DNA from: an uncultured Pseudomonadota bacterium
GTDB taxonomy: Bacteria; Pseudomonadota; Alphaproteobacteria; UBA9219
Direction of reading: 5' to 3'
Assembly: GCA_903919315.1 (NCBI GenBank)
Contig: CAIXHP010000004.1
Span: 1-44,435 of the forward strand
Length of the DNA: 44,435 nucleotides
Below, one piece after another: positions 1-44,435 of the stretch (position 1 is the stretch's first letter; every line of letters begins with the position of its first letter). A model generated the notes under the pieces. It ran no database searches and was not told the DNA's origin. It saw only the letters and a list, made by a program, of their open reading frames with translations. The translations under genes were made by a program, and so were the position numbers.

Positions 1-10
1 CCCCACCCAA

Positions 11-33
11 CCCTCCCCCTCAAGGGGGGAGGG
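11..33. terminator. GC-rich hairpin downstream of rlmH
   Basis: A CCCTCCCCCT arm is followed almost at once by its complement with one extra G. It lies about 30 bases past the rlmH stop codon on the minus strand. A short T run follows only on the plus strand, so it may end a gene coming from the left, or be a dispersed palindrome. Confidence 0.35.
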
Positions 34-62
34 CTTTGTGTGCTGTCTGTCTCTAAGCCCGA

Positions 63-497
63 TCAATCGCGGTGGTAGGGGTGGCCGGTGTTGATTTGTT
101 GGGCGCGGTAGAGTTGTTCCAGCAGCATCACACGCGCCAGTTTGTGCGGCCATGTTTTGTGGCCTAGGCCGAGCGTGAATTGGGCGCGGGCTTTCACTTC
201 GTCCGTCAAGCCGTCCGCGCCGCCGATGAGGAAGGCGAGGTCGTTGACGCCCTGATCCTGCCATGCTTGCAGTTTGGCGGCCAATTCGCGGCTCGATAAA
301 TCCTTGCCGTGTTCGTCGAGCGCGACGACGAAGGCTTTGGCGGGGAGGGCTTTCAGCAAGGCTTCGCCTTCGGCCTTTTGCGTCGCTGCCGAGAGTTCGC
401 GAATCGCGATGCTGCCGGTCAGGCGTTTGGCGTATTCGGCGCAAAGCTCGGCGTAGGCTCCGCGCAGACGGCCAAGGGCGAGGAGGTGGAGCTTCAT
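63..497 (-). CDS. rlmH: 23S rRNA (pseudouridine-1915 N3) methyltransferase RlmH
   Basis: RlmH is a small SPOUT-class enzyme that methylates pseudouridine 1915 in helix 69 of 23S rRNA, using S-adenosylmethionine on the assembled 70S ribosome. The 144-residue product is close to the usual length (about 155). It shows the SAM-binding glycine motif GGADG at residues 92-96 and the conserved C-terminal tail ending PYHRD, which holds the catalytic Tyr/His/Arg region. Its ATG overlaps the stop codon of the upstream dotA-like gene by four bases (ATGA), so it is translationally coupled to it. It is the last gene of the leftward set nadD-rsfS-dotA-like-rlmH. The rsfS-rlmH pairing is widespread; the gene between them is not. 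Assignment is firm. Confidence 0.96.
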   Translation of the reverse strand: MKLHLLALGRLRGAYAELCAEYAKRLTGSIAIRELSAATQKAEGEALLKALPAKAFVVALDEHGKDLSSRELAAKLQAWQDQGVNDLAFLIGGADGLTDEVKARAQFTLGLGHKTWPHKLARVMLLEQLYRAQQINTGHPYHRD

Positions 498-3271
498 TCG
501 GTTTTCGCGTCGTCGGGCGTGGCCGCCGATTGTTCGCGGGAGTCGTTGGGTTTGGTTTCCGTCTTTGGCGCGGGGGACGTTGGATTGTCTTTGCGCAGCG
601 CGGTCTCGCGGGCCTTGGTGTCCTTTTGGTGTTCAACCAGCATGGCGAGGTTCGCCGCCGTTCGCACGATGTCGGGATGCAGCGAACGGTCGGCAGGAAC
701 TTGTTGCGCGAGCGCCGAGGCATGAGCGGATGCCGTGGCGGTTGCGCCGGGGCCTGAAGCGGCGGCGCTGGCGGAACCGGCGCTGCCGCCGGGGCCGGTC
801 GCGTTGGTTTGCGCCACGGCTTGCGCGGCGGCTTGCGGGGCGATGACGACGGGTTCGGGCGGAGCTTCGTGCAAGGCGGGGAACAGCGCGCTTTTCAATT
901 TGTGCGGGTTCTGCGTGTCCGTTTCCGTGGATCCGGTGCGCGACGATCCCCGTCCGTCACCGCCTGTGGCGTAAGCGGACGATCCGATCATGCGGCCGCC
1001 GCCCGCCACGTTGAGCGCGGTCGTCGCGGCCGCGCCGTTGGGACGGGTTTGCGGCGCGGCTGTGTGCGACGGCGTCGCGCTTTGCAGGCTGAGCCAGTGG
1101 AGGGTGCGGTCGGGCAGGAGGTTGATGCCCTTGAACGCCGCGTTGGTCGCGGCATAGGCCAGCACCGCGTAGAGCAGCGCCAGCGCCGTGCGCACGCCCA
1201 GCACCGTGCCGCCGTGCGCGGCGGTCAGCGGTGCCGTCAGGTGGAGGAACATCACGTTCAGGAAACTGATCGCCAGCATAAACAGCGCTAGCCCGATCAC
1301 AAAGCCGAACAGGGTCAGGATGGGGCGCATGAACAGGCGTAGCCACAGCCAATAGGCTTGCCGCGCCACCGGGCCGCTCAGGCCCTCGCCGGTGGGGTTC
1401 AGGTGCGCCAGCGCCACCAAAGGCAGCGCCACCACCGCTTCGAACGCTTCGAGCAGCCAGGCGACAACGGCCAGAAACAGCCGAAAGAACGGCAGCAACG
1501 GCAACAGGAACAGCAGCGCGAGGCCGCAGACGCTGAAGCCAAGGCCTATGACGGCGAACAACGCCGCGCTCGTCATCGTGCCGGGTTCGGCGAGGCCGGG
1601 GCCGGTCATGCCGAACAGCCATGTGCCGAGCGCCAGATAGCGTCGTCCGATTTCGGCCAGCGCGGCGATGGGGTTGCTGATCATGGCTCCGGCAAAATCA
1701 CGCGCGAAGGAATCCGACGGGCTTGCGGCTTCGAGGTCGCGCGGCGCTTCGGCCCAGACACCAAAGGCGAGGCTGGCGGCGTTGAGCTGGCGGGCGAAGA
1801 GGAAAAAGCCGGTTTCGGAGTCGCTGGTGTCGCCGAGAGCATCGCGCAGGTCGAACTGGTCGGTCATCATCAGCGTGGCATCCGCCATCTGCTGGCCATA
1901 GAGCCAGCCGCGCACTTGCTTCATGCCGTTCGTCATCTGGTCGTAGATGATGTGGATGCGCTCGCGCTGCAAATCGGGCGCGGTGCGGAGCGTCGGGTTG
2001 TTGTCGATGGCCTCGGTCAGCGCGGCGCGGGACATGACTTTATGCCCGAACAGCGGCGCTTGCACCGAGGGCAGCGCCTGCGCGGTGAGGTCGCCGTACA
2101 GGGCTTGCTGGCGCGTCAGATCGGTCAGGAAGCTTCCGGCGGCGATCCAGCCCGCGCGGGCGGATTCGTCCAAGGTCTGGTTCACGGTTCCGACGCTGTT
2201 TGCCATCATGGCGCGGCGCTTCGCGTCGAGCGCCGCCTGTTGTTCCTTGACGATGGCGGCCAGACGGCTGCGGGCATCGAGCGGGATGGGCTGAGGGTTG
2301 GCGAGCGTCGCCGCGTAGGTGAAGGCGGGACTGAGCGGGTCGGCGATGGCGCGCGCCTGCACGATCAAACGCTCGGCATCGGCGCGGGCAAAGTCGGCCC
2401 AGTCGGCGGCGAGGCGTTCGAACGCGCCGTTGCCGGATGTGTCCGCCGCGCCGCCGTCGCGCGACAGGAAGCGGTATTCGCCGCACAGGGCCGCATCGGC
2501 GTGCAGCGCGTTCGTGGTGCGCCAGATTTCGGGGGTCAGGCGCTGCGGCGGAATCCGGCGGTTGTCGGTCATGTCGCCGATCAGGCGCACTTGCGAATCC
2601 GCAGGCACGGCGCTGAACATCTGGTGGTACATGTTGCGGCACAATTCGATCTCGGTCGCCACGGCGACGAGGCGCGCCACGTCCGGCGCGCGCGGCGCGA
2701 CGGGGCCGGACAGGCTGTCCTTCATCGTTTCAACGATGCCGCGCCACGCGTTGCTGGCGAGGCTCGATCCCGATTCGGCCAGTTTGACGATCAGGTATTG
2801 TCCCGAATTCAGCCCGCCGCCGATCGGCACCAAAAGCCCGATGGCCACCACGAGGCGGATGGGCGCCCATAATTGATTGGTGCGCCGCCCCATGGCCGTG
2901 CCGTCGTGCGCCGTTTCCGCCACCATTGCCGTGACGTGATAGAGGACAAGGATTCCGGCAATCACCAGCATGCCGAGGCTGTAAACGCTGAGCGCCTGAC
3001 GCAGGGCGGTGGTGAGGGGGGCGAGGCGGACGAGGCTGTTTGCGCCATCTTCCGCCGCTACGCCGCCACGGAAGAGAATCTCCAGCCAGCCTATCGCCCA
3101 ATCCGATTCCGGCGGATGGTCGAACAGGCCGTTTGCCGCGTAAGCCGTTCCGGCGAAGGCGAACGCCGCGAGCAGGGCAATGCTGCCGACAAGTGCCGCC
3201 GTGCCACCCACAGACGCGAAACGATAGAGTGTCCGCCTGCGCGGACTCGACGATCCTGTGGGCTGGGGCAA
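494..3271 (-). CDS. DotA/TraY-family integral membrane protein
   Basis: A 925-residue polytopic membrane protein. A signal-like hydrophobic segment at about 20-46 ends in AYA-A. It is followed by the DotA/TraY N-terminal pattern: a hydrophobic segment near 94-112, ETAHDG (119-124), MGRR, LWAPIR (134-139), a Gly/Leu-rich membrane segment and a GQYL stretch. Several long hydrophobic segments recur around residues 540-720. The last ~190 residues are Ala/Thr/Pro/Ser-rich and look disordered. DotA and TraY are inner-membrane parts of type IVB (Dot/Icm, IncI) secretion systems. None of the other Dot/Icm parts lies in this window. It begins 4 bases after rsfS and overlaps rlmH by 4 bases, so it is co-transcribed with ribosome-maturation genes. 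Family membership is well supported by the motif block; function here is unknown. Confidence 0.8.
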   Translation of the reverse strand: MPQPTGSSSPRRRTLYRFASVGGTAALVGSIALLAAFAFAGTAYAANGLFDHPPESDWAIGWLEILFRGGVAAEDGANSLVRLAPLTTALRQALSVYSLGMLVIAGILVLYHVTAMVAETAHDGTAMGRRTNQLWAPIRLVVAIGLLVPIGGGLNSGQYLIVKLAESGSSLASNAWRGIVETMKDSLSGPVAPRAPDVARLVAVATEIELCRNMYHQMFSAVPADSQVRLIGDMTDNRRIPPQRLTPEIWRTTNALHADAALCGEYRFLSRDGGAADTSGNGAFERLAADWADFARADAERLIVQARAIADPLSPAFTYAATLANPQPIPLDARSRLAAIVKEQQAALDAKRRAMMANSVGTVNQTLDESARAGWIAAGSFLTDLTRQQALYGDLTAQALPSVQAPLFGHKVMSRAALTEAIDNNPTLRTAPDLQRERIHIIYDQMTNGMKQVRGWLYGQQMADATLMMTDQFDLRDALGDTSDSETGFFLFARQLNAASLAFGVWAEAPRDLEAASPSDSFARDFAGAMISNPIAALAEIGRRYLALGTWLFGMTGPGLAEPGTMTSAALFAVIGLGFSVCGLALLFLLPLLPFFRLFLAVVAWLLEAFEAVVALPLVALAHLNPTGEGLSGPVARQAYWLWLRLFMRPILTLFGFVIGLALFMLAISFLNVMFLHLTAPLTAAHGGTVLGVRTALALLYAVLAYAATNAAFKGINLLPDRTLHWLSLQSATPSHTAAPQTRPNGAAATTALNVAGGGRMIGSSAYATGGDGRGSSRTGSTETDTQNPHKLKSALFPALHEAPPEPVVIAPQAAAQAVAQTNATGPGGSAGSASAAASGPGATATASAHASALAQQVPADRSLHPDIVRTAANLAMLVEHQKDTKARETALRKDNPTSPAPKTETKPNDSREQSAATPDDAKTE

Positions 3272-3275
3272 GGGG

Positions 3276-3839
3276 TCAGGCTCCGCGAGGGTTGTGGCTC
3301 CAGATGTCTTCGATGTTATAGTAACGGCGGACTTCGGGACGGAACAGATGCACGATCACGTCGCCCGCGTCGATCAGAACCCAATCGCCTTGCGGCAGGC
3401 CTTCGATGATGACGCGCTTGACGCCCAGCTTTTCGAACGCGAGGCGCAGATAGTCGGCGATGGCGGCCAACTGGCGGCCCGATTTGCCCGTGGCGACCAG
3501 AACGTAATCGGCGATGGCGCTCTTGCCGCGCAGATCGACGGCTACGATCGCTTCGGCTTGACGTTCGTCGAGAACCTCCAGCGCGGCATCGCGCAGGAAT
3601 TCAGGAACGCCGCGCGGCGCGGTTGCTTTGGGCTTTGCCGCCGGTTTCTTGGCGGCGGTTTTGGGCGCGGGTTTCTTTTTGGCGGCCGGTTTTGCGGCGA
3701 CGGTTTTCTTCGCGACGGGCTTCTTTGCCGCCGGTTTCTTTGTCGCAATTTTCTTTGTCGCGGTTTTTTTGAGCGGCGCTTTTTTCAGGGCCGGTTTCGC
3801 GGCGGGTTTTTTCTTGGGAGCTGGTTTCTTGGTCGCCAC
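3276..3839 (-). CDS. rsfS: Ribosomal silencing factor RsfS with a histone-H1-like N-terminal tail
   Basis: RsfS binds ribosomal protein L14 (uL14) and keeps the two subunits apart when nutrients are scarce. The C-terminal ~110 residues (about 77-187) are the complete RsfS domain: AIVAVDLRGKS, then DYVLVATGKSGRQ, and the C-terminal GDVIVHLF / RRYYNIEDIW segment. The first ~75 residues are a low-complexity Lys/Ala/Pro tail built of AAKK, KPA and TKK repeats, like the C-terminal domain of histone H1 or AlgP. The whole protein is 187 residues against 105-130 for typical RsfS. The ATG used here starts the tail and there is no other good start before the domain, so the tail appears to be translated. 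It sits 3 bases after nadD and 4 before the dotA-like gene. Confidence 0.93.
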   Translation of the reverse strand: MATKKPAPKKKPAAKPALKKAPLKKTATKKIATKKPAAKKPVAKKTVAAKPAAKKKPAPKTAAKKPAAKPKATAPRGVPEFLRDAALEVLDERQAEAIVAVDLRGKSAIADYVLVATGKSGRQLAAIADYLRLAFEKLGVKRVIIEGLPQGDWVLIDAGDVIVHLFRPEVRRYYNIEDIWSHNPRGA

Positions 3840-3842
3840 GTT

Positions 3843-4478
3843 TTACGTTCCTTTACGGTGAGGGGTCTGCACGGTCTTGTTCTGCCGGAGCTGTGTCGCC
3901 GACAGGCGGTTCAGCGCGTTGTCGAGCATCAGCCACGCGGGCGGAGTCGTCGTCGCCAAGGACGCAGCGGCGCGAAGATCACGCCACGCCGCATCGAAAC
4001 GGATCGCGGCTTTGCCCCGGCAACGTCCCGCACCATAGCCCGGACGGCGGAAAACGGCAATCGGCACGGCGGCGAAAATGTTGTCCCAGCGCCGCCAGCG
4101 GTGAAAATCGCGCAGATTGTCGGCTCCCATTAACCAGACAAAGCGCGCGCCGGGGAAGCGTTGCCGCAGTTCGCGCAGCGTATCGGCGCTGTAGCGGGTG
4201 CCGAGCCGGGCCTCCAGATCGGTCGCCCAAAGGCGCGGGTGGGGGCGGGTGAGGGCGCGGGCGCGTCGCAGCCTTTCCTCGAACGGAGCCATGCCTTTGG
4301 ACGGTTTCAGCAGGTTTTGCGGGCTGACCAGCCACCAGATGCCATCCAGCCGCAACCGCTTGATGGCATGCAGGCTCATCGCCACATGCCCCTCATGGGC
4401 CGGATTGAACGACCCGCCCAAAAGGCCGATGCGCCGCCCCGCGAATGTAGGCCCGGAATGGAGGTTGGGGGGGATCAA
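3843..4478 (-). CDS. nadD: Nicotinate-nucleotide adenylyltransferase NadD
   Basis: NadD transfers AMP from ATP to nicotinate mononucleotide, the penultimate step of NAD synthesis. The 211-residue protein has the nucleotidyltransferase signature GGSFNPAHEGH at about 20-30 and the C-terminal LSATQLR form of the family's (S/T)STxIR motif. WLMGADN in mid-protein is the usual NadD active-site segment. It is the first gene of the leftward operon, three bases ahead of rsfS, an order common in bacteria. The ~210 bases upstream carry a REP-like palindrome and no other gene. Confidence 0.95.
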   Translation of the reverse strand: MIPPNLHSGPTFAGRRIGLLGGSFNPAHEGHVAMSLHAIKRLRLDGIWWLVSPQNLLKPSKGMAPFEERLRRARALTRPHPRLWATDLEARLGTRYSADTLRELRQRFPGARFVWLMGADNLRDFHRWRRWDNIFAAVPIAVFRRPGYGAGRCRGKAAIRFDAAWRDLRAAASLATTTPPAWLMLDNALNRLSATQLRQNKTVQTPHRKGT

Positions 4479-4601
4479 GGGATTTGCGGACTCTCAGCCG
4501 TTTTGATGAAAAAGCGCGTCACGATACCGCACTTTCGCTGCCGAAACAAAGGGGGTGTTGAGGGTCGCTTGTATGCTTGGCTTCTTTGACGGGAGATGGC
4601 T

Positions 4602-4617
4602 CCCCGCCTTCGCGGGG
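4602..4617. repeat. REP-like palindrome (CCCCGC-CTTC-GCGGGG)
   Basis: Perfect 6-bp arms around CTTC, followed by ACGAC, in the 210-base gap upstream of nadD. A degenerate relative lies near 26286-26303 (CGCCTTCGCGGGAACGAC). It resembles the palindromes at 13852-13946, 27188-27209 and 43503-43528. Confidence 0.5.
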
Positions 4618-4692
4618 ACGACCGTTCCCTTTTATAACTCGTTGCGAACAAATGACAGGTTTATGGACAGACACTTAGGAACGCTGTTCGTG

Positions 4693-4884
4693 TCATGCCT
4701 TCAATTTGTCCACGGTAACGCCGCCGATGGAATGGTCGATGTCCTTCATTTCGACGATCTGGATTTTGACCCATTCGGGCGGGATTTCCAACGTCGTGTA
4801 GACGGTTTTGGCGACTTCCTCGTGCAACTTTCTTTTTTTCGCGTCGCTGTGACCCGACATGACGTTGATCGTGATCCAAGGCAT
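4693..4884 (-). CDS. Small tautomerase-family protein lacking the canonical arginines
   Basis: A 63-residue protein of the 4-oxalocrotonate tautomerase superfamily. The start is fixed by the invariant proline after Met (MPWITINVMSG), which becomes the N-terminal catalytic base. An AAAGGAG ribosome binding site lies about 9 bases upstream of the ATG at 4884. Length and the C-terminal SIGGVTVDKL segment match the family. Numbered from Pro1 against 4-OT, Arg11 is His, Arg39 is Lys and Phe50 is His, so the residues that bind and polarise the dicarboxylate substrate are not conserved. It probably acts on another substrate. It is transcribed divergently from yjjP, 136 bases away. A longer in-frame reading upstream has no proline after its Met and is rejected. 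Confidence 0.82.
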   Translation of the reverse strand: MPWITINVMSGHSDAKKRKLHEEVAKTVYTTLEIPPEWVKIQIVEMKDIDHSIGGVTVDKLKA

Positions 4885-5020
4885 GGGGAGGACTCCTTTC
4901 CCGGTTTGTTGAGCGTGACGAGGATATGATCGTTTTTCTGTTGTTGTGTCCAGTCCACGGCTCGCTTGAAAACAGCGCCATCGTTGGTATGTTGGCGGTC
5001 TCTTTGGAAAAGGCGTTGGG

Positions 5021-5812
5021 ATGAACGAATCGAATTCGCCGCGTTTGGACAGGCAGGACTTGGGCAAAATCGCGCTGGTGAGTTTGCGCGCGGCGCGCAT
5101 GATTATGGAAAGCGGCGGGCGGGCGCAGGTGATTGCCAAGAGCGCCCAAACCGTCGCGTGCGGACTGGGCGCGGAGTTTCTGGGGCTTAGGATCGGCTAC
5201 GCCTCGCTCGCTATTTCTTTGGGCGACGATGCGAACATGATCACGCGCATGGTTGTGGTCGGGCGGCACGGTGTCAATCACAGGCTTGACCAAGCCGTGC
5301 GGCGCGTCGTCCAGCGCATCACCACCGAGCGCATGACTCCGGGCGAGGTCGAGGTGGAGCTTGACCGCATCGCCCAGACGACGCCCAAGCATCCGCCTTT
5401 GTTCGTCGCTGCCGCCACGGGCTTGGCCTGCGCCGGTTTCGGCCGTTTGCTGGGGGTTGATTGGCTGGCCTTCGTTCCCATTTTGCTGGCCAGTACTTTG
5501 GGGCAGCATGCGCGGCATTATCTGCTGGGCAAGCAGATGAATCCTTGCGTGGCGGCGGCGATGGTCGCTTTTGGCTGCGCGTTGATCAGCAGTCAGGGCG
5601 CGAAGCTGGCGGGGAGCGACACGGTCAACCTCGCCATGATCGCGTCGTGTCTGTTGCTGGTGCCGGGGGTGCCCGCGACCAACGCGCAGACCGACATTAT
5701 GGACGGACATCCGACCATGGGCAGCGCCCGTGCGGTGTCCGTTTTGATGATTATGATTTTCGCCACGGCCGGAATCTGGCTGGCGGGTGCTATTTTGGGG
5801 GTTCACCCGTGA
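5021..5812 (+). CDS. ThrE/YjjP-family exporter, N-terminal half
   Basis: A 263-residue protein of the threonine/serine exporter (ThrE, DUF1212) family. The soluble N-terminal part (about 1-125) carries the family pattern ARMIMESGGRAQVI (small residues and Gly/Glu in a predicted hydrolase-like domain). It is followed by about five hydrophobic segments to the end (VPGVPATNAQTDIMDGH is the conserved loop between them). In Corynebacterium ThrE this half is fused to the domain encoded by the next gene; here, as in E. coli YjjP/YjjB, the two are separate. YjjP/YjjB has been linked to dicarboxylate (succinate) export, ThrE to threonine and serine, so the substrate is uncertain. Its TGA overlaps the GTG start of the next gene. 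Confidence 0.85.
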   Translation: MNESNSPRLDRQDLGKIALVSLRAARMIMESGGRAQVIAKSAQTVACGLGAEFLGLRIGYASLAISLGDDANMITRMVVVGRHGVNHRLDQAVRRVVQRITTERMTPGEVEVELDRIAQTTPKHPPLFVAAATGLACAGFGRLLGVDWLAFVPILLASTLGQHARHYLLGKQMNPCVAAAMVAFGCALISSQGAKLAGSDTVNLAMIASCLLLVPGVPATNAQTDIMDGHPTMGSARAVSVLMIMIFATAGIWLAGAILGVHP

Positions 5813-6297
5813 TCGAGGCTGTCGAACATCTGGCGCATCAGGCTTTTTTCGGCGGCGTTGCCGCAGCCGGATTTGGCATTCTGTTTAATTTCGGCACGCG
5901 CGATTTGCTGTGGTGCTTTGCCGCCGGAGCCATTGCGCTAGGGCTGCGCACGCTGGGACTCGATGCGGGGTGGAGCCTTGAGGCGGCCTCGTTTGTGGCT
6001 GCCGCTTGTTTGTCGGTGTGCGTCGCGGGGTTCCTGCATCCGCGGCTTGACCCCGCGCCCGATATGATCGCGTTGACCGGCTGCATCCCGATGGTGCCCG
6101 GCGCGTTTCTGGCGCAAGCCATCCTCGGCCTGTTCGCCCTCACGTCGCCGAATCCGGACAAGGAAATCACGACCGTCGTGCTGTCGGTCGAATATCTCCT
6201 CCGCGTCGCCTTCACCATCTGCGCCATCGGCACCGGGCTGGCCGTGCCGCTTCATATCCTGAAACTGATGAACTTTCGGGGGTCGGCGGCGGAGTGA
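5809..6297 (+). CDS. ThrE/YjjB-family exporter, C-terminal half
   Basis: A 162-residue, four-to-five-segment membrane protein matching the ThrE C-terminal (DUF3815/YjjB) domain; GCIPMVPGAFLAQ near residue 100 is the characteristic loop. I start it at the GTG at 5809, which overlaps the yjjP stop (GTGA). The reading frame stays open upstream, but only as a shadow of yjjP. With YjjP it should form one exporter in the inner membrane. The last 10 codons and stop lie in a 34-bp sequence repeated exactly at 7127-7160, beyond the neighbouring methyltransferase gene. Confidence 0.85.
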   Translation: MIEAVEHLAHQAFFGGVAAAGFGILFNFGTRDLLWCFAAGAIALGLRTLGLDAGWSLEAASFVAAACLSVCVAGFLHPRLDPAPDMIALTGCIPMVPGAFLAQAILGLFALTSPNPDKEITTVVLSVEYLLRVAFTICAIGTGLAVPLHILKLMNFRGSAAE

Positions 6298-6299
6298 GG
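6266..6299. repeat. 34-bp direct repeat, copy 1 (yjjB 3' end)
   Basis: Identical base for base to 7127-7160. This copy holds the last codons and stop of yjjB, so it is the parental copy. The pair bounds the methyltransferase gene. Confidence 0.9.
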
Positions 6300-6343
6300 G
6301 CGGATGTGCTGTGGCGGAACGAGGACGCGAGCCGCGCTGGGGC

Positions 6344-7069
6344 TTAAGTAGCTTCTGCGATGAAGACGAATTCTTGCTGCGGTCGGTCCGGCGCTCCCCG
6401 TATATCCTTTACCGCGTAACCTGATTTTTCAAGCGAGTGAATGATTTCTCCCGCCTCACGGAAGCGGAGCGTCGAGTCGGACGTTAGAACTTGGCCATCG
6501 GACTCAAAAACATAAGTCCAACGGAAACTTACGAATCCTTCCGCTGCTGCGGTAACATCGCACCAACCTTCGACATAGCCCAAATGCGGGATGTCGATAC
6601 GCTGATAGGTTTTTGCGCGAGTCCAGTTGGCCCAAGCTTTTTGCGCGGGGTCTCTGACCTCAAAGACAAGATGCCCGTTCGAACGCAGGGTTCGGCGGAT
6701 GGCGGCGAGATTGGTTTGCCAAGATTCCTCGGTTAAAAAGACCTGAGCGACATTTCCTGTCATCACGGCCAGATCGACTTTCAGCGGGGGCAGGGCATTG
6801 GAATCGCCCAATATCCAGCGCACGCGATGGGCATATGGCTTTTTACGCGCCTTATCCAAGGAGGCTTGGGCGGGATCCAATCCGATAACATCAAACCCTT
6901 TTTCGCTGAGCATGCAGGCGAAGCACCCTGTGCCGCAACCTATGTCCAGAATGGACTTCGCCTTCAACTCATTGGCGATGGCGACGTAAGGCGCAAGATC
7001 GGAACGCGGACCGTCAAAGGCATCATAAATTTCGACCAGACGCGCATTTTCAAATATTGGGTCGGGCAT
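6344..7069 (-). CDS. Class I SAM-dependent methyltransferase
   Basis: A 241-residue Rossmann-fold methyltransferase. Motif I is ILDIGCGTGCF (about 41-51), followed by VIGLDPA, whose Asp should bind the ribose of S-adenosylmethionine, and LAVMTGNVAQVF as motif IV. No substrate-specific domain is recognisable. It runs opposite to yjjP-yjjB and lies between two exact 34-bp copies of the yjjB 3' end. Its base composition is less G/C-rich than the exporter genes. It is probably accessory cargo. Substrate unknown. Confidence 0.85.
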   Translation of the reverse strand: MPDPIFENARLVEIYDAFDGPRSDLAPYVAIANELKAKSILDIGCGTGCFACMLSEKGFDVIGLDPAQASLDKARKKPYAHRVRWILGDSNALPPLKVDLAVMTGNVAQVFLTEESWQTNLAAIRRTLRSNGHLVFEVRDPAQKAWANWTRAKTYQRIDIPHLGYVEGWCDVTAAAEGFVSFRWTYVFESDGQVLTSDSTLRFREAGEIIHSLEKSGYAVKDIRGAPDRPQQEFVFIAEAT

Positions 7070-7126
7070 GGGCTGTTGCTCAAAAAGGTTCGGGCTGATT
7101 TGGTGGGATGCATCATATTCTGGGAT

Positions 7127-7160
7127 TGATGAACTTTCGGGGGTCGGCGGCGGAGTGAGG
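7127..7160. repeat. 34-bp direct repeat, copy 2
   Basis: Exact copy of the yjjB 3' end, including the stop codon, standing in non-coding DNA between the methyltransferase start and the phosphoribosyltransferase stop. The offset between copies is 861 bases. Confidence 0.9.
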
Positions 7161-7204
7161 TCGGTTCAGGTCGCTGGTGACGCAAGCGGTTCTTTCGGCG
7201 GAAG

Positions 7205-7621
7205 CTAGTCCCAAGGCAGTTGGGGAATCGTGCTCATGAGGCCGGACGTGTAGTCTGGAACGATTAAGCTTTTGTTGCTGTAGCCTACGGCAAAAGTTTT
7301 TACCGTGTTTTTCAAGATTGAAAGCTGTTCGGCACAGTGTTTCATAGACCTCCCGCTTTCAAGAAAGTCTTCGATTAATAGAATCTTTTGTTCACGGAGT
7401 TCGGGATGGGGGCTGTCGTAGGTCATGAGTTCAGTGCGCGAGTCGTCGGCGTAGGTAACGCCGAAGCTATACAATCTTTTCACGCCAAGATATTTTGAGA
7501 GAAGCCTTGCGGGAATCCAGCCCCCACGTGCGATTGCGACAAGGGCTGTTGGGTGGAATCCGTCGTCAATGATGGATGTCGAGATAGTCTTAATACTGGC
7601 CGCGAACGCCTCGAAAGTCAT
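7205..7621 (-). CDS. Phosphoribosyltransferase-domain protein
   Basis: A 138-residue type I PRTase-fold protein. The PRPP-binding motif is ILLIEDFLESGRSM (about 80-93), with two acidic residues followed by ESGRS as in xanthine-guanine or hypoxanthine phosphoribosyltransferases. ALVAIARGGWIPARLL near 26-41 is the preceding phosphate-binding loop. It is shorter than Gpt (about 150). Substrate is not readable from sequence. It is visibly A/T-richer than the surrounding core genes, and lies 39 bases downstream of another A/T-rich gene of unknown function on the same strand. Confidence 0.85.
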   Translation of the reverse strand: MTFEAFAASIKTISTSIIDDGFHPTALVAIARGGWIPARLLSKYLGVKRLYSFGVTYADDSRTELMTYDSPHPELREQKILLIEDFLESGRSMKHCAEQLSILKNTVKTFAVGYSNKSLIVPDYTSGLMSTIPQLPWD

Positions 7622-7660
7622 GCTTCTCTCCTGAATCCACGAAACAGGCGCGGCTTCAAT

Positions 7661-8032
7661 TTAGATAACAACCACTGAGTGAGTTTGATCCTCAAAATAA
7701 ATTTGCATTGCCTCAAACTGGTCAGAGTCATCGTGGATTTGTAGAGCCAACCCATTTGTAAACCGGAGCTCCAACAGTTTGTCATTCGGAACGGAATAAC
7801 CTTTAACTGTGGCATTCAGAAGTTCTTGGAATGCTAGAGAAGACCAGTTTTCCTTTTCATTCCAAACAGCAATGGTCGATCCATCTTTAAGCAAGCTGAT
7901 ATTGCCTTGAATGCCAAACTTGATGCCCGATCCACCAAAATTAAGCTGAACGTCATAGCGACCCAACCCCAAGAGATTGAGGTCACATCCAATCAGGGCG
8001 TCCAGTTTTAAATCAGCGGGAAATCTGTACAT
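7661..8032 (-). CDS. Small protein of unknown function (DUF6188-like)
   Basis: A 123-residue protein without signal peptide or membrane segment. The pattern LDALIGCDLNLLGLGRYDVQLNF, followed by a strand-rich middle and LELRFTNGLALQIHDDSDQFE, resembles the DUF6188 family of small beta-rich proteins, often found near mobile or defence genes. I match the pattern from memory, not from an alignment. The gene is A/T-rich, lies just upstream of the phosphoribosyltransferase on the same strand, and is 140 bases from tRNA-Ser. Function unknown. Confidence 0.65.
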   Translation of the reverse strand: MYRFPADLKLDALIGCDLNLLGLGRYDVQLNFGGSGIKFGIQGNISLLKDGSTIAVWNEKENWSSLAFQELLNATVKGYSVPNDKLLELRFTNGLALQIHDDSDQFEAMQIYFEDQTHSVVVI

Positions 8033-8100
8033 AGCTGCTTTCTTGGATAGGAAATCGCGTGATTATAGATGGTTTACGGGGCTGCGCTTCTACTGAACCA

Positions 8101-8171
8101 GCCCGCCTACGCCAATTGGCTTCGGCGGGCATAAGATTTTCTAGGCGCGGAAGGGCGCGCTGAGAAAATCT
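8101..8171 (-). terminator. Two hairpins downstream of tRNA-Ser
   Basis: On the minus strand the tRNA-Ser CCA end is followed at once by a stem of AGATTTTCT (8163-8171) and its complement (8134-8142) with an inner CGCG stem. A second hairpin follows, GCCCGCC/GGCGGGC at 8101-8130. There is no long T run, so this may be a processing signal, terminator or REP-like element. Confidence 0.4.
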
Positions 8172-8173
8172 AA

Positions 8174-8263
8174 TGGCGGAGGGGGGGGGATTCGAACCCC
8201 CGAATGGTTTGCACCATTAACGGTTTTCGAGACCGCCGCATTCAACCGCTCTGCCACCCCTCC
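8174..8263 (-). tRNA. tRNA-Ser (anticodon CGA)
   Basis: A 90-nt serine tRNA with CCA encoded. Acceptor GGAGGGG pairs with CCCCTCC, discriminator is G. The anticodon loop CTCGAAA lies in a CGGT/ACCG stem, giving anticodon CGA (codon UCG). A long class II variable arm and GGGTTCGAATCCC T-arm are present. It marks the right edge of the A/T-richer accessory stretch 6.3-8.0 kb. Confidence 0.96.
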
Positions 8264-8507
8264 GGTGCTTGGGAACAAACACTTTTTCCGGCTTTTGGGC
8301 AAGGAAAAAACCTGTGCGCGTCCCCTATGAGCCCGTGGATTCGTCGTGTCGGGCTGCGGATCGTTTCTTGGCGCGGGTTCTTATAGCAGAACAAAAGGCG
8401 GTGTCGAGCCTCGTCGCTGTCCTTGGCCGCAGGGAACTGGTCAACGGCATGGTTCGGGTGATAAAAGCGGCGATGACTGACTTTTTGTCCGATATGCGGG
8501 GCGAGCT

Positions 8508-9467
8508 ATGGATTTCATGAGTGCCAGCGCTCTGTCCGCGCACCATCCCCTAGTCTGGGTCGGTATGGCGCTTGTCGGGCTTTGGCTCATTCCTCGCCTT
8601 TTTCGCCTGTGGCGCGGTGGCGGGGCGTGGGCCAACCCGCCGCAGGAGGAATTTTGTCCTTGGGCGGACGACTTTTGGAAGGCGGGTTGGTTTTGCTGCT
8701 TGGGTTTTGGTTGGGTCGCGCTGGTTTTGTTTTACGATTCCGCCATCCTCGCCGCGCTTCGCTATCCCGAACATGGCCTTTATGTCCTTTGGGGGCTGGC
8801 CATGCTGTGCGCTTTGCCGCTTTGGCTGGGGGCTTCCTATTTCGAATGCGGACGCAGCCGAAAACGCGGCAAAGACATTGAAACGAGGGCCAAGATAGCG
8901 GTAGCCGTCGTTCTGCCAGACGGGTGGACTATCCTTTCCGACATGCGGCTGCCAACCGGCGAAGACATCGACTTGCCTATCAGGTTGCACGACGGCGATA
9001 CGGTCGTTGTCGAGATCAAGAGCTGGAACTACTGGAGCGGGTTTGTAAGAAAACGCAAGGCCATCGCGCAGGTTCGGCGGCAACGAAAGGCGCTGGGCGC
9101 GTTCTATGGCGTGATCTGGCTGCCCAAGGCTCGGCATCGTTATGTCGGTTTGCATGACGGGGCTCTGGTCGTGGGCGGGAACAGGCGCTCACTTGTCAGG
9201 GAAATCCAAGGGGTGATCGTTCAGCGGGTGGTGATCAAATTCCCGAAAATGCCATCCGATTCTTTGCGGCGGCAGATTAAGTCTTTGGGGTTTGTCTGGT
9301 ATCCGGCATCGCGCATTTGGACGGGGCTGTGCAGCGGGAACGATCTTGCGAAACTGATCCCCGGCATTACCGCAGAGGGCGGAACGATCCAGACCAGCGG
9401 GCGGTATTCTGAGGTTTGCCTTGATCGGCCGAGCGACGAAGGCTTTCAAACAGACGCGAATAAATGA
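8508..9467 (+). CDS. Membrane protein with a nuclease-related (NERD) domain
   Basis: A 319-residue protein. Three hydrophobic segments lie at about 13-33, 60-77 and 92-110, followed by a cytoplasmic region. There the pattern RGKDIETRAKIAVAVVLPDGW, then GEDIDLPI (151-158) and VVVEIKSW (166-173), is the NERD arrangement: Glu, a central Asp, and E-x-K as in restriction-endonuclease-like folds. NERD proteins are assumed to process DNA but most are unstudied. The downstream ~100 residues are not recognised. The ATG at 8508 follows a GGGGCGAG stretch; a second ATG is three codons on. It is convergent with pal and shares the intervening terminator. Confidence 0.72.
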   Translation: MDFMSASALSAHHPLVWVGMALVGLWLIPRLFRLWRGGGAWANPPQEEFCPWADDFWKAGWFCCLGFGWVALVLFYDSAILAALRYPEHGLYVLWGLAMLCALPLWLGASYFECGRSRKRGKDIETRAKIAVAVVLPDGWTILSDMRLPTGEDIDLPIRLHDGDTVVVEIKSWNYWSGFVRKRKAIAQVRRQRKALGAFYGVIWLPKARHRYVGLHDGALVVGGNRRSLVREIQGVIVQRVVIKFPKMPSDSLRRQIKSLGFVWYPASRIWTGLCSGNDLAKLIPGITAEGGTIQTSGRYSEVCLDRPSDEGFQTDANK

Positions 9468-9509
9468 TCGCGTTTGATTCGATCGTTTGTCCGGCTCTGT
9501 TTTTCCGGC

Positions 9510-9546
9510 AAAAGAAAAGGCCGCGATCCTTGCGGAGCGCGGCCTT
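9510..9546 (-). terminator. Rho-independent terminator of the tol-pal operon
   Basis: On the minus strand AAGGCCGCG (9546-9538) pairs with CGCGGCCTT (9525-9517), followed by TTCTTTT. It lies 28 bases past the pal stop. No cpoB/ybgF gene follows pal, so the cluster ends here. Confidence 0.85.
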
Positions 9547-9573
9547 CGCTTAGAGGCTTATAAAAGCCGGATC

Positions 9574-10059
9574 TTACTGCGTCACGACGGTGACGGAGCG
9601 GCGGTTCTGGGCCCAGGCGGCTTCGTTGCTGCCGAGCACAGCCGGGCGTTCCTTGCCATAGCTGACGGTCTTGACGCGGTCGGCGCTGACGCCGGCGGCG
9701 ACGAGGTAGTTCTGCGCGGCGGAGGCGCGACGTTCGCCCAGCGCCAAGTTGTATTCACGCGTGCCACGTTCGTCGGCATGACCTTCGACGGTCACCTTGA
9801 TCGCCGGATACTTCTTCATCCAAGCGGCTTGACGGTCCAGCGTCGCGCGGGCTTCGGCGGTCAGGTCGGACTTGTCAAAGCCGAAGAACACGCGGTCGCC
9901 AACGTTGACAACCAAGTCTTCTTGCGTGCCGGGACGGGCCGCGCCCATCTTGGAGCCGTTCGCGCCGTTGGCGCCCGAGGTGCCATCGCTGCTTCCGGTC
10001 GTGTCGCAAGCGGACACCAGAACGAGCGCCGCCATCAGGCACATAAATTTCTTGAACAT
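9574..10059 (-). CDS. pal: Peptidoglycan-associated lipoprotein Pal
   Basis: Pal anchors the outer membrane to peptidoglycan and works with TolB during envelope constriction. I start it at 10059 (MFKKFMCL), preceded by a GGGGG-containing ribosome binding site 5 bases upstream, giving 161 residues. A short lipoprotein signal ends in the lipobox LVSAC, with lipidated Cys18. The OmpA-type domain covers ~55-161, with the peptidoglycan-binding segment EGHADERGTREYNLALGERRA. A longer reading from 10170 would bury the signal sequence and is rejected. Oddity: residue +2 after the cysteine is Asp, the inner-membrane retention signal in E. coli. It is 313 bases from tolB, more than usual. Confidence 0.95.
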   Translation of the reverse strand: MFKKFMCLMAALVLVSACDTTGSSDGTSGANGANGSKMGAARPGTQEDLVVNVGDRVFFGFDKSDLTAEARATLDRQAAWMKKYPAIKVTVEGHADERGTREYNLALGERRASAAQNYLVAAGVSADRVKTVSYGKERPAVLGSNEAAWAQNRRSVTVVTQ

Positions 10060-10372
10060 TTTTACCCCCTTCGTGAACCTCTGGCGGACGCCGAGATGTG
10101 TGATTGCAGATGATTTGTCGCTCGCAACCCCTTCATTCCAAAGGATTTGGAAACAAAAAGATCCGGACACGACGCCTAGGACAGCGTTTTACCATAGCAA
10201 GCGGGGCGTGAGAAAGAAAATAACCCGCTGTGATCCGGCAAAGCGCGAATCCGCAGTCAACCTAGTCGCCATCCCTCCGTGAATCAAGTAGCAAAACACT
10301 GATTTTGCTACGCTCGCGCGAATCAATCCCTCAAGCGTGACATGAGGGCAACGGTGGAGCTGGTCATTCTCC
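10060..10372. other. Non-coding gap between tolB and pal, with a hairpin
   Basis: No gene is seen in these 313 bases. A perfect 9-bp stem GTAGCAAAA/TTTTGCTAC with a 6-base loop lies at 10288-10311, about 60 bases past the tolB stop. It has no T run. It may be a processing or partial termination site separating pal expression from tolB. I see no convincing promoter hexamers. Confidence 0.5.
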
Positions 10373-11698
10373 TTACGGAATGAGCGGCGACCATGCCGGA
10401 TCCGAGGCATCCATCGGGGTTTGGATTTCGCGCTCGTTGAAGCCGGTGAGGTCGATGCTGTAGAGGTGAGCCGAGCGTTGCTTGCCTCCGGCTCCGGCGG
10501 GCAGGTCCTTAAAGTACATCAGGACGCGTCCGTTGGGGGCCCATGTCGGGCCTTCGACGTGGAAGGCTTCGGTCAGGAGCCGTTCGCCCGTGCCGTCGGG
10601 GCGCATCACGCCGATGTAAAACCGACCCTGATGCTGCTTTGTGAAGGCGATCAGGTCGCCGCGCGGCGACCAGACCGGCGTGGCGTAGCGGCCTTCGCCA
10701 AAGCTGATGCGCTGCACGCCGCTGCCGTTCGCGCTCATGGTGTAGATTTGCTGCGAGCCGCCGCGGTCGGATTCGAACACGATCCGTTGGTTGTCCGGCG
10801 CGTAGCTGGGGCCGGTGTTGATCGACGGATGGTTCGTCAACTGCGTGGTGCGGCGGGTGCGCAAGTCCATCATGTGGATGTTGGCGTTGTTGCCGTCCGA
10901 CAGGCTGAAGATCACCTTGTTGCCGTCGGGCGAGAAGCGCGGCGCAAAGGTCATGCGCGGAAAGTCGCCCAAGGCTTCCTGCCGTCCTGTGTCGATGTTG
11001 AACAGATAGACGCGCGGTTTGTTGTTGTAATAGGCCATATAGGTGATTTCCTGCAGCGTCGGCGAAAAGCGCGGCGTCAGGACGAGGGCGCGGCCATCGG
11101 ACAGCAGGCGGTGGTTTTCGCCGTCCTGATCCATGATGGCGAGGCGTTTGACGCGCGCCGTGGCAGGGCCGGATTCCGCGACGTAGACGATGCGGGTGTC
11201 GAAATAGCCGTCTTCGCCGGTGATGCGCTTGTAGATCGCGTCGGCGATGATGTGGGCGACGCGCCGCCAGTTGTTCGGCACGGTGAAATAGGCGAGGCCC
11301 GCCATCTGCTGTTCGCCGAAGACATCCCACAGGCGGAATTCGACTTTCAGGCGACCATCAGGCTGGGCTTCGATGCGGCCCACCACCAGACCTTGCGTGT
11401 TCAGCACGCGCCAGTCGGGAAAGCGCGGGGCGACCAGCAGCGAGTCCATGTCCTGAATGAAGGAATGCGGATCGACCGCCGAAAACAGGCCGGAACGCAC
11501 GAGATCGCGCGTGATGACTTGCGCGATGTCGCGTCCGAACTGGGCTTCGTTGCCGCCGTTGCCGTGAAAGGCGGGGATGGCGATCGGAATCGGCTCGACC
11601 ACGCCGCGCGTGATGTCGACCTTGACCTCGGCGCGGGCCGGGAAGGCGGCGACGATAAGAGCCAGTAGGAGGGGGAGGCGGAAGGAGCGGAGGAACAT
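10373..11698 (-). CDS. tolB: Tol-Pal system translocation protein TolB
   Basis: TolB is the periplasmic beta-propeller of the Tol-Pal system and binds Pal. With the start at 11698 ([14 protein letters not shown]) it has 441 residues. A Sec signal ends near AFPARA-E (about residue 23). The alpha/beta N-terminal domain begins [20 protein letters not shown]. Propeller repeats follow, with recurring [21 protein letters not shown] and WAPNG. The C-terminus [10 protein letters not shown] is typical. The ATG overlaps the tolA stop by one base (TGATG), so a longer upstream reading inside tolA is rejected. Core member of the tolQRAB-pal operon. Confidence 0.96.
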
Positions 11699-12519
11699 CA
11701 CAGCATATCCCTTGGGTCGAAGTTGAAACGAATCGTTTTCCATTGTTCGTATTTGTCCGGCGACAATTCCAGCGGACTGCATTTGGGGCTGCGCAACGCG
11801 CGGAGCGCGGATTCGGCGGCGGATCGGAAGTAGGGGTCGGAGGCCATGCGCGATTGATCCACCACCTGCGCTTCGCGTACGGTACGATCCGGATTGACGG
11901 TAATCAAGACCTCAACGATCAGGTCTTGGGCGTTCTTGGCTCCCACCGGCATGTTCCAGCATTGGCTGATTTGGCGGCGTAGCGCGTCTTCTTCGCTGAT
12001 GGTCAGGCGGTCGGACAGCGACGGCGCGAGGTTGCGCGGCTCGGCGGCATCCGATTTCTCAGGGGCGTTCTCTTGGCTTTCGACCTTCGGCGGGGTGGGC
12101 TTGAGCTTGGCGACGTTCTTCAACACGCTGGCGAGCATGTCGGGCGGCGGCGGCGCGGGCTTGGTCGGCTCCGGCGGTTTGGGTTTGGCCTGCGGCGTGG
12201 GGACGGCCAGTTCGGCCTGTTGCTGGGGCACGGGTTCCTGCGGTTTCGGTTCCGGTTTTTGCGGCTCCGGCGGTTTGCTCTCGACGGGTGTCGGCGGTTT
12301 GGGCTGGGGCGCGGGCGGTTTGGCGGGCTCGTCGGGCTTGTCTTGCACGCGGGTGTTGGTCATGGCGGCGATTTCGACGATCTCGAACGGGATGGGCCGC
12401 GAAATCGGCGGCAGAGGCTTGAACAAGGTTGGCAGGCCAAAGAACAGGAACAGCAGCATCGCGACGTGCAGGCACGTCGAAATGACGAGGCTGTTGCGGA
12501 GGCTGCCGTTCGCGGTCAT
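11698..12519 (-). CDS. tolA: TolA-like energy-transducing protein
   Basis: TolA links the inner-membrane TolQR motor to TolB-Pal. The 273-residue protein has one N-terminal membrane helix (about 10-29), a Pro/Lys/Glu-rich spacer from ~55 to ~165 with repeated PKPP and PEP units, and a C-terminal TonB/TolA-like domain (about 180-273; [27 protein letters not shown]-like). It is shorter than E. coli TolA (421) and lacks its long Ala/Lys helix, as is usual in alphaproteobacteria. It overlaps tolR by four bases and tolB by one. Confidence 0.93.
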
Positions 12520-12995
12520 CGCCGTGCGCGCGGCTTGGCGGGGGCCGCTTCGGGGCGCGGCAGTTCCGCGACCAAGGCCACCTTGTTGAAGCCGGCGGCG
12601 TTGATCGTGCCCATGACTTCCATGATGCGGCCATAGGTGACGCCTTTGTCGCCGCGCACAAAGATGCGGGCATCGGCGTTCGCGCCGGTTACGGCCTTGA
12701 GCTTGGCGACGAGGGCATCAAGCTCGGTCACGGTTTCCTGCAGATAGACGCGGCCTTGCGCATCGATACTGACGACCAGAGGTTCTTTGTCTTGGTTGAT
12801 CGAGCGGGCTTGCGCCTTGGGCAGATCGACCGGCACGGCGACCGTCAACAGCGGCGCGGTGACCATGAACACGATCAGCAGCACCAGCATCACGTCGACC
12901 AGCGGCGTGACGTTGATGTCGGCCATGGGGCGATAGCCGCCGCGACGGCCACGGCGGCGGCCGCCGCCGCCCGGGCTCATCAAAGCGCCCGACAT
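12516..12995 (-). CDS. tolR: TolR (ExbD-family) motor protein
   Basis: A 159-residue ExbD/TolR protein. A basic Gly/Arg-rich N-terminus precedes the membrane helix at about 27-48, which begins ADINVTPLVDVMLVLLIVFMV with the conserved proton-path aspartate of VDVML. The periplasmic domain has VYLQETVT and the C-terminal IFVRGDKGVTYGRIMEVMGTINAAGF pattern. It works with TolQ to couple proton flow to TolA. The stop overlaps the tolA start (ATGA). Confidence 0.96.
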   Translation of the reverse strand: MSGALMSPGGGGRRRGRRGGYRPMADINVTPLVDVMLVLLIVFMVTAPLLTVAVPVDLPKAQARSINQDKEPLVVSIDAQGRVYLQETVTELDALVAKLKAVTGANADARIFVRGDKGVTYGRIMEVMGTINAAGFNKVALVAELPRPEAAPAKPRARR

Positions 12996-13046
12996 GCTGG
13001 CCTCCGCGTCGTGGAAAGCGATGTGTCTGTTCGTTCGATCGCCATC

Positions 13047-13772
13047 TCAGCGTTCTTCCATGTTGCGCGACAGGGTCGCGATGAAGTCGTTGGCGAAATT
13101 TTCCAGCCGCGCGCCGTAACGGCCGATCTCGGTGGTGAATTTGTTGTAAGCCGCCGTGGCGGGGATGGCGGCGACGAGTCCGACGGCGGTGGCCAGCAAC
13201 GCTTCGGCGATGCCGGGGGCGACGACCGCCAGACTGGTGTTTTGCGCCTGCGCGATGCCGATAAAGCTGCGCATGATGCCCCACACGGTGCCGAACAACC
13301 CGATAAACGGCGCGACCGAGCTGACCGAGGCGAGAAAGGTCATCCACGTCTCGATCAAAGCCATTTCACGCCCGATGGTCACCTGCAACACGCGGTCGAT
13401 GCGCGCCTGAACGTTGGCTTTTCCGGCGGCGGTGGCCAACAGGCCTTTTTCGCTGGCGCTGCGCCATTCCTTCATCCCGGCGACAAAGACGGCTTGCATG
13501 GGATCGTTGGGACGCTTGATCTTGTCATAGAGGAGGTCGAGCGAACCCGACGACCAAAAGCGTTCCTCGAACAGACCGGCGCGGCTTTTGAGGCGCGACA
13601 GCTTGGTGACTTTGTCAAAGATCAGCCCCCACGTGAACACCGAGATGAGCAACAGCCCGATCATGACCGCTTTGCCGACCAGATCGGAATCGCCGAACAG
13701 GCCGAAAATGGACAAATTGGTCGCGCCGACCGACCCGGCCAGCTGAACAGAATCAATCATTTGAGGTTCCAT
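13047..13772 (-). CDS. tolQ: TolQ (ExbB-family) motor protein
   Basis: A 241-residue three-helix inner-membrane protein forming the proton channel with TolR. Helix 1 is at about 25-45; helices 2 and 3 are in MTFLASVSSVAPFIGLFGTVWGIM and AEALLATAVGLVAAIPA, both family signatures. I prefer the ATG at 13772 (MEPQMIDS), with GGAG about 12 bases upstream. The frame is open to 13862, but that extension runs into a palindromic repeat element (13852-13946). First gene of the tol operon here. In relatives ybgC normally sits directly upstream; here more than 1.1 kb with two opposite-strand small genes intervenes. Confidence 0.95.
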   Translation of the reverse strand: MEPQMIDSVQLAGSVGATNLSIFGLFGDSDLVGKAVMIGLLLISVFTWGLIFDKVTKLSRLKSRAGLFEERFWSSGSLDLLYDKIKRPNDPMQAVFVAGMKEWRSASEKGLLATAAGKANVQARIDRVLQVTIGREMALIETWMTFLASVSSVAPFIGLFGTVWGIMRSFIGIAQAQNTSLAVVAPGIAEALLATAVGLVAAIPATAAYNKFTTEIGRYGARLENFANDFIATLSRNMEER

Positions 13773-13851
13773 GACGTCGTGTTGCTCCAGTCCAAAAAGG
13801 TGTGCCCAAGGTTTGGGGCTTTTTTCAGGCGAGGTTAACCGGGCGATGGTC

Positions 13852-13946
13852 TTCCCGCGCAAGCGGGAATCCAGTGTTGAGCGTTAACGCTGTTTATGGC
13901 TCAGGCAAGCTGAAGGCCGACCACTGGATTCCGGCTTCCGCCGGAA
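13852..13946. repeat. Composite palindromic (BIME-like) repeat element
   Basis: Two hairpins, TTCCCGC-GCAA-GCGGGAA (13852-13869) and TTCCGGC-TTCC-GCCGGAA (13929-13946), face each other. They are joined by an outer inverted repeat TCCAGTG (13870-13876) / CACTGGA (13922-13928). The whole is a nested palindrome of 95 bases, typical of dispersed non-autonomous elements. It lies about 80 bases upstream of tolQ, so it is likely in its leader or promoter region. The following 240 bases up to 14189 hold nothing I recognise. Confidence 0.8.
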
Positions 13947-14189
13947 GGACGAATCGCCAAGAGGCCCCACTTTAGCTTTATTCTCCGCCGGCACAACCCG
14001 ATCCTGCGCGATCCTGCGGGGGATGGAGGAAATGCAGCCGTGGGCGGGATGATTCGGAAGAAAGTATTTGGCGGAGCGGGGGCCGTACCATAATCTGAGG
14101 CAAGGCATGAAAGCGGTGTTTGGTGAAGCCGCCCGCCCCTTTGTTGCCGATTGTCGATTGTTTTTTTGTTTTTGAAGAGGTTGGTCACT

Positions 14190-14513
14190 ATGAGTTTACC
14201 GGAACCTTGGGCGGGGATTGATGCTGATGCTGTGCGTGTAAGTCGACCAAAGCCATGGGCGGAGTCGCGCGATTCCGCAACGCTTAGTATCACTGCCCCT
14301 AGTTCCGGCTCTGGTGTTCAGGTTGGGACGCTGGGCGGTTTTCTGGAAGAAGTTCATGATGTCCTGCGGCGTGCGGAGCAGCATCTCGAACCCACAGAAC
14401 TCGCGGGCTTTGCCGCTGCGCTCAAAGGGTTGGCGGCCGGTTTGGAGGAAAAAAACCGTTCGTCAAACCGGATGGTTGCACCTGACCGTGGTTTCGGGCC
14501 TAGTTTCGGCTGA
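14190..14513 (+). CDS. Small unknown protein between tolQ and ybgC (first)
   Basis: A 107-residue protein on the strand opposite the tol genes. The ATG at 14190 has AGAGG about 10 bases upstream. The N-terminus repeats a Pro-x-Pro-Trp-Ala motif (LPEPWAGI, RPKPWAES), and the middle (about 46-80) is predicted helical and Leu/Glu-rich (GGFLEEVHDVLRRAEQHLEPTELAGFAAALKGLAAGLEEK). No signal peptide, membrane segment or known domain. The next gene starts with a similar Pro/Trp-Ala motif. It is probably real, given the ribosome binding site and the regular helix, but the function is unknown. Confidence 0.5.
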   Translation: MSLPEPWAGIDADAVRVSRPKPWAESRDSATLSITAPSSGSGVQVGTLGGFLEEVHDVLRRAEQHLEPTELAGFAAALKGLAAGLEEKNRSSNRMVAPDRGFGPSFG

Positions 14514-14607
14514 GTTGAATGGCGAGAGCCGTGAATTGGCGGGGAGCATGTCGGGCGATTGTTTGGGCGATTGATATTCCTGATAACTTTTGAAAAGGAT
14601 GTTTTGT

Positions 14608-14880
14608 ATGAAGCCGGAGAATTCATGGGCGGCGTTGTGTGATCCTGTCACGTCAACGACCAAGGCAGAGCCAAGTGGTTTCAACGCTCACGGTACAGAT
14701 GGATCGCGCGGCGGAGCATCGGTGGCTCTAGCTGAAGGGCTTGGCAGAACGGACTGTGCCGACATGGCGGATGCGCTGGATCGCTTATGGACGGGGGCGG
14801 AAAGTGTTTCTCGACCCAAGAGGTCGTATGGCTCTGTTCCAAGCACACGGCGCGGATGCGGAATAGGTTGGGGGTGCTGA
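14608..14880 (+). CDS. Small unknown protein between tolQ and ybgC (second)
   Basis: A 90-residue protein, start ATG 14608 with AAAAGGA 8 bases upstream. It opens MKPENSWAALCDP, resembling the PEPWAG opening of the gene before it. The rest is Gly/Ser/Arg-rich with four cysteines and no recognised domain. It ends 18 bases short of the ybgC stop on the other strand. The two small genes may be diverged paralogues or remnants; the second half of this one looks weakly constrained. Confidence 0.4.
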   Translation: MKPENSWAALCDPVTSTTKAEPSGFNAHGTDGSRGGASVALAEGLGRTDCADMADALDRLWTGAESVSRPKRSYGSVPSTRRGCGIGWGC

Positions 14881-14897
14881 AACGTCCGTTATTGTTC

Positions 14898-15305
14898 TCA
14901 GCCGAGGCTCGCCTCGGCGGTGTCTCGTAGCCAGTCGGGGAGGCGGAGGACTTTGAAGTCGGGCGTGATGGCGACGAGGGTGACATCGAGGACGGCGAGA
15001 ATCGTCGCGTCGCGGCGGATCGTTTGCCGCATGTCGAACGATGCGCCGCCGCAGGCGGTGATGGCTGTTTCGACCTCCAGCCGATCATCGAGGCGGGCCG
15101 AGGCGCGGTAGTCGATGGTCAGGTGCCGCACGGCGAACAACAGATTGTCTTCGGCGCAAAGTCGTCTCTGGCTATGCCCCAGTTCCCGCAACCACTCCGT
15201 CCGCGCCCGCTCGGCGAACTTCAGATAATTCGCATGATACACCACGCCCCCGGCATCGGTGTCTTCGTAATAGACGCGGAGGGGGAAAGGAGGGGTGGTT
15301 GTCAT
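14898..15305 (-). CDS. ybgC: Tol-Pal-associated acyl-CoA thioesterase YbgC
   Basis: YbgC is a hot-dog-fold acyl-CoA thioesterase usually encoded just before tolQ. The signature YYEDTDAGGVVYHANYLKFAERARTEWL carries the catalytic Asp and the family active-site segment. I start it at 15305 (MTTTPPFPL), 13 bases after the preceding stop and close to family length (135 residues). An ATG at 15335 would overlap the upstream gene. A perfect stem GCCGAGGC/GCCTCGGC (14901-14918) overlaps the last codons. It is separated from tolQ by two small opposite-strand genes and from ruvB by a solute-binding protein gene. Confidence 0.93.
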   Translation of the reverse strand: MTTTPPFPLRVYYEDTDAGGVVYHANYLKFAERARTEWLRELGHSQRRLCAEDNLLFAVRHLTIDYRASARLDDRLEVETAITACGGASFDMRQTIRRDATILAVLDVTLVAITPDFKVLRLPDWLRDTAEASLG

Positions 15306-15318
15306 GTTCTCGCGCTTT

Positions 15319-16197
15319 TTATTGGACGTGGGCATAGGGCGGCGTGACCGGCATGAAGGTATCGGGGCGGCCTGTGTATTTGGCGATCAGGTCGGGCATG
15401 AAGCGTTCGTTCTGGATTTCTTGAAGCGTAACGTCGATCATGTTTTTGAAACCGGCGTCCAAATGCGGAAGGCCGAATCCGATCGGAGTGACACGCGCCG
15501 GATGTTCGGGGTTCAGGCTGCGGATCGCGTCGGGGTTGTGCTCCTGATAGCGGGCGGCGAGCAGGGGTTCCGAGAAAATGGCATCGGCTTTCCCTGTGGC
15601 CAGCTCTTCGAACAATTGGCCATGCGCCACGTTTTGCGCGAGCGATACGCGTTGGGCTTTGGGAAAGTCGGCTTTCGCCAGAGTGTCCGAGATGTCGCCG
15701 TCGATCACGGCGACACGGAACGCCGCGTTGTCGAGCGTGGCGAGGTCGCTTTCGAACCGCTTGTCGTCAGCGCGGACGAAAACGTGGATGGGAACGTAAA
15801 ACAACGGCGCGGAAAAATTCATGCGCTTGGCGCGATGAGGGTCATAAGCCGTGGCCGCGCAAAACATGTCAATGCGGTTTGAGGCGAGGCTTTCGGCGAT
15901 CAGGCCGTATCCCGTCTCTTCGACCCATTCGATTTTTAAGTCCAGACGCTTGCCGATTTCGTTCATCAGGTCATAGGAATAACCGCTGAACGCGCCCGTG
16001 TTGGGGTCTTTCATCAAGGACGGAGCGTAATAGGCGTAACCGCACCGCAGCGTGCCTGTGCGCATCACCCGCTCCAACGTGGATTCTTTCGCTGCCGTTG
16101 GCGCGCCCGCGCCGCGTTGCGGCAGGACAAAGTTTTGCAGGCCCAGCGCTATAAGGACGCTTAGGGCGATGATGCCGATGACGGCGCTTGTTTTCAT
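15319..16197 (-). CDS. Periplasmic amino-acid-type solute-binding protein (SBP family 3)
   Basis: A 292-residue protein with an N-terminal hydrophobic segment (about 6-25, signal or anchor), then a two-lobed SBP_bac_3 domain. Seen are TLRCGYAYYAPSLMKD, FSGYSYDLMNEIGKRL, the hinge-region ASNRIDMFCAATAYDPHRAKRMNFSAP and the C-terminal GFGLP. Such proteins bind polar amino acids for ABC importers, but no ABC ATPase or permease is encoded nearby, so it may be an orphan binding or sensing protein. The start is three bases after the ruvB stop (TAA-GCC-ATG), so it is coupled to ruvB. It splits ruvB from ybgC, which are neighbours in most relatives. Confidence 0.88.
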   Translation of the reverse strand: MKTSAVIGIIALSVLIALGLQNFVLPQRGAGAPTAAKESTLERVMRTGTLRCGYAYYAPSLMKDPNTGAFSGYSYDLMNEIGKRLDLKIEWVEETGYGLIAESLASNRIDMFCAATAYDPHRAKRMNFSAPLFYVPIHVFVRADDKRFESDLATLDNAAFRVAVIDGDISDTLAKADFPKAQRVSLAQNVAHGQLFEELATGKADAIFSEPLLAARYQEHNPDAIRSLNPEHPARVTPIGFGLPHLDAGFKNMIDVTLQEIQNERFMPDLIAKYTGRPDTFMPVTPPYAHVQ

Positions 16198-16200
16198 GGC

Positions 16201-17256
16201 TTAGTTCTCCGTGTCGTCGTCGGGTGTCGGGAAGAGTCCCTGCAAACCCTTTGGCACGGTCAGGCCGAGGTGGCGGTAGCCGGGTTCGGTGAGCATGCGG
16301 CCCCTGGGCGTGCGTTGGAGGAGGCCTTGTTGGAGGAGGTAGGGTTCGATCACTTCTTCCAGCACGTCGCGCTGTTCCGACAAGGCCGCCGCCAAGGTCT
16401 CTACGCCCACCGGGCCGCCGCCGTAATTTTCGGCGATGAGGGCGAGGTAGCGGCGATCCATCGCGTCGAAGCCGAGGCGGTCGACTTCCAGTTTGTTCAA
16501 AGCGCTGTCGGCGGCTGTCGCGTCAATCTCGCGGCACTGCGCGACGGCGGCAAAGTCGCGCACGCGGCGCAGCAAGCGTCCTGCGACGCGCGGCGTGCCA
16601 CGCGCCCGGCGGGCGATTTCCGCCGCGCCGTCGGGGGTCAGGGGCGTGTCGAGCTTTGATGCCGCGCGGCTGATGATGCGCTGCAATTCGTCGGGGGTGT
16701 AGAACTGCAGGCGAAGCGGAATGCCGAAACGCTCCCGCAGCGGGCGGGTGATGAGGCCGCTGCGCGTCGTCGCGCCGATAAGGGTAAAGGGCGGAAGGTC
16801 GATCCGCACCGACCGCGCCGCCGGGCCTTCGCCGATGATGAGGTCGAGTTGGAAGTCCTCCATCGCGGGGTAGAGGATTTCTTCCACCGCCGGGGCCAGA
16901 CGATGAATTTCGTCGATGAACAGCACGTCATGCGGCTGGAGGTTGGTGAGCAGGGCGGCGAGGTCGCCCGCCCGCGCGATCACCGGGCCGGAGGTCGCGC
17001 GGAAGCCTACCCCCAATTCCCGCGCCACAATCTGCGCCAGCGTGGTTTTGCCGAGGCCGGGCGGGCCGAAAAACAGAACATGGTCAAGCGATTGCTGGCG
17101 TTGCTTCGCCGCCTGAATGAACACGTTCAGGTTGGCGCGCAGGGCGGCTTGTCCGATGAAATCCGCCAACTGCTGCGGCCGCAACGCTACGTCCGGCGCT
17201 TCGCCGGGCAGCGGCGCGGGGGTGACGAGGCGTTCGGGTTGAGGGGCGGGGGTCAT
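16201..17256 (-). CDS. ruvB: Holliday junction branch-migration ATPase RuvB
   Basis: RuvB is the AAA+ hexameric motor of RuvABC. With the start at 17256 ([10 protein letters not shown]) it has 351 residues. Walker A is GPPGLGKTT, Walker B LFIDEIHR, sensor 1 GATTRSG, the arginine finger sits in RPLRERFG, and the winged-helix C-terminus ends [17 protein letters not shown]. The frame is open further upstream but that reading overlaps the dinD-like gene. The ATG is one base after that gene's stop (TGACATG), so the two are translationally coupled and probably share the LexA-type promoter at 18153. Confidence 0.97.
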
Positions 17257-17257
17257 G

Positions 17258-18130
17258 TCAGTCTTTCTTACGCAGTTTCCGCGAACTTGTCGATTGAGCG
17301 GGTGGAAGAAAGTTTTCACGGCTGACAACGCGGCGTCCGGTCTGTTGTTCCAGTTTCTCGCGCGTGTCTCCGGCGATTTTCCCGCCCGCCTGCGCCGCTT
17401 GCCGGTTTGAGGGAAGCCCCTGAGCGTCGCGGGTGCGGGCGATTTCGGTTGTTGATGCCTCGCCTAACATCGTGAAGATCAACTCAAGATCGGTCATGTG
17501 ATCCCGCAAATTCTCGCGGTTCAGCCCTTTGAATTCCTTGTGTTGGGATGGGTTCAGGCCAAAGGTGGCCACCGCTATGTCCGCCGTCAGGATGGCGTAT
17601 TCGGCTTGATTCTTGATGCCGCGCTTGTCCCATTCGCCGGTCAGTTCCTCGCGTACGGCGATGCCGCGCATCCGCTTTTCGATCCAAGCATCGGGGTACC
17701 CTTTGGCACGGTAAAGGGCGCGGGCGCGGCTGGCGGCGCGTTCCGGGTCTTCAATCTCCTGCACCCGCTCAAAGCCGACCTTCGCCAACCATCGTTTAAA
17801 GGGCGCGGCTTTTGGCGAGGGGATGGACTGGACGATGCGGAACAGGGTTTCGGTATCGGCGCAGTCGGTTTCATAGGCTTTGCCATCGGCGGCGGCCAGT
17901 TTCAGTTGTACGATTTTTTCGTACAACTCGGAAAAGCCTTCTTTCTCAGCCAATTGTCGTTTTAAATCCGACCAGTAACGGCGCGGATTCGCGCTTTCTG
18001 ACAGGATGGCGACAACATCGATGACGGAGAAATACCAAGCATCGTTATGGAGAATACGGCGAATTTTATTGTGCCGGAAAACGACCAGATGCTCGGCTTC
18101 CGGCGTTTGGGAGGGGATGGCTTTGGTCAT
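17258..18130 (-). CDS. DinD-like protein with N-terminal BRO domain
   Basis: A 290-residue protein. Residues ~15-115 match the BRO-N/antirepressor domain ([25 protein letters not shown], then [10 protein letters not shown]). The C-terminal half resembles E. coli Din[26 protein letters not shown], an A-T-TEI segment, then [25 protein letters not shown]. DinD is an SOS-induced protein that disassembles or inhibits RecA filaments; BRO domains are common in phage repressor-like proteins. It sits between ruvA and ruvB, has a GTTC-N7-GTTC box 23 bases upstream of its ATG, and ends one base before ruvB. The family call is good; equivalence of function to DinD is inference. Confidence 0.85.
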
Positions 18131-18152
18131 TCGCTTCGCTGCGGCTTGATGG

Positions 18153-18167
18153 GAACAATAGGCGAAC
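18153..18167 (-). promoter_or_regulatory. LexA (SOS) box, alphaproteobacterial type
   Basis: On the minus strand GTTCGCCTATTGTTC fits the alphaproteobacterial LexA consensus GTTC-N7-GTTC exactly. It lies in the 72-base gap between the ruvA stop and the dinD-like start, 23 bases upstream of the ATG, where a repressor would block a promoter. Confidence 0.75.
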
Positions 18168-18202
18168 GTTACGGTTTGGCGGTGCGTGACGCAAGCTGAA
18201 AA

Positions 18203-18820
18203 CTATACGGCGTTATCCTTCCGGCTCAGCCCCGCGAGGCTGGCGCGGAGGAGGGCGTCGAAGTGGGCGGCGGGGCCGATCTTTTGCGCGGCGGCGGACA
18301 CGGCGGCAAAGGCTTCGATGCGGCGGTAGCCGAGGTTGACGAGGGCGGACACCGCGTCGCCGGATACGCCGCCGCTGGCGGATGCTGTGGAGGATGAAGG
18401 GAGCGCGGACGCGCCAAAGACCGCGACTTTGTCCTTTAACTCGGTCACGATTCGCAGCGCCAGCTTTGGCCCCACGCCGTCGGCTTGGGTGAGGGCGGTT
18501 TTGTCTTGGGCGGCGATGGCGTGGGACAGCTGCTCCGGCGACAATGCGCCGAGGAGCGCTTGCGCTACCTTTGCGCCCACGCCTTGCACGGTGGTGAGGA
18601 GGCGAAAGGCATCGCGTTCGGCGGCGTCGATGAAGCCGTAGAGGCTGATCGCGTCCTCGCGCACTTGCGTTTCGATCAACAGCGCGGCGGCTTCGCCCAC
18701 ACCGCCCATCTGCCGCAGCGTCCGCGCCGAAGCCGCGACGACATAGCCCACGCCTTGCACGTCAAGGATCAGGTGGTGTCCGTCGATGCTGTCGATGCGT
18801 CCGGTGAGTTTGCCGATCAT
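18203..18820 (-). CDS. ruvA: Holliday junction DNA-binding protein RuvA
   Basis: RuvA tetramers bind four-way junctions and load RuvB. The 205-residue protein starts MIGKLTGRIDSIDGHHLILDVQGVGY (OB-fold domain I). It has two helix-hairpin-helix motifs in domain II (LLTTVQGVGAKVAQALL and LTQADGVGPKLALRIVTELKDK), an Ala/Ser-rich linker and the C-terminal RuvB-binding domain III (VSALVNLGYRRIEA). It overlaps ruvC by four bases. In most relatives ruvB follows directly; here the dinD-like gene intervenes. Confidence 0.96.
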   Translation of the reverse strand: MIGKLTGRIDSIDGHHLILDVQGVGYVVAASARTLRQMGGVGEAAALLIETQVREDAISLYGFIDAAERDAFRLLTTVQGVGAKVAQALLGALSPEQLSHAIAAQDKTALTQADGVGPKLALRIVTELKDKVAVFGASALPSSSTASASGGVSGDAVSALVNLGYRRIEAFAAVSAAAQKIGPAAHFDALLRASLAGLSRKDNAV

Positions 18821-19335
18821 GCTTTGTCGCCTGCGATGGATAAAAGAGAGTGTCCGCCCGTTCTATGATGCGCATGGCAGACGGCGACCGCAAGAGCGTC
18901 GGCGGCGTCGGCGGCGAGTTTGCCGGAGCCGGGCAGGAGGATGCCGATCATGGCCTGAATCTGCGCTTTGTCGGCGTGGCCATAGCCGGTCACGGTTTGC
19001 TTGACGCGGTTGGCGGCGTATTCGTCGACGCTCAGGCCCGCTTGGGCCGCCGCCAGCATCGCCGCGCCCCGCGCTTGGCCCAGTTTGAGCGCCGAGGCGG
19101 CGTTGCGGTTGACGAAGGTTTCTTCGATGGCGGCTTCCATCGGCCCATGCGCGGCGATAACGGCGGCCAGTCCGTCCGCCAGCGCCTTGAGCCGCGCCGC
19201 CATCGGCAGGTCGGGGTTGGGGTTGATCCGCCCCGCCGCGACAAAGCTCAACCGATTGTCGCGCTGCCCCACCACCCCCCAGCCCGTATGGCGGAGTCCG
19301 GGGTCGATCCCAAGGATGAGGCGAATCGTGGACAT
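18817..19335 (-). CDS. ruvC: Holliday junction resolvase RuvC
   Basis: RuvC cuts Holliday junctions symmetrically. With the start at 19335 (MSTIRLILGIDPG) it has 172 residues, the family length. Catalytic acids correspond to Asp11 (GIDPG), Glu71 (AIEETF), Asp143 and Asp146 (ADAADALAVAVCH). An upstream in-frame start would add 16 residues before the first strand and is not needed. I do not see a LexA-type box upstream of it. Confidence 0.97.
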   Translation of the reverse strand: MSTIRLILGIDPGLRHTGWGVVGQRDNRLSFVAAGRINPNPDLPMAARLKALADGLAAVIAAHGPMEAAIEETFVNRNAASALKLGQARGAAMLAAAQAGLSVDEYAANRVKQTVTGYGHADKAQIQAMIGILLPGSGKLAADAADALAVAVCHAHHRTGGHSLLSIAGDKA

Positions 19336-19578
19336 GGGCGGGACTATACCAAGGGGGTGGGGCCTGTGGCTTGTCTTTTCCAACGGGGGCAGGGGGCGTT
19401 TCGACTAAGTGCGAACGCGTGGGAAGAAGTTGGTTTCTGCGCGACGTTTTAAAGCGTTGGGATGGATGATTTGGCGATGCGGTTTTCTCCCTGATTGCCA
19501 GAAATTCGCGGCCTTTCTCGCCCTCTTGTTTCCACAGTGCTTCCTTGAAATTAGGGCGCACCGAAGACAACTTGCGAT

Positions 19579-20346
19579 CTATGCCGTTGTAGCGGAACTT
19601 TCTGCAGAGGCGGAAAGCTGTTTTTGCTGCTGAAGTTCTTTTTTTTGCGCAGCAATCGCGTCAAGTTTTTGGATGCGCTTTCTCCGCTCTTCCCGAGCCA
19701 CATACCATTCTACAAACAGCAACTCGGCAAGCTCTATAAGGATTTGAGCTTCGTCAGCATCAACATCAACGATGATGTTGATGTCTTTCTCCATATGAGC
19801 CCCAATATTTCCTATGCCCCGCACATGATCTATTGCCTCCACGGTATCATGCTGAACCCCCAATGGAGCCTTGCATTCGTCCACCCGTTTTCGCAACTCA
19901 TCTATCTCGCCCTTTAATGTTCCCTTCTGAATTTTACAAAAGTCTCTGATTATGCCTTGTATGCACCTCCGAATAAGTGTCGCTGAGGCTTTTGGGCTAA
20001 GGTCACGAATTGCACATGCTTCTTCATAATCTTTGCGCAAAGGTACTGGTATATATTCTGGAAGTGGCTTTGCAAAAGAGGCAGGTAGCAACCGCCAAAT
20101 TTGATGCATGCCTATGTTTTGGATTTGAGAGGTTCCGGGGACGTCTTTGCGACGATAAAGACAAAAACTTAAGCTCATTTTTCTACAATCAGTGTTTGCA
20201 CAGACAAGTGCTTCAACCTGATACGCAGGCAACCCTTCAACCCAGTTTTGAACATACACTTTTTCGTTTACTATTCTATGCCGAGCCTCATCAACAACCT
20301 GAGCGTGTCCGCAGTAGGGGCATTTCCAATTTTCGCCAGTTTTCAT
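19579..20346 (-). CDS. DUF4145-type protein with a four-cysteine zinc motif
   Basis: A 255-residue protein. Cys9, Cys12 (CPYCGH), Cys49 and Cys54 (CANTDC) look like a zinc ribbon. The region ~105-215 (LRKDYEEACAIRDLSPKASATLIRRCIQGIIRDF and VRGIGNIGAHMEKD) matches DUF4145, a helical domain found in restriction-associated and stand-alone proteins. A charged, Gln/Lys-rich coiled coil ends the protein. The gene is clearly A/T-richer than the ruv genes beside it. It lies between ruvC and two tRNA-Thr relics, so it is probably horizontally acquired. A defence role is possible but unproven. Confidence 0.75.
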   Translation of the reverse strand: MKTGENWKCPYCGHAQVVDEARHRIVNEKVYVQNWVEGLPAYQVEALVCANTDCRKMSLSFCLYRRKDVPGTSQIQNIGMHQIWRLLPASFAKPLPEYIPVPLRKDYEEACAIRDLSPKASATLIRRCIQGIIRDFCKIQKGTLKGEIDELRKRVDECKAPLGVQHDTVEAIDHVRGIGNIGAHMEKDINIIVDVDADEAQILIELAELLFVEWYVAREERRKRIQKLDAIAAQKKELQQQKQLSASAESSATTA

Positions 20347-20422
20347 GACCTGCTTTCCTCCTTAGACTACCGTCACTTTATCCCCATTCAGTTGGATAGG
20401 AAATATTTGTGAACTCCTAAGA

Positions 20423-20472
20423 AATTGTTGCCACAAAGAATTGAACCTACGACCCCGTCCTAATTACGATGT
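20423..20472 (-). pseudogene. Degenerate tRNA-Thr 3' relic (copy 1)
   Basis: Aligned to the fragment at 20640-20689 with an offset of 217 bases. It shares a 24-base core covering anticodon stem to T loop with two mismatches (plus strand, beginning GAATTGAACCTACG at 20438). The anticodon loop and CCA end are degraded. Confidence 0.6.
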
Positions 20473-20639
20473 GGGCAAAAAACGATCTTCGCGCTTCTTC
20501 TAACCGCCCCTATGAGCTGCGTTTTTTTTCACTATCCTTCTTGCTTCCAAAACGCTTCCACGGGATAAAATCGTGGCAAATTTTAACGATTTGGGCGCCA
20601 AAACTTGGCGCTTAACTCTTTGAAACATAAAAGAAGAAA

Positions 20640-20689
20640 TGGTGCTGCCGAGAGGAATTGAACCTACGCCTCCGTCCTTACCATGGACG
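20640..20689 (-). pseudogene. 3' fragment of tRNA-Thr (GGT)
   Basis: On the minus strand CGTCC-ATGGTAA-GGACG forms a perfect anticodon arm with anticodon GGT, followed by a variable loop, a T arm with TTCAATT loop (one mismatched pair), CGGCAGC acceptor strand and A-CCA. The D arm and the 5' acceptor (expected GCTGCCG) are missing; the sequence diverges exactly at the anticodon stem. It is therefore a 3' half, as left by integration into a tRNA gene, not a working tRNA. Confidence 0.8.
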
Positions 20690-20755
20690 TGGCCCCGGAA
20701 CCGTTTTGCGTTGATTTTCTCAACCGTTCCCTTACCATCGTCGCGCAATCGGCAA

Positions 20756-20761
20756 AAGGAG
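20756..20761 (+). promoter_or_regulatory. Ribosome binding site deciding the nfeD TTG start
   Basis: AAGGAG, 8 bases before the TTG at 20770. The only in-frame ATG upstream (20683) lies in the tRNA-Thr relic and has no such site. Confidence 0.7.
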
Positions 20762-20769
20762 CGACCGCT

Positions 20770-21216
20770 TTGATCGAGATTCTGTGGTGGTATTGGGCGG
20801 TGGTGGGGTTTGGCTTTATTTTGGCCGAGTTGCTGTTGCCCGCTTTTGTGCTGGTGTGGTTCGGGTTGGGCGGCTTGCTGGTGATGCTGGCGGTGTTGCT
20901 TGTGCCGGGGATGGGGACGGCGGCGCAGGTGTTGCTGTGGACGATTTTGTCCGTTTTGATGGTCGTTTTGTGGTTTAAGGTTTTCAAGCGTGGGCAGCAC
21001 AAGGTTTTGGTGGGGCGTGCCTCGGCGCAGATCGTGGGCGAGGTCGGCATGCTGACGGAAGCTGTGGCACCGTTTAAGAACGGAACGGTGCGGTTCCAGC
21101 GGCCTGTGTTGGGCAGCGACCGGTGGGAATGCATCGCCGACGAGGCCATCGAGGTCGGCTCGCGCGTTAAAGTTTTGCGCGTCGACGGTAGCCTGATCAC
21201 CGTCGGTCGGGTTTAA
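20770..21216 (+). CDS. NfeD-family membrane protein
   Basis: A 148-residue short NfeD protein with three hydrophobic segments in the first ~80 residues (IEILWWYWAVVGFGFILAELLLP, then the Gly/Leu-rich LVWFGLGGLLVMLAVLLVPG). A C-terminal OB-fold domain follows (VGRASAQIVGEVGMLTEAV ... RVKVLRVDGSLITV). It is encoded just before a stomatin/QmcA-family gene, the usual partner; together they are thought to organise membrane microdomains and help protein quality control. The start is a TTG at 20770 with AAGGAG 8 bases upstream. The apparent ATG at 20683 lies in a tRNA relic. Confidence 0.88.
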   Translation: MIEILWWYWAVVGFGFILAELLLPAFVLVWFGLGGLLVMLAVLLVPGMGTAAQVLLWTILSVLMVVLWFKVFKRGQHKVLVGRASAQIVGEVGMLTEAVAPFKNGTVRFQRPVLGSDRWECIADEAIEVGSRVKVLRVDGSLITVGRV

Positions 21217-21249
21217 TAGGCAGGTTCAACCATCATCGGGGGGTTTTCC

Positions 21250-22113
21250 ATGAGTCCGGCACTGATCGTCATCGTCGCTCTGTTTGTTTTTGTGTTCATC
21301 ACGCTGCTGAAAGGCGTTCGCATCGTGCCGCAGGGCGAGGAGTGGGTGATCGAGCGGTTGGGGAAATATTCCGAGACGTTTTATCCCGGCCTGAATCTCA
21401 TGGTGCCCTATATCGATGTCGTGTCGCAGCGCGTGGTCACCAAGGACGTTCTGTTGGATGTGCAGGAGCAAGAGGTCATCACCAAGGACAACGCCGTGAT
21501 CCTCACCAACGCCATCGCGTTTGTGAAGGTGACCGATCCGGTCAAGGCGGTGTACGGCGTGGTGAATTTTGCCGACGCGATCCGCAATTTGATCATGACC
21601 ACGCTGCGTTCGATTGTGGGCGAGATGGAGCTGGATCAGGCTTTGTCCTCGCGCGACAAGATCAAGGCCCGTCTGCGCGAGAGCATTGCGGACGAAGTCA
21701 TGGACTGGGGGCTGACGGTCAAGTCGGTCGAGATTCAGGACATCAAGCCTTCGCCCACCATGCAAAAGGCCATGGAGCTGCAAGCTTCCGCCGAGCGCGA
21801 ACGCAAGGCTGCCGTCACGCGGGCCGAGGGCGAGAAGCAGGCCGCCATTTTGCAAGCCGAAGCCCGCCTTGAAGCTGCCAAGCGCGATGCCACGGCGCAG
21901 GTGACGCTGGCCGAAGGTTCGGCGCAGGCGATTCAAAAGGTGATGGCGGCGGCTACGGGCGCGGACACGCCGTTGCTTTATCTGCTTGGCGAGAAGTACA
22001 TCAAGGCGATGGCGCAGTTGGCCTCGTCGCCCAACGCCAAGATGGTCGTCTTGCCCTCCGACATTCAGGAAACGGTGCGCGGCGTGATGGGGCGGTTCGG
22101 CAAGGGCGCGTAA
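21250..22113 (+). CDS. SPFH/band-7 (stomatin, QmcA-type) protein
   Basis: A 287-residue protein with one N-terminal membrane helix (about 4-22) and an SPFH domain from ~25 (IVPQGEEWVIERLGKYSETFYPGLNLMVPYIDVVSQ). MTTLRSIVGEMELDQALSSRD and the coiled-coil MQKAMELQASAERERKAAVTRAEGEKQAAILQAEA are signatures of the slipin/QmcA subgroup. SPFH proteins form large membrane-bound rings and scaffold proteases. It follows nfeD by 33 bases. Its C-terminus faces the Tim44-like gene across a strong hairpin. Confidence 0.92.
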   Translation: MSPALIVIVALFVFVFITLLKGVRIVPQGEEWVIERLGKYSETFYPGLNLMVPYIDVVSQRVVTKDVLLDVQEQEVITKDNAVILTNAIAFVKVTDPVKAVYGVVNFADAIRNLIMTTLRSIVGEMELDQALSSRDKIKARLRESIADEVMDWGLTVKSVEIQDIKPSPTMQKAMELQASAERERKAAVTRAEGEKQAAILQAEARLEAAKRDATAQVTLAEGSAQAIQKVMAAATGADTPLLYLLGEKYIKAMAQLASSPNAKMVVLPSDIQETVRGVMGRFGKGA

Positions 22114-22129
22114 CGAATGACTTGAAAGC

Positions 22130-22154
22130 GGCTCTCCCCTCAGAGGGGAGAGCC
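22130..22154. terminator. Hairpin between convergent qmcA-type and Tim44-like genes
   Basis: Perfect 11-bp stem GGCTCTCCCCT/AGGGGAGAGCC with a CAG loop, placed between two convergent genes. The T-rich tail is weak on both strands. A bidirectional terminator is the simplest reading. Confidence 0.65.
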
Positions 22155-22160
22155 TAAGCT

Positions 22161-23231
22161 TTAGCGTTCAATCTGCTGGATCGCCGACAACAACCAGTGA
22201 CCGCCACGGCGGGCGCGGGTGAGGGTCCAGACCTCTTCGGCTTCGACCGGCTGCGTGGCGCTGCCTTCGACGACATAGTCGGGGTCGTTGGGCTGCCGAT
22301 CTAGGCGGGCTTTGTAATCGAGCGCGCTCCATTTCAGACGCACGGTGGCGTAGTCCATGGTGGCTTCGCTCCACGCTTCGATCAGATCGCCTTCCAGCAT
22401 GTTGACGTGTTCGACCTTGTTGGCCACGCCTTGGCTGGCGTTGGCGGTGAGTTCCTCGCTGAAATACTGCACCATCTCCGGCGACAGATGTTGGCGGAGG
22501 CGGCCGATGTCGCCCAGATTCCATCCGAACTGGATTTTTTCCAGCAATTCGCGGAACGCCTGATAGTCCGCGTCGCTGATGGCCAGAGCGGTGCCGTGTG
22601 TGGTGGAGGGGGCGGGCGTTGCCGTTGCGGCCGGGATGGCTGGCATGTTGGTGAAGGGGATGTCTTCCTGCGCCATGAAGTTCTGGCCGAAAGGTGTGGC
22701 GGCTGCGGCGGCGGGCATGGCGCGGCGGCGGAACAGGCGGTACATCAGAAAGAGGCCGCCTCCGATCAGAAGAAATTGCAGCATCGAGCCTAAGCTGTTG
22801 CCCAGCGACGTGTTTTCAGAGGCAGGGAGCGTGGCGCTGTCGGTTGTCGCGCCTTCAGTCGTTGCCGCTGTCGGCGCACTGCTGTGGCCGAAGAGGGCGT
22901 TGTACAGGCCTGCGCCGAGGAAACCTCCGGCCATACTGCTGAGGAAGGGGTGCTGTTGGATGAAGGACGGGGCGGCGGCGGGAGCCATGCCGGGGGCTGC
23001 CATTGGCGCTGTCGTCGGGGCGGGTTGCGGCCGCGCGGTGGGTTGTGGTGTCGCGACGCTGCGTTCGATGGGGCGGGCCTGATAGGCGGGCGGTGTCGGC
23101 GCGGTGTTGTAGGTGCGCGTTCCACGGCTTCCCATGCTTCTGCCGCCGCCGCTGCGGGCTTCGGCATCGTGGGCTAAGGTCAGGGTTACGATGCACACAA
23201 GGGTCAGAAACGCGCGCAGGACATTGTTCAT
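22161..23231 (-). CDS. Exported Tim44-like domain protein
   Basis: A 356-residue protein starting at 23231 (MNNVLRAFL), with GGAGG about 8 bases upstream. A signal peptide (about 1-26) is followed by a Ser/Gly-rich SGGGRSMGSRGTRTY segment, a Pro/Ala-rich linker, a hydrophobic pair around GSMLQFLLIGGGLFLMYRLF, and the C-terminal Tim44-like domain (about 215-356). The domain is recognisable by IGRLRQHLSPEMVQYFSEEL and VRLKWSALDY. This is the bacterial COG4395 arrangement. Tim44 in mitochondria tethers Hsp70 to the import channel; the role of bacterial homologues is not settled. Monocistronic, with a hairpin 7 bases past the stop. Confidence 0.85.
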   Translation of the reverse strand: MNNVLRAFLTLVCIVTLTLAHDAEARSGGGRSMGSRGTRTYNTAPTPPAYQARPIERSVATPQPTARPQPAPTTAPMAAPGMAPAAAPSFIQQHPFLSSMAGGFLGAGLYNALFGHSSAPTAATTEGATTDSATLPASENTSLGNSLGSMLQFLLIGGGLFLMYRLFRRRAMPAAAAATPFGQNFMAQEDIPFTNMPAIPAATATPAPSTTHGTALAISDADYQAFRELLEKIQFGWNLGDIGRLRQHLSPEMVQYFSEELTANASQGVANKVEHVNMLEGDLIEAWSEATMDYATVRLKWSALDYKARLDRQPNDPDYVVEGSATQPVEAEEVWTLTRARRGGHWLLSAIQQIER

Positions 23232-23301
23232 GGAATAGCCTCCGAGGGTCCAAGCCTCCGTATGTAGGGGCGGGGGCGCGTGGAAACAAGAGGGAAAAGA
23301 T

Positions 23302-23874
23302 TTAGGTTGGGTTGTGGCCACTGTTTATTCGTTCGTACGACAGGCCCCAGCGTGCATACAATGCCTTGAGTTCGCGCATGGACTTTATGCGGAGAATGGG
23401 AATATTTCTGCCTTTAAGAAGAACTTCGTATTTAGCGCGGTTCTTAGGATATTGCAGGGTCGTATGTTTGACCAGCGCCCAGCTGAATTCACTCGTGGCA
23501 CCGTCTAAGGCGCCGGGTCTGCGTGATCTGCGTTGTGCGCTTCGTTTGCCGTAGCGGTAGAGACAGCCGATCAGGGGCGGATCCAGCCACAGTACGGAGG
23601 TTGCTCTTTCAAAGCGTTGAGGCATGCAGACGCTGTAATTCCCGTCCGCTACCCATAGGTCTGAGGCGATCGCTGCGTCGTGATCGGCGATAAAATCTTT
23701 GTCTGCCCGTCGCTCCCAACTTGTATGCGGGGCGTGGGCCATCTGATCGAGGTGGATTGTGGTCGCGCCGATTTTCTTCGCGAGGCTTTCTGCGAGCGTG
23801 GATTTACCGCTGTTGCTTGGCCCGATGATGCAAATTCTGCCTCCGAGCTGGGCGATGTCCGGCGTTTGCTGCAT
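23302..23874 (-). CDS. P-loop adenylate-kinase-like ATPase
   Basis: A 190-residue small P-loop protein. Walker A is GPSNSGKST (18-26), followed by TIHLDQMAHAP and WVADGNYS, which resemble the FlaR/topology-modulation and adenylate-kinase-like families. An Arg/Lys-rich lid (RYGKRSAQRRSRRPG) follows. Substrate unknown. The next gene upstream on the same strand is none; etfA begins 43 bases to its right but is a separate unit ending there. The gene has no obvious partner. Confidence 0.75.
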   Translation of the reverse strand: MQQTPDIAQLGGRICIIGPSNSGKSTLAESLAKKIGATTIHLDQMAHAPHTSWERRADKDFIADHDAAIASDLWVADGNYSVCMPQRFERATSVLWLDPPLIGCLYRYGKRSAQRRSRRPGALDGATSEFSWALVKHTTLQYPKNRAKYEVLLKGRNIPILRIKSMRELKALYARWGLSYERINSGHNPT

Positions 23875-23917
23875 AGGCTCGAAGGGGGCAATTGGGGGGA
23901 GCGAACGCAGTTTGTTC

Positions 23918-24856
23918 CTAGTCGCCGATGGCTTTCGTCAACTCCGGCACGATCTGGAACAGGTCGCCGACTAGACCGTAGTCCGCCACTTGGAAAATCG
24001 GGGCGTCGGGGTCTTTGTTGATGGCGACGATGACTTTGCTGTCCTTCATGCCCGCCAAATGCTGGATCGCGCCGGAGATGCCGACCGCGATGTACAGGCT
24101 GGGGGCGACGACCTTGCCGGTTTGGCCGACTTGGTAATCGTTGGGGACATAGCCCGCGTCCACGGCGGCGCGCGAAGCGCCGATGGCGGCGTTGAGTTTG
24201 TCGGCCAAGGGTTCCAGAATCGTCTTGAAATTCTCGGCGGAGCCGAGCGCACGGCCGCCGGAGACGACGACTTTGGCTGCCGTCAGTTCAGGCCGCACCG
24301 ATTGCGACAATTCCTGACCGACGAAGCTGACCGAGGCGTGGGCCGGTTGCGCGGCGGTTTTCGTGATCGTGGCGCTGCCGCCCGTGGCGGGGGCGGGGTT
24401 GAAGGCGGTGCCGCGCACGGTCAGAACTTTGATCGCGTCCGCCGATTGCACCGTGGCGATGGCGTTGCCTGCGTAAATCGGGCGCACAAAGGTGTCGGCG
24501 CTTTCCACGGCGATGACATCGGAAATCTGGGCGACATCCAGCAACGCCGCGACGCGCGGCATGAAGTTTTTGCTGTTGCTGACGGAGGGCGCGATCACAT
24601 GGGTGAAGTCTTTGGCCACTGCCGCGATGAGGGGGGCCATGTTTTCGGCCAGAAAGTGTTCATAGGCCGCGTCGTCGACGTGCAGGACTTCGGCGACTCC
24701 GGTGATGGCGGCGGCGGCTTGAGCCGCGCCGTCCGCCTGAAATCCGGCGACGAGGACGCTGATGGGCGCGCCGAGCTTGGTCGCCGCCGTGATGGCGTTG
24801 AGCGTGGCGGGGCGCAGGGCTTTATGATCGTGTTCGGCGATGACGAGGCTTTTCAT
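23918..24856 (-). CDS. etfA: Electron transfer flavoprotein subunit alpha
   Basis: EtfA carries the FAD that takes electrons from acyl-CoA and other dehydrogenases and passes them to ETF-ubiquinone oxidoreductase. The 312-residue protein has the N-terminal ETF domain. Its C-terminal FAD-binding domain holds [14 protein letters not shown], then the family signature [39 protein letters not shown]. It follows etfB by 3 bases in one operon. Confidence 0.96.
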
Positions 24857-24859
24857 GGT

Positions 24860-25609
24860 TCAGATCACTTTCGCTTCGTTCTTCAGCTTATCGATCAGCG
24901 TGGCGACATCCGTCACTTTGATTCCGCCCGCGCGTTGTGGCGGCGAGGTGACCTTGAGCGTTTTGAAGTGCGGCGCGAGATCGACGCCCAGCGCTTCCGG
25001 CTTGATTTCCTCAATCGGCTTTTTCTTCGCCTTCATGATGTTGGGGAGCGTGGCGTAGCGCGGTTCGTTAAGGCGCAGGTCGGCGGTGATGACGGCGGGG
25101 AGCTTGATTTTGAGCGTTTCCTGCCCGCCGTCGACTTCGCGCGCCACGGTCGCTACGCCGTCGGCGATTTCCAGCTTGGAGGCGAAGGTGCCTTGCGGCC
25201 AGCCGAGCAGGGCGGCCAGCATGACACCGGTCTGGCTGTTGTCGGCATCGATCGCCTGTTTGCCCGTGATGACCAGATCGGGCTTTTCCTTGTCGACGAT
25301 CGCGCGTAGCGCTTTGGCGACTCCCAGAGGCTGCAGTTCGCCGTCGCAGGGGACGAGGATAGCGCGGTCGGCGCCCATGGCCAGCGCGGTGCGCAGGGTT
25401 TCTTGCGCCTGTGCCACACCCAACGTCACGACCACGATTTCGGTGGCGATGCCCTTTTCCTTCAGCCGGACGGCTTCCTCGACGGCGATTTCGTCGAAGG
25501 GGTTCATCGACATCTTGACGTTGGCGGTTTCGACACCGCTCTGGTCGGCTTTGATGTTGATGTTGACGCTGTAGTCAACGACGCGCTTGACGGTCACGAG
25601 GATTTTCAT
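24860..25609 (-). CDS. etfB: Electron transfer flavoprotein subunit beta
   Basis: EtfB is the AMP-binding partner of EtfA. The 249-residue protein opens [13 protein letters not shown], has [19 protein letters not shown] and [25 protein letters not shown], and the beta-subunit signature [13 protein letters not shown] near 180-195. The first 13 codons and ~85 bases of leader are duplicated in broken form at 26417-26540. A possible -10 (TAAGAT) in the leader is lost in that copy. The leader carries a stretch of T residues about 60 bases upstream of the ATG. Confidence 0.96.
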
Positions 25610-25731
25610 GGCGGGCTGAAGGGGGCAAGAGAAGAGGAACGAATCACGCCCTATCTTATGCCTTGTTCAGTCCGAAAAAACAACCGGGGGAATTTGTCGA
25701 GGGCGTGTGGGTGGGCGCAGCTGCGTCGGCG

Positions 25732-25763
25732 AACCTGCCCAGAGTTGCGATTCCGGGCAGGTT
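25732..25763 (-). terminator. Hairpin downstream of small membrane protein 1
   Basis: Perfect 9-bp stem AACCTGCCC/GGGCAGGTT with a 14-base loop, 13 bases past the stop of the gene ending at 25776 and upstream of the etfB promoter region. No T run. Confidence 0.45.
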
Positions 25764-25775
25764 TGGTGAGGTGTG

Positions 25776-26129
25776 TTAGCCGAGGGTGGGTTGGGGGGCG
25801 GAGGTTATGCGATTGTTTGAGCCGCGCGTGGCCATGTCACCGGCGATATTGCCGAGGACGATGGATAGGGTGGTGGTCATTCCTAGGGAACCCGCAATCG
25901 CACCTGCGGTTAGCAAGCAACCAAGTGCCCCGTTGCTGCCGACGGCATGCTTTGCCGCGAGGCAGGCGGCAGCAGCGAGTGAAAGGAGGCAGAAAATTTT
26001 CAGCTTATTGTGGTCAGAGGGGTCAGTCCAATGAGCCACATTGTCCAGAAGCGCGACAGAGGCCTGTTTGAACTGTTTGCCTGTTTCGCTGAGTACCTGA
26101 ACGAACGCTGTCTGTGGGGTTGTCGTCAT
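25776..26129 (-). CDS. Small membrane protein 1 upstream of etfB
   Basis: A 117-residue protein starting at 26129 (MTTTPQTAF), with AAGGAG about 8 bases upstream. An amphipathic N-terminal third contains HWTD. Two hydrophobic segments follow (about 47-62 and 70-100: LLSLAAAACLAAKH, then GCLLTAGAIAGSLGMTTTLSIVLG), and a polar tail ends in SAPQPTLG. No known family. The gene at 26579 encodes a protein of the same layout with scattered identities (AAA-x-C, H, G, MT at matching spacing). A homologous etfB 5' end follows each of the two genes, so they are probably duplicates. Confidence 0.55.
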   Translation of the reverse strand: MTTTPQTAFVQVLSETGKQFKQASVALLDNVAHWTDPSDHNKLKIFCLLSLAAAACLAAKHAVGSNGALGCLLTAGAIAGSLGMTTTLSIVLGNIAGDMATRGSNNRITSAPQPTLG

Positions 26130-26318
26130 TTCAATTTCTCCTTGCCTGTTGCTGGTGCTGCCAAATCCGTGGCATTTGTATACCATGTGGGGAGGCTGTT
26201 CCAGTTTGGCATTGCTTTCGTGAGGTCGTGCTGGTTAACCATGTTTGCGATGGTTGCCGTCTATCTTATTGAAGGAAGTTGAGTTTTCGCCTTCGCGGGA
26301 ACGACGTTGGTGTGGGGT

Positions 26319-26370
26319 GGGTTGCTCTGGTGGTTCACAGGCGGGGTGGTTTGTGGCGTGGAGGGCTGGC
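26319..26370. repeat. 52-bp repeat, copy A
   Basis: Near-identical to 27091-27144 (starts GGGTTGCTCTGGTGGTTCAC), with two inserted bases and one substitution in the other copy. Both copies follow a CTATCTTATTGAA sequence (26261 and 27042) at 50-60 bases. It lies in the 449-base gap 26130-26578. Confidence 0.85.
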
Positions 26371-26416
26371 TTCGGCGCGGCGTTGCCGCGACGGCGGACT
26401 GTTGAAGGGGGGGGCA

Positions 26417-26455
26417 GTAGTTGACGAAGCGTTTGACGGTCACGAGGATTTTTAT
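26417..26455 (-). pseudogene. Truncated duplicate of the etfB 5' end
   Basis: The minus strand reads ATA followed by the next twelve codons of etfB with substitutions ([12 protein letters not shown] against [12 protein letters not shown]), then diverges into a C-rich run. The start codon ATG has become ATA. The leader homology continues upstream to about 26540 (GGAGGCAAGAG..., GAATCACGC, CGAAAAAA, GGGGGAATTTGT). It is a dead copy. Confidence 0.85.
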
Positions 26456-26523
26456 GGGGAGCTGAAGGAGGCAAGAGAGGCGGGGCGAATCACGCTCCAT
26501 GCCTGATCCGACTCGAAAAAAAC

Positions 26524-26568
26524 GGGGGAATTTGTTCCCCCGGCCCGGGTTTGCGGTCAGGCCGGGGG
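26524..26568 (-). terminator. Two overlapping, mutually exclusive hairpins after small membrane protein 2
   Basis: GGGGGAA-TTTG-TTCCCCC (26524-26541) and CCCCCGGCC/GGCCGGGGG (26537-26568) share bases 26537-26541, so only one can form at a time. They begin 11 bases past the stop of the gene ending at 26579. A run of T follows on the minus strand (26512-26520), so the left hairpin looks like a terminator. Confidence 0.6.
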
Positions 26569-26578
26569 TGTCTGTGGG

Positions 26579-26920
26579 TTAGAGGGCGTGTGAGCGGAAT
26601 CTGGGTTTTATGGGGCGGATTCCACGGTCGCTGAACGCGCTGAACGCGCCTACGACAGGTGGGACGGTCATTGCGGCGGCAAGTACACCCAAAGCTGCGG
26701 CGCCCAATGTGAAACCCGCGCTGCCTCCAGGGGTGTGCTGCGCTATCATTGTGCATCCTGCGGCTGCTCCCCAGTAAAGGCTTGCCGGGCCGAAGTCTTT
26801 CCATGTCCTGCCGTCGACCCAACCGTTCGCCCTGCTTCCGAATTCTTTGGCACCAGCGCGGAATGTTCTGTATGTCGCGGCGAGCGCTTTGGGGAAGTTT
26901 GTTTCCGAAAAACGGGCCAT
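26579..26920 (-). CDS. Small membrane protein 2, likely paralogue of the one at 25776
   Basis: A 113-residue protein starting at 26920 (MARFSETNF), with GGAG 7 bases upstream. A basic, amphipathic N-terminal half contains GWVDGRTWKDFG. Two hydrophobic segments follow (about 48-62 and 68-92), and a basic tail ends RPIKPRFRSHAL. No known family. Alignment with the 25776 product matches AAA-x-C, His, Gly-x-x-Gly and the MT before the second half of the last segment. It is followed by overlapping hairpins and then the broken etfB leader. Confidence 0.55.
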   Translation of the reverse strand: MARFSETNFPKALAATYRTFRAGAKEFGSRANGWVDGRTWKDFGPASLYWGAAAGCTMIAQHTPGGSAGFTLGAAALGVLAAAMTVPPVVGAFSAFSDRGIRPIKPRFRSHAL

Positions 26921-27090
26921 GTTATGTCTCCATTTGGTTGTTAAAACTTTGTTTTCTTTTCTCTTGTCTTTTCTGCGGCCCATTGTACCACATCAGGCGG
27001 GGTGTGTGGGGGGGGGGCAATAGTTTCATGCGGTTTTCCTCCTATCTTATTGAAAAGGCTTGTGACTTTTTCTCTCAAGATGTGGTGTCT

Positions 27091-27144
27091 GGGTTGCTCT
27101 GGTGGTTCACAGGCGGGGTGGTTTGTGGCATGGAGAGGGCTGGC
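27091..27144. repeat. 52-bp repeat, copy B
   Basis: Second copy of the sequence at 26319-26370, in the 353-base non-coding stretch between small membrane protein 2 and tsaD. A CTATCTTATTGAA sequence precedes it, as in copy A. Confidence 0.85.
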
Positions 27145-27187
27145 GCGATTCTGAGCATTTCAGGATGATGTGTTGTTGTTTGTGTGT

Positions 27188-27209
27188 CATTCCCGCGAAA
27201 GCGGGAATG
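27188..27209. repeat. REP-like palindrome (CATTCCCGC-GAAA-GCGGGAATG)
   Basis: Perfect 9-bp stem with a GAAA loop, 65 bases upstream of tsaD. It has the same core as the first hairpin at 13852-13869. Confidence 0.75.
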
Positions 27210-27273
27210 ATGCTTGATGGTTGTTTCGTTCCGAAATGTTTCGGGGCGGATGCTGTGGCGAGGGTGGTTGTCG

Positions 27274-28314
27274 ATGCTGGTGCTGGGGATTGAGACGAGT
27301 TGCGATGAGACGGCGGTGGGGATTGTGGATTCCGCGCGGGCGATACGCGCCAATGTGGTGGCAACGCAGTTGGCCGAGCATCAGCCCTATGGCGGCGTGG
27401 TGCCGGAGATTGCGGCGCGGGCGCATTTGGATCGGCTGGATGGTTTGATCCGGCAGGCTTTGCTTGAGGCGCGGTTGACGCTCGGCGATCTGGACGGCGT
27501 TGCGGCGACCTGCGGGCCCGGTTTGATCGGCGGGGTGATGGTGGGGGCGATGGCGGGCAAAGCCATCGCGGCGGTGCAGGGTTTGCCGTTCAGCGCCGTC
27601 AATCATCTGGAGGCGCACGCGCTGACGGCGCGGCTGACGAACGATGTCGCTTTTCCCTATCTGCTGCTGCTGGTGTCGGGCGGGCATTGCCAGTTGTTGC
27701 TGGTCAAAGGGGTGGGGGATTACCGCCGTTTGGGCGGCACCATCGATGATGCCGTGGGGGAATGCTTTGACAAGACGGCGAAACTGCTCGGATTGGGCTA
27801 TCCGGGCGGCCCCATGCTCGAAAAGGCGGCTTTGGGGGGTGATTCGCGGGCTTTTGACCTCCCGCGCCCGATGCTGGGGCGCAGTGGATGTGATTTCTCA
27901 TTTTCGGGGCTGAAAACGGCGGTGCGTCAATTGGTTGCGGCAAAATTCTCTGAAACTGGATCAGATGGCTTGCCGACGGTTTTTGTCGCCGCTATGGCGG
28001 CGAGCGTGCAGGCGGCGATTGCCGATATTCTGGCCGACCGCGCCGGAAACGCGTTCCGCCTGCTGCGGGACGGGGGCGAGGCGGTTACGGCTTTGGTGGT
28101 TGGCGGCGGCGTGGCGGCCAATCAGGCGGTGCGCGCGCGTCTGACGGAGCTGGCGGGGCGCGAGGGCGTGGCCTTTGCCGCGCCGCCCATCGGTCTTTGC
28201 ACCGACAACGGCGTGATGGTGGCGTGGGCGGGGCTGGAGCGGTTGCGGCTGGGGCTGCGCGACGGGTTTGACGTGCGGACGCGGCCGCGCTGGCCGTTGG
28301 ACTCCGTCGCCTGA
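27274..28314 (+). CDS. tsaD: tRNA N6-adenosine threonylcarbamoyltransferase TsaD
   Basis: TsaD transfers the threonylcarbamoyl group to A37 of ANN-decoding tRNAs, with TsaB and TsaE. With the start at 27274 (MLVLGIETSCDETAVG) it has 346 residues. The metal-binding histidines are in NHLEAH (His111, His115). Other family segments are LLVSGGHCQL, GGPMLEKAALGG, FSFSGLKTAV and the C-terminal VVGGGVAANQAVR and PPIGLCTDNGVMVAWAG. An in-frame start 20 codons earlier precedes the first strand and is rejected. It is 52 bases ahead of gpsA, a common pairing in alphaproteobacteria. Confidence 0.97.
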   Translation: MLVLGIETSCDETAVGIVDSARAIRANVVATQLAEHQPYGGVVPEIAARAHLDRLDGLIRQALLEARLTLGDLDGVAATCGPGLIGGVMVGAMAGKAIAAVQGLPFSAVNHLEAHALTARLTNDVAFPYLLLLVSGGHCQLLLVKGVGDYRRLGGTIDDAVGECFDKTAKLLGLGYPGGPMLEKAALGGDSRAFDLPRPMLGRSGCDFSFSGLKTAVRQLVAAKFSETGSDGLPTVFVAAMAASVQAAIADILADRAGNAFRLLRDGGEAVTALVVGGGVAANQAVRARLTELAGREGVAFAAPPIGLCTDNGVMVAWAGLERLRLGLRDGFDVRTRPRWPLDSVA

Positions 28315-28366
28315 TTGCGGCTACTCTGCCGACGATTCGTCCCGCTCCGGCACTCAAGAGGCTCTC

Positions 28367-29377
28367 ATGAATCCCTTGCAACATTTCGGCATCATTGGCG
28401 GCGGCGCGTGGGGGACGGCGTTGGGGCAGGCTTTGACGCGGGCGGGGCGCGACGTGACGTTGTGGGCGCGCGAGGATGAGGTTGTGGCCTCCATCGCTTC
28501 GCAGCATGAGAATACGAAATTCCTCCCCGGCATCGCGCTTGATCCGCGTTTGAGGGCGACGGGCACTTTGGACGATCTGGCCGTTTGCGACGCGTGGTTG
28601 CTGGTGACTCCTGTGCAGCACACGCGGGCGGTGTGCCGTTCGTTGGCGGCGCTTGATTTCGGGACGCGGGAGCGGCCCGCTGTTCTTGTCTGTTCCAAGG
28701 GCGTTGAGCAGACGTCGTTGACGTTGCCGGGCGCGATTGTGGCGCAGGCGTTGCCGGAGCATCCCGTCGCCGTCCTCTCTGGCCCCACCTTTGCGGCGGA
28801 AGTGGCGCAGGGGCAGCCGACGGCCTTGACGTTGGCATGCGCTGATGCCGCGCTTGGCCAGAGCTTGACGCAAGCGGTCAGCAGCCCGACGTTCCGGCCC
28901 TATTTCAGCGACGACGTTGTCGGCGCTCAGGTGGGGGGCGCGATCAAGAATGTGCTGGCGGTCGCGTGCGGCATCGCCGCCGGGTGCGGCATGGGCGACA
29001 ATGCGCGGGCCGCGCTCATTACGCGCGGTCTGGTGGAAATGATGCGCCTCGGCGTGGCGCTGGGCGGGCGGGCCGAGACGCTGATGGGGCTGTCGGGACT
29101 GGGCGATCTGGTCTTGACTTGTTCCAGCCCTCAATCGCGCAACATGTCGTTGGGGATGGCACTGGGGCAGGGGGCCGTTCTCGCGGACATTCTGGCGGCG
29201 CGTTCCAGCGTGGCCGAGGGCGTGTTCACGGCGGTTGCGGCCAAGGCCTTGGCGCAGAAACACGGCATCGAGATGCCCATCGTCGCGGCGGTGGACGCGG
29301 TGTTGAACCATGGAGCCAGCGTGAACGCGACCATCGCGGCGCTGTTGGCGCGTCCGCTGAAAACCGAGCTGAGTTAA
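28367..29377 (+). CDS. gpsA: NAD(P)-dependent glycerol-3-phosphate dehydrogenase GpsA
   Basis: GpsA reduces dihydroxyacetone phosphate to sn-glycerol-3-phosphate, the backbone for phospholipids. With the start at 28367 (MNPLQHFGIIGGGAWGTALGQ) it has 336 residues. The Rossmann dinucleotide loop is GGGAWG (11-16). Other features are VLSGPTFAAEVAQG, the catalytic lysine in GAIKNVLAVACGIAAGCGMGDNARAALITRGL, and GLSGLGDLVLTCSSPQSRN. Its TAA and that of the convergent NUDIX gene share the palindrome TTAA. PlsX and FabH of the same lipid pathway lie 1.4-3.4 kb away. Confidence 0.97.
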   Translation: MNPLQHFGIIGGGAWGTALGQALTRAGRDVTLWAREDEVVASIASQHENTKFLPGIALDPRLRATGTLDDLAVCDAWLLVTPVQHTRAVCRSLAALDFGTRERPAVLVCSKGVEQTSLTLPGAIVAQALPEHPVAVLSGPTFAAEVAQGQPTALTLACADAALGQSLTQAVSSPTFRPYFSDDVVGAQVGGAIKNVLAVACGIAAGCGMGDNARAALITRGLVEMMRLGVALGGRAETLMGLSGLGDLVLTCSSPQSRNMSLGMALGQGAVLADILAARSSVAEGVFTAVAAKALAQKHGIEMPIVAAVDAVLNHGASVNATIAALLARPLKTELS

Positions 29378-29793
29378 TCGTCGCGTTCGCTGTAGGCCTG
29401 TCCTTTGCGGAGGCAGGCGAGGGCTTGGCGGACGTAGGGCACCATGTTGCCGGGGAGACTGTCGAGGCCGAACCAGTCGAGATGGTCGCATTTGTCCGGC
29501 TCACAGTTCACAGGCTCGCCTTTCCAGCGCAGGACGGTGAAGAAGAAATGCGCACGGGTGGGGGTGTGGACGATGTGGGACATTCTCAGGTCTTCGGGGC
29601 GCAGCGCGAGGCCGATTTCTTCCTGCGCTTCGCGTACCGAGGCCGCGAGGGGCAATTCCCCCGGCTCGACGTGTCCGGCGGGCAGGCTGTAGTTGCCGTC
29701 CTGAAAGCCGGTGTTGAAGCGGCGCAGCAGCAGAATCTCTCTGTCGTCGCGGATCAGGACGAGGTGGGTGGCGGTGATGACGCTGTTGCGCAT
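29374..29793 (-). CDS. NUDIX hydrolase
   Basis: A 139-residue NUDIX protein. The box G-x5-E-x7-R-E-x2-E-E-x-G-L is complete at 40-62 (GHVEPGELPLAASVREAQEE, then IGL). The protein is close to a single NUDIX domain, so specificity cannot be read; the layout fits small MutT-like or nucleotide-sugar pyrophosphatases. The stop codon overlaps that of gpsA on the other strand. It is divergent from the DUF1189 gene, 105 bases away. Confidence 0.88.
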   Translation of the reverse strand: MRNSVITATHLVLIRDDREILLLRRFNTGFQDGNYSLPAGHVEPGELPLAASVREAQEEIGLALRPEDLRMSHIVHTPTRAHFFFTVLRWKGEPVNCEPDKCDHLDWFGLDSLPGNMVPYVRQALACLRKGQAYSERDD

Positions 29794-29898
29794 CGACGTT
29801 CTCCTGCGTTTCGGGCGGGCGGTCTGCTTGCCAAGCGTGGCGGTGGCGGTTACGTTGACTCAATTGCAGACGTTGCGCAACTTCGTTCGGGGCTGAAT

Positions 29899-30720
29899 AT
29901 GATCGCGCTCCTCAAGAGCCTTCCTCTGACTTTTTACTCGCGGCCCTTTTATTTCGACCTGGTGCGGCAGGGACAGGGCATTGGCATGGGCTTTATCCTG
30001 CTGCTGACGCTCTTGGGCACTCTGGCCTTTGCGGCGCAGTCGCACAAGTCGTTTCAGATGTTCGCGCAGGATTTTCAGGCGCTGGCGGAGGGGATGCCTG
30101 AACTGACGATGAAGGACGGCAAGCTATCCGTCGATGCGCCGATGCCCTATACGATCGATCTGTCGAAGGCGTTTCAGGATTTGGACGCGTCGATGTCGCA
30201 TGAATCCGGCGCGGAGACGCTGCCCAGCCTTCTGCGGATCGACACCACCTATCAAATTCAGAGTATGGATGCCTTGTTGAAAGAGATGACCTCCGAGAAC
30301 ATCGTCGCGCTTGTGACCGCCGACAAGGTTGTGACGCGGAGGACGGGGCGTGATGCCGTCGAGATTCGCGACATCGGCAAATATCCGAATGGCACCTTTA
30401 CGCATGAAAAGTGGTTGGCGTTGGGCGAATCCGTCAGCCGGTGGGTTTTTCCTTTTGTCACCGTCGTTATGGCTTCGGGGTTGTTCGTGGTGAATTTCGT
30501 GGCGGCGTTCTTTGTCGCGCTTGTCGCTTTGGTGATCAGCCCGTTGTTCAAGATTAGCACGTCGCTCAGCGCGATGATGCGGCTTGCTACAGCCATTGCT
30601 CTTCCGGTGGGGGTCGTCGCGATGGCGATGCCTTTGTCGGGCGCGGCGCGGGTTTTGCTGTGGGCCGGGTATATCGGGTTTGCGCTGTGGTCGGCGCGGG
30701 GGCGGTCGGCTGAGGCTTGA
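29899..30720 (+). CDS. DUF1189-family membrane protein
   Basis: A 273-residue protein starting at 29899 (MIALLKSLPLTFYSRPFYFDLVRQGQG), with hydrophobic segments near 32-48 and four more in the C-terminal third (about 175-268). The central region is extracytoplasmic (~50-170, MPELTMKDGKLSVD and PYTIDL). This is the DUF1189 pattern, of unknown function. The frame is open far upstream, but only as a shadow of gpsA and the NUDIX gene. It is convergent with fabH, 14 bases apart. Confidence 0.8.
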   Translation: MIALLKSLPLTFYSRPFYFDLVRQGQGIGMGFILLLTLLGTLAFAAQSHKSFQMFAQDFQALAEGMPELTMKDGKLSVDAPMPYTIDLSKAFQDLDASMSHESGAETLPSLLRIDTTYQIQSMDALLKEMTSENIVALVTADKVVTRRTGRDAVEIRDIGKYPNGTFTHEKWLALGESVSRWVFPFVTVVMASGLFVVNFVAAFFVALVALVISPLFKISTSLSAMMRLATAIALPVGVVAMAMPLSGAARVLLWAGYIGFALWSARGRSAEA

Positions 30721-30734
30721 TCAGGCTCCGGCCT

Positions 30735-31709
30735 TTACCACCGTACCAGCGCCGCGCCCCATGTGAAGCCGCCGCCCATGGCATCGAGGAGGATCATCTG
30801 GCCTTGCTTGATCCGGCCATCCGCGACGGCGGTGGCGAGGGCCAGCGGGATCGAGGCCGCCGAGGTGTTGGCGTGCCGATCTACCGTCATCACCACGCGT
30901 TCGGGCGGCAGGTGGAGCTTTTTCGCGGTGCCGTCGATGATGCGTTGGTTCGCCTGATGCGGCACGAGCCAGTCGATAGCTTCGGGCGCGAGGTGGTTGG
31001 CCAGCAGGACTTCGTCCACCACGTCGGACAGGCATTGCACGGCGTGGCGGAAGACTTCCTTGCCCTCCATGCGGATGTGGCCGGTCGTGCCGGTGCTGCC
31101 GGGGCCGCCGTCGGCGTAGAGCTTGTCGTAGTGGCGGCCATCGGAATGCAGGTGCGTGGAGAGGATGCCGCGTTCGTCGGGCTTGCCTTCGCTGGCGACA
31201 CCGCGCAGCACCACCGCGCCTGCGCCGTCGCCGAACAGGACGCAGGTCGTCCGGTCGTTCCAATCCAGAAGCCGCGAGAAGGTCTCCGCGCCGATCACGA
31301 GCGCCGTGGTGGCTTGCCCCAGACGGATGAAGTTGTCGGCCACGGCGAGGGCGTAGATAAAGCCGGAACACACAGCCTGCACGTCGAACGCGAAGCCGTG
31401 CGTCAGGCCGAGCTTGGCTTGCACCCGCGCCGCCGTGGCGGGAAAGGTGTTGTCGGGCGTTGTCGTTGCGACGATGATGAGGTCGAGTTCGTCCGCCGCT
31501 ATACCGGCATGCGCCAGAGCGGCTTTGGCCGCGTTCAGGGCGAGGTCGGAGGTGGTTTGGCCTTCCGCCGCGACGTGGCGCGACTTGATTCCTGTGCGCT
31601 GGACGATCCATTCGTCGGAGGTGGCGATGCGTTGGGCGAGGGTATCGTTGGTGACGATGTTGTCCGGCAGATAGCCGCCGCAACCCATGACCACCGAGCG
31701 CCGGGTCAT
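30735..31709 (-). CDS. fabH: 3-oxoacyl-ACP synthase III FabH
   Basis: FabH condenses acetyl-CoA with malonyl-ACP, the first step of fatty acid chain building. The 324-residue protein has catalytic Cys114 ([11 protein letters not shown]), the His in [11 protein letters not shown] and the Asn in [12 protein letters not shown]. The C-terminus [13 protein letters not shown] is typical. It overlaps plsX by four bases (ATGA), third gene of rpmF-plsX-fabH. ihfA often follows in alphaproteobacteria; here the operon stops against DUF1189. Confidence 0.97.
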
Positions 31710-32788
31710 GCGTCCCCGTCGGAGCTGATCGGCGCGTCTTCGGCCAGCGCGAGCGGCGCAACCGGTTCCGTCGCGCCATAGTGCCGAGCGAGTTCGTCGC
31801 GGATGCGGGCGTTGAAGTCGTGGGTTACAAGATCGTGCGCGACGCCGATGGCGTTGGCAAAGCCGACATGATCCGTGCCGCCGTGGCTTTTCACGCAGAC
31901 ACCCTGAAGCCCCAGAAACATCGCGCCGTTGTAGCGGCGCGGGTCGGCGCGGAGCTTGAGTTTGTGCAGCGCGCCGCGCGCCAGAAGATAACCGAGCTTG
32001 GCCGACAGCGACGAGGAAAAGGCTTGCCGCAGGAAATGGGACATGAGCTTGGCGGTGCCTTCGGCGGTTTTCAGCGCGATGTTGCCGCTGAAACCGTCCG
32101 TCACCACCACGTCCACCGTGCCTGCCGTGATGTCGTCGCCTTCGACAAAGCCGTGGAATACCCCGGGAATGGGGCGCTCGCGCAGGATGGCGGCGGCGGT
32201 GCGGACTTCGTCGTGGCCCTTCAGTTCCTCGGCCCCGATGTTGAGCAGTCCGATGGACGGTTGGCTGATGCCCAGAACGGCGCGGCAGAAAATCGCGCCC
32301 ATCAGGGCGAATTGCACCAGATTTTCAGCATCGCATTCGAGATTGGCCCCCAGATCCAACATAACGCATTCGCCGGTCTGAGTCGGAAGCATAGTGGCGA
32401 TGGCGGGCCGGTCGATGCCGGGCATGGTTTTGAGGACGAATTTGGCCGTGGCCATCAAAGCGCCGGTGTTGCCCGCCGAGATAACGCTGGCGGCTTCGCC
32501 CTTGGCCACCGCGTTGATGGCGAGGCGCATGCTGGAGGCGCGGCCCTGCCGCAAGGCCAGCGACGGCTTCATGGCGCTGCCGATCACGTCGGGGGCGTGG
32601 TGCAGTTCGCTGCAGCCGCGCAATTCGGCGTGACGATCCAGCAGCGGTTTGACCCGCGCTTCGTCGCCATAGAACAGGTAGGATATATCCGGGTAACGCT
32701 CGCGCGCCAGCGCCGCGCCTGCCACAATCATGTCCGGCGCATCGTCGCCGCCCATCGCATCAAGCGCAATTACCGTGCGTTTGGTCAT
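31706..32788 (-). CDS. plsX: Phosphate acyltransferase PlsX
   Basis: PlsX makes acyl-phosphate from acyl-ACP for PlsY, the first step of phosphatidic acid synthesis. The 360-residue protein starts [15 protein letters not shown]. It contains [52 protein letters not shown] and the [14 protein letters not shown] end, all family marks. The C-terminal ~20 residues are a variable tail. It lies 29 bases after rpmF. Confidence 0.97.
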
Positions 32789-32817
32789 GGGCTGTGGCCC
32801 TGAGCGCTGAAAAGGGG

Positions 32818-33003
32818 TTACGAAGCCGTCTTCGACTTGATAACAGAACGGCCGTCATAGTGGCCGCAGGCGTTGCACACATGGTGCGGCAGTTTGGGTT
32901 CGCCGCAATTGGCGCATTCGACCGATCCGGTCGCCTTCAGCGCATGGTGCGAACGACGCATGTTGCGCACGGATTTGGATGTTTTTCTCTTCGGTACAGC
33001 CAT
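32818..33003 (-). CDS. rpmF: 50S ribosomal protein L32
   Basis: A 61-residue L32 (bL32) starting at 33003 ([22 protein letters not shown]). Four cysteines ([18 protein letters not shown]) mark the zinc-binding form. It heads the rpmF-plsX-fabH operon, linking ribosome and lipid synthesis; the DUF177 gene often found upstream is absent. Confidence 0.97.
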
Positions 33004-33114
33004 AGCAAACACTCACAAAAATAACGCGCGGCCTATAAAGTCGCGCCGAGAGGCCTTTTTAGGCAATATCTTAAAAAATGCAAGGACAAACGGCGGGGGG
33101 GAGGGTGGGGGTGG

Positions 33115-33135
33115 CGGAAGGGGTCCGCCCTTCCG
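33115..33135. terminator. Hairpin downstream of the ChaN/TIKI-like gene
   Basis: Perfect 8-bp stem CGGAAGGG/CCCTTCCG with loop GTCCG, about 70 bases past that gene's stop and 110 upstream of rpmF. No T run. The remaining ~200 bases between rpmF and that gene hold no gene I can support. Confidence 0.45.
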
Positions 33136-33204
33136 TCGCGCAAGGCGTTGGCAATGCCAGCCATCTCTTTGTTTTAACGATAGAAAAATGGCTGTGGTTT
33201 GCCG

Positions 33205-34203
33205 CTAGGGGGTCGCCGTCGCGGTGCCGGTCGGGGCCGGACGGTTTGCGTAGGCGAGCGGCTTTTCGGACGGTCGGCGCGGGTACGGATCCACAGCGCC
33301 TGTCACGAGGTTCAGGAGGTAGTCGGGCGGGTTGAAGGCTTGCGGCTGGACGGTTTCGGTGGTCGGTTGCGTTCGGCTATAACGCGAATGGTTTTGGTCG
33401 CGTTCGGAACCAAGAAAGCTGAAGGTGAGGTTTTGGGGCAGGTTCGCCCTTAATGTGTTGTCTCCCACGGCAGCGATGTGCGCGTCGCCGCGCAAGGTCA
33501 GGCTGCGTTCTCCCGTCGGCGTGTGCGATTGGATAAAGGCGGCAACGGAGCGGTCATTCGTCCTGTTTTTTGTGAGGGGGGAAATTCCAACTGTATCCAG
33601 CCACCATGCGGCGAATTTGGGGAACCTCGCTTTGTGCAGAAAAAAGCTCTCTACAGCTGCGCTGGTCATATTTACGGCCAGTAGGGTTGTTATGGTGCCG
33701 TTGTTGACGTCGGCGGCATAGACGCGGATTCCTTTTGTTCCGGCGTTACGAATGAGCATTGTTGTGAGGCGATTGCCTTCGCCTCCAATTTGATCGCCAC
33801 AGGGTGAGAACCCCAGCTCTTGGATCGACGGTTTTCCATTGTTTGCGATGGCATCAAACTCTGTCTGGTACGCGGGCGGATATTCGAGAAAAATTTGTTT
33901 GACGTTATACTGTTCCAGTAGGGTCAGCATTTGTGGGTCGGCGAGCAGACTGGGCGCTCTCATATCGCAGTGGTTGTTGTCGCCCAAGACAATGTGCTGG
34001 GCGGAGCTGTATTGAAGGACGGTCTCGATTCCGGCCCTGAGCGATTTGCCGGCATCGCTCGATAAGGCGGATTCGGGAACGTAGAATTTTTCGCTCAGTT
34101 TGCTCTGGTTACCGGCAACGACAGCCAGGCCCAAACCCCCTGCGGCGCAATGGATTCCGCAGGCAAGGATGGCGGCGTTTTTAAAACTCTTGAGCAGCGT
34201 CAT
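33205..34203 (-). CDS. Exported ChaN/TIKI-like protein, function unknown
   Basis: A 332-residue protein starting at 34203 (MTLLKSFKNAAIL), with AGGAAAAG upstream. The N-terminal hydrophobic stretch (about 8-30) is a signal or anchor. The body shows the spaced motif set of the ChaN/TIKI/erythromycin-esterase-like fold: GDNNH (74-78), a following Glu in FLEYP (107), KGIRVYAAD, and a late GDAH (239-242). The His and acidic residues could form a metal or catalytic site. The last ~60 residues are Pro/Thr-rich and disordered. Fold assignment is from motif spacing only. No partner gene; it is flanked by rpmF and rarA. Confidence 0.55.
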   Translation of the reverse strand: MTLLKSFKNAAILACGIHCAAGGLGLAVVAGNQSKLSEKFYVPESALSSDAGKSLRAGIETVLQYSSAQHIVLGDNNHCDMRAPSLLADPQMLTLLEQYNVKQIFLEYPPAYQTEFDAIANNGKPSIQELGFSPCGDQIGGEGNRLTTMLIRNAGTKGIRVYAADVNNGTITTLLAVNMTSAAVESFFLHKARFPKFAAWWLDTVGISPLTKNRTNDRSVAAFIQSHTPTGERSLTLRGDAHIAAVGDNTLRANLPQNLTFSFLGSERDQNHSRYSRTQPTTETVQPQAFNPPDYLLNLVTGAVDPYPRRPSEKPLAYANRPAPTGTATATP

Positions 34204-34362
34204 ATCTTCTTTTCCTGAAATAATATCCGTTATGATCCGATGGGACCGCAGGCGACCCATACTTCGAGAATAGCATTTTTCTATAGGCCTAACAATTGTG
34301 TCGTTTGGTTTCGCGGGGAGGGTTTGGTTAATTTGGCACGAAAACCCGCATTTTTGTCCGAT

Positions 34363-35667
34363 TCACCCCATCCCGCGCCGTCGCCTCAGTTCGGCCCAAT
34401 AGTCGAGGCGTTTTTTGACGTCGCGTTCGAAGCCGCGTTCGACGGGGCGGTAGAAGTTTTGGCGTGCCATGCCGTCGGGGAAATAATTCTGGCCTGAGAA
34501 TCCTTCCGCCGTGTCGGGGTCGTAGGCGTAGCCTTCGCCATAGCCCTGATCCTTCATCATTTGGGTCGGCGCGTTGAGGATGTGTTTCGGGGGCATCAGC
34601 GAACCGTGCTGCTTGGCGGCGGCCCGCGCCGCGCCAAAGGCGACGTAGGTTGCGTTGGACTTTGGCGCGGTCGCCAGAAAGACGACGGCTTCGGCCAGCG
34701 CCAGTTCGCCTTCGGGGCTGCCCATCCGTTCATAGGCTTCCCATGCCGCCAGAGTCAGGGGCAGAGCTTGGGGGTCGGCGAGGCCGACATCTTCGCTGGC
34801 GAAGCGCAACAGGCGGCGGGCGATGTAGCGCGGGTCTTCGCCGCCCGCCAGCATCCGCGCGAACCAATACAGCGCGGCATCGCAGTCGGAGCCGCGCAGC
34901 GATTTGTGCAACGCGCTGATGAGGTTGTAGTGGCTTTCCTGCGCTTTGTCGTACAGCGGGCGGCGGCGTTGCACGAATTCCGCCAGCGCCGTCGGGTCGA
35001 GCGGCGCGTTCATGCCTTGCGCCAGCAATTCTTCGGCCATGACCAGAAGATAGCGTCCGTCGCCGTCCGCCATCGCTTTCAGCGCGGTGCGGGCTTCGTC
35101 GGTGAGGGGGAGTTTGCCTTCCATCAACGCTTCGGCGCGGGTCAACAGTTGTTCGAGCGCCGCGTCGTCCAGACGGTTCAAAACCAGAACCTGACAGCGC
35201 GACAGCAACGCGCCGTTCAGCTCGAACGATGGATTTTCGGTTGTCGCGCCGACCAACACGACGGTGCCGTCTTCGACATAGGGCAGCAACACGTCCTGTT
35301 GCGCCCGGTTGAAGCGGTGGATTTCGTCGATGAACAGCAGCGTGCCTTGGCCTGTCGCGGCGCGGTTGGCGGCGGATTCGAAAATCTTGCGCAGGTCGGC
35401 TACGCCCGACGCCACCGCCGACACCGGCTCGAACGTGAGGCCTACGGCATCCGCCAGCAACCGCGCGACGGTCGTTTTGCCGCATCCCGGCGGCCCCCAC
35501 AGGATCAGCGAGGCCAGACGCTTGGCCGCCACCATGCGACCGATGGGCGCGGCGGGGGCCATCAGATGGTCTTGGCCTACTACTTCGGCGATGCTTTGCG
35601 CCCGTAGCCGGTCGGCCAAGGGGCGGGCGACGGCGGAGGCGAAGAGGGAGGGCGTTCCCTTGCTCAT
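34363..35667 (-). CDS. rarA: Replication-associated recombination ATPase RarA (MgsA)
   Basis: RarA is an AAA+ clamp-loader-like protein acting at stalled forks. With the start at 35667 (MSKGTPSLFA) it has 434 residues. Walker A is GPPGCGKT (58-65), Walker B FIDEIHRFN, sensor 1 GATTENPSFELN, and the conserved SHYNLISALHKSLRGSD and ARMLAGGEDPRYIARRLLRFASEDVGLADP follow. The frame is open upstream only inside degP. The ATG overlaps the degP stop (ATGA). Confidence 0.96.
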   Translation of the reverse strand: MSKGTPSLFASAVARPLADRLRAQSIAEVVGQDHLMAPAAPIGRMVAAKRLASLILWGPPGCGKTTVARLLADAVGLTFEPVSAVASGVADLRKIFESAANRAATGQGTLLFIDEIHRFNRAQQDVLLPYVEDGTVVLVGATTENPSFELNGALLSRCQVLVLNRLDDAALEQLLTRAEALMEGKLPLTDEARTALKAMADGDGRYLLVMAEELLAQGMNAPLDPTALAEFVQRRRPLYDKAQESHYNLISALHKSLRGSDCDAALYWFARMLAGGEDPRYIARRLLRFASEDVGLADPQALPLTLAAWEAYERMGSPEGELALAEAVVFLATAPKSNATYVAFGAARAAAKQHGSLMPPKHILNAPTQMMKDQGYGEGYAYDPDTAEGFSGQNYFPDGMARQNFYRPVERGFERDVKKRLDYWAELRRRRGMG

Positions 35668-37085
35668 CCTCCCACCATGACGGTCATCGCGTTGTCGCCG
35701 CGCCGGAACGTCAGTCTCCAGCCGCGCGGTTGCTGTTGCAGAGCGGCCATTGCGTCGCGCACCGTGGCGATGTTGGTGCCGTTGATCCGCAGCAGGATGT
35801 CGCCCGGTTGCAGGCCGAGCGACGCGGCGGCGGCGTTGTCGGCCAGCCGCAACACGACCACGCCGTGCTCCTCGCCGCGCAAGCCGTTTTCTTCGATGAC
35901 CGCCGGGGACAGGTTGGCGATGACCGCGCCGTTCAAGGGGTTCTTGCCCTTGATTTGCGTTTCGTCGCGGGCCGGGACTTCGGGTGGCGCGATGAGCTTG
36001 ATCGGCAGGCTGAGTTTTTGGCCTGCCCGCACAATGTCCAATACCGCCTCCGTCCCCACGGCCAGCGTCGCCACGCGGTAGCGGAAGGCGGCCGGTTCGT
36101 CGACGGGCTTGCCGTTGACCGCTTCGATCACGTCGCCGACTTTGAGGCCCGCGCTTTTGGCCGGGCTGGCTTCGTGGATGGCGTTGACCAGCATTCCGGA
36201 GGGGCGCGTCAGGCCGAGCGAGGCGGCGACTTCGGAGGTGACATCTTGTCCCTCCACGCCGATCCATGGGCGCTGCACGTTCTTTTTGCCTTGCGCGACG
36301 GCGCTGGCCATGGCGCGTACCATGTTGGACGGCACCGCAAAGCCGATGCCCATGCTGCCGCCGCTGCGCGAGTAGATGGCGGCGTTGATGCCGACCAGTT
36401 TGCCGTCCATCGTCACCAGTGCGCCGCCGGAGTTGCCGGGATTGATGGCCGCGTCGGTCTGGATGAAGTAGTTGAGGTCGTTGATGTCCATCGACGTACG
36501 GGCGACCGCCGAGACGATGCCGTTCGTCACCGTTTGGCCCACGCCGAACGGGTTGCCGATGGCCAGAACGAGGTCGCCGACTTCGACTTCATCGGAGTCT
36601 TTCAATTCCAGATGCGGCAAGGTTTCGCCCTTTGCGTCGATGCGGAGGATCGCGAGGTCGGAGCGGTCGTCGGTTGTGACCAACGTGGCTTCGAATTCGC
36701 GCCGATCCGACAGGACGACGGTGATTTGATCCGCGCCCGCGATCACATGGTTGCTGGTGACGATCAGGCCGTCGCCCCGGATGATGACTCCGGAGCCGAG
36801 CGAATTTTCCAGTCGCTGCCGCGTCAGGCCTTGCGGCAGGTTGTTGCCGAAGAAATGCTGGAAGAACGGATCGTCCAGAAACGGCGACAACACGCGCTGG
36901 CGCACCAGTTTGCGGGTGTAGATGTTGACGACGGCGGGCGCGGCGCTTTTGACGATGGGCGCATAGCTCAGCGTCACTTGCTGCGCCGAGGCGGGCGGCG
37001 TTTTGACGGTCTGCGCCGAGCTGCCGATGGGAAGCAGAACGAGCGCGGTCAGCGCGGCGAGGGCGAGAAAGCGACGGTTCATCAT
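35664..37085 (-). CDS. Periplasmic serine protease/chaperone DegP/DegQ (Do family)
   Basis: With the start at 37085 (MMNRRFLALA), 473 residues. A signal peptide covers ~1-24. The trypsin-like domain has the triad His113 (TSNHVIAG), Asp143 (RSDLAIL) and Ser219 (INPGNSGGAL). Two PDZ domains follow (about 265-355 and 390-465; GLKVGDVIEAVNG, LGLQPGDILLRING). It degrades or refolds damaged envelope proteins. A TTG-started reading seven codons longer lacks support; GGAGG lies 13 bases before the ATG. It is coupled to rarA by a 4-base overlap. Confidence 0.95.
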   Translation of the reverse strand: MMNRRFLALAALTALVLLPIGSSAQTVKTPPASAQQVTLSYAPIVKSAAPAVVNIYTRKLVRQRVLSPFLDDPFFQHFFGNNLPQGLTRQRLENSLGSGVIIRGDGLIVTSNHVIAGADQITVVLSDRREFEATLVTTDDRSDLAILRIDAKGETLPHLELKDSDEVEVGDLVLAIGNPFGVGQTVTNGIVSAVARTSMDINDLNYFIQTDAAINPGNSGGALVTMDGKLVGINAAIYSRSGGSMGIGFAVPSNMVRAMASAVAQGKKNVQRPWIGVEGQDVTSEVAASLGLTRPSGMLVNAIHEASPAKSAGLKVGDVIEAVNGKPVDEPAAFRYRVATLAVGTEAVLDIVRAGQKLSLPIKLIAPPEVPARDETQIKGKNPLNGAVIANLSPAVIEENGLRGEEHGVVVLRLADNAAAASLGLQPGDILLRINGTNIATVRDAMAALQQQPRGWRLTFRRGDNAMTVMVGG

Positions 37086-37172
37086 GGCGAGTGCGAGCCT
37101 CCACAAAAGAGCGGCAAAGGGCGATTTTACCCTGAGGAGATGGGCGGCGATAGCCGTGAATTCAAGCCCCGT

Positions 37173-38213
37173 TCAGGCCATGCCGAGGAGCCGGATCAGG
37201 CCGTAGCTGATGCCGCCGAGGACGATCAGCGAGCCGGTAACGGCGGCGGTGACGCGGCCTCCGGCCTTGGCGACGGCCCGGACATCCACGCCGAGGCCCA
37301 GCGCGGCCATCGAGATGACCGTCAACAAATTGGTGATGAGCGCGACGGGTTCCATCGCGACGTGCGGCACGAGGTCGAACGAACGCAGGGCCATCATCGC
37401 CACAAAGCCGAGGATGAACCACGGGACGAGGCGATGCAGCGGCGGGAACCCGCTTTGGCCCTTGGCGTTCGAGCGGCGGTGGATCAGGAGCGATAAACCG
37501 AGGATGACGGGGCCGAGCATCAGGACGCGCACCAGCTTGATCAGCGTGCCGATTTGCGTCGCCGCCGTGCCTATCGGCATGGTGGCGGCCAGAACTTGTG
37601 GCACGGCATAGACGGTCAATCCCGCCAACGCGCCGTATTGCGTGACGCTGAGGTCCAGCAGGGGGATGAGGAAGGGCAGGCCGAGCACGACCAGAACGCC
37701 CAGCACCGCCGTGAAGGCGATGGACGACGCGATGTCGGTGCCGCTGGCGCGGATGACGGGAGCGACCGCCGCGATGGCCGAGTTGCCGCAGATCGAATTG
37801 CCGCAGGCAACCAGCATGGCGATGCGGCGGTGGAGGCCGAACAGGCGGCACAGCCCATAGCTGGCCAAAATCGAAACGCCCACCACGCCGACGATGCCCA
37901 GAAAGAGCCACGGCCCCGCCGTGGCGACCGTTTGAAAGCTGAGCGACACGCCGAGCAGCATCACGGCGATTTCCAGCAGTGTTTTGCCGCAGAAATTGAT
38001 GCCGGACTGCCACCGCGCGCCGGGAGCCCAAAGAGAGCGGATGGCCATGCCGATTAAAATCGCCAGAACGAGCGATTCGATCCATGCGCGTCCGGTCAGT
38101 TGGGTTTCGACGAATTCCAATCCCTTGGCGGTTATGGTGATCGTGACGCAAAGCGCAACGCCCCACGCCGCTCGGCGGGCCGATTCAAGGGTTTTTGCGC
38201 GGAGAAGAGCCAC
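37173..38213 (-). CDS. YeiH/UPF0324-family putative transporter
   Basis: A 346-residue protein with about ten membrane segments. The family mark ACGNSICGNSAIAAVAPVI lies near 134-153. YeiH-type proteins are annotated as putative sulfate exporters, without firm evidence. It lies 12 bases after cydX on the same strand, so it may be the tail gene of the cytochrome bd operon. Confidence 0.88.
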   Translation of the reverse strand: MALLRAKTLESARRAAWGVALCVTITITAKGLEFVETQLTGRAWIESLVLAILIGMAIRSLWAPGARWQSGINFCGKTLLEIAVMLLGVSLSFQTVATAGPWLFLGIVGVVGVSILASYGLCRLFGLHRRIAMLVACGNSICGNSAIAAVAPVIRASGTDIASSIAFTAVLGVLVVLGLPFLIPLLDLSVTQYGALAGLTVYAVPQVLAATMPIGTAATQIGTLIKLVRVLMLGPVILGLSLLIHRRSNAKGQSGFPPLHRLVPWFILGFVAMMALRSFDLVPHVAMEPVALITNLLTVISMAALGLGVDVRAVAKAGGRVTAAVTGSLIVLGGISYGLIRLLGMA

Positions 38214-38225
38214 TGCGTTTGCGGA

Positions 38226-38345
38226 TCAGGCGCGGTCGGACGGTTTTCCGGTGACTTTATCCGCCGCCAGCTCGAACCACAACGCGTTCACGACGGCGAA
38301 GGCGCAGGCCAGTCCGATGCCGAGAATCCAATTGAAATACCACAT
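38226..38345 (-). CDS. cydX: Cytochrome bd small subunit CydX
   Basis: A 39-residue single-helix protein, MWYFNWILGIGLACAFAVVN and on, ending TGKPSDRA. The opening W-Y-F-x-W-I-L-G and ALWFE are the CydX/YbgT pattern. CydX stabilises the haem site of cytochrome bd. Its ATG at 38345 is 18 bases after the cydB stop. A GGGAGAGAC stretch precedes the ATG. Confidence 0.93.
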   Translation of the reverse strand: MWYFNWILGIGLACAFAVVNALWFELAADKVTGKPSDRA

Positions 38346-38363
38346 CGTGTCTCTCCCGCTTGT

Positions 38364-39503
38364 TCAGTAAACGCTGCCGCCCTGTTCGCGGATGTAGGCC
38401 TTGGTGACCTTGCCGCGCAGCACGCGATAGACCCATCCGGTGTAGGCCAGAATGATCGGCATGAACACGACGGCGACGCCCGCCATGATGATCAGCGTGG
38501 TGCGGCTCGACGACGCGTCCCACACGGTGAGGCTGGCGTTCGGATTCAGCGACGACGGCAGCATGAACGGAAACATCGAAACGCCTATGGTGCCGATGAT
38601 GGCCGCGATGGTCAGCGAATTGCCGAGGAAAGCCGTCAGGGGGCGCCGCACCGCGACAGCCAGCGCCACGATGATGGTGCCGCACAGCGCCAGCAACGGC
38701 ACCAGCATGGTGATCGGCAGCGTGCCATAGTTCGTCAGCCACAGTCCCGGCCCGCGCGTGACGGTTTTCAGCAGGGGATTGGACGGGCCGTTCGGATCCA
38801 CCGCGCTGACGATCTGGTAGCCGTCGATGCCGTGCGCGACCCACACGCCCGCGAGGGCGAAGAGGACGGCGGTCACGAGCGAGAACGCCACCGTGGTTTT
38901 ATAGGCCCGCGCCTGCACGTCGCCGTCCGTTTTCACGGCGAGCCACGTTGCGCCTTGGGTGAGCGTCATGGCCGAGCTGACCAATCCGGCCAGCAGGGCG
39001 AAGGGGTTGAGCAGGTCGAGGAGCGAGCCGGTGTAGGTCATCCGCATGGTTTCGTCGAAGGTGAACGGAACGCCGATCAGCGCGTTGCCGACCGCGACAC
39101 CAAAGATCACCGGCGGGACAAAGCCGCTGACGAACAGGCTCCAGTCCCAAAACCGCCGCCAGCCCGCGTTCGGAATCTTGCTGCGGAACTTAAAGGCGAC
39201 GGGCCGCAAAATCAGCGTGCATAATACCAGAAACATGGCGAGGTAAAAGCCGGAAAAGGCCACGGCGTAGATGTGCGGCCACGCGGCGAAGATCGCGCCC
39301 GCGCCCAGAATGAGCCAGACCTGATTGCCTTCCCAAACCGGGCCGACGGTGTTGATGATGATGCGGCGTTCTTCGTCGTTTTTGCCGAGAAACGGCATCA
39401 GGGCCGCCGCGCCAAAGTCGAAGCCGTCCAGCACGGCGAAGCCGATCAAGAGGACGCCCAGCAATACCCACCAGATCACGCGCATGGTTTCATAGTCGAG
39501 CAT
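38364..39503 (-). CDS. cydB: Cytochrome bd ubiquinol oxidase subunit II
   Basis: CydB is the second membrane subunit of cytochrome bd. The 379-residue protein has about nine membrane segments. It opens [38 protein letters not shown], contains [17 protein letters not shown], the subunit II signature, and ends with [17 protein letters not shown]. It starts one base after the cydA stop. Confidence 0.96.
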
Positions 39504-39504
39504 C

Positions 39505-41064
39505 TCAGTATCTCCCTTGCGAGGTGGCGAGGCCGGGGGCGGCGGGCTCCTGCGGGCCCAGTTTGATGTATTTGACCATCAGGAACAGTTCGACGACCAG
39601 AAGCGTGGAATAGAACAAGACAAAACCGACCAGCGACACCACCACGTTGCCCGCGACGGTCGAGGAGGCGGACAGGAAGGTCGGCAGCACGCCGTCGATC
39701 GTCCACGGTTGCCGCCCCATTTCGGCGACGACCCAGCCCATCTCGGACGAAATCCACGGCAGGGGCAGGGCCAGAAGCGCCAGTTTGAGGTAGGTACGTT
39801 TTTCCGGCAAACGGCGTTTGACGGCGTAGTAGAAGCCTGCGCCGAAGAGCGCGATGAAGCCAAGGCCCAGCGCCACCATGATCCGGAAGCTCCAGAACAG
39901 CACGGGGACATTCGGCACCGTGTCGTTGGCGGCGGCCATGATGGCCTTTTCGTCCGCCTGCGCCACGTCGTCGGTGTAGCGTTTCAGCAGCAGGGCGTAG
40001 CCGAGGTCGTCCTGATGCGCCTTGAACTTCTCCATGAGATCGGGGTTTTTGCGGTCATGGCGCAATTGTTCCAATGCGCTATAGGCGATCATGCCGCTGC
40101 GGATGCGTTCGGCGTTCCGCGCGATCAGTTCGGCGATGCCGTCGATTTTCCCATCGAGAGAGCGTGTGGCGATGAGGCCCAAGACCCACGGGAGCTTGAT
40201 TTCGAAACGCGTGACTTGGTCCTTGGTGTCGGGAAAGCCGAAGACGGTCAGGCCCGCCGGAGCTTCTTCGGTGTGCCAGACCGCTTCGATGGCGGCGACC
40301 TTCATCTTTTGGTGCTGGCTGACTTCATAGCCGCTTTCGTCGCCCAGCACGACGACCAACAGGGACGCGGCGAGACCGAAGCAAACCGCAACGGTGGCCG
40401 AACGCTTGGCGAGTTCGACGTGGCGGCCTTTCAGCAGATACCACGCGCTGATCGCCAGCACGAAGACCGCGCCGGTGACATAGCCCGCGCTGACCGTATG
40501 GACGAATTTCGTTTGCGCGACGGGGTTGAGGATGACTTCGGCGAAGTTGGCGACTTCCATGCGCATGGTGTCGACGTTGAAATACGCGCCCACAGGGTTT
40601 TGCATCCAGCCGTTGGCGATCAATATCCACAGCGCCGACAGATTGGCGCCCAAGGCCAGCAGCCAAGTGCAGACCAGATGTTGCACGCGCGACAGTTTGT
40701 CCCAGCCAAAGAAGAACAGGCCGACAAAGGTGGCCTCGAGGAAGAAGGCCATCATGCCTTCGATGGCCAGCGGCGCGCCGAAAATGTCGCCGACATAGTG
40801 CGAGTAATAGGCCCAGTTGGTGCCGAATTGGAATTCCATGGTGATGCCGGTCGCCACGCCCATCGCGAAGTTGATGCCGAACAACAAGCCCCAGAATTTG
40901 GTCATGTCGCGCCAGATCGCGCGGCCCGTCATCACCCACACGGTTTCCATGATGCCGAGCAACAGCGACAAGCCGAGCGTCAGCGGCACGAACAGAAAGT
41001 GGTACATGGCCGTCAGCCCGAACTGAATGCGGGACAGCGTAACGACATCCATATCAATCGACAT
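39505..41064 (-). CDS. cydA: Cytochrome bd ubiquinol oxidase subunit I
   Basis: CydA carries haems b558, b595 and d and the quinol site, and reduces oxygen at high affinity. With the start at 41064 ([16 protein letters not shown]) it has 519 residues. His22 ([11 protein letters not shown]) is a haem ligand. The quinol-loop segment is long, as in E. coli, and [12 protein letters not shown] is the conserved motif after it. A longer upstream reading lies inside cydP and is rejected. Confidence 0.97.
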
Positions 41065-41072
41065 AACGCGTC

Positions 41073-41285
41073 TCAGCTCCTCGATAAGATTTTGTCGGTC
41101 ATTTTGGCGGTATCGACGTGGACGCGGTGGCTCGCGCCAAAGATCGTGAATCCCGCCAACAGGATGATGGCGATTTTGACCACCAGAATGCTCGTGATTT
41201 CCCACTTCAACGCCGACCGCGCCCGCTTCGGCGTGGCCGCGCTGGCGTTCTTGTCTTCGACGATGGCGTGGTCGTCTGTGGTCAT
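41073..41285 (-). CDS. Cytochrome bd accessory small protein CydP
   Basis: A 70-residue protein with one membrane helix (about 33-50) preceded by LKWEITSILVVKIAIILL. This resembles the CydP family encoded ahead of cydAB in proteobacteria. The Ala/Lys N-terminus is cytoplasmic. It lies 8 bases before cydA. I am confident of the operon role, less so of the family name. Confidence 0.75.
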   Translation of the reverse strand: MTTDDHAIVEDKNASAATPKRARSALKWEITSILVVKIAIILLAGFTIFGASHRVHVDTAKMTDKILSRS

Positions 41286-41563
41286 GCGGGTGGCCGTTGG
41301 GGGCGGGAAGAGGGACCGAGCTTATGACCTATGACGAGGGAAGTCACCCGAATTTTAACTATAGAGGACGTTGGGCGGGGTGTCGTCGGGCGGTACCGGG
41401 GGCTTCCCCGTTTCGCGCGAGCGCCACCCGTTACAACAGCCCCGTCACACCCGCGTAGGCATCCCATGTTCTTGATAGTTCGTTGAACAACAAGGGGATT
41501 CCCGCCGATGGGGTCTGTTGTTGCGCTTTGTTCGTGACGGCATCCCTCGTTTCTATTGAATTT

Positions 41564-41592
41564 ATAACCATTAAGTGATACTTTATGGTTAT
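41564..41592. promoter_or_regulatory. Inverted repeat over the fic start codon
   Basis: ATAACCATTAAG (41564-41575), spacer TGATA, CTTTATGGTTAT (41581-41592): 11 of 12 positions are complementary. It spans the ATG at 41585. It is a candidate operator for the MerR-type domain of the protein it precedes. The ~280 bases between cydP and this site hold nothing else I recognise. Confidence 0.65.
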
Positions 41593-42598
41593 GAAAAACA
41601 TCAAAGCCCTGACCCAAAAGCACAAAAACCTGATGGCCGCGCGGCCGCTGCCGCCGGAGGTCACGCGCAATCTCGATGCGTGGCTGCGCGTTGAGTTGAC
41701 CTATACCAGCAACGCGATTGAGGGCAACACGCTTTCCCGCGCTGAAACGGCGGTCGTTCTTGAAAAGGGTCTCACGATCTCCGGCAAGCCGCTCAAGGAT
41801 CACCTTGAGGCTACCAACCATGCGGCCGCCTATGATTGGGTGATGGGCCTGGTTAAAAAGAAACCGCACCAAATTGATGAAGGAACAATTCTCGAAATTC
41901 ATCGGCTTGTCTTGACGGGCAGCCACGATGCCGCCGCCGGCAGGTACCGTGACGTGCCCGTGCGCATCGCGGGTTCGCCTGTGATCTTGCCCAACGCGGC
42001 CAAGGTGCCGTCGTTGATGACGCGGTTTTCCGCATGGCTTGCTCGCAGGCCCGACCTTCATCCGGTGGAACTCGCGGCGCGGGCGCACTATCAGCTTGTG
42101 ACGATCCATCCTTTTATGGACGGGAACGGCCGCACAGCGCGGCTTTTGATGAATCTTATCCTTATGCAATCGGGGTATCCGCCCGCGATTATACGGCCCA
42201 AGGATCGACTTCGTTATATTCGCGGACTCGAACTAGCCCAGTTGGGCGGCAGCATCGACGACTTTGATAATTTTATCGGCGAGTCAGCCGAGAAGTCTTT
42301 GGATATTTATCTTAAGGTTCTTGATCAAGAAACGCCGCCGATTCAAGTAAAGGCCAAGAGCGGGAGCCTGATGAAAATTGGCGAACTTGCAAAGCAGACG
42401 GGCGAGACGGTGCCGACGCTTCGCTTTTGGTTGAAAGAGGGTCTGATGGCCTGCGCTCAGCGAACGGAAAGTGGGTATCAGTTGTTTGACAAAACAATGA
42501 TCCAGCGCGCCAAGCAAATCCGTCGCCTTCAGGATAGGCGGTTTTCTATCGCGGAGATTCGAACCCAGATTGGCGCAGAGGGGGGCGCGGAAGATTGA
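41585..42598 (+). CDS. Fic-domain protein fused to a MerR-type DNA-binding domain
   Basis: A 337-residue protein. The Fic core has HPFMDGNGRTAR (175-186), the full HPFx(D/E)GNGRxxR AMP-transfer motif with its catalytic His. The inhibitory alpha-helix motif is TSNAIEGN (41-48), an N-terminal class II arrangement that would block ATP. Residues ~262-325 form a MerR-like winged helix-turn-helix (MKIGELAKQTGETVPTLRFWLKEGL). Fic proteins attach AMP or other groups to protein hydroxyls. The MerR part suggests autoregulation through the inverted repeat over its start. No target or antitoxin gene adjoins it. ATG at 41585 or 41591 are both possible. Confidence 0.9.
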   Translation: MVMKNIKALTQKHKNLMAARPLPPEVTRNLDAWLRVELTYTSNAIEGNTLSRAETAVVLEKGLTISGKPLKDHLEATNHAAAYDWVMGLVKKKPHQIDEGTILEIHRLVLTGSHDAAAGRYRDVPVRIAGSPVILPNAAKVPSLMTRFSAWLARRPDLHPVELAARAHYQLVTIHPFMDGNGRTARLLMNLILMQSGYPPAIIRPKDRLRYIRGLELAQLGGSIDDFDNFIGESAEKSLDIYLKVLDQETPPIQVKAKSGSLMKIGELAKQTGETVPTLRFWLKEGLMACAQRTESGYQLFDKTMIQRAKQIRRLQDRRFSIAEIRTQIGAEGGAED

Positions 42599-42658
42599 TT
42601 GCGGGGTTTATGCCGCAGGCAGTTGGCACTAAGCCATAGGAACATAATAACAAATTGT

Positions 42659-42733
42659 TGGTTGGGGCGGGAGGGATCGAACCTCCGAATGGCGGAATCA
42701 AAATCCGCTGCCTTACCGCTTGGCTACGCCCCA
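42659..42733 (-). tRNA. tRNA-Gln (anticodon TTG)
   Basis: A 75-nt tRNA with encoded CCA. Acceptor TGGGGCG/CGCCCCA, discriminator A, anticodon loop TTTTGAT in a CGGAT/TTCCG-type stem (anticodon TTG, codon CAA), T arm GGAGG-TTCGATC-CCTCC. It lies 60 bases after the fic stop. Confidence 0.96.
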
Positions 42734-42847
42734 ACAGGGTGGTTTTGACAGGTGCTTGTTGGCATTCGCGGCTTCTCCCGTCAAGAGCCGCCTTTCATAG
42801 CCGCTGTTTTGCCTTTGGGCAACCGTTCTTAAAGGGGGTGGGCGTTC

Positions 42848-42863
42848 TTAAGGGGCGGTTAAG
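42848..42863 (+). promoter_or_regulatory. CtrA-like box upstream of the DUF1465 gene
   Basis: TTAA-GGGGCGG-TTAAG matches the CtrA consensus TTAA-N7-TTAAC except for the last base. It is 85 bases upstream of the next start. Further TTAA sequences surround it. Such sites occur by chance, so this is a candidate. Confidence 0.4.
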
Positions 42864-42947
42864 CTTAAGTACACGCGATTTTAAGAATCACCCGCTATGA
42901 CGGTTCTTGGGGAAGAGACTAAAACGACTTCATTCGGGGGATAGACC

Positions 42948-43418
42948 ATGGGCAAAAGCCTTACCTTGCTGGATCGCACGTTTGACGAAGGCGTCGCTTT
43001 GACGATCGAAACGCGCAACTACATCGCTTATCACGAACAGGCGGATCGCCGCGAGTTTGACCTGCCGCAGTGTTTGCAGGTCGGGTACCAGCACACGCGG
43101 GTTTCGGCGCGGCTTATACAGGTTATGACGTGGCTTTTGGCCATGAAGGCCTTGCTCTCCGGCGAAATTTCGCCCGAACAGTTCGCCTCGCCGCAGTATG
43201 TCTTGAGCGGCGGCGAAGACTGCGAAAACCCGTCCGGCTCCGACCTCGCGGAACTGCCGCAGGGCTTGCGGAGCCTGCTGCTGCGCAGCCACGCGCTTTA
43301 TGCCCGCATCCAAAGGCTGGACGCGATGGTGCGCGCCAAACTCGACGCGGGCGAAGTGCCCAACTTCGGCATGATCCAAGGCATCCGCATTCTTGGCGAC
43401 GAAGACCCGGTGGGGTGA
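42948..43418 (+). CDS. DUF1465-family protein
   Basis: A 156-residue cytoplasmic protein. DLPQCLQVGYQHTRVSARLIQVMTWLLAMKALLSGEIS matches DUF1465, a small alphaproteobacterial family of unknown function, and PQGLRSLLLRSHALYARIQRLD continues the helical pattern. ATG at 42948 follows GGGGGATAG. A CtrA-like box lies upstream. Family call from pattern; no experimental role known to me. Confidence 0.82.
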   Translation: MGKSLTLLDRTFDEGVALTIETRNYIAYHEQADRREFDLPQCLQVGYQHTRVSARLIQVMTWLLAMKALLSGEISPEQFASPQYVLSGGEDCENPSGSDLAELPQGLRSLLLRSHALYARIQRLDAMVRAKLDAGEVPNFGMIQGIRILGDEDPVG

Positions 43419-43502
43419 GGGGGGGGGCTGGGAACGGGCGGTTAGGCCACGAGGCTGTGGCGCTTGTTCCAGAGTTTTGGGGGAGCGGAACCAGCCGTTC
43501 GA

Positions 43503-43528
43503 GTCATTCCCGCGCATGCAGGAATGAC
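43503..43528. repeat. REP-like palindrome in a 382-base non-coding gap
   Basis: GTCATTCC/GGAATGAC 8-bp arms around CGCGCATGCA, in the 43419-43800 gap, about 85 bases past the DUF1465 stop. It is a relative of the palindromes at 13852-13946 and 27188-27209. The rest of the gap holds no gene I can support. Confidence 0.7.
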
Positions 43529-43800
43529 GTTCAATGAACAATGGGTTGTTTTGAACTCTCCGTTTTAGGGTGGAGGCTAAACGCGCCGCCTCTTCACGCA
43601 AGGGGCCATCTCCACCACCACCTCACGCGCTTCGTCCGGCCAGTCTTGCTTCGGCGCGGGGGCGGCCTATGAGGGGGGATGCCGCTATGCATCTAAATCA
43701 CACCGACTTTTGCAATAGGCTAATAATTATTTCTTGCGCTAGGCTGCGGGGGATCATACGTTTTTGGGGTGTCTGAACTTCATGTAAGGAAGCGGCAATT

Positions 43801-44301
43801 ATGCGCAATGTTCGACGGTTCTTGCTGGCGTTTCTTATCGCGGGCAGTGTTTATTTGCCTGATGCCGTGGCGGCCCAGCACCCAATCGCAAGCGGCGAGG
43901 ATTTTTGCGCACTCGTAATAAAGCATGCCAATGCAGGAACACTAGAAAAACTGGTGACCGATAAGCTATCAAACGTACAAATTGGGCAACAACGTATGGA
44001 TTTAGAAGCAGGGACAGGGGGTTCGGCGGATGTGCCTTATGTTCAGGCATTAGATGTTCATACACACGCTCCGATAGATATAGATTTGCTTCATGAAAAG
44101 GATGGCGGGGATTATTGGGGTGGGGATAACCTTGGATTCATATCCCAGAACAATATTGTGCAAATCCTCTATTATACAGATTTTCATCACCCTATTTATA
44201 CGATACCTGTGAATGGTGGGGCTTCCTGTCACTTCAAGGTGTTGTCCAAAGAAGTTGTTGGGCTAGGTGCAAAAGAGCCGGAATTGTGTCAGAAGCCATA
44301 G
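43801..44301 (+). CDS. Secreted protein of unknown function
   Basis: A 166-residue protein with a Sec signal peptide (RRFLLAFLIAGSVYL, cleavage near AVAA-Q, residue 25). ATG at 43801 follows AAGGA by 10 bases. The mature part has three cysteines (Cys36, one in GASCHFK, one in ELCQKP), so one disulfide is likely. The body is Asp/His-rich and strand-like. No family recognised. It is A/T-richer than its neighbours and isolated, so it may be recently acquired. Confidence 0.7.
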   Translation: MRNVRRFLLAFLIAGSVYLPDAVAAQHPIASGEDFCALVIKHANAGTLEKLVTDKLSNVQIGQQRMDLEAGTGGSADVPYVQALDVHTHAPIDIDLLHEKDGGDYWGGDNLGFISQNNIVQILYYTDFHHPIYTIPVNGGASCHFKVLSKEVVGLGAKEPELCQKP

Positions 44302-44309
44302 TACCGGAC

Positions 44310-44435
44310 TCATTTTTGAACACCCTGTAATATCAGCATGTTAGGTTGTCTTTTGGGGGCTGAGGGGGCGGTAAAGAATATTTTTTGGGCTTCGTTTTCT
44401 GCTCCGGCGAGGAGCCTTGCGAGAGTTTCGAGGCC
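44310..44435 (-). CDS. C-terminal fragment of a gene cut by the right edge
   Basis: The minus strand is open from the window edge for 41 codons to the TGA at 44310-44312. The fragment includes ETLARLLAGAENEAQKIFFT, a regular amphipathic helix, then a basic tail ending MLILQGVQK. It is convergent with the secreted protein gene, 8 bases apart. Too short to name; coding is likely but not certain. Confidence 0.4.
   Translation of the reverse strand, partial: GLETLARLLAGAENEAQKIFFTAPSAPKRQPNMLILQGVQK

Follow-up and report, generated by a model that had tools for sequence, protein, structure and literature searches.

A second DotA/TraY-family gene in a nadD-rsfS-rlmH operon, and a chromosomal type IVB secretion system elsewhere in the same Micavibrio-related genome

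Our analysis suggests that dotA1, a DotA/TraY-family gene lodged between rsfS and rlmH in an uncultured alphaproteobacterium, encodes an additional, mobile channel subunit belonging to a chromosomal type IVB secretion system (T4BSS) in Micavibrio-related bacteria, a reading to which we give a probability of roughly 0.7. We favor it because DotA1 always co-occurs with a main-clade DotA and a T4BSS locus, keeps the core of the family, and changes its genomic site from one relative to another. The novelty lies in this duplicated, wandering DotA and in a T4BSS found across the order that seems not to have been described before, rather than in any tie between dotA1 and ribosome maturation.

A chromosomal T4BSS with a type IVB pilus throughout the order would matter because these are relatives of Micavibrio, for whose type species the 2011 genome paper on M. 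aeruginosavorus ARL-13 reported nothing that pointed to a type IV secretion system (PMC3189940); the literature that we searched had nothing on an order-wide T4BSS in its relatives. We infer the Micavibrio-related name of the order, since an eLife phylogeny that places Micavibrio within Alphaproteobacteria (PMC6447387) and the NCBI taxonomy dump, which lists the genus under Bdellovibrionota, disagree. A channel subunit that is duplicated, uncoupled from its machine, and positioned differently in different species would also provide a natural test of whether DotA proteins are interchangeable or set substrate or target specificity. It would likewise allow one to examine how a secretion machine obtains an essential component whose gene is expressed away from the operon of the machine.

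The dotA1 gene and its operon

The window, by which we mean the whole 44,435-nucleotide stretch of DNA analyzed, is the entire contig C4 of a 2.40-Mb genome assembly (G000; 70 contigs, 100% complete, 0.53% contamination). The initial annotation had given the coordinates of dotA1, its 4-base gap with rsfS, and its 4-base overlap with rlmH exactly, and had left the strand unstated; it is the minus strand, on which the genes run in the order nadD-rsfS-dotA1-rlmH.

494..3271, minus strand: dotA1, DotA/TraY family, 925 aa, TTG start (TIGR04346 E=1.6e-63; fold match PDB 9ngy)
1091..3046, minus strand: conserved core of the DotA/TraY family in dotA1, aa 76-727 (extent of the TIGR04346 match)
497..1075, minus strand: C-terminal tail of dotA1, aa 733-925, predicted to be disordered (pLDDT <50)
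3281..3284, minus strand: GGAG, likely Shine-Dalgarno sequence of dotA1, within the end of rsfS
494..497, minus strand: ATGA, in which the dotA1 stop overlaps the rlmH start
63..497, minus strand: rlmH, 23S rRNA pseudouridine-1915 methyltransferase (PF02590 4.8e-45)
3276..3839, minus strand: rsfS, with a Lys/Ala/Pro-rich N-terminal tail of ~75 aa (TIGR00090 1.4e-29 over aa 85-180)
3843..4478, minus strand: nadD (NF000843 7.9e-78)

The family assignment made from the DNA was upheld by an HMM search, in which the dotA1 product scored 215.3 bits against the NCBIfam model TIGR04346 (DotA_TraY; cutoff 100). Its score against NF033886, the Legionella-type DotA equivalog of intracellular pathogens, was 157.9 bits, under the 500-bit cutoff. 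DotA1 is a member of the DotA/TraY family, not a Legionella-type equivalog. A Pfam search with the product returned no DotA/TraY model. When a profile built from 25 relatives was compared with all PDB sequences, the sole match was Legionella DotA (9ngy, E=1.8e-65), and the same structure, the DotA-IcmX protochannel, was the only significant Foldseek match (E=4.5e-13) to an AlphaFold2 model of DotA1 (mean pLDDT 71; residues 733-925 disordered). In VIA the model aligned with 9ngy over 591 residues (Z=22.1), followed by R388 VirB6/TrwI (Z=8.9); fold matches ranking under VirB6 were discarded as unrelated helical proteins (next unrelated fold, Z=6.8). The modeling shows DotA1, as a single chain, in the predicted fold of a DotA protochannel subunit. 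In addition to family and fold, DotA1 has in common with DotA of the Legionella Dot/Icm system a signature around TAHxG...WxPxR...LLxP.

Four nucleotides (3272-3275) separate the rsfS stop from the TTG of dotA1, with GGAG lying 9 nt before the TTG. Judged by this spacing, dotA1 is likely expressed together with nadD, rsfS, and rlmH. Scanning for sigma-70 promoters, a weak method for alphaproteobacteria, detected none within the operon on the minus strand. The codon adaptation index (CAI) of dotA1 is 0.739, compared with 0.655-0.735 for its operon neighbors and a reference median of 0.713; this native codon usage ruled out a recent horizontal arrival of the gene.

At loci of relatives where both flanking genes were measured, the distance between rsfS and rlmH was at most ~70 bp in the majority, and several pairs overlapped by exactly 4 nt, often as ATGA; a minority, mostly from another family of the order, had spacings of 270-762 bp. 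In no relative did dotA lie between the two genes at loci where they were found together, and the rsfS-dotA-rlmH order, which had been put forward for comparison across alphaproteobacteria, occurred in the source genome only. Because rsfS and rlmH in relatives usually touch or overlap without dotA, the comparison of gene order shows dotA1 as an apparent insertion at a normally closed junction, with the new junctions tight again. The locus comes from one assembly, in which the end of rlmH is 62 bp from the contig end.

The N-terminal tail of RsfS (window 3615-3839, minus strand) is histone H1-like, with an HC2 match of 8.6e-9 that falls below the model cutoff. Long N-terminal extensions are also present in the rsfS ORFs (187-306 aa) of several relatives.

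The type IVB machine and a second DotA

The initial annotation described dotA1 as a lone DotA/TraY gene. This fits the window, in which that annotation noted no other Dot/Icm gene and tblastn with the source genome's own T4BSS proteins detected no core T4BSS gene. It is wrong at the genome level, because contig C57 encodes a T4BSS machine and contig C36 another DotA. Of the two explanations offered at that time, a scattered secretion system is the one that the genome bears out, with its machine on C57 and its DotA genes on C4 and C36.

G000:C57 14475-55436 (L087-L089), minus strand: T4BSS and type IVB pilus cluster, chromosomal contig
G000:C36 18067-21102, behind recA: dotA2, 1011 aa (TIGR04346 E=7e-89)

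Using DotD, DotC, and DotB of the relative G013 as queries, we found their matches on C57 at 54, 72, and 77% identity, respectively. The contig also encodes DotI (PF11393 3e-31), DotH (PF12293 3e-70), DotG (NF033900 4e-50), TraQ (1.6e-13), DotN (3e-18), DotM (1e-51), the TrbC/DotL coupling protein (4e-111), a weak DotF, and lytic transglycosylase-like proteins. A 997-aa ATPase is a candidate DotO by its size and position (weak TraC-type match, E=4e-4). The genes dotB, dotC, dotD, dotG, dotH, and dotL, for which a genome scan had been suggested, were thus all on C57. The T4BSS genes are followed by a pilus part with PilN (TIGR02520 3e-85), PilO and PilQ recognized by their likeness to the G013 proteins, and prepilin-like ORFs judged by eye. 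By these matches, the source genome carries genes for a type IVB secretion system with DotB, DotC, DotD, DotG, DotH, DotI, DotL, DotM, and DotN. DotA is absent from the C57 cluster, and an IcmX/TraW partner was not recognized among the cluster's candidate secreted proteins, which gave no family or PDB match.

The make-up of the cluster, with TraI/DotC, TraJ/DotB, TraQ, TrbC/DotL, PilN, PilO, and PilQ, is R64-like. Unlike the IncI and IncM plasmids that carry TraY (R64 and pCTX-M3; MPF-I, thin pilus), however, C57 is chromosomal and has no PF03432 relaxase beside the cluster; the sole match in the genome to PF03432, the relaxase family covered, was on C11. Among plasmids, the best match to DotA1 was the alphaproteobacterial DotA/TraY of Martelella plasmids (25% identity), whose gene, unlike dotA1, shares a stretch with those for DotI, DotH, and DotG. 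The arrangement also differs from that of Legionella, in that the source genome has two DotA genes, neither of them in the core cluster and one of them inside nadD-rsfS-rlmH.

The codon usage of dotA2, whose neighbor recA was named from its sequence, is atypical compared with that of dotA1 and the T4BSS core (CAI 0.502, against a 5th percentile of 0.604; GC3 0.64). Near recA and dotA2 lies an AT-rich ORF of 407 aa (G000:C36 15039-16262, L004) with a partial match to the anti-phage protein ProA, far under the cutoff of that model (NF058533 4.6e-26).

DotA1 orthologs and the settings of DotA genes in the order

We searched all 33 genomes available for the order for orthologs. DotA1 falls within a divergent, long-stemmed clade (support 100/100) with members in eight of the 33 genomes, namely the window gene and one copy each in G006, G009, G012, G014, G015, G017, and G020. 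The orthologs are full length in all eight and have invariant residues in common. Each of the eight genomes also has a main-clade DotA; in G006 contig ends interrupt the main-clade DotA sequence, which was not long enough to enter the tree. DotB was found in seven, and the eighth, G015 (78% complete), has a T4BSS-linked tandem-gene array. DotA1 is 35-37% identical to its orthologs, whereas DotB of the source genome is 77-84% identical to DotB of relatives, a contrast in line with published work that ranks DotA near the bottom of the Dot/Icm proteins in conservation (PMC4256840).

The settings of the orthologs differ widely. In G012 the gene is part of a flagellar operon, flgC-fliE-dotA-fliQ (L041:9148-12850, G012:C33), a position that weighs against a conserved link between the gene and ribosome maturation. 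The orthologs of G009, G014, and G015 diverge from the tatC side, with the G015 copy running into miaA. The G020 ortholog follows a glycosyltransferase gene, the G006 ortholog overlaps a small gene of unknown function and faces a sigma factor on the other strand, and the G017 ortholog stands alone near argG. The proposal that one core part has come under housekeeping control therefore fits the source genome and does not extend to the other seven orthologs; because these lie in unrelated contexts, including the flagellar operon, coupling to ribosome maturation is not conserved. Between the dotA1 ortholog and miaA in G014:C7 (L035:8903-9569) there is an antitoxin/toxin-like pair, AbrB/PIN by eye.

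Main-clade DotA genes are scattered as well. Among the DotA loci read with their flanks, few had core T4BSS genes nearby: L070 and L074, both with TraQ and DotN, and the locus of G013, which is about 8 kb from dotD. An apparent absence of DotA from the complete genome G005 was rejected as a contig break, the N-terminus of a DotA running off contig C22. Tandem DotA triplets occur at L065:2631-10928 and L078:5494-14129, and pairs among housekeeping genes at L048:9162-15052 (G003:C14), L049 (G024), and L050 (G028), where the neighbors, identified by sequence, are eno and ftsZ, or alaS and sucCD.

Possible roles of a displaced channel subunit

In the reading that we favor, DotA1 would be an old paralog that was re-sited independently in different relatives. 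In the source genome it would have landed between rsfS and rlmH, where it probably shares a transcript with both and is probably coupled to them in translation, and would thus borrow a constitutive promoter; use of this operon would be a local solution to the expression of dotA1. Since relatives do not share this association with ribosome genes, it is probably opportunistic. In Dot/Icm, DotA and IcmX together build a gated, pentameric channel (Yue et al., 2025, described in PMC12981334 and PMC12857230). Like Legionella DotA, DotA1 may build a homo- or mixed-oligomeric inner-membrane protochannel that passes substrates, presumably for the C57 machine and for secretion into other cells. The two DotA proteins may be kept for redundancy, for mixed channels, or for different targets.

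A changed role for DotA1 is possible because its clade is divergent and stands on a long stem. DotA1 might accordingly have left secretion for another membrane job, such as a growth-linked channel of the envelope. This would account for the housekeeping setting of dotA1 and agrees with the housekeeping and flagellar contexts of this separate clade. The motifs point the same way, as far as mechanical start sites allow: the TAHxG-type motif, at 72-135 in the DotA1 clade, is nearer the N-terminus than in most main-clade DotAs, and KRSxxGxLFNP, present in 10 of 20 main-clade rows, is missing from every DotA1-clade member. We nevertheless regard a non-secretory function as unlikely. DotA1 never occurs without a T4BSS locus and a main-clade DotA in the same genome; at the thresholds used, neither DotA/TraY nor DotB was detected in any of 26 genomes of the class outside the order; and the core residues and protochannel fold are retained. 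Moreover, the contexts vary from genome to genome, so that DotA1 has no constant partner outside secretion.

Still less probable, in our judgment, is regulatory coupling, in which selection favored the rsfS-rlmH placement as a way to match production of the T4BSS channel to ribosome maturation or growth. The tight gap, the ATGA overlap, and the plausible Shine-Dalgarno site agree with such coupling, and the attachment phase of Micavibrio brings a joint rise of housekeeping and protein-secretion genes (PMC3189940). However, rsfS and rlmH are near none of the other dotA1 orthologs, and one ortholog sits in an operon of the flagellar class, which in Micavibrio peaks in the opposite, attack phase (PMC3189940). 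A local misassembly that placed a dotA fragment in the operon, conceivable in a 70-contig draft with the junction near a contig end, is in our view very improbable, given an intact dotA1 with native codon usage, two junctions of gene-perfect spacing (a Shine-Dalgarno site at one, the ATGA overlap at the other), single-copy rsfS and rlmH, and the mobility of dotA1 in relatives.

Building on the second-channel reading, we tentatively raise a broader idea by analogy with R64, in which TraY acts together with ExcA in entry exclusion (PMC6112013). This exclusion, together with tandem copies of the secreted proteins that we call V5, makes a recognition role for DotA worth considering. In this order DotA might be an exchangeable specificity module. 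One conserved T4BSS chassis would serve a number of divergent DotA channels, encoded as paralogs and in tandem pairs or triplets, that pair with the multiplied cysteine-rich secreted proteins of the cluster, which could give different target recognition or exclusion in the manner of TraY-ExcA. Each channel would then be expressed from whatever operon its gene had reached. We think this doubtful as it stands.

L088:11460-14683; L151-L156, L161, inside the T4BSS cluster: V5 tandem secreted proteins

The V5 proteins form a tandem family of two to four copies of ~450-550 aa, secreted and with several near-invariant cysteines, and such copies are frequent in genomes of the DotA1 clade. Their starts, such as VFDxxN, may recall those of VirB5/TrbJ; an assignment of V5 to VirB5 or IcmX found no support, with no match in Pfam, NCBIfam, or the PDB. 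We also dropped the idea that DotA and V5 copy numbers are equal, the DotA/V5 counts being 2/2 in G000, 3/3 in G001, 2/4 in G009, and 2/3 in G012. DotA and V5 are both multiplied in the same subclade, not one to one.

Follow-up and report, generated by a model that had tools for sequence, protein, structure and literature searches.

The ruv operon in the window (the whole stretch of 44,435 nucleotides analysed here) is interrupted by a DinD-like gene, which stands between ruvA and ruvB behind an exact GTTC-N7-GTTC motif. Our preferred reading, in which we place a little more belief than doubt, is that a mobile Bro-N/DinD-like gene lodged at the ruvA-ruvB junction, that LexA switches it together with ruvB, and that its product is a DNA binder resembling DdrC. 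We believe the gene is probably a recent wedge, wired to the SOS response here and putting ruvB under the same switch. If the SOS control is true, a mobile gene has made RuvB respond to damage separately from RuvC and RuvA.

An interrupted ruv operon

The order on the minus strand is ruvC, ruvA, a 72-bp gap, a DinD-like open reading frame of 290 residues, a single base (17257) and ruvB (Table 1). The three ruv genes each pass curated NCBIfam models and run in order on one strand, with the insert interrupting them. The first-pass annotation had claimed that the inserted gene ends one base before ruvB and is preceded by an exact box. Both are borne out: the coordinates are 17258 against 17256, and 22 bases separate the end of the box from the A of the ATG. 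Simple scans picked up no terminator-like site between ruvA and dinD or where dinD meets ruvB, which leaves room for a transcript common to dinD and ruvB. The same kind of scan gave one weak terminator-like site inside the DinD-like gene (17506-17485) and no sigma-70-like promoter in the gap. Just 5' of ruvC, on the same strand, lies the gene of a DUF4145 protein (19579-20346).

Table 1. Features of the ruv locus in the window
Feature	Position	Strand	Remarks
ruvB	16201..17256	-	TIGR00635, 453 bits; start one base 3' of the dinD stop
dinD-like / PDC-S13 gene	17258..18130	-	290 aa; apparently acquired horizontally; Bro-N, PADLOC, GC, tree
C-terminal helical region, about residues 128-267	17330..17749	-	AlphaFold2 prediction, pLDDT mostly 90-99
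Bro-N domain, residues 22-117	17780..18067	-	PF02498, 36.8 bits, cut-off 25.6
ruvA-dinD gap	18131..18202	-	72 bp, GC 55.6%
GTTC-N7-GTTC GTTCGCCTATTGTTC, putative LexA operator of dinD-ruvB	18153..18167	-	exact match
ruvA	18203..18820	-	TIGR00084, 182.8 bits
ruvC	18817..19335	-	TIGR00228, 148.9 bits; 4-base overlap with ruvA

We took 23 ruvB loci from the window's taxonomic family (L118-L140), and 19 of these have ruvA and ruvB in view, the window's own included. L131, L133, L136 and L140 were left out with ruvA not in reach, and the sole match in G013 is a weak AAA. As the window is alone among the 19, we rejected the idea that alphaproteobacterial ruv operons conserve this insertion. Neither the DinD-like gene nor an exact box at ruv was found in any of the 18 relatives with ruvA and ruvB on one locus. 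The survey of ruv operons that the first-pass annotation had proposed thus points to a singular event and not to a conserved coupling of DinD to RuvB. As a rule ruvB directly follows ruvA in this family, in many cases with an ATGA overlap; at seven other loci the two genes lie about 145-590 bp apart, with repeats or an extra frame in between. By eye, palindromic REP-like sequences stand in the gap at L119, L122, L123, L124 and L135, while the gaps of about 580 bp at L120 and L121 hold an open frame that begins MMKESLG or MMKEVFG; no Pfam match was found for the frame at L120.

There is a precedent in Vibrio. The relevant passages of PMC3323433 describe Vibrio ruvCAB operons disrupted by one or two inserted genes with separate LexA sites, which is the likeness to the ruv locus of the window. 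They differ in that the same passages leave the inserts unnamed, do not call them DinD-like and apparently have them separating ruvC from ruvAB.

A mobile family packed into operons

From GC content, patchy presence, differing places and the tree, the gene appears to have arrived horizontally. Its GC is 56.8%, against 67% for ruvC, ruvA and ruvB. Across 84,980 species genomes at least 569 relatives were confirmed; the best 80 of these, 53-67% identical to the window protein, are spread over CPR bacteria, archaea, Bacteroidota, Planctomycetota, Pseudomonadota and others. Relatives occur in 10 of 385 alphaproteobacterial genomes and in 25 of 398 genomes of the phylum. Within the window's own order the gene is present in 5 of 33 genomes, and the other four copies lie at other places than ruv. 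In a tree of 85 rows the same-order copies L034, L035 and L148 form a clade (100/99) that excludes the window copy, which pairs instead, not firmly (94/78), with a MAG labelled Chlamydia trachomatis. L095, L106 and L113 were omitted from the protein alignment (A4) and the tree, and L238 duplicates L047.

The relatives tend to be packed tightly into operons. At 25 of 83 loci the gene lies between two same-strand genes, the upstream one within 100 bp and the downstream one within 60 bp, whereas a mirror control shows this at 3 of 83. At G353 (L241:1444-2328), an alphaproteobacterial genome without a LexA match, the DinD-like gene separates pheS from pheT and, taking the ATG at 1486 as its start, overlaps each of them by 4 bases. 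Other copies lie between dcd and murA, between fabI and an MFS gene, and between lysC and a nitronate-monooxygenase (NMO) gene.

Genes of CRISPR and restriction systems are also frequent neighbours. The Pfam families are led by Cas1 (6) among 67 downstream neighbours and by ResIII (4), RhuM (3) and Cas3-like (3) among 70 upstream ones. By tblastn with cas queries, cas genes lie within the flank at 11 of 80 genomic loci (L052, L053, L061, L062, L065, L077, L081, L088, L090, L092 and L093), L101 being left out of the count for a weak helicase match, and at 0 of 21 IMG/VR loci; they also lie in the flank of 2 of 28 further loci. Gene order was read gene by gene at the CRISPR loci other than L052 and L092. 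The gene stands between cas6e and cas1e at L053, between cas4 and cas1c at L081 (L093 alike), between cas9 and cas1 at L090, between cas12a and cas4 followed by cas1 at L088, between cas7c and cas4 at L077, and between cas1f and cas3f at L270, with a short extra frame between cas1 and the gene at L269. By annotation, an Arcobacter plasmid has the order cas4, gene, cas1b, cas2. The types in which a relative lies beside cas1 or at the boundary of effector and adaptation genes are I-B, I-C, I-E, I-F, II and V-A (L053, L061, L062, L065, L081, L088, L090, L093, L250, L269 and L270). If one gene in 2000 is assumed to be cas1, a rough binomial puts 7 of 80 loci beside cas1 at 2e-14 and 5 of 80 at 7e-10; 5 is the fairer count because L053, L062 and L065 are one clade.

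In restriction-modification operons the order hsdM, gene, hsdS was confirmed at L261 and L268. An hsdM-like gene lies 5' of the relative at L265, and hsdR lies 3' of it at L272. The gene before dinD at L055, taken by eye for hsdS, was rejected as such, since Pfam gives it HsdM-type domains. The presence of the family at CRISPR adaptation modules of six types, as well as in type I restriction-modification operons, raises the question of whether its members help Cas1 or protect DNA ends.

These neighbourhoods bring up the alternative that survives best, which we think possible while doubting it. The gene would be a stand-alone anti-phage gene that rides host operons for expression, with ruv incidental and the SOS response sensing phage damage. 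The window protein matches the PADLOC model PDLC04920 with 385.7 bits over residues 12-285, a tool that gives no cut-off, and so belongs with PDC-S13 (PADLOC-DB models PDLC04918-04920). The relatives within CRISPR and restriction-modification operons and the excess of tight co-directional wedges over the mirror control fit this account as well. However, PDC entries are candidates only, and relatives also sit in housekeeping operons (between pheS and pheT, dcd and murA, and lysC and NMO). We know of no test of the PDC entries, and PDC-S13 was not found by name in the literature searched. At the window this candidate defence gene lies inside ruv with a putative SOS box.

To us the wider pattern across CRISPR, restriction-modification and ruv is more interesting than the ruv site itself, and it hints at a shared function, speculative as that function is. 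A broader proposal, which we put forward tentatively and would sooner doubt than accept, is that the PDC-S13 family is a dispersing DdrC-fold binder of DNA ends or single-stranded DNA, repeatedly retained beside genes that deal with branched or broken DNA. It would serve as an accessory end or junction factor, including in spacer acquisition, and could be placed under SOS control. No DinD-like gene in ruv or with cas1, and none linked with DdrC, was found in the literature searched, outside which most subscription journals lie.

LexA and the GTTC-N7-GTTC site

The first-pass annotation had named the lack of an encoded LexA as something that would count against its reading. The window genome does encode the LexA equivalog (TIGR00498, 160.5 bits, cut-off 110.95), and a LexA match above the cut-off is present in 22 of 24 genomes of the taxonomic family. 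GTTC-N7-GTTC lies within 320 bp upstream of lexA at 22 of 22 family loci, a count that leaves out L002 (weak), and of recA at 19 of 21, leaving out L212 and L213 (partial recA) and L214-L217 (weak). The consensus of these boxes is about GTTCTAYTTTdGTTC, and almost all are oriented opposite to their gene. The window genome has GTTCTACTTTGGTTC at lexA and GTTCTATTTTTGTTC at recA. The relevant passages of PMC3323433 have alphaproteobacterial LexA binding GTTC-N7-GTTC and place putative sites for the LexA of this class at the alphaproteobacterial ruvCAB promoter. A review (PMC9578287) reports, in its section concerned, that ruvCAB is induced in Caulobacter. Around ruvC in the window no box was found at 0-1 mismatches.

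The box in the ruvA-dinD gap is the sole exact match in the window. It is not statistically striking on its own, and we rejected that argument: about 1.53 matches are expected per window by chance, 82 of 100 shuffles have at least one, and with 77 exact matches in the whole genome, where the reversed control pattern has 94, the motif by itself shows no enrichment. The spacer is unlike the spacers at lexA and recA. We scored spacers on 45 boxes upstream of family lexA and recA loci, a set that includes the host's own two boxes, and those two score 12.0 (recA) and 10.4 (lexA) within their own training set. The ruv site scores -3.4, twelfth of the 77 genome matches, a value equalled by 9.8% of random spacers. 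The box of radA in the same genome, 9 bp 5' of the start, scores -4.3, and that of a Y-family polymerase gene, which lies over the start, scores -5.6. Both genes would be expected in an SOS regulon and their boxes are equally loose, which makes the ruv site plausible, though not a strong one. A site with the third-best spacer score in the genome, GTTCTTGTTTTGTTC (G000:C11:7467-7481, L219), stands 232 bp 5' of an open reading frame that by eye resembles a cytosine methyltransferase.

This evidence is the ground for the next alternative, that the box is chance and the gene a passive passenger on the ruvC promoter with no SOS link. The expected match per window, the missing genome-wide enrichment and the ordinary spacer all favour it, and so does the absence of boxes before members of the protein family elsewhere. 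Among 82 upstream regions of such members, with six motif types tried, GTTC-N7-GTTC was found at the window alone, and in a sample of the phylum (21 loci, 20 with an upstream region) the alphaproteobacterial type was found in 0 of 20, with one relaxed CTG-N10-CAG match at L260. We rejected on these counts the idea that dinD-like genes are generally SOS-boxed. Against the chance account, the expectation for an exact box in the one 72-bp gap is 0.0019, and a second copy in the same order is boxed as well. We judge a chance box improbable, if still worth weighing.

That second copy is in G030, of the same order and another family, where the DinD-like gene lies between lysC and the NMO gene. The extra small frame before the listed open reading frame of the NMO gene exists only on paper, and the reading frames overlap at the stop. 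An exact box, GTTCATGAAATGTTC, lies 44 bp 5' of the ATG, and the lexA box of the same genome is GTTCTAGTTTAGTTC. No exact box was found before the DinD-like gene in G002, G003 and G009, where LexA is present. One boxed copy among the four other LexA-bearing genomes of the order has a chance of about 0.017, and one among about 11 further alphaproteobacterial copies about 0.05, both calculated with the motif density of the window genome and not that of G030. The 11 copies omit L246, a shorter second copy in G175 without a box. A value of 0.0012 for two boxes among 12 regions includes the window, itself chosen for its box, so the figures for the others alone are fairer. In an alphaproteobacterial MAG of the Sphingomonadales (L102), CGAACAAGAGTTCG lies 5' of the DinD-like gene; we take this to be a LexA site of the Gram-positive type, one of the six patterns tried.

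On balance we believe SOS control of the DinD-like gene at ruv is likely, because LexA is encoded, its motif stands at lexA and recA in the family, and a relative in G030 is boxed. What tempers this is that the spacer is unlike those at lexA and recA and that chance alone would supply one match per window. The shared dinD-ruvB SOS promoter proposed by the first-pass annotation has the encoded LexA, the family motif, the box in G030 and the terminator-free junctions on its side; no promoter-like site was found. We imagine that a mobile PDC-S13 gene entered where ruvA stops and ruvB starts, as its relatives suggest, and broke neither gene. Through an operator in the new gap, LexA would hold an internal promoter silent. 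Cleavage of LexA after damage would then induce dinD along with the ruvB behind it, adding to read-through from ruvC and ruvA.

A DinD-like protein with a predicted DdrC-like fold

The first-pass annotation called the product a BRO/DinD-type protein, and this holds as far as the Bro-N domain and the PDC-S13 group shared with DinD. It does not hold for the DinD equivalog model NF008573 (cut-off 242 bits), which gave no match to the window protein at E 0.001; the relatives L034 and L036 reach 22.4 and 27.8 bits. By these comparisons the window protein does not count as an equivalog of E. coli DinD. The two proteins are 24% identical over 241 positions (E 0.022), and their profile comparison (hhalign) is weak, with 63 columns. 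The likeness lies in the common group, in the C-terminal part and in a LexA box of its own: E. coli DinD has 58 bits to PDLC04920, in its C-terminal half, and 402 to PDLC04919, and its gene has CTGTATATAAATACAG 61 bp 5' of the ATG. Unlike the window gene, dinD of E. coli is a solitary gene flanked by yicC and yicG. Phage Bro-N and KilA-N antirepressors have the Bro-N domain in common with the window protein, with weak structure and PHROG matches, but differ in the C-terminal part. The best PHROG is 15286, of unknown function.

A further alternative is the function the first-pass annotation proposed, a DinD that dismantles RecA filaments and is induced together with RuvB, shifting strand invasion towards branch migration. 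E. coli DinD is cited as removing RecA filaments in the passage concerned of PMC4849656, and its PADLOC match and LexA box count for this account. Against it are the low identity, the weak profile and the unmatched equivalog, as well as the commonest neighbours of the relatives, which are cas1 and restriction genes. As the protein falls outside the equivalogs of E. coli DinD, the proposed function is not supported, and we find it quite improbable. Least probable of all, to the point that we give it hardly any credence, is an error of assembly or binning that placed a foreign gene into ruv: the genome is in 70 contigs and the GC of the gene differs, but a single 44-kb contig spans both junctions, ruvA and ruvB are intact around the insert, and relatives form similar wedges in other operons.

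What the predicted structure resembles is DdrC of Deinococcus, and here we return to our preferred reading. An AlphaFold2 model from an alignment of 78 rows has a pLDDT of 89.7 and a pTM of 0.74. In a Foldseek search of the PDB, six Deinococcus DdrC chains are the sole matches at E<=0.001 (best E 7.7e-7), and the likeness of predicted fold runs over nearly the whole window protein (7udi, 8u0g, 7qvb). VIA-align 2, in which helical bundles can reach a high Z by chance, gives Z 14.2 with 218 aligned residues and an rmsd of 11.6 for 7udi_B. The N-terminal domain of DdrC alone (8u1j) gives Z 8.4 and rmsd 3.7 over 95 residues, matching the Bro-N part, and among rows other than DdrC a designed helical repeat comes first (Z 6.8, rmsd 5.2, 112 aligned). 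Both the match of the N-terminal domain and the distance to the following rows argue that the model truly resembles DdrC. Its two parts may be hinged differently, given the high rmsd.

The differences from DdrC are large. Identity in the structural alignment is 13-14%, and phmmer and hmmsearch found no sequence relationship to any PDB chain, DdrC included. DdrC is under DdrO/IrrE control and not LexA, according to the part of PMC5436757 that deals with it. The same part describes DdrC of Deinococcus radiodurans as damage-induced, as binding single-stranded more than double-stranded DNA, and as protecting, annealing and circularising DNA. By this likeness the window protein, with its Bro-N winged domain and helical bundle, would most likely bind single-stranded or broken DNA. 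It may protect or pair ends while the extra RuvB aids branch migration, which could be the benefit of having the two together. DinD, DdrC and the candidate defence gene PDC-S13 would then be three labels tied to one predicted architecture.
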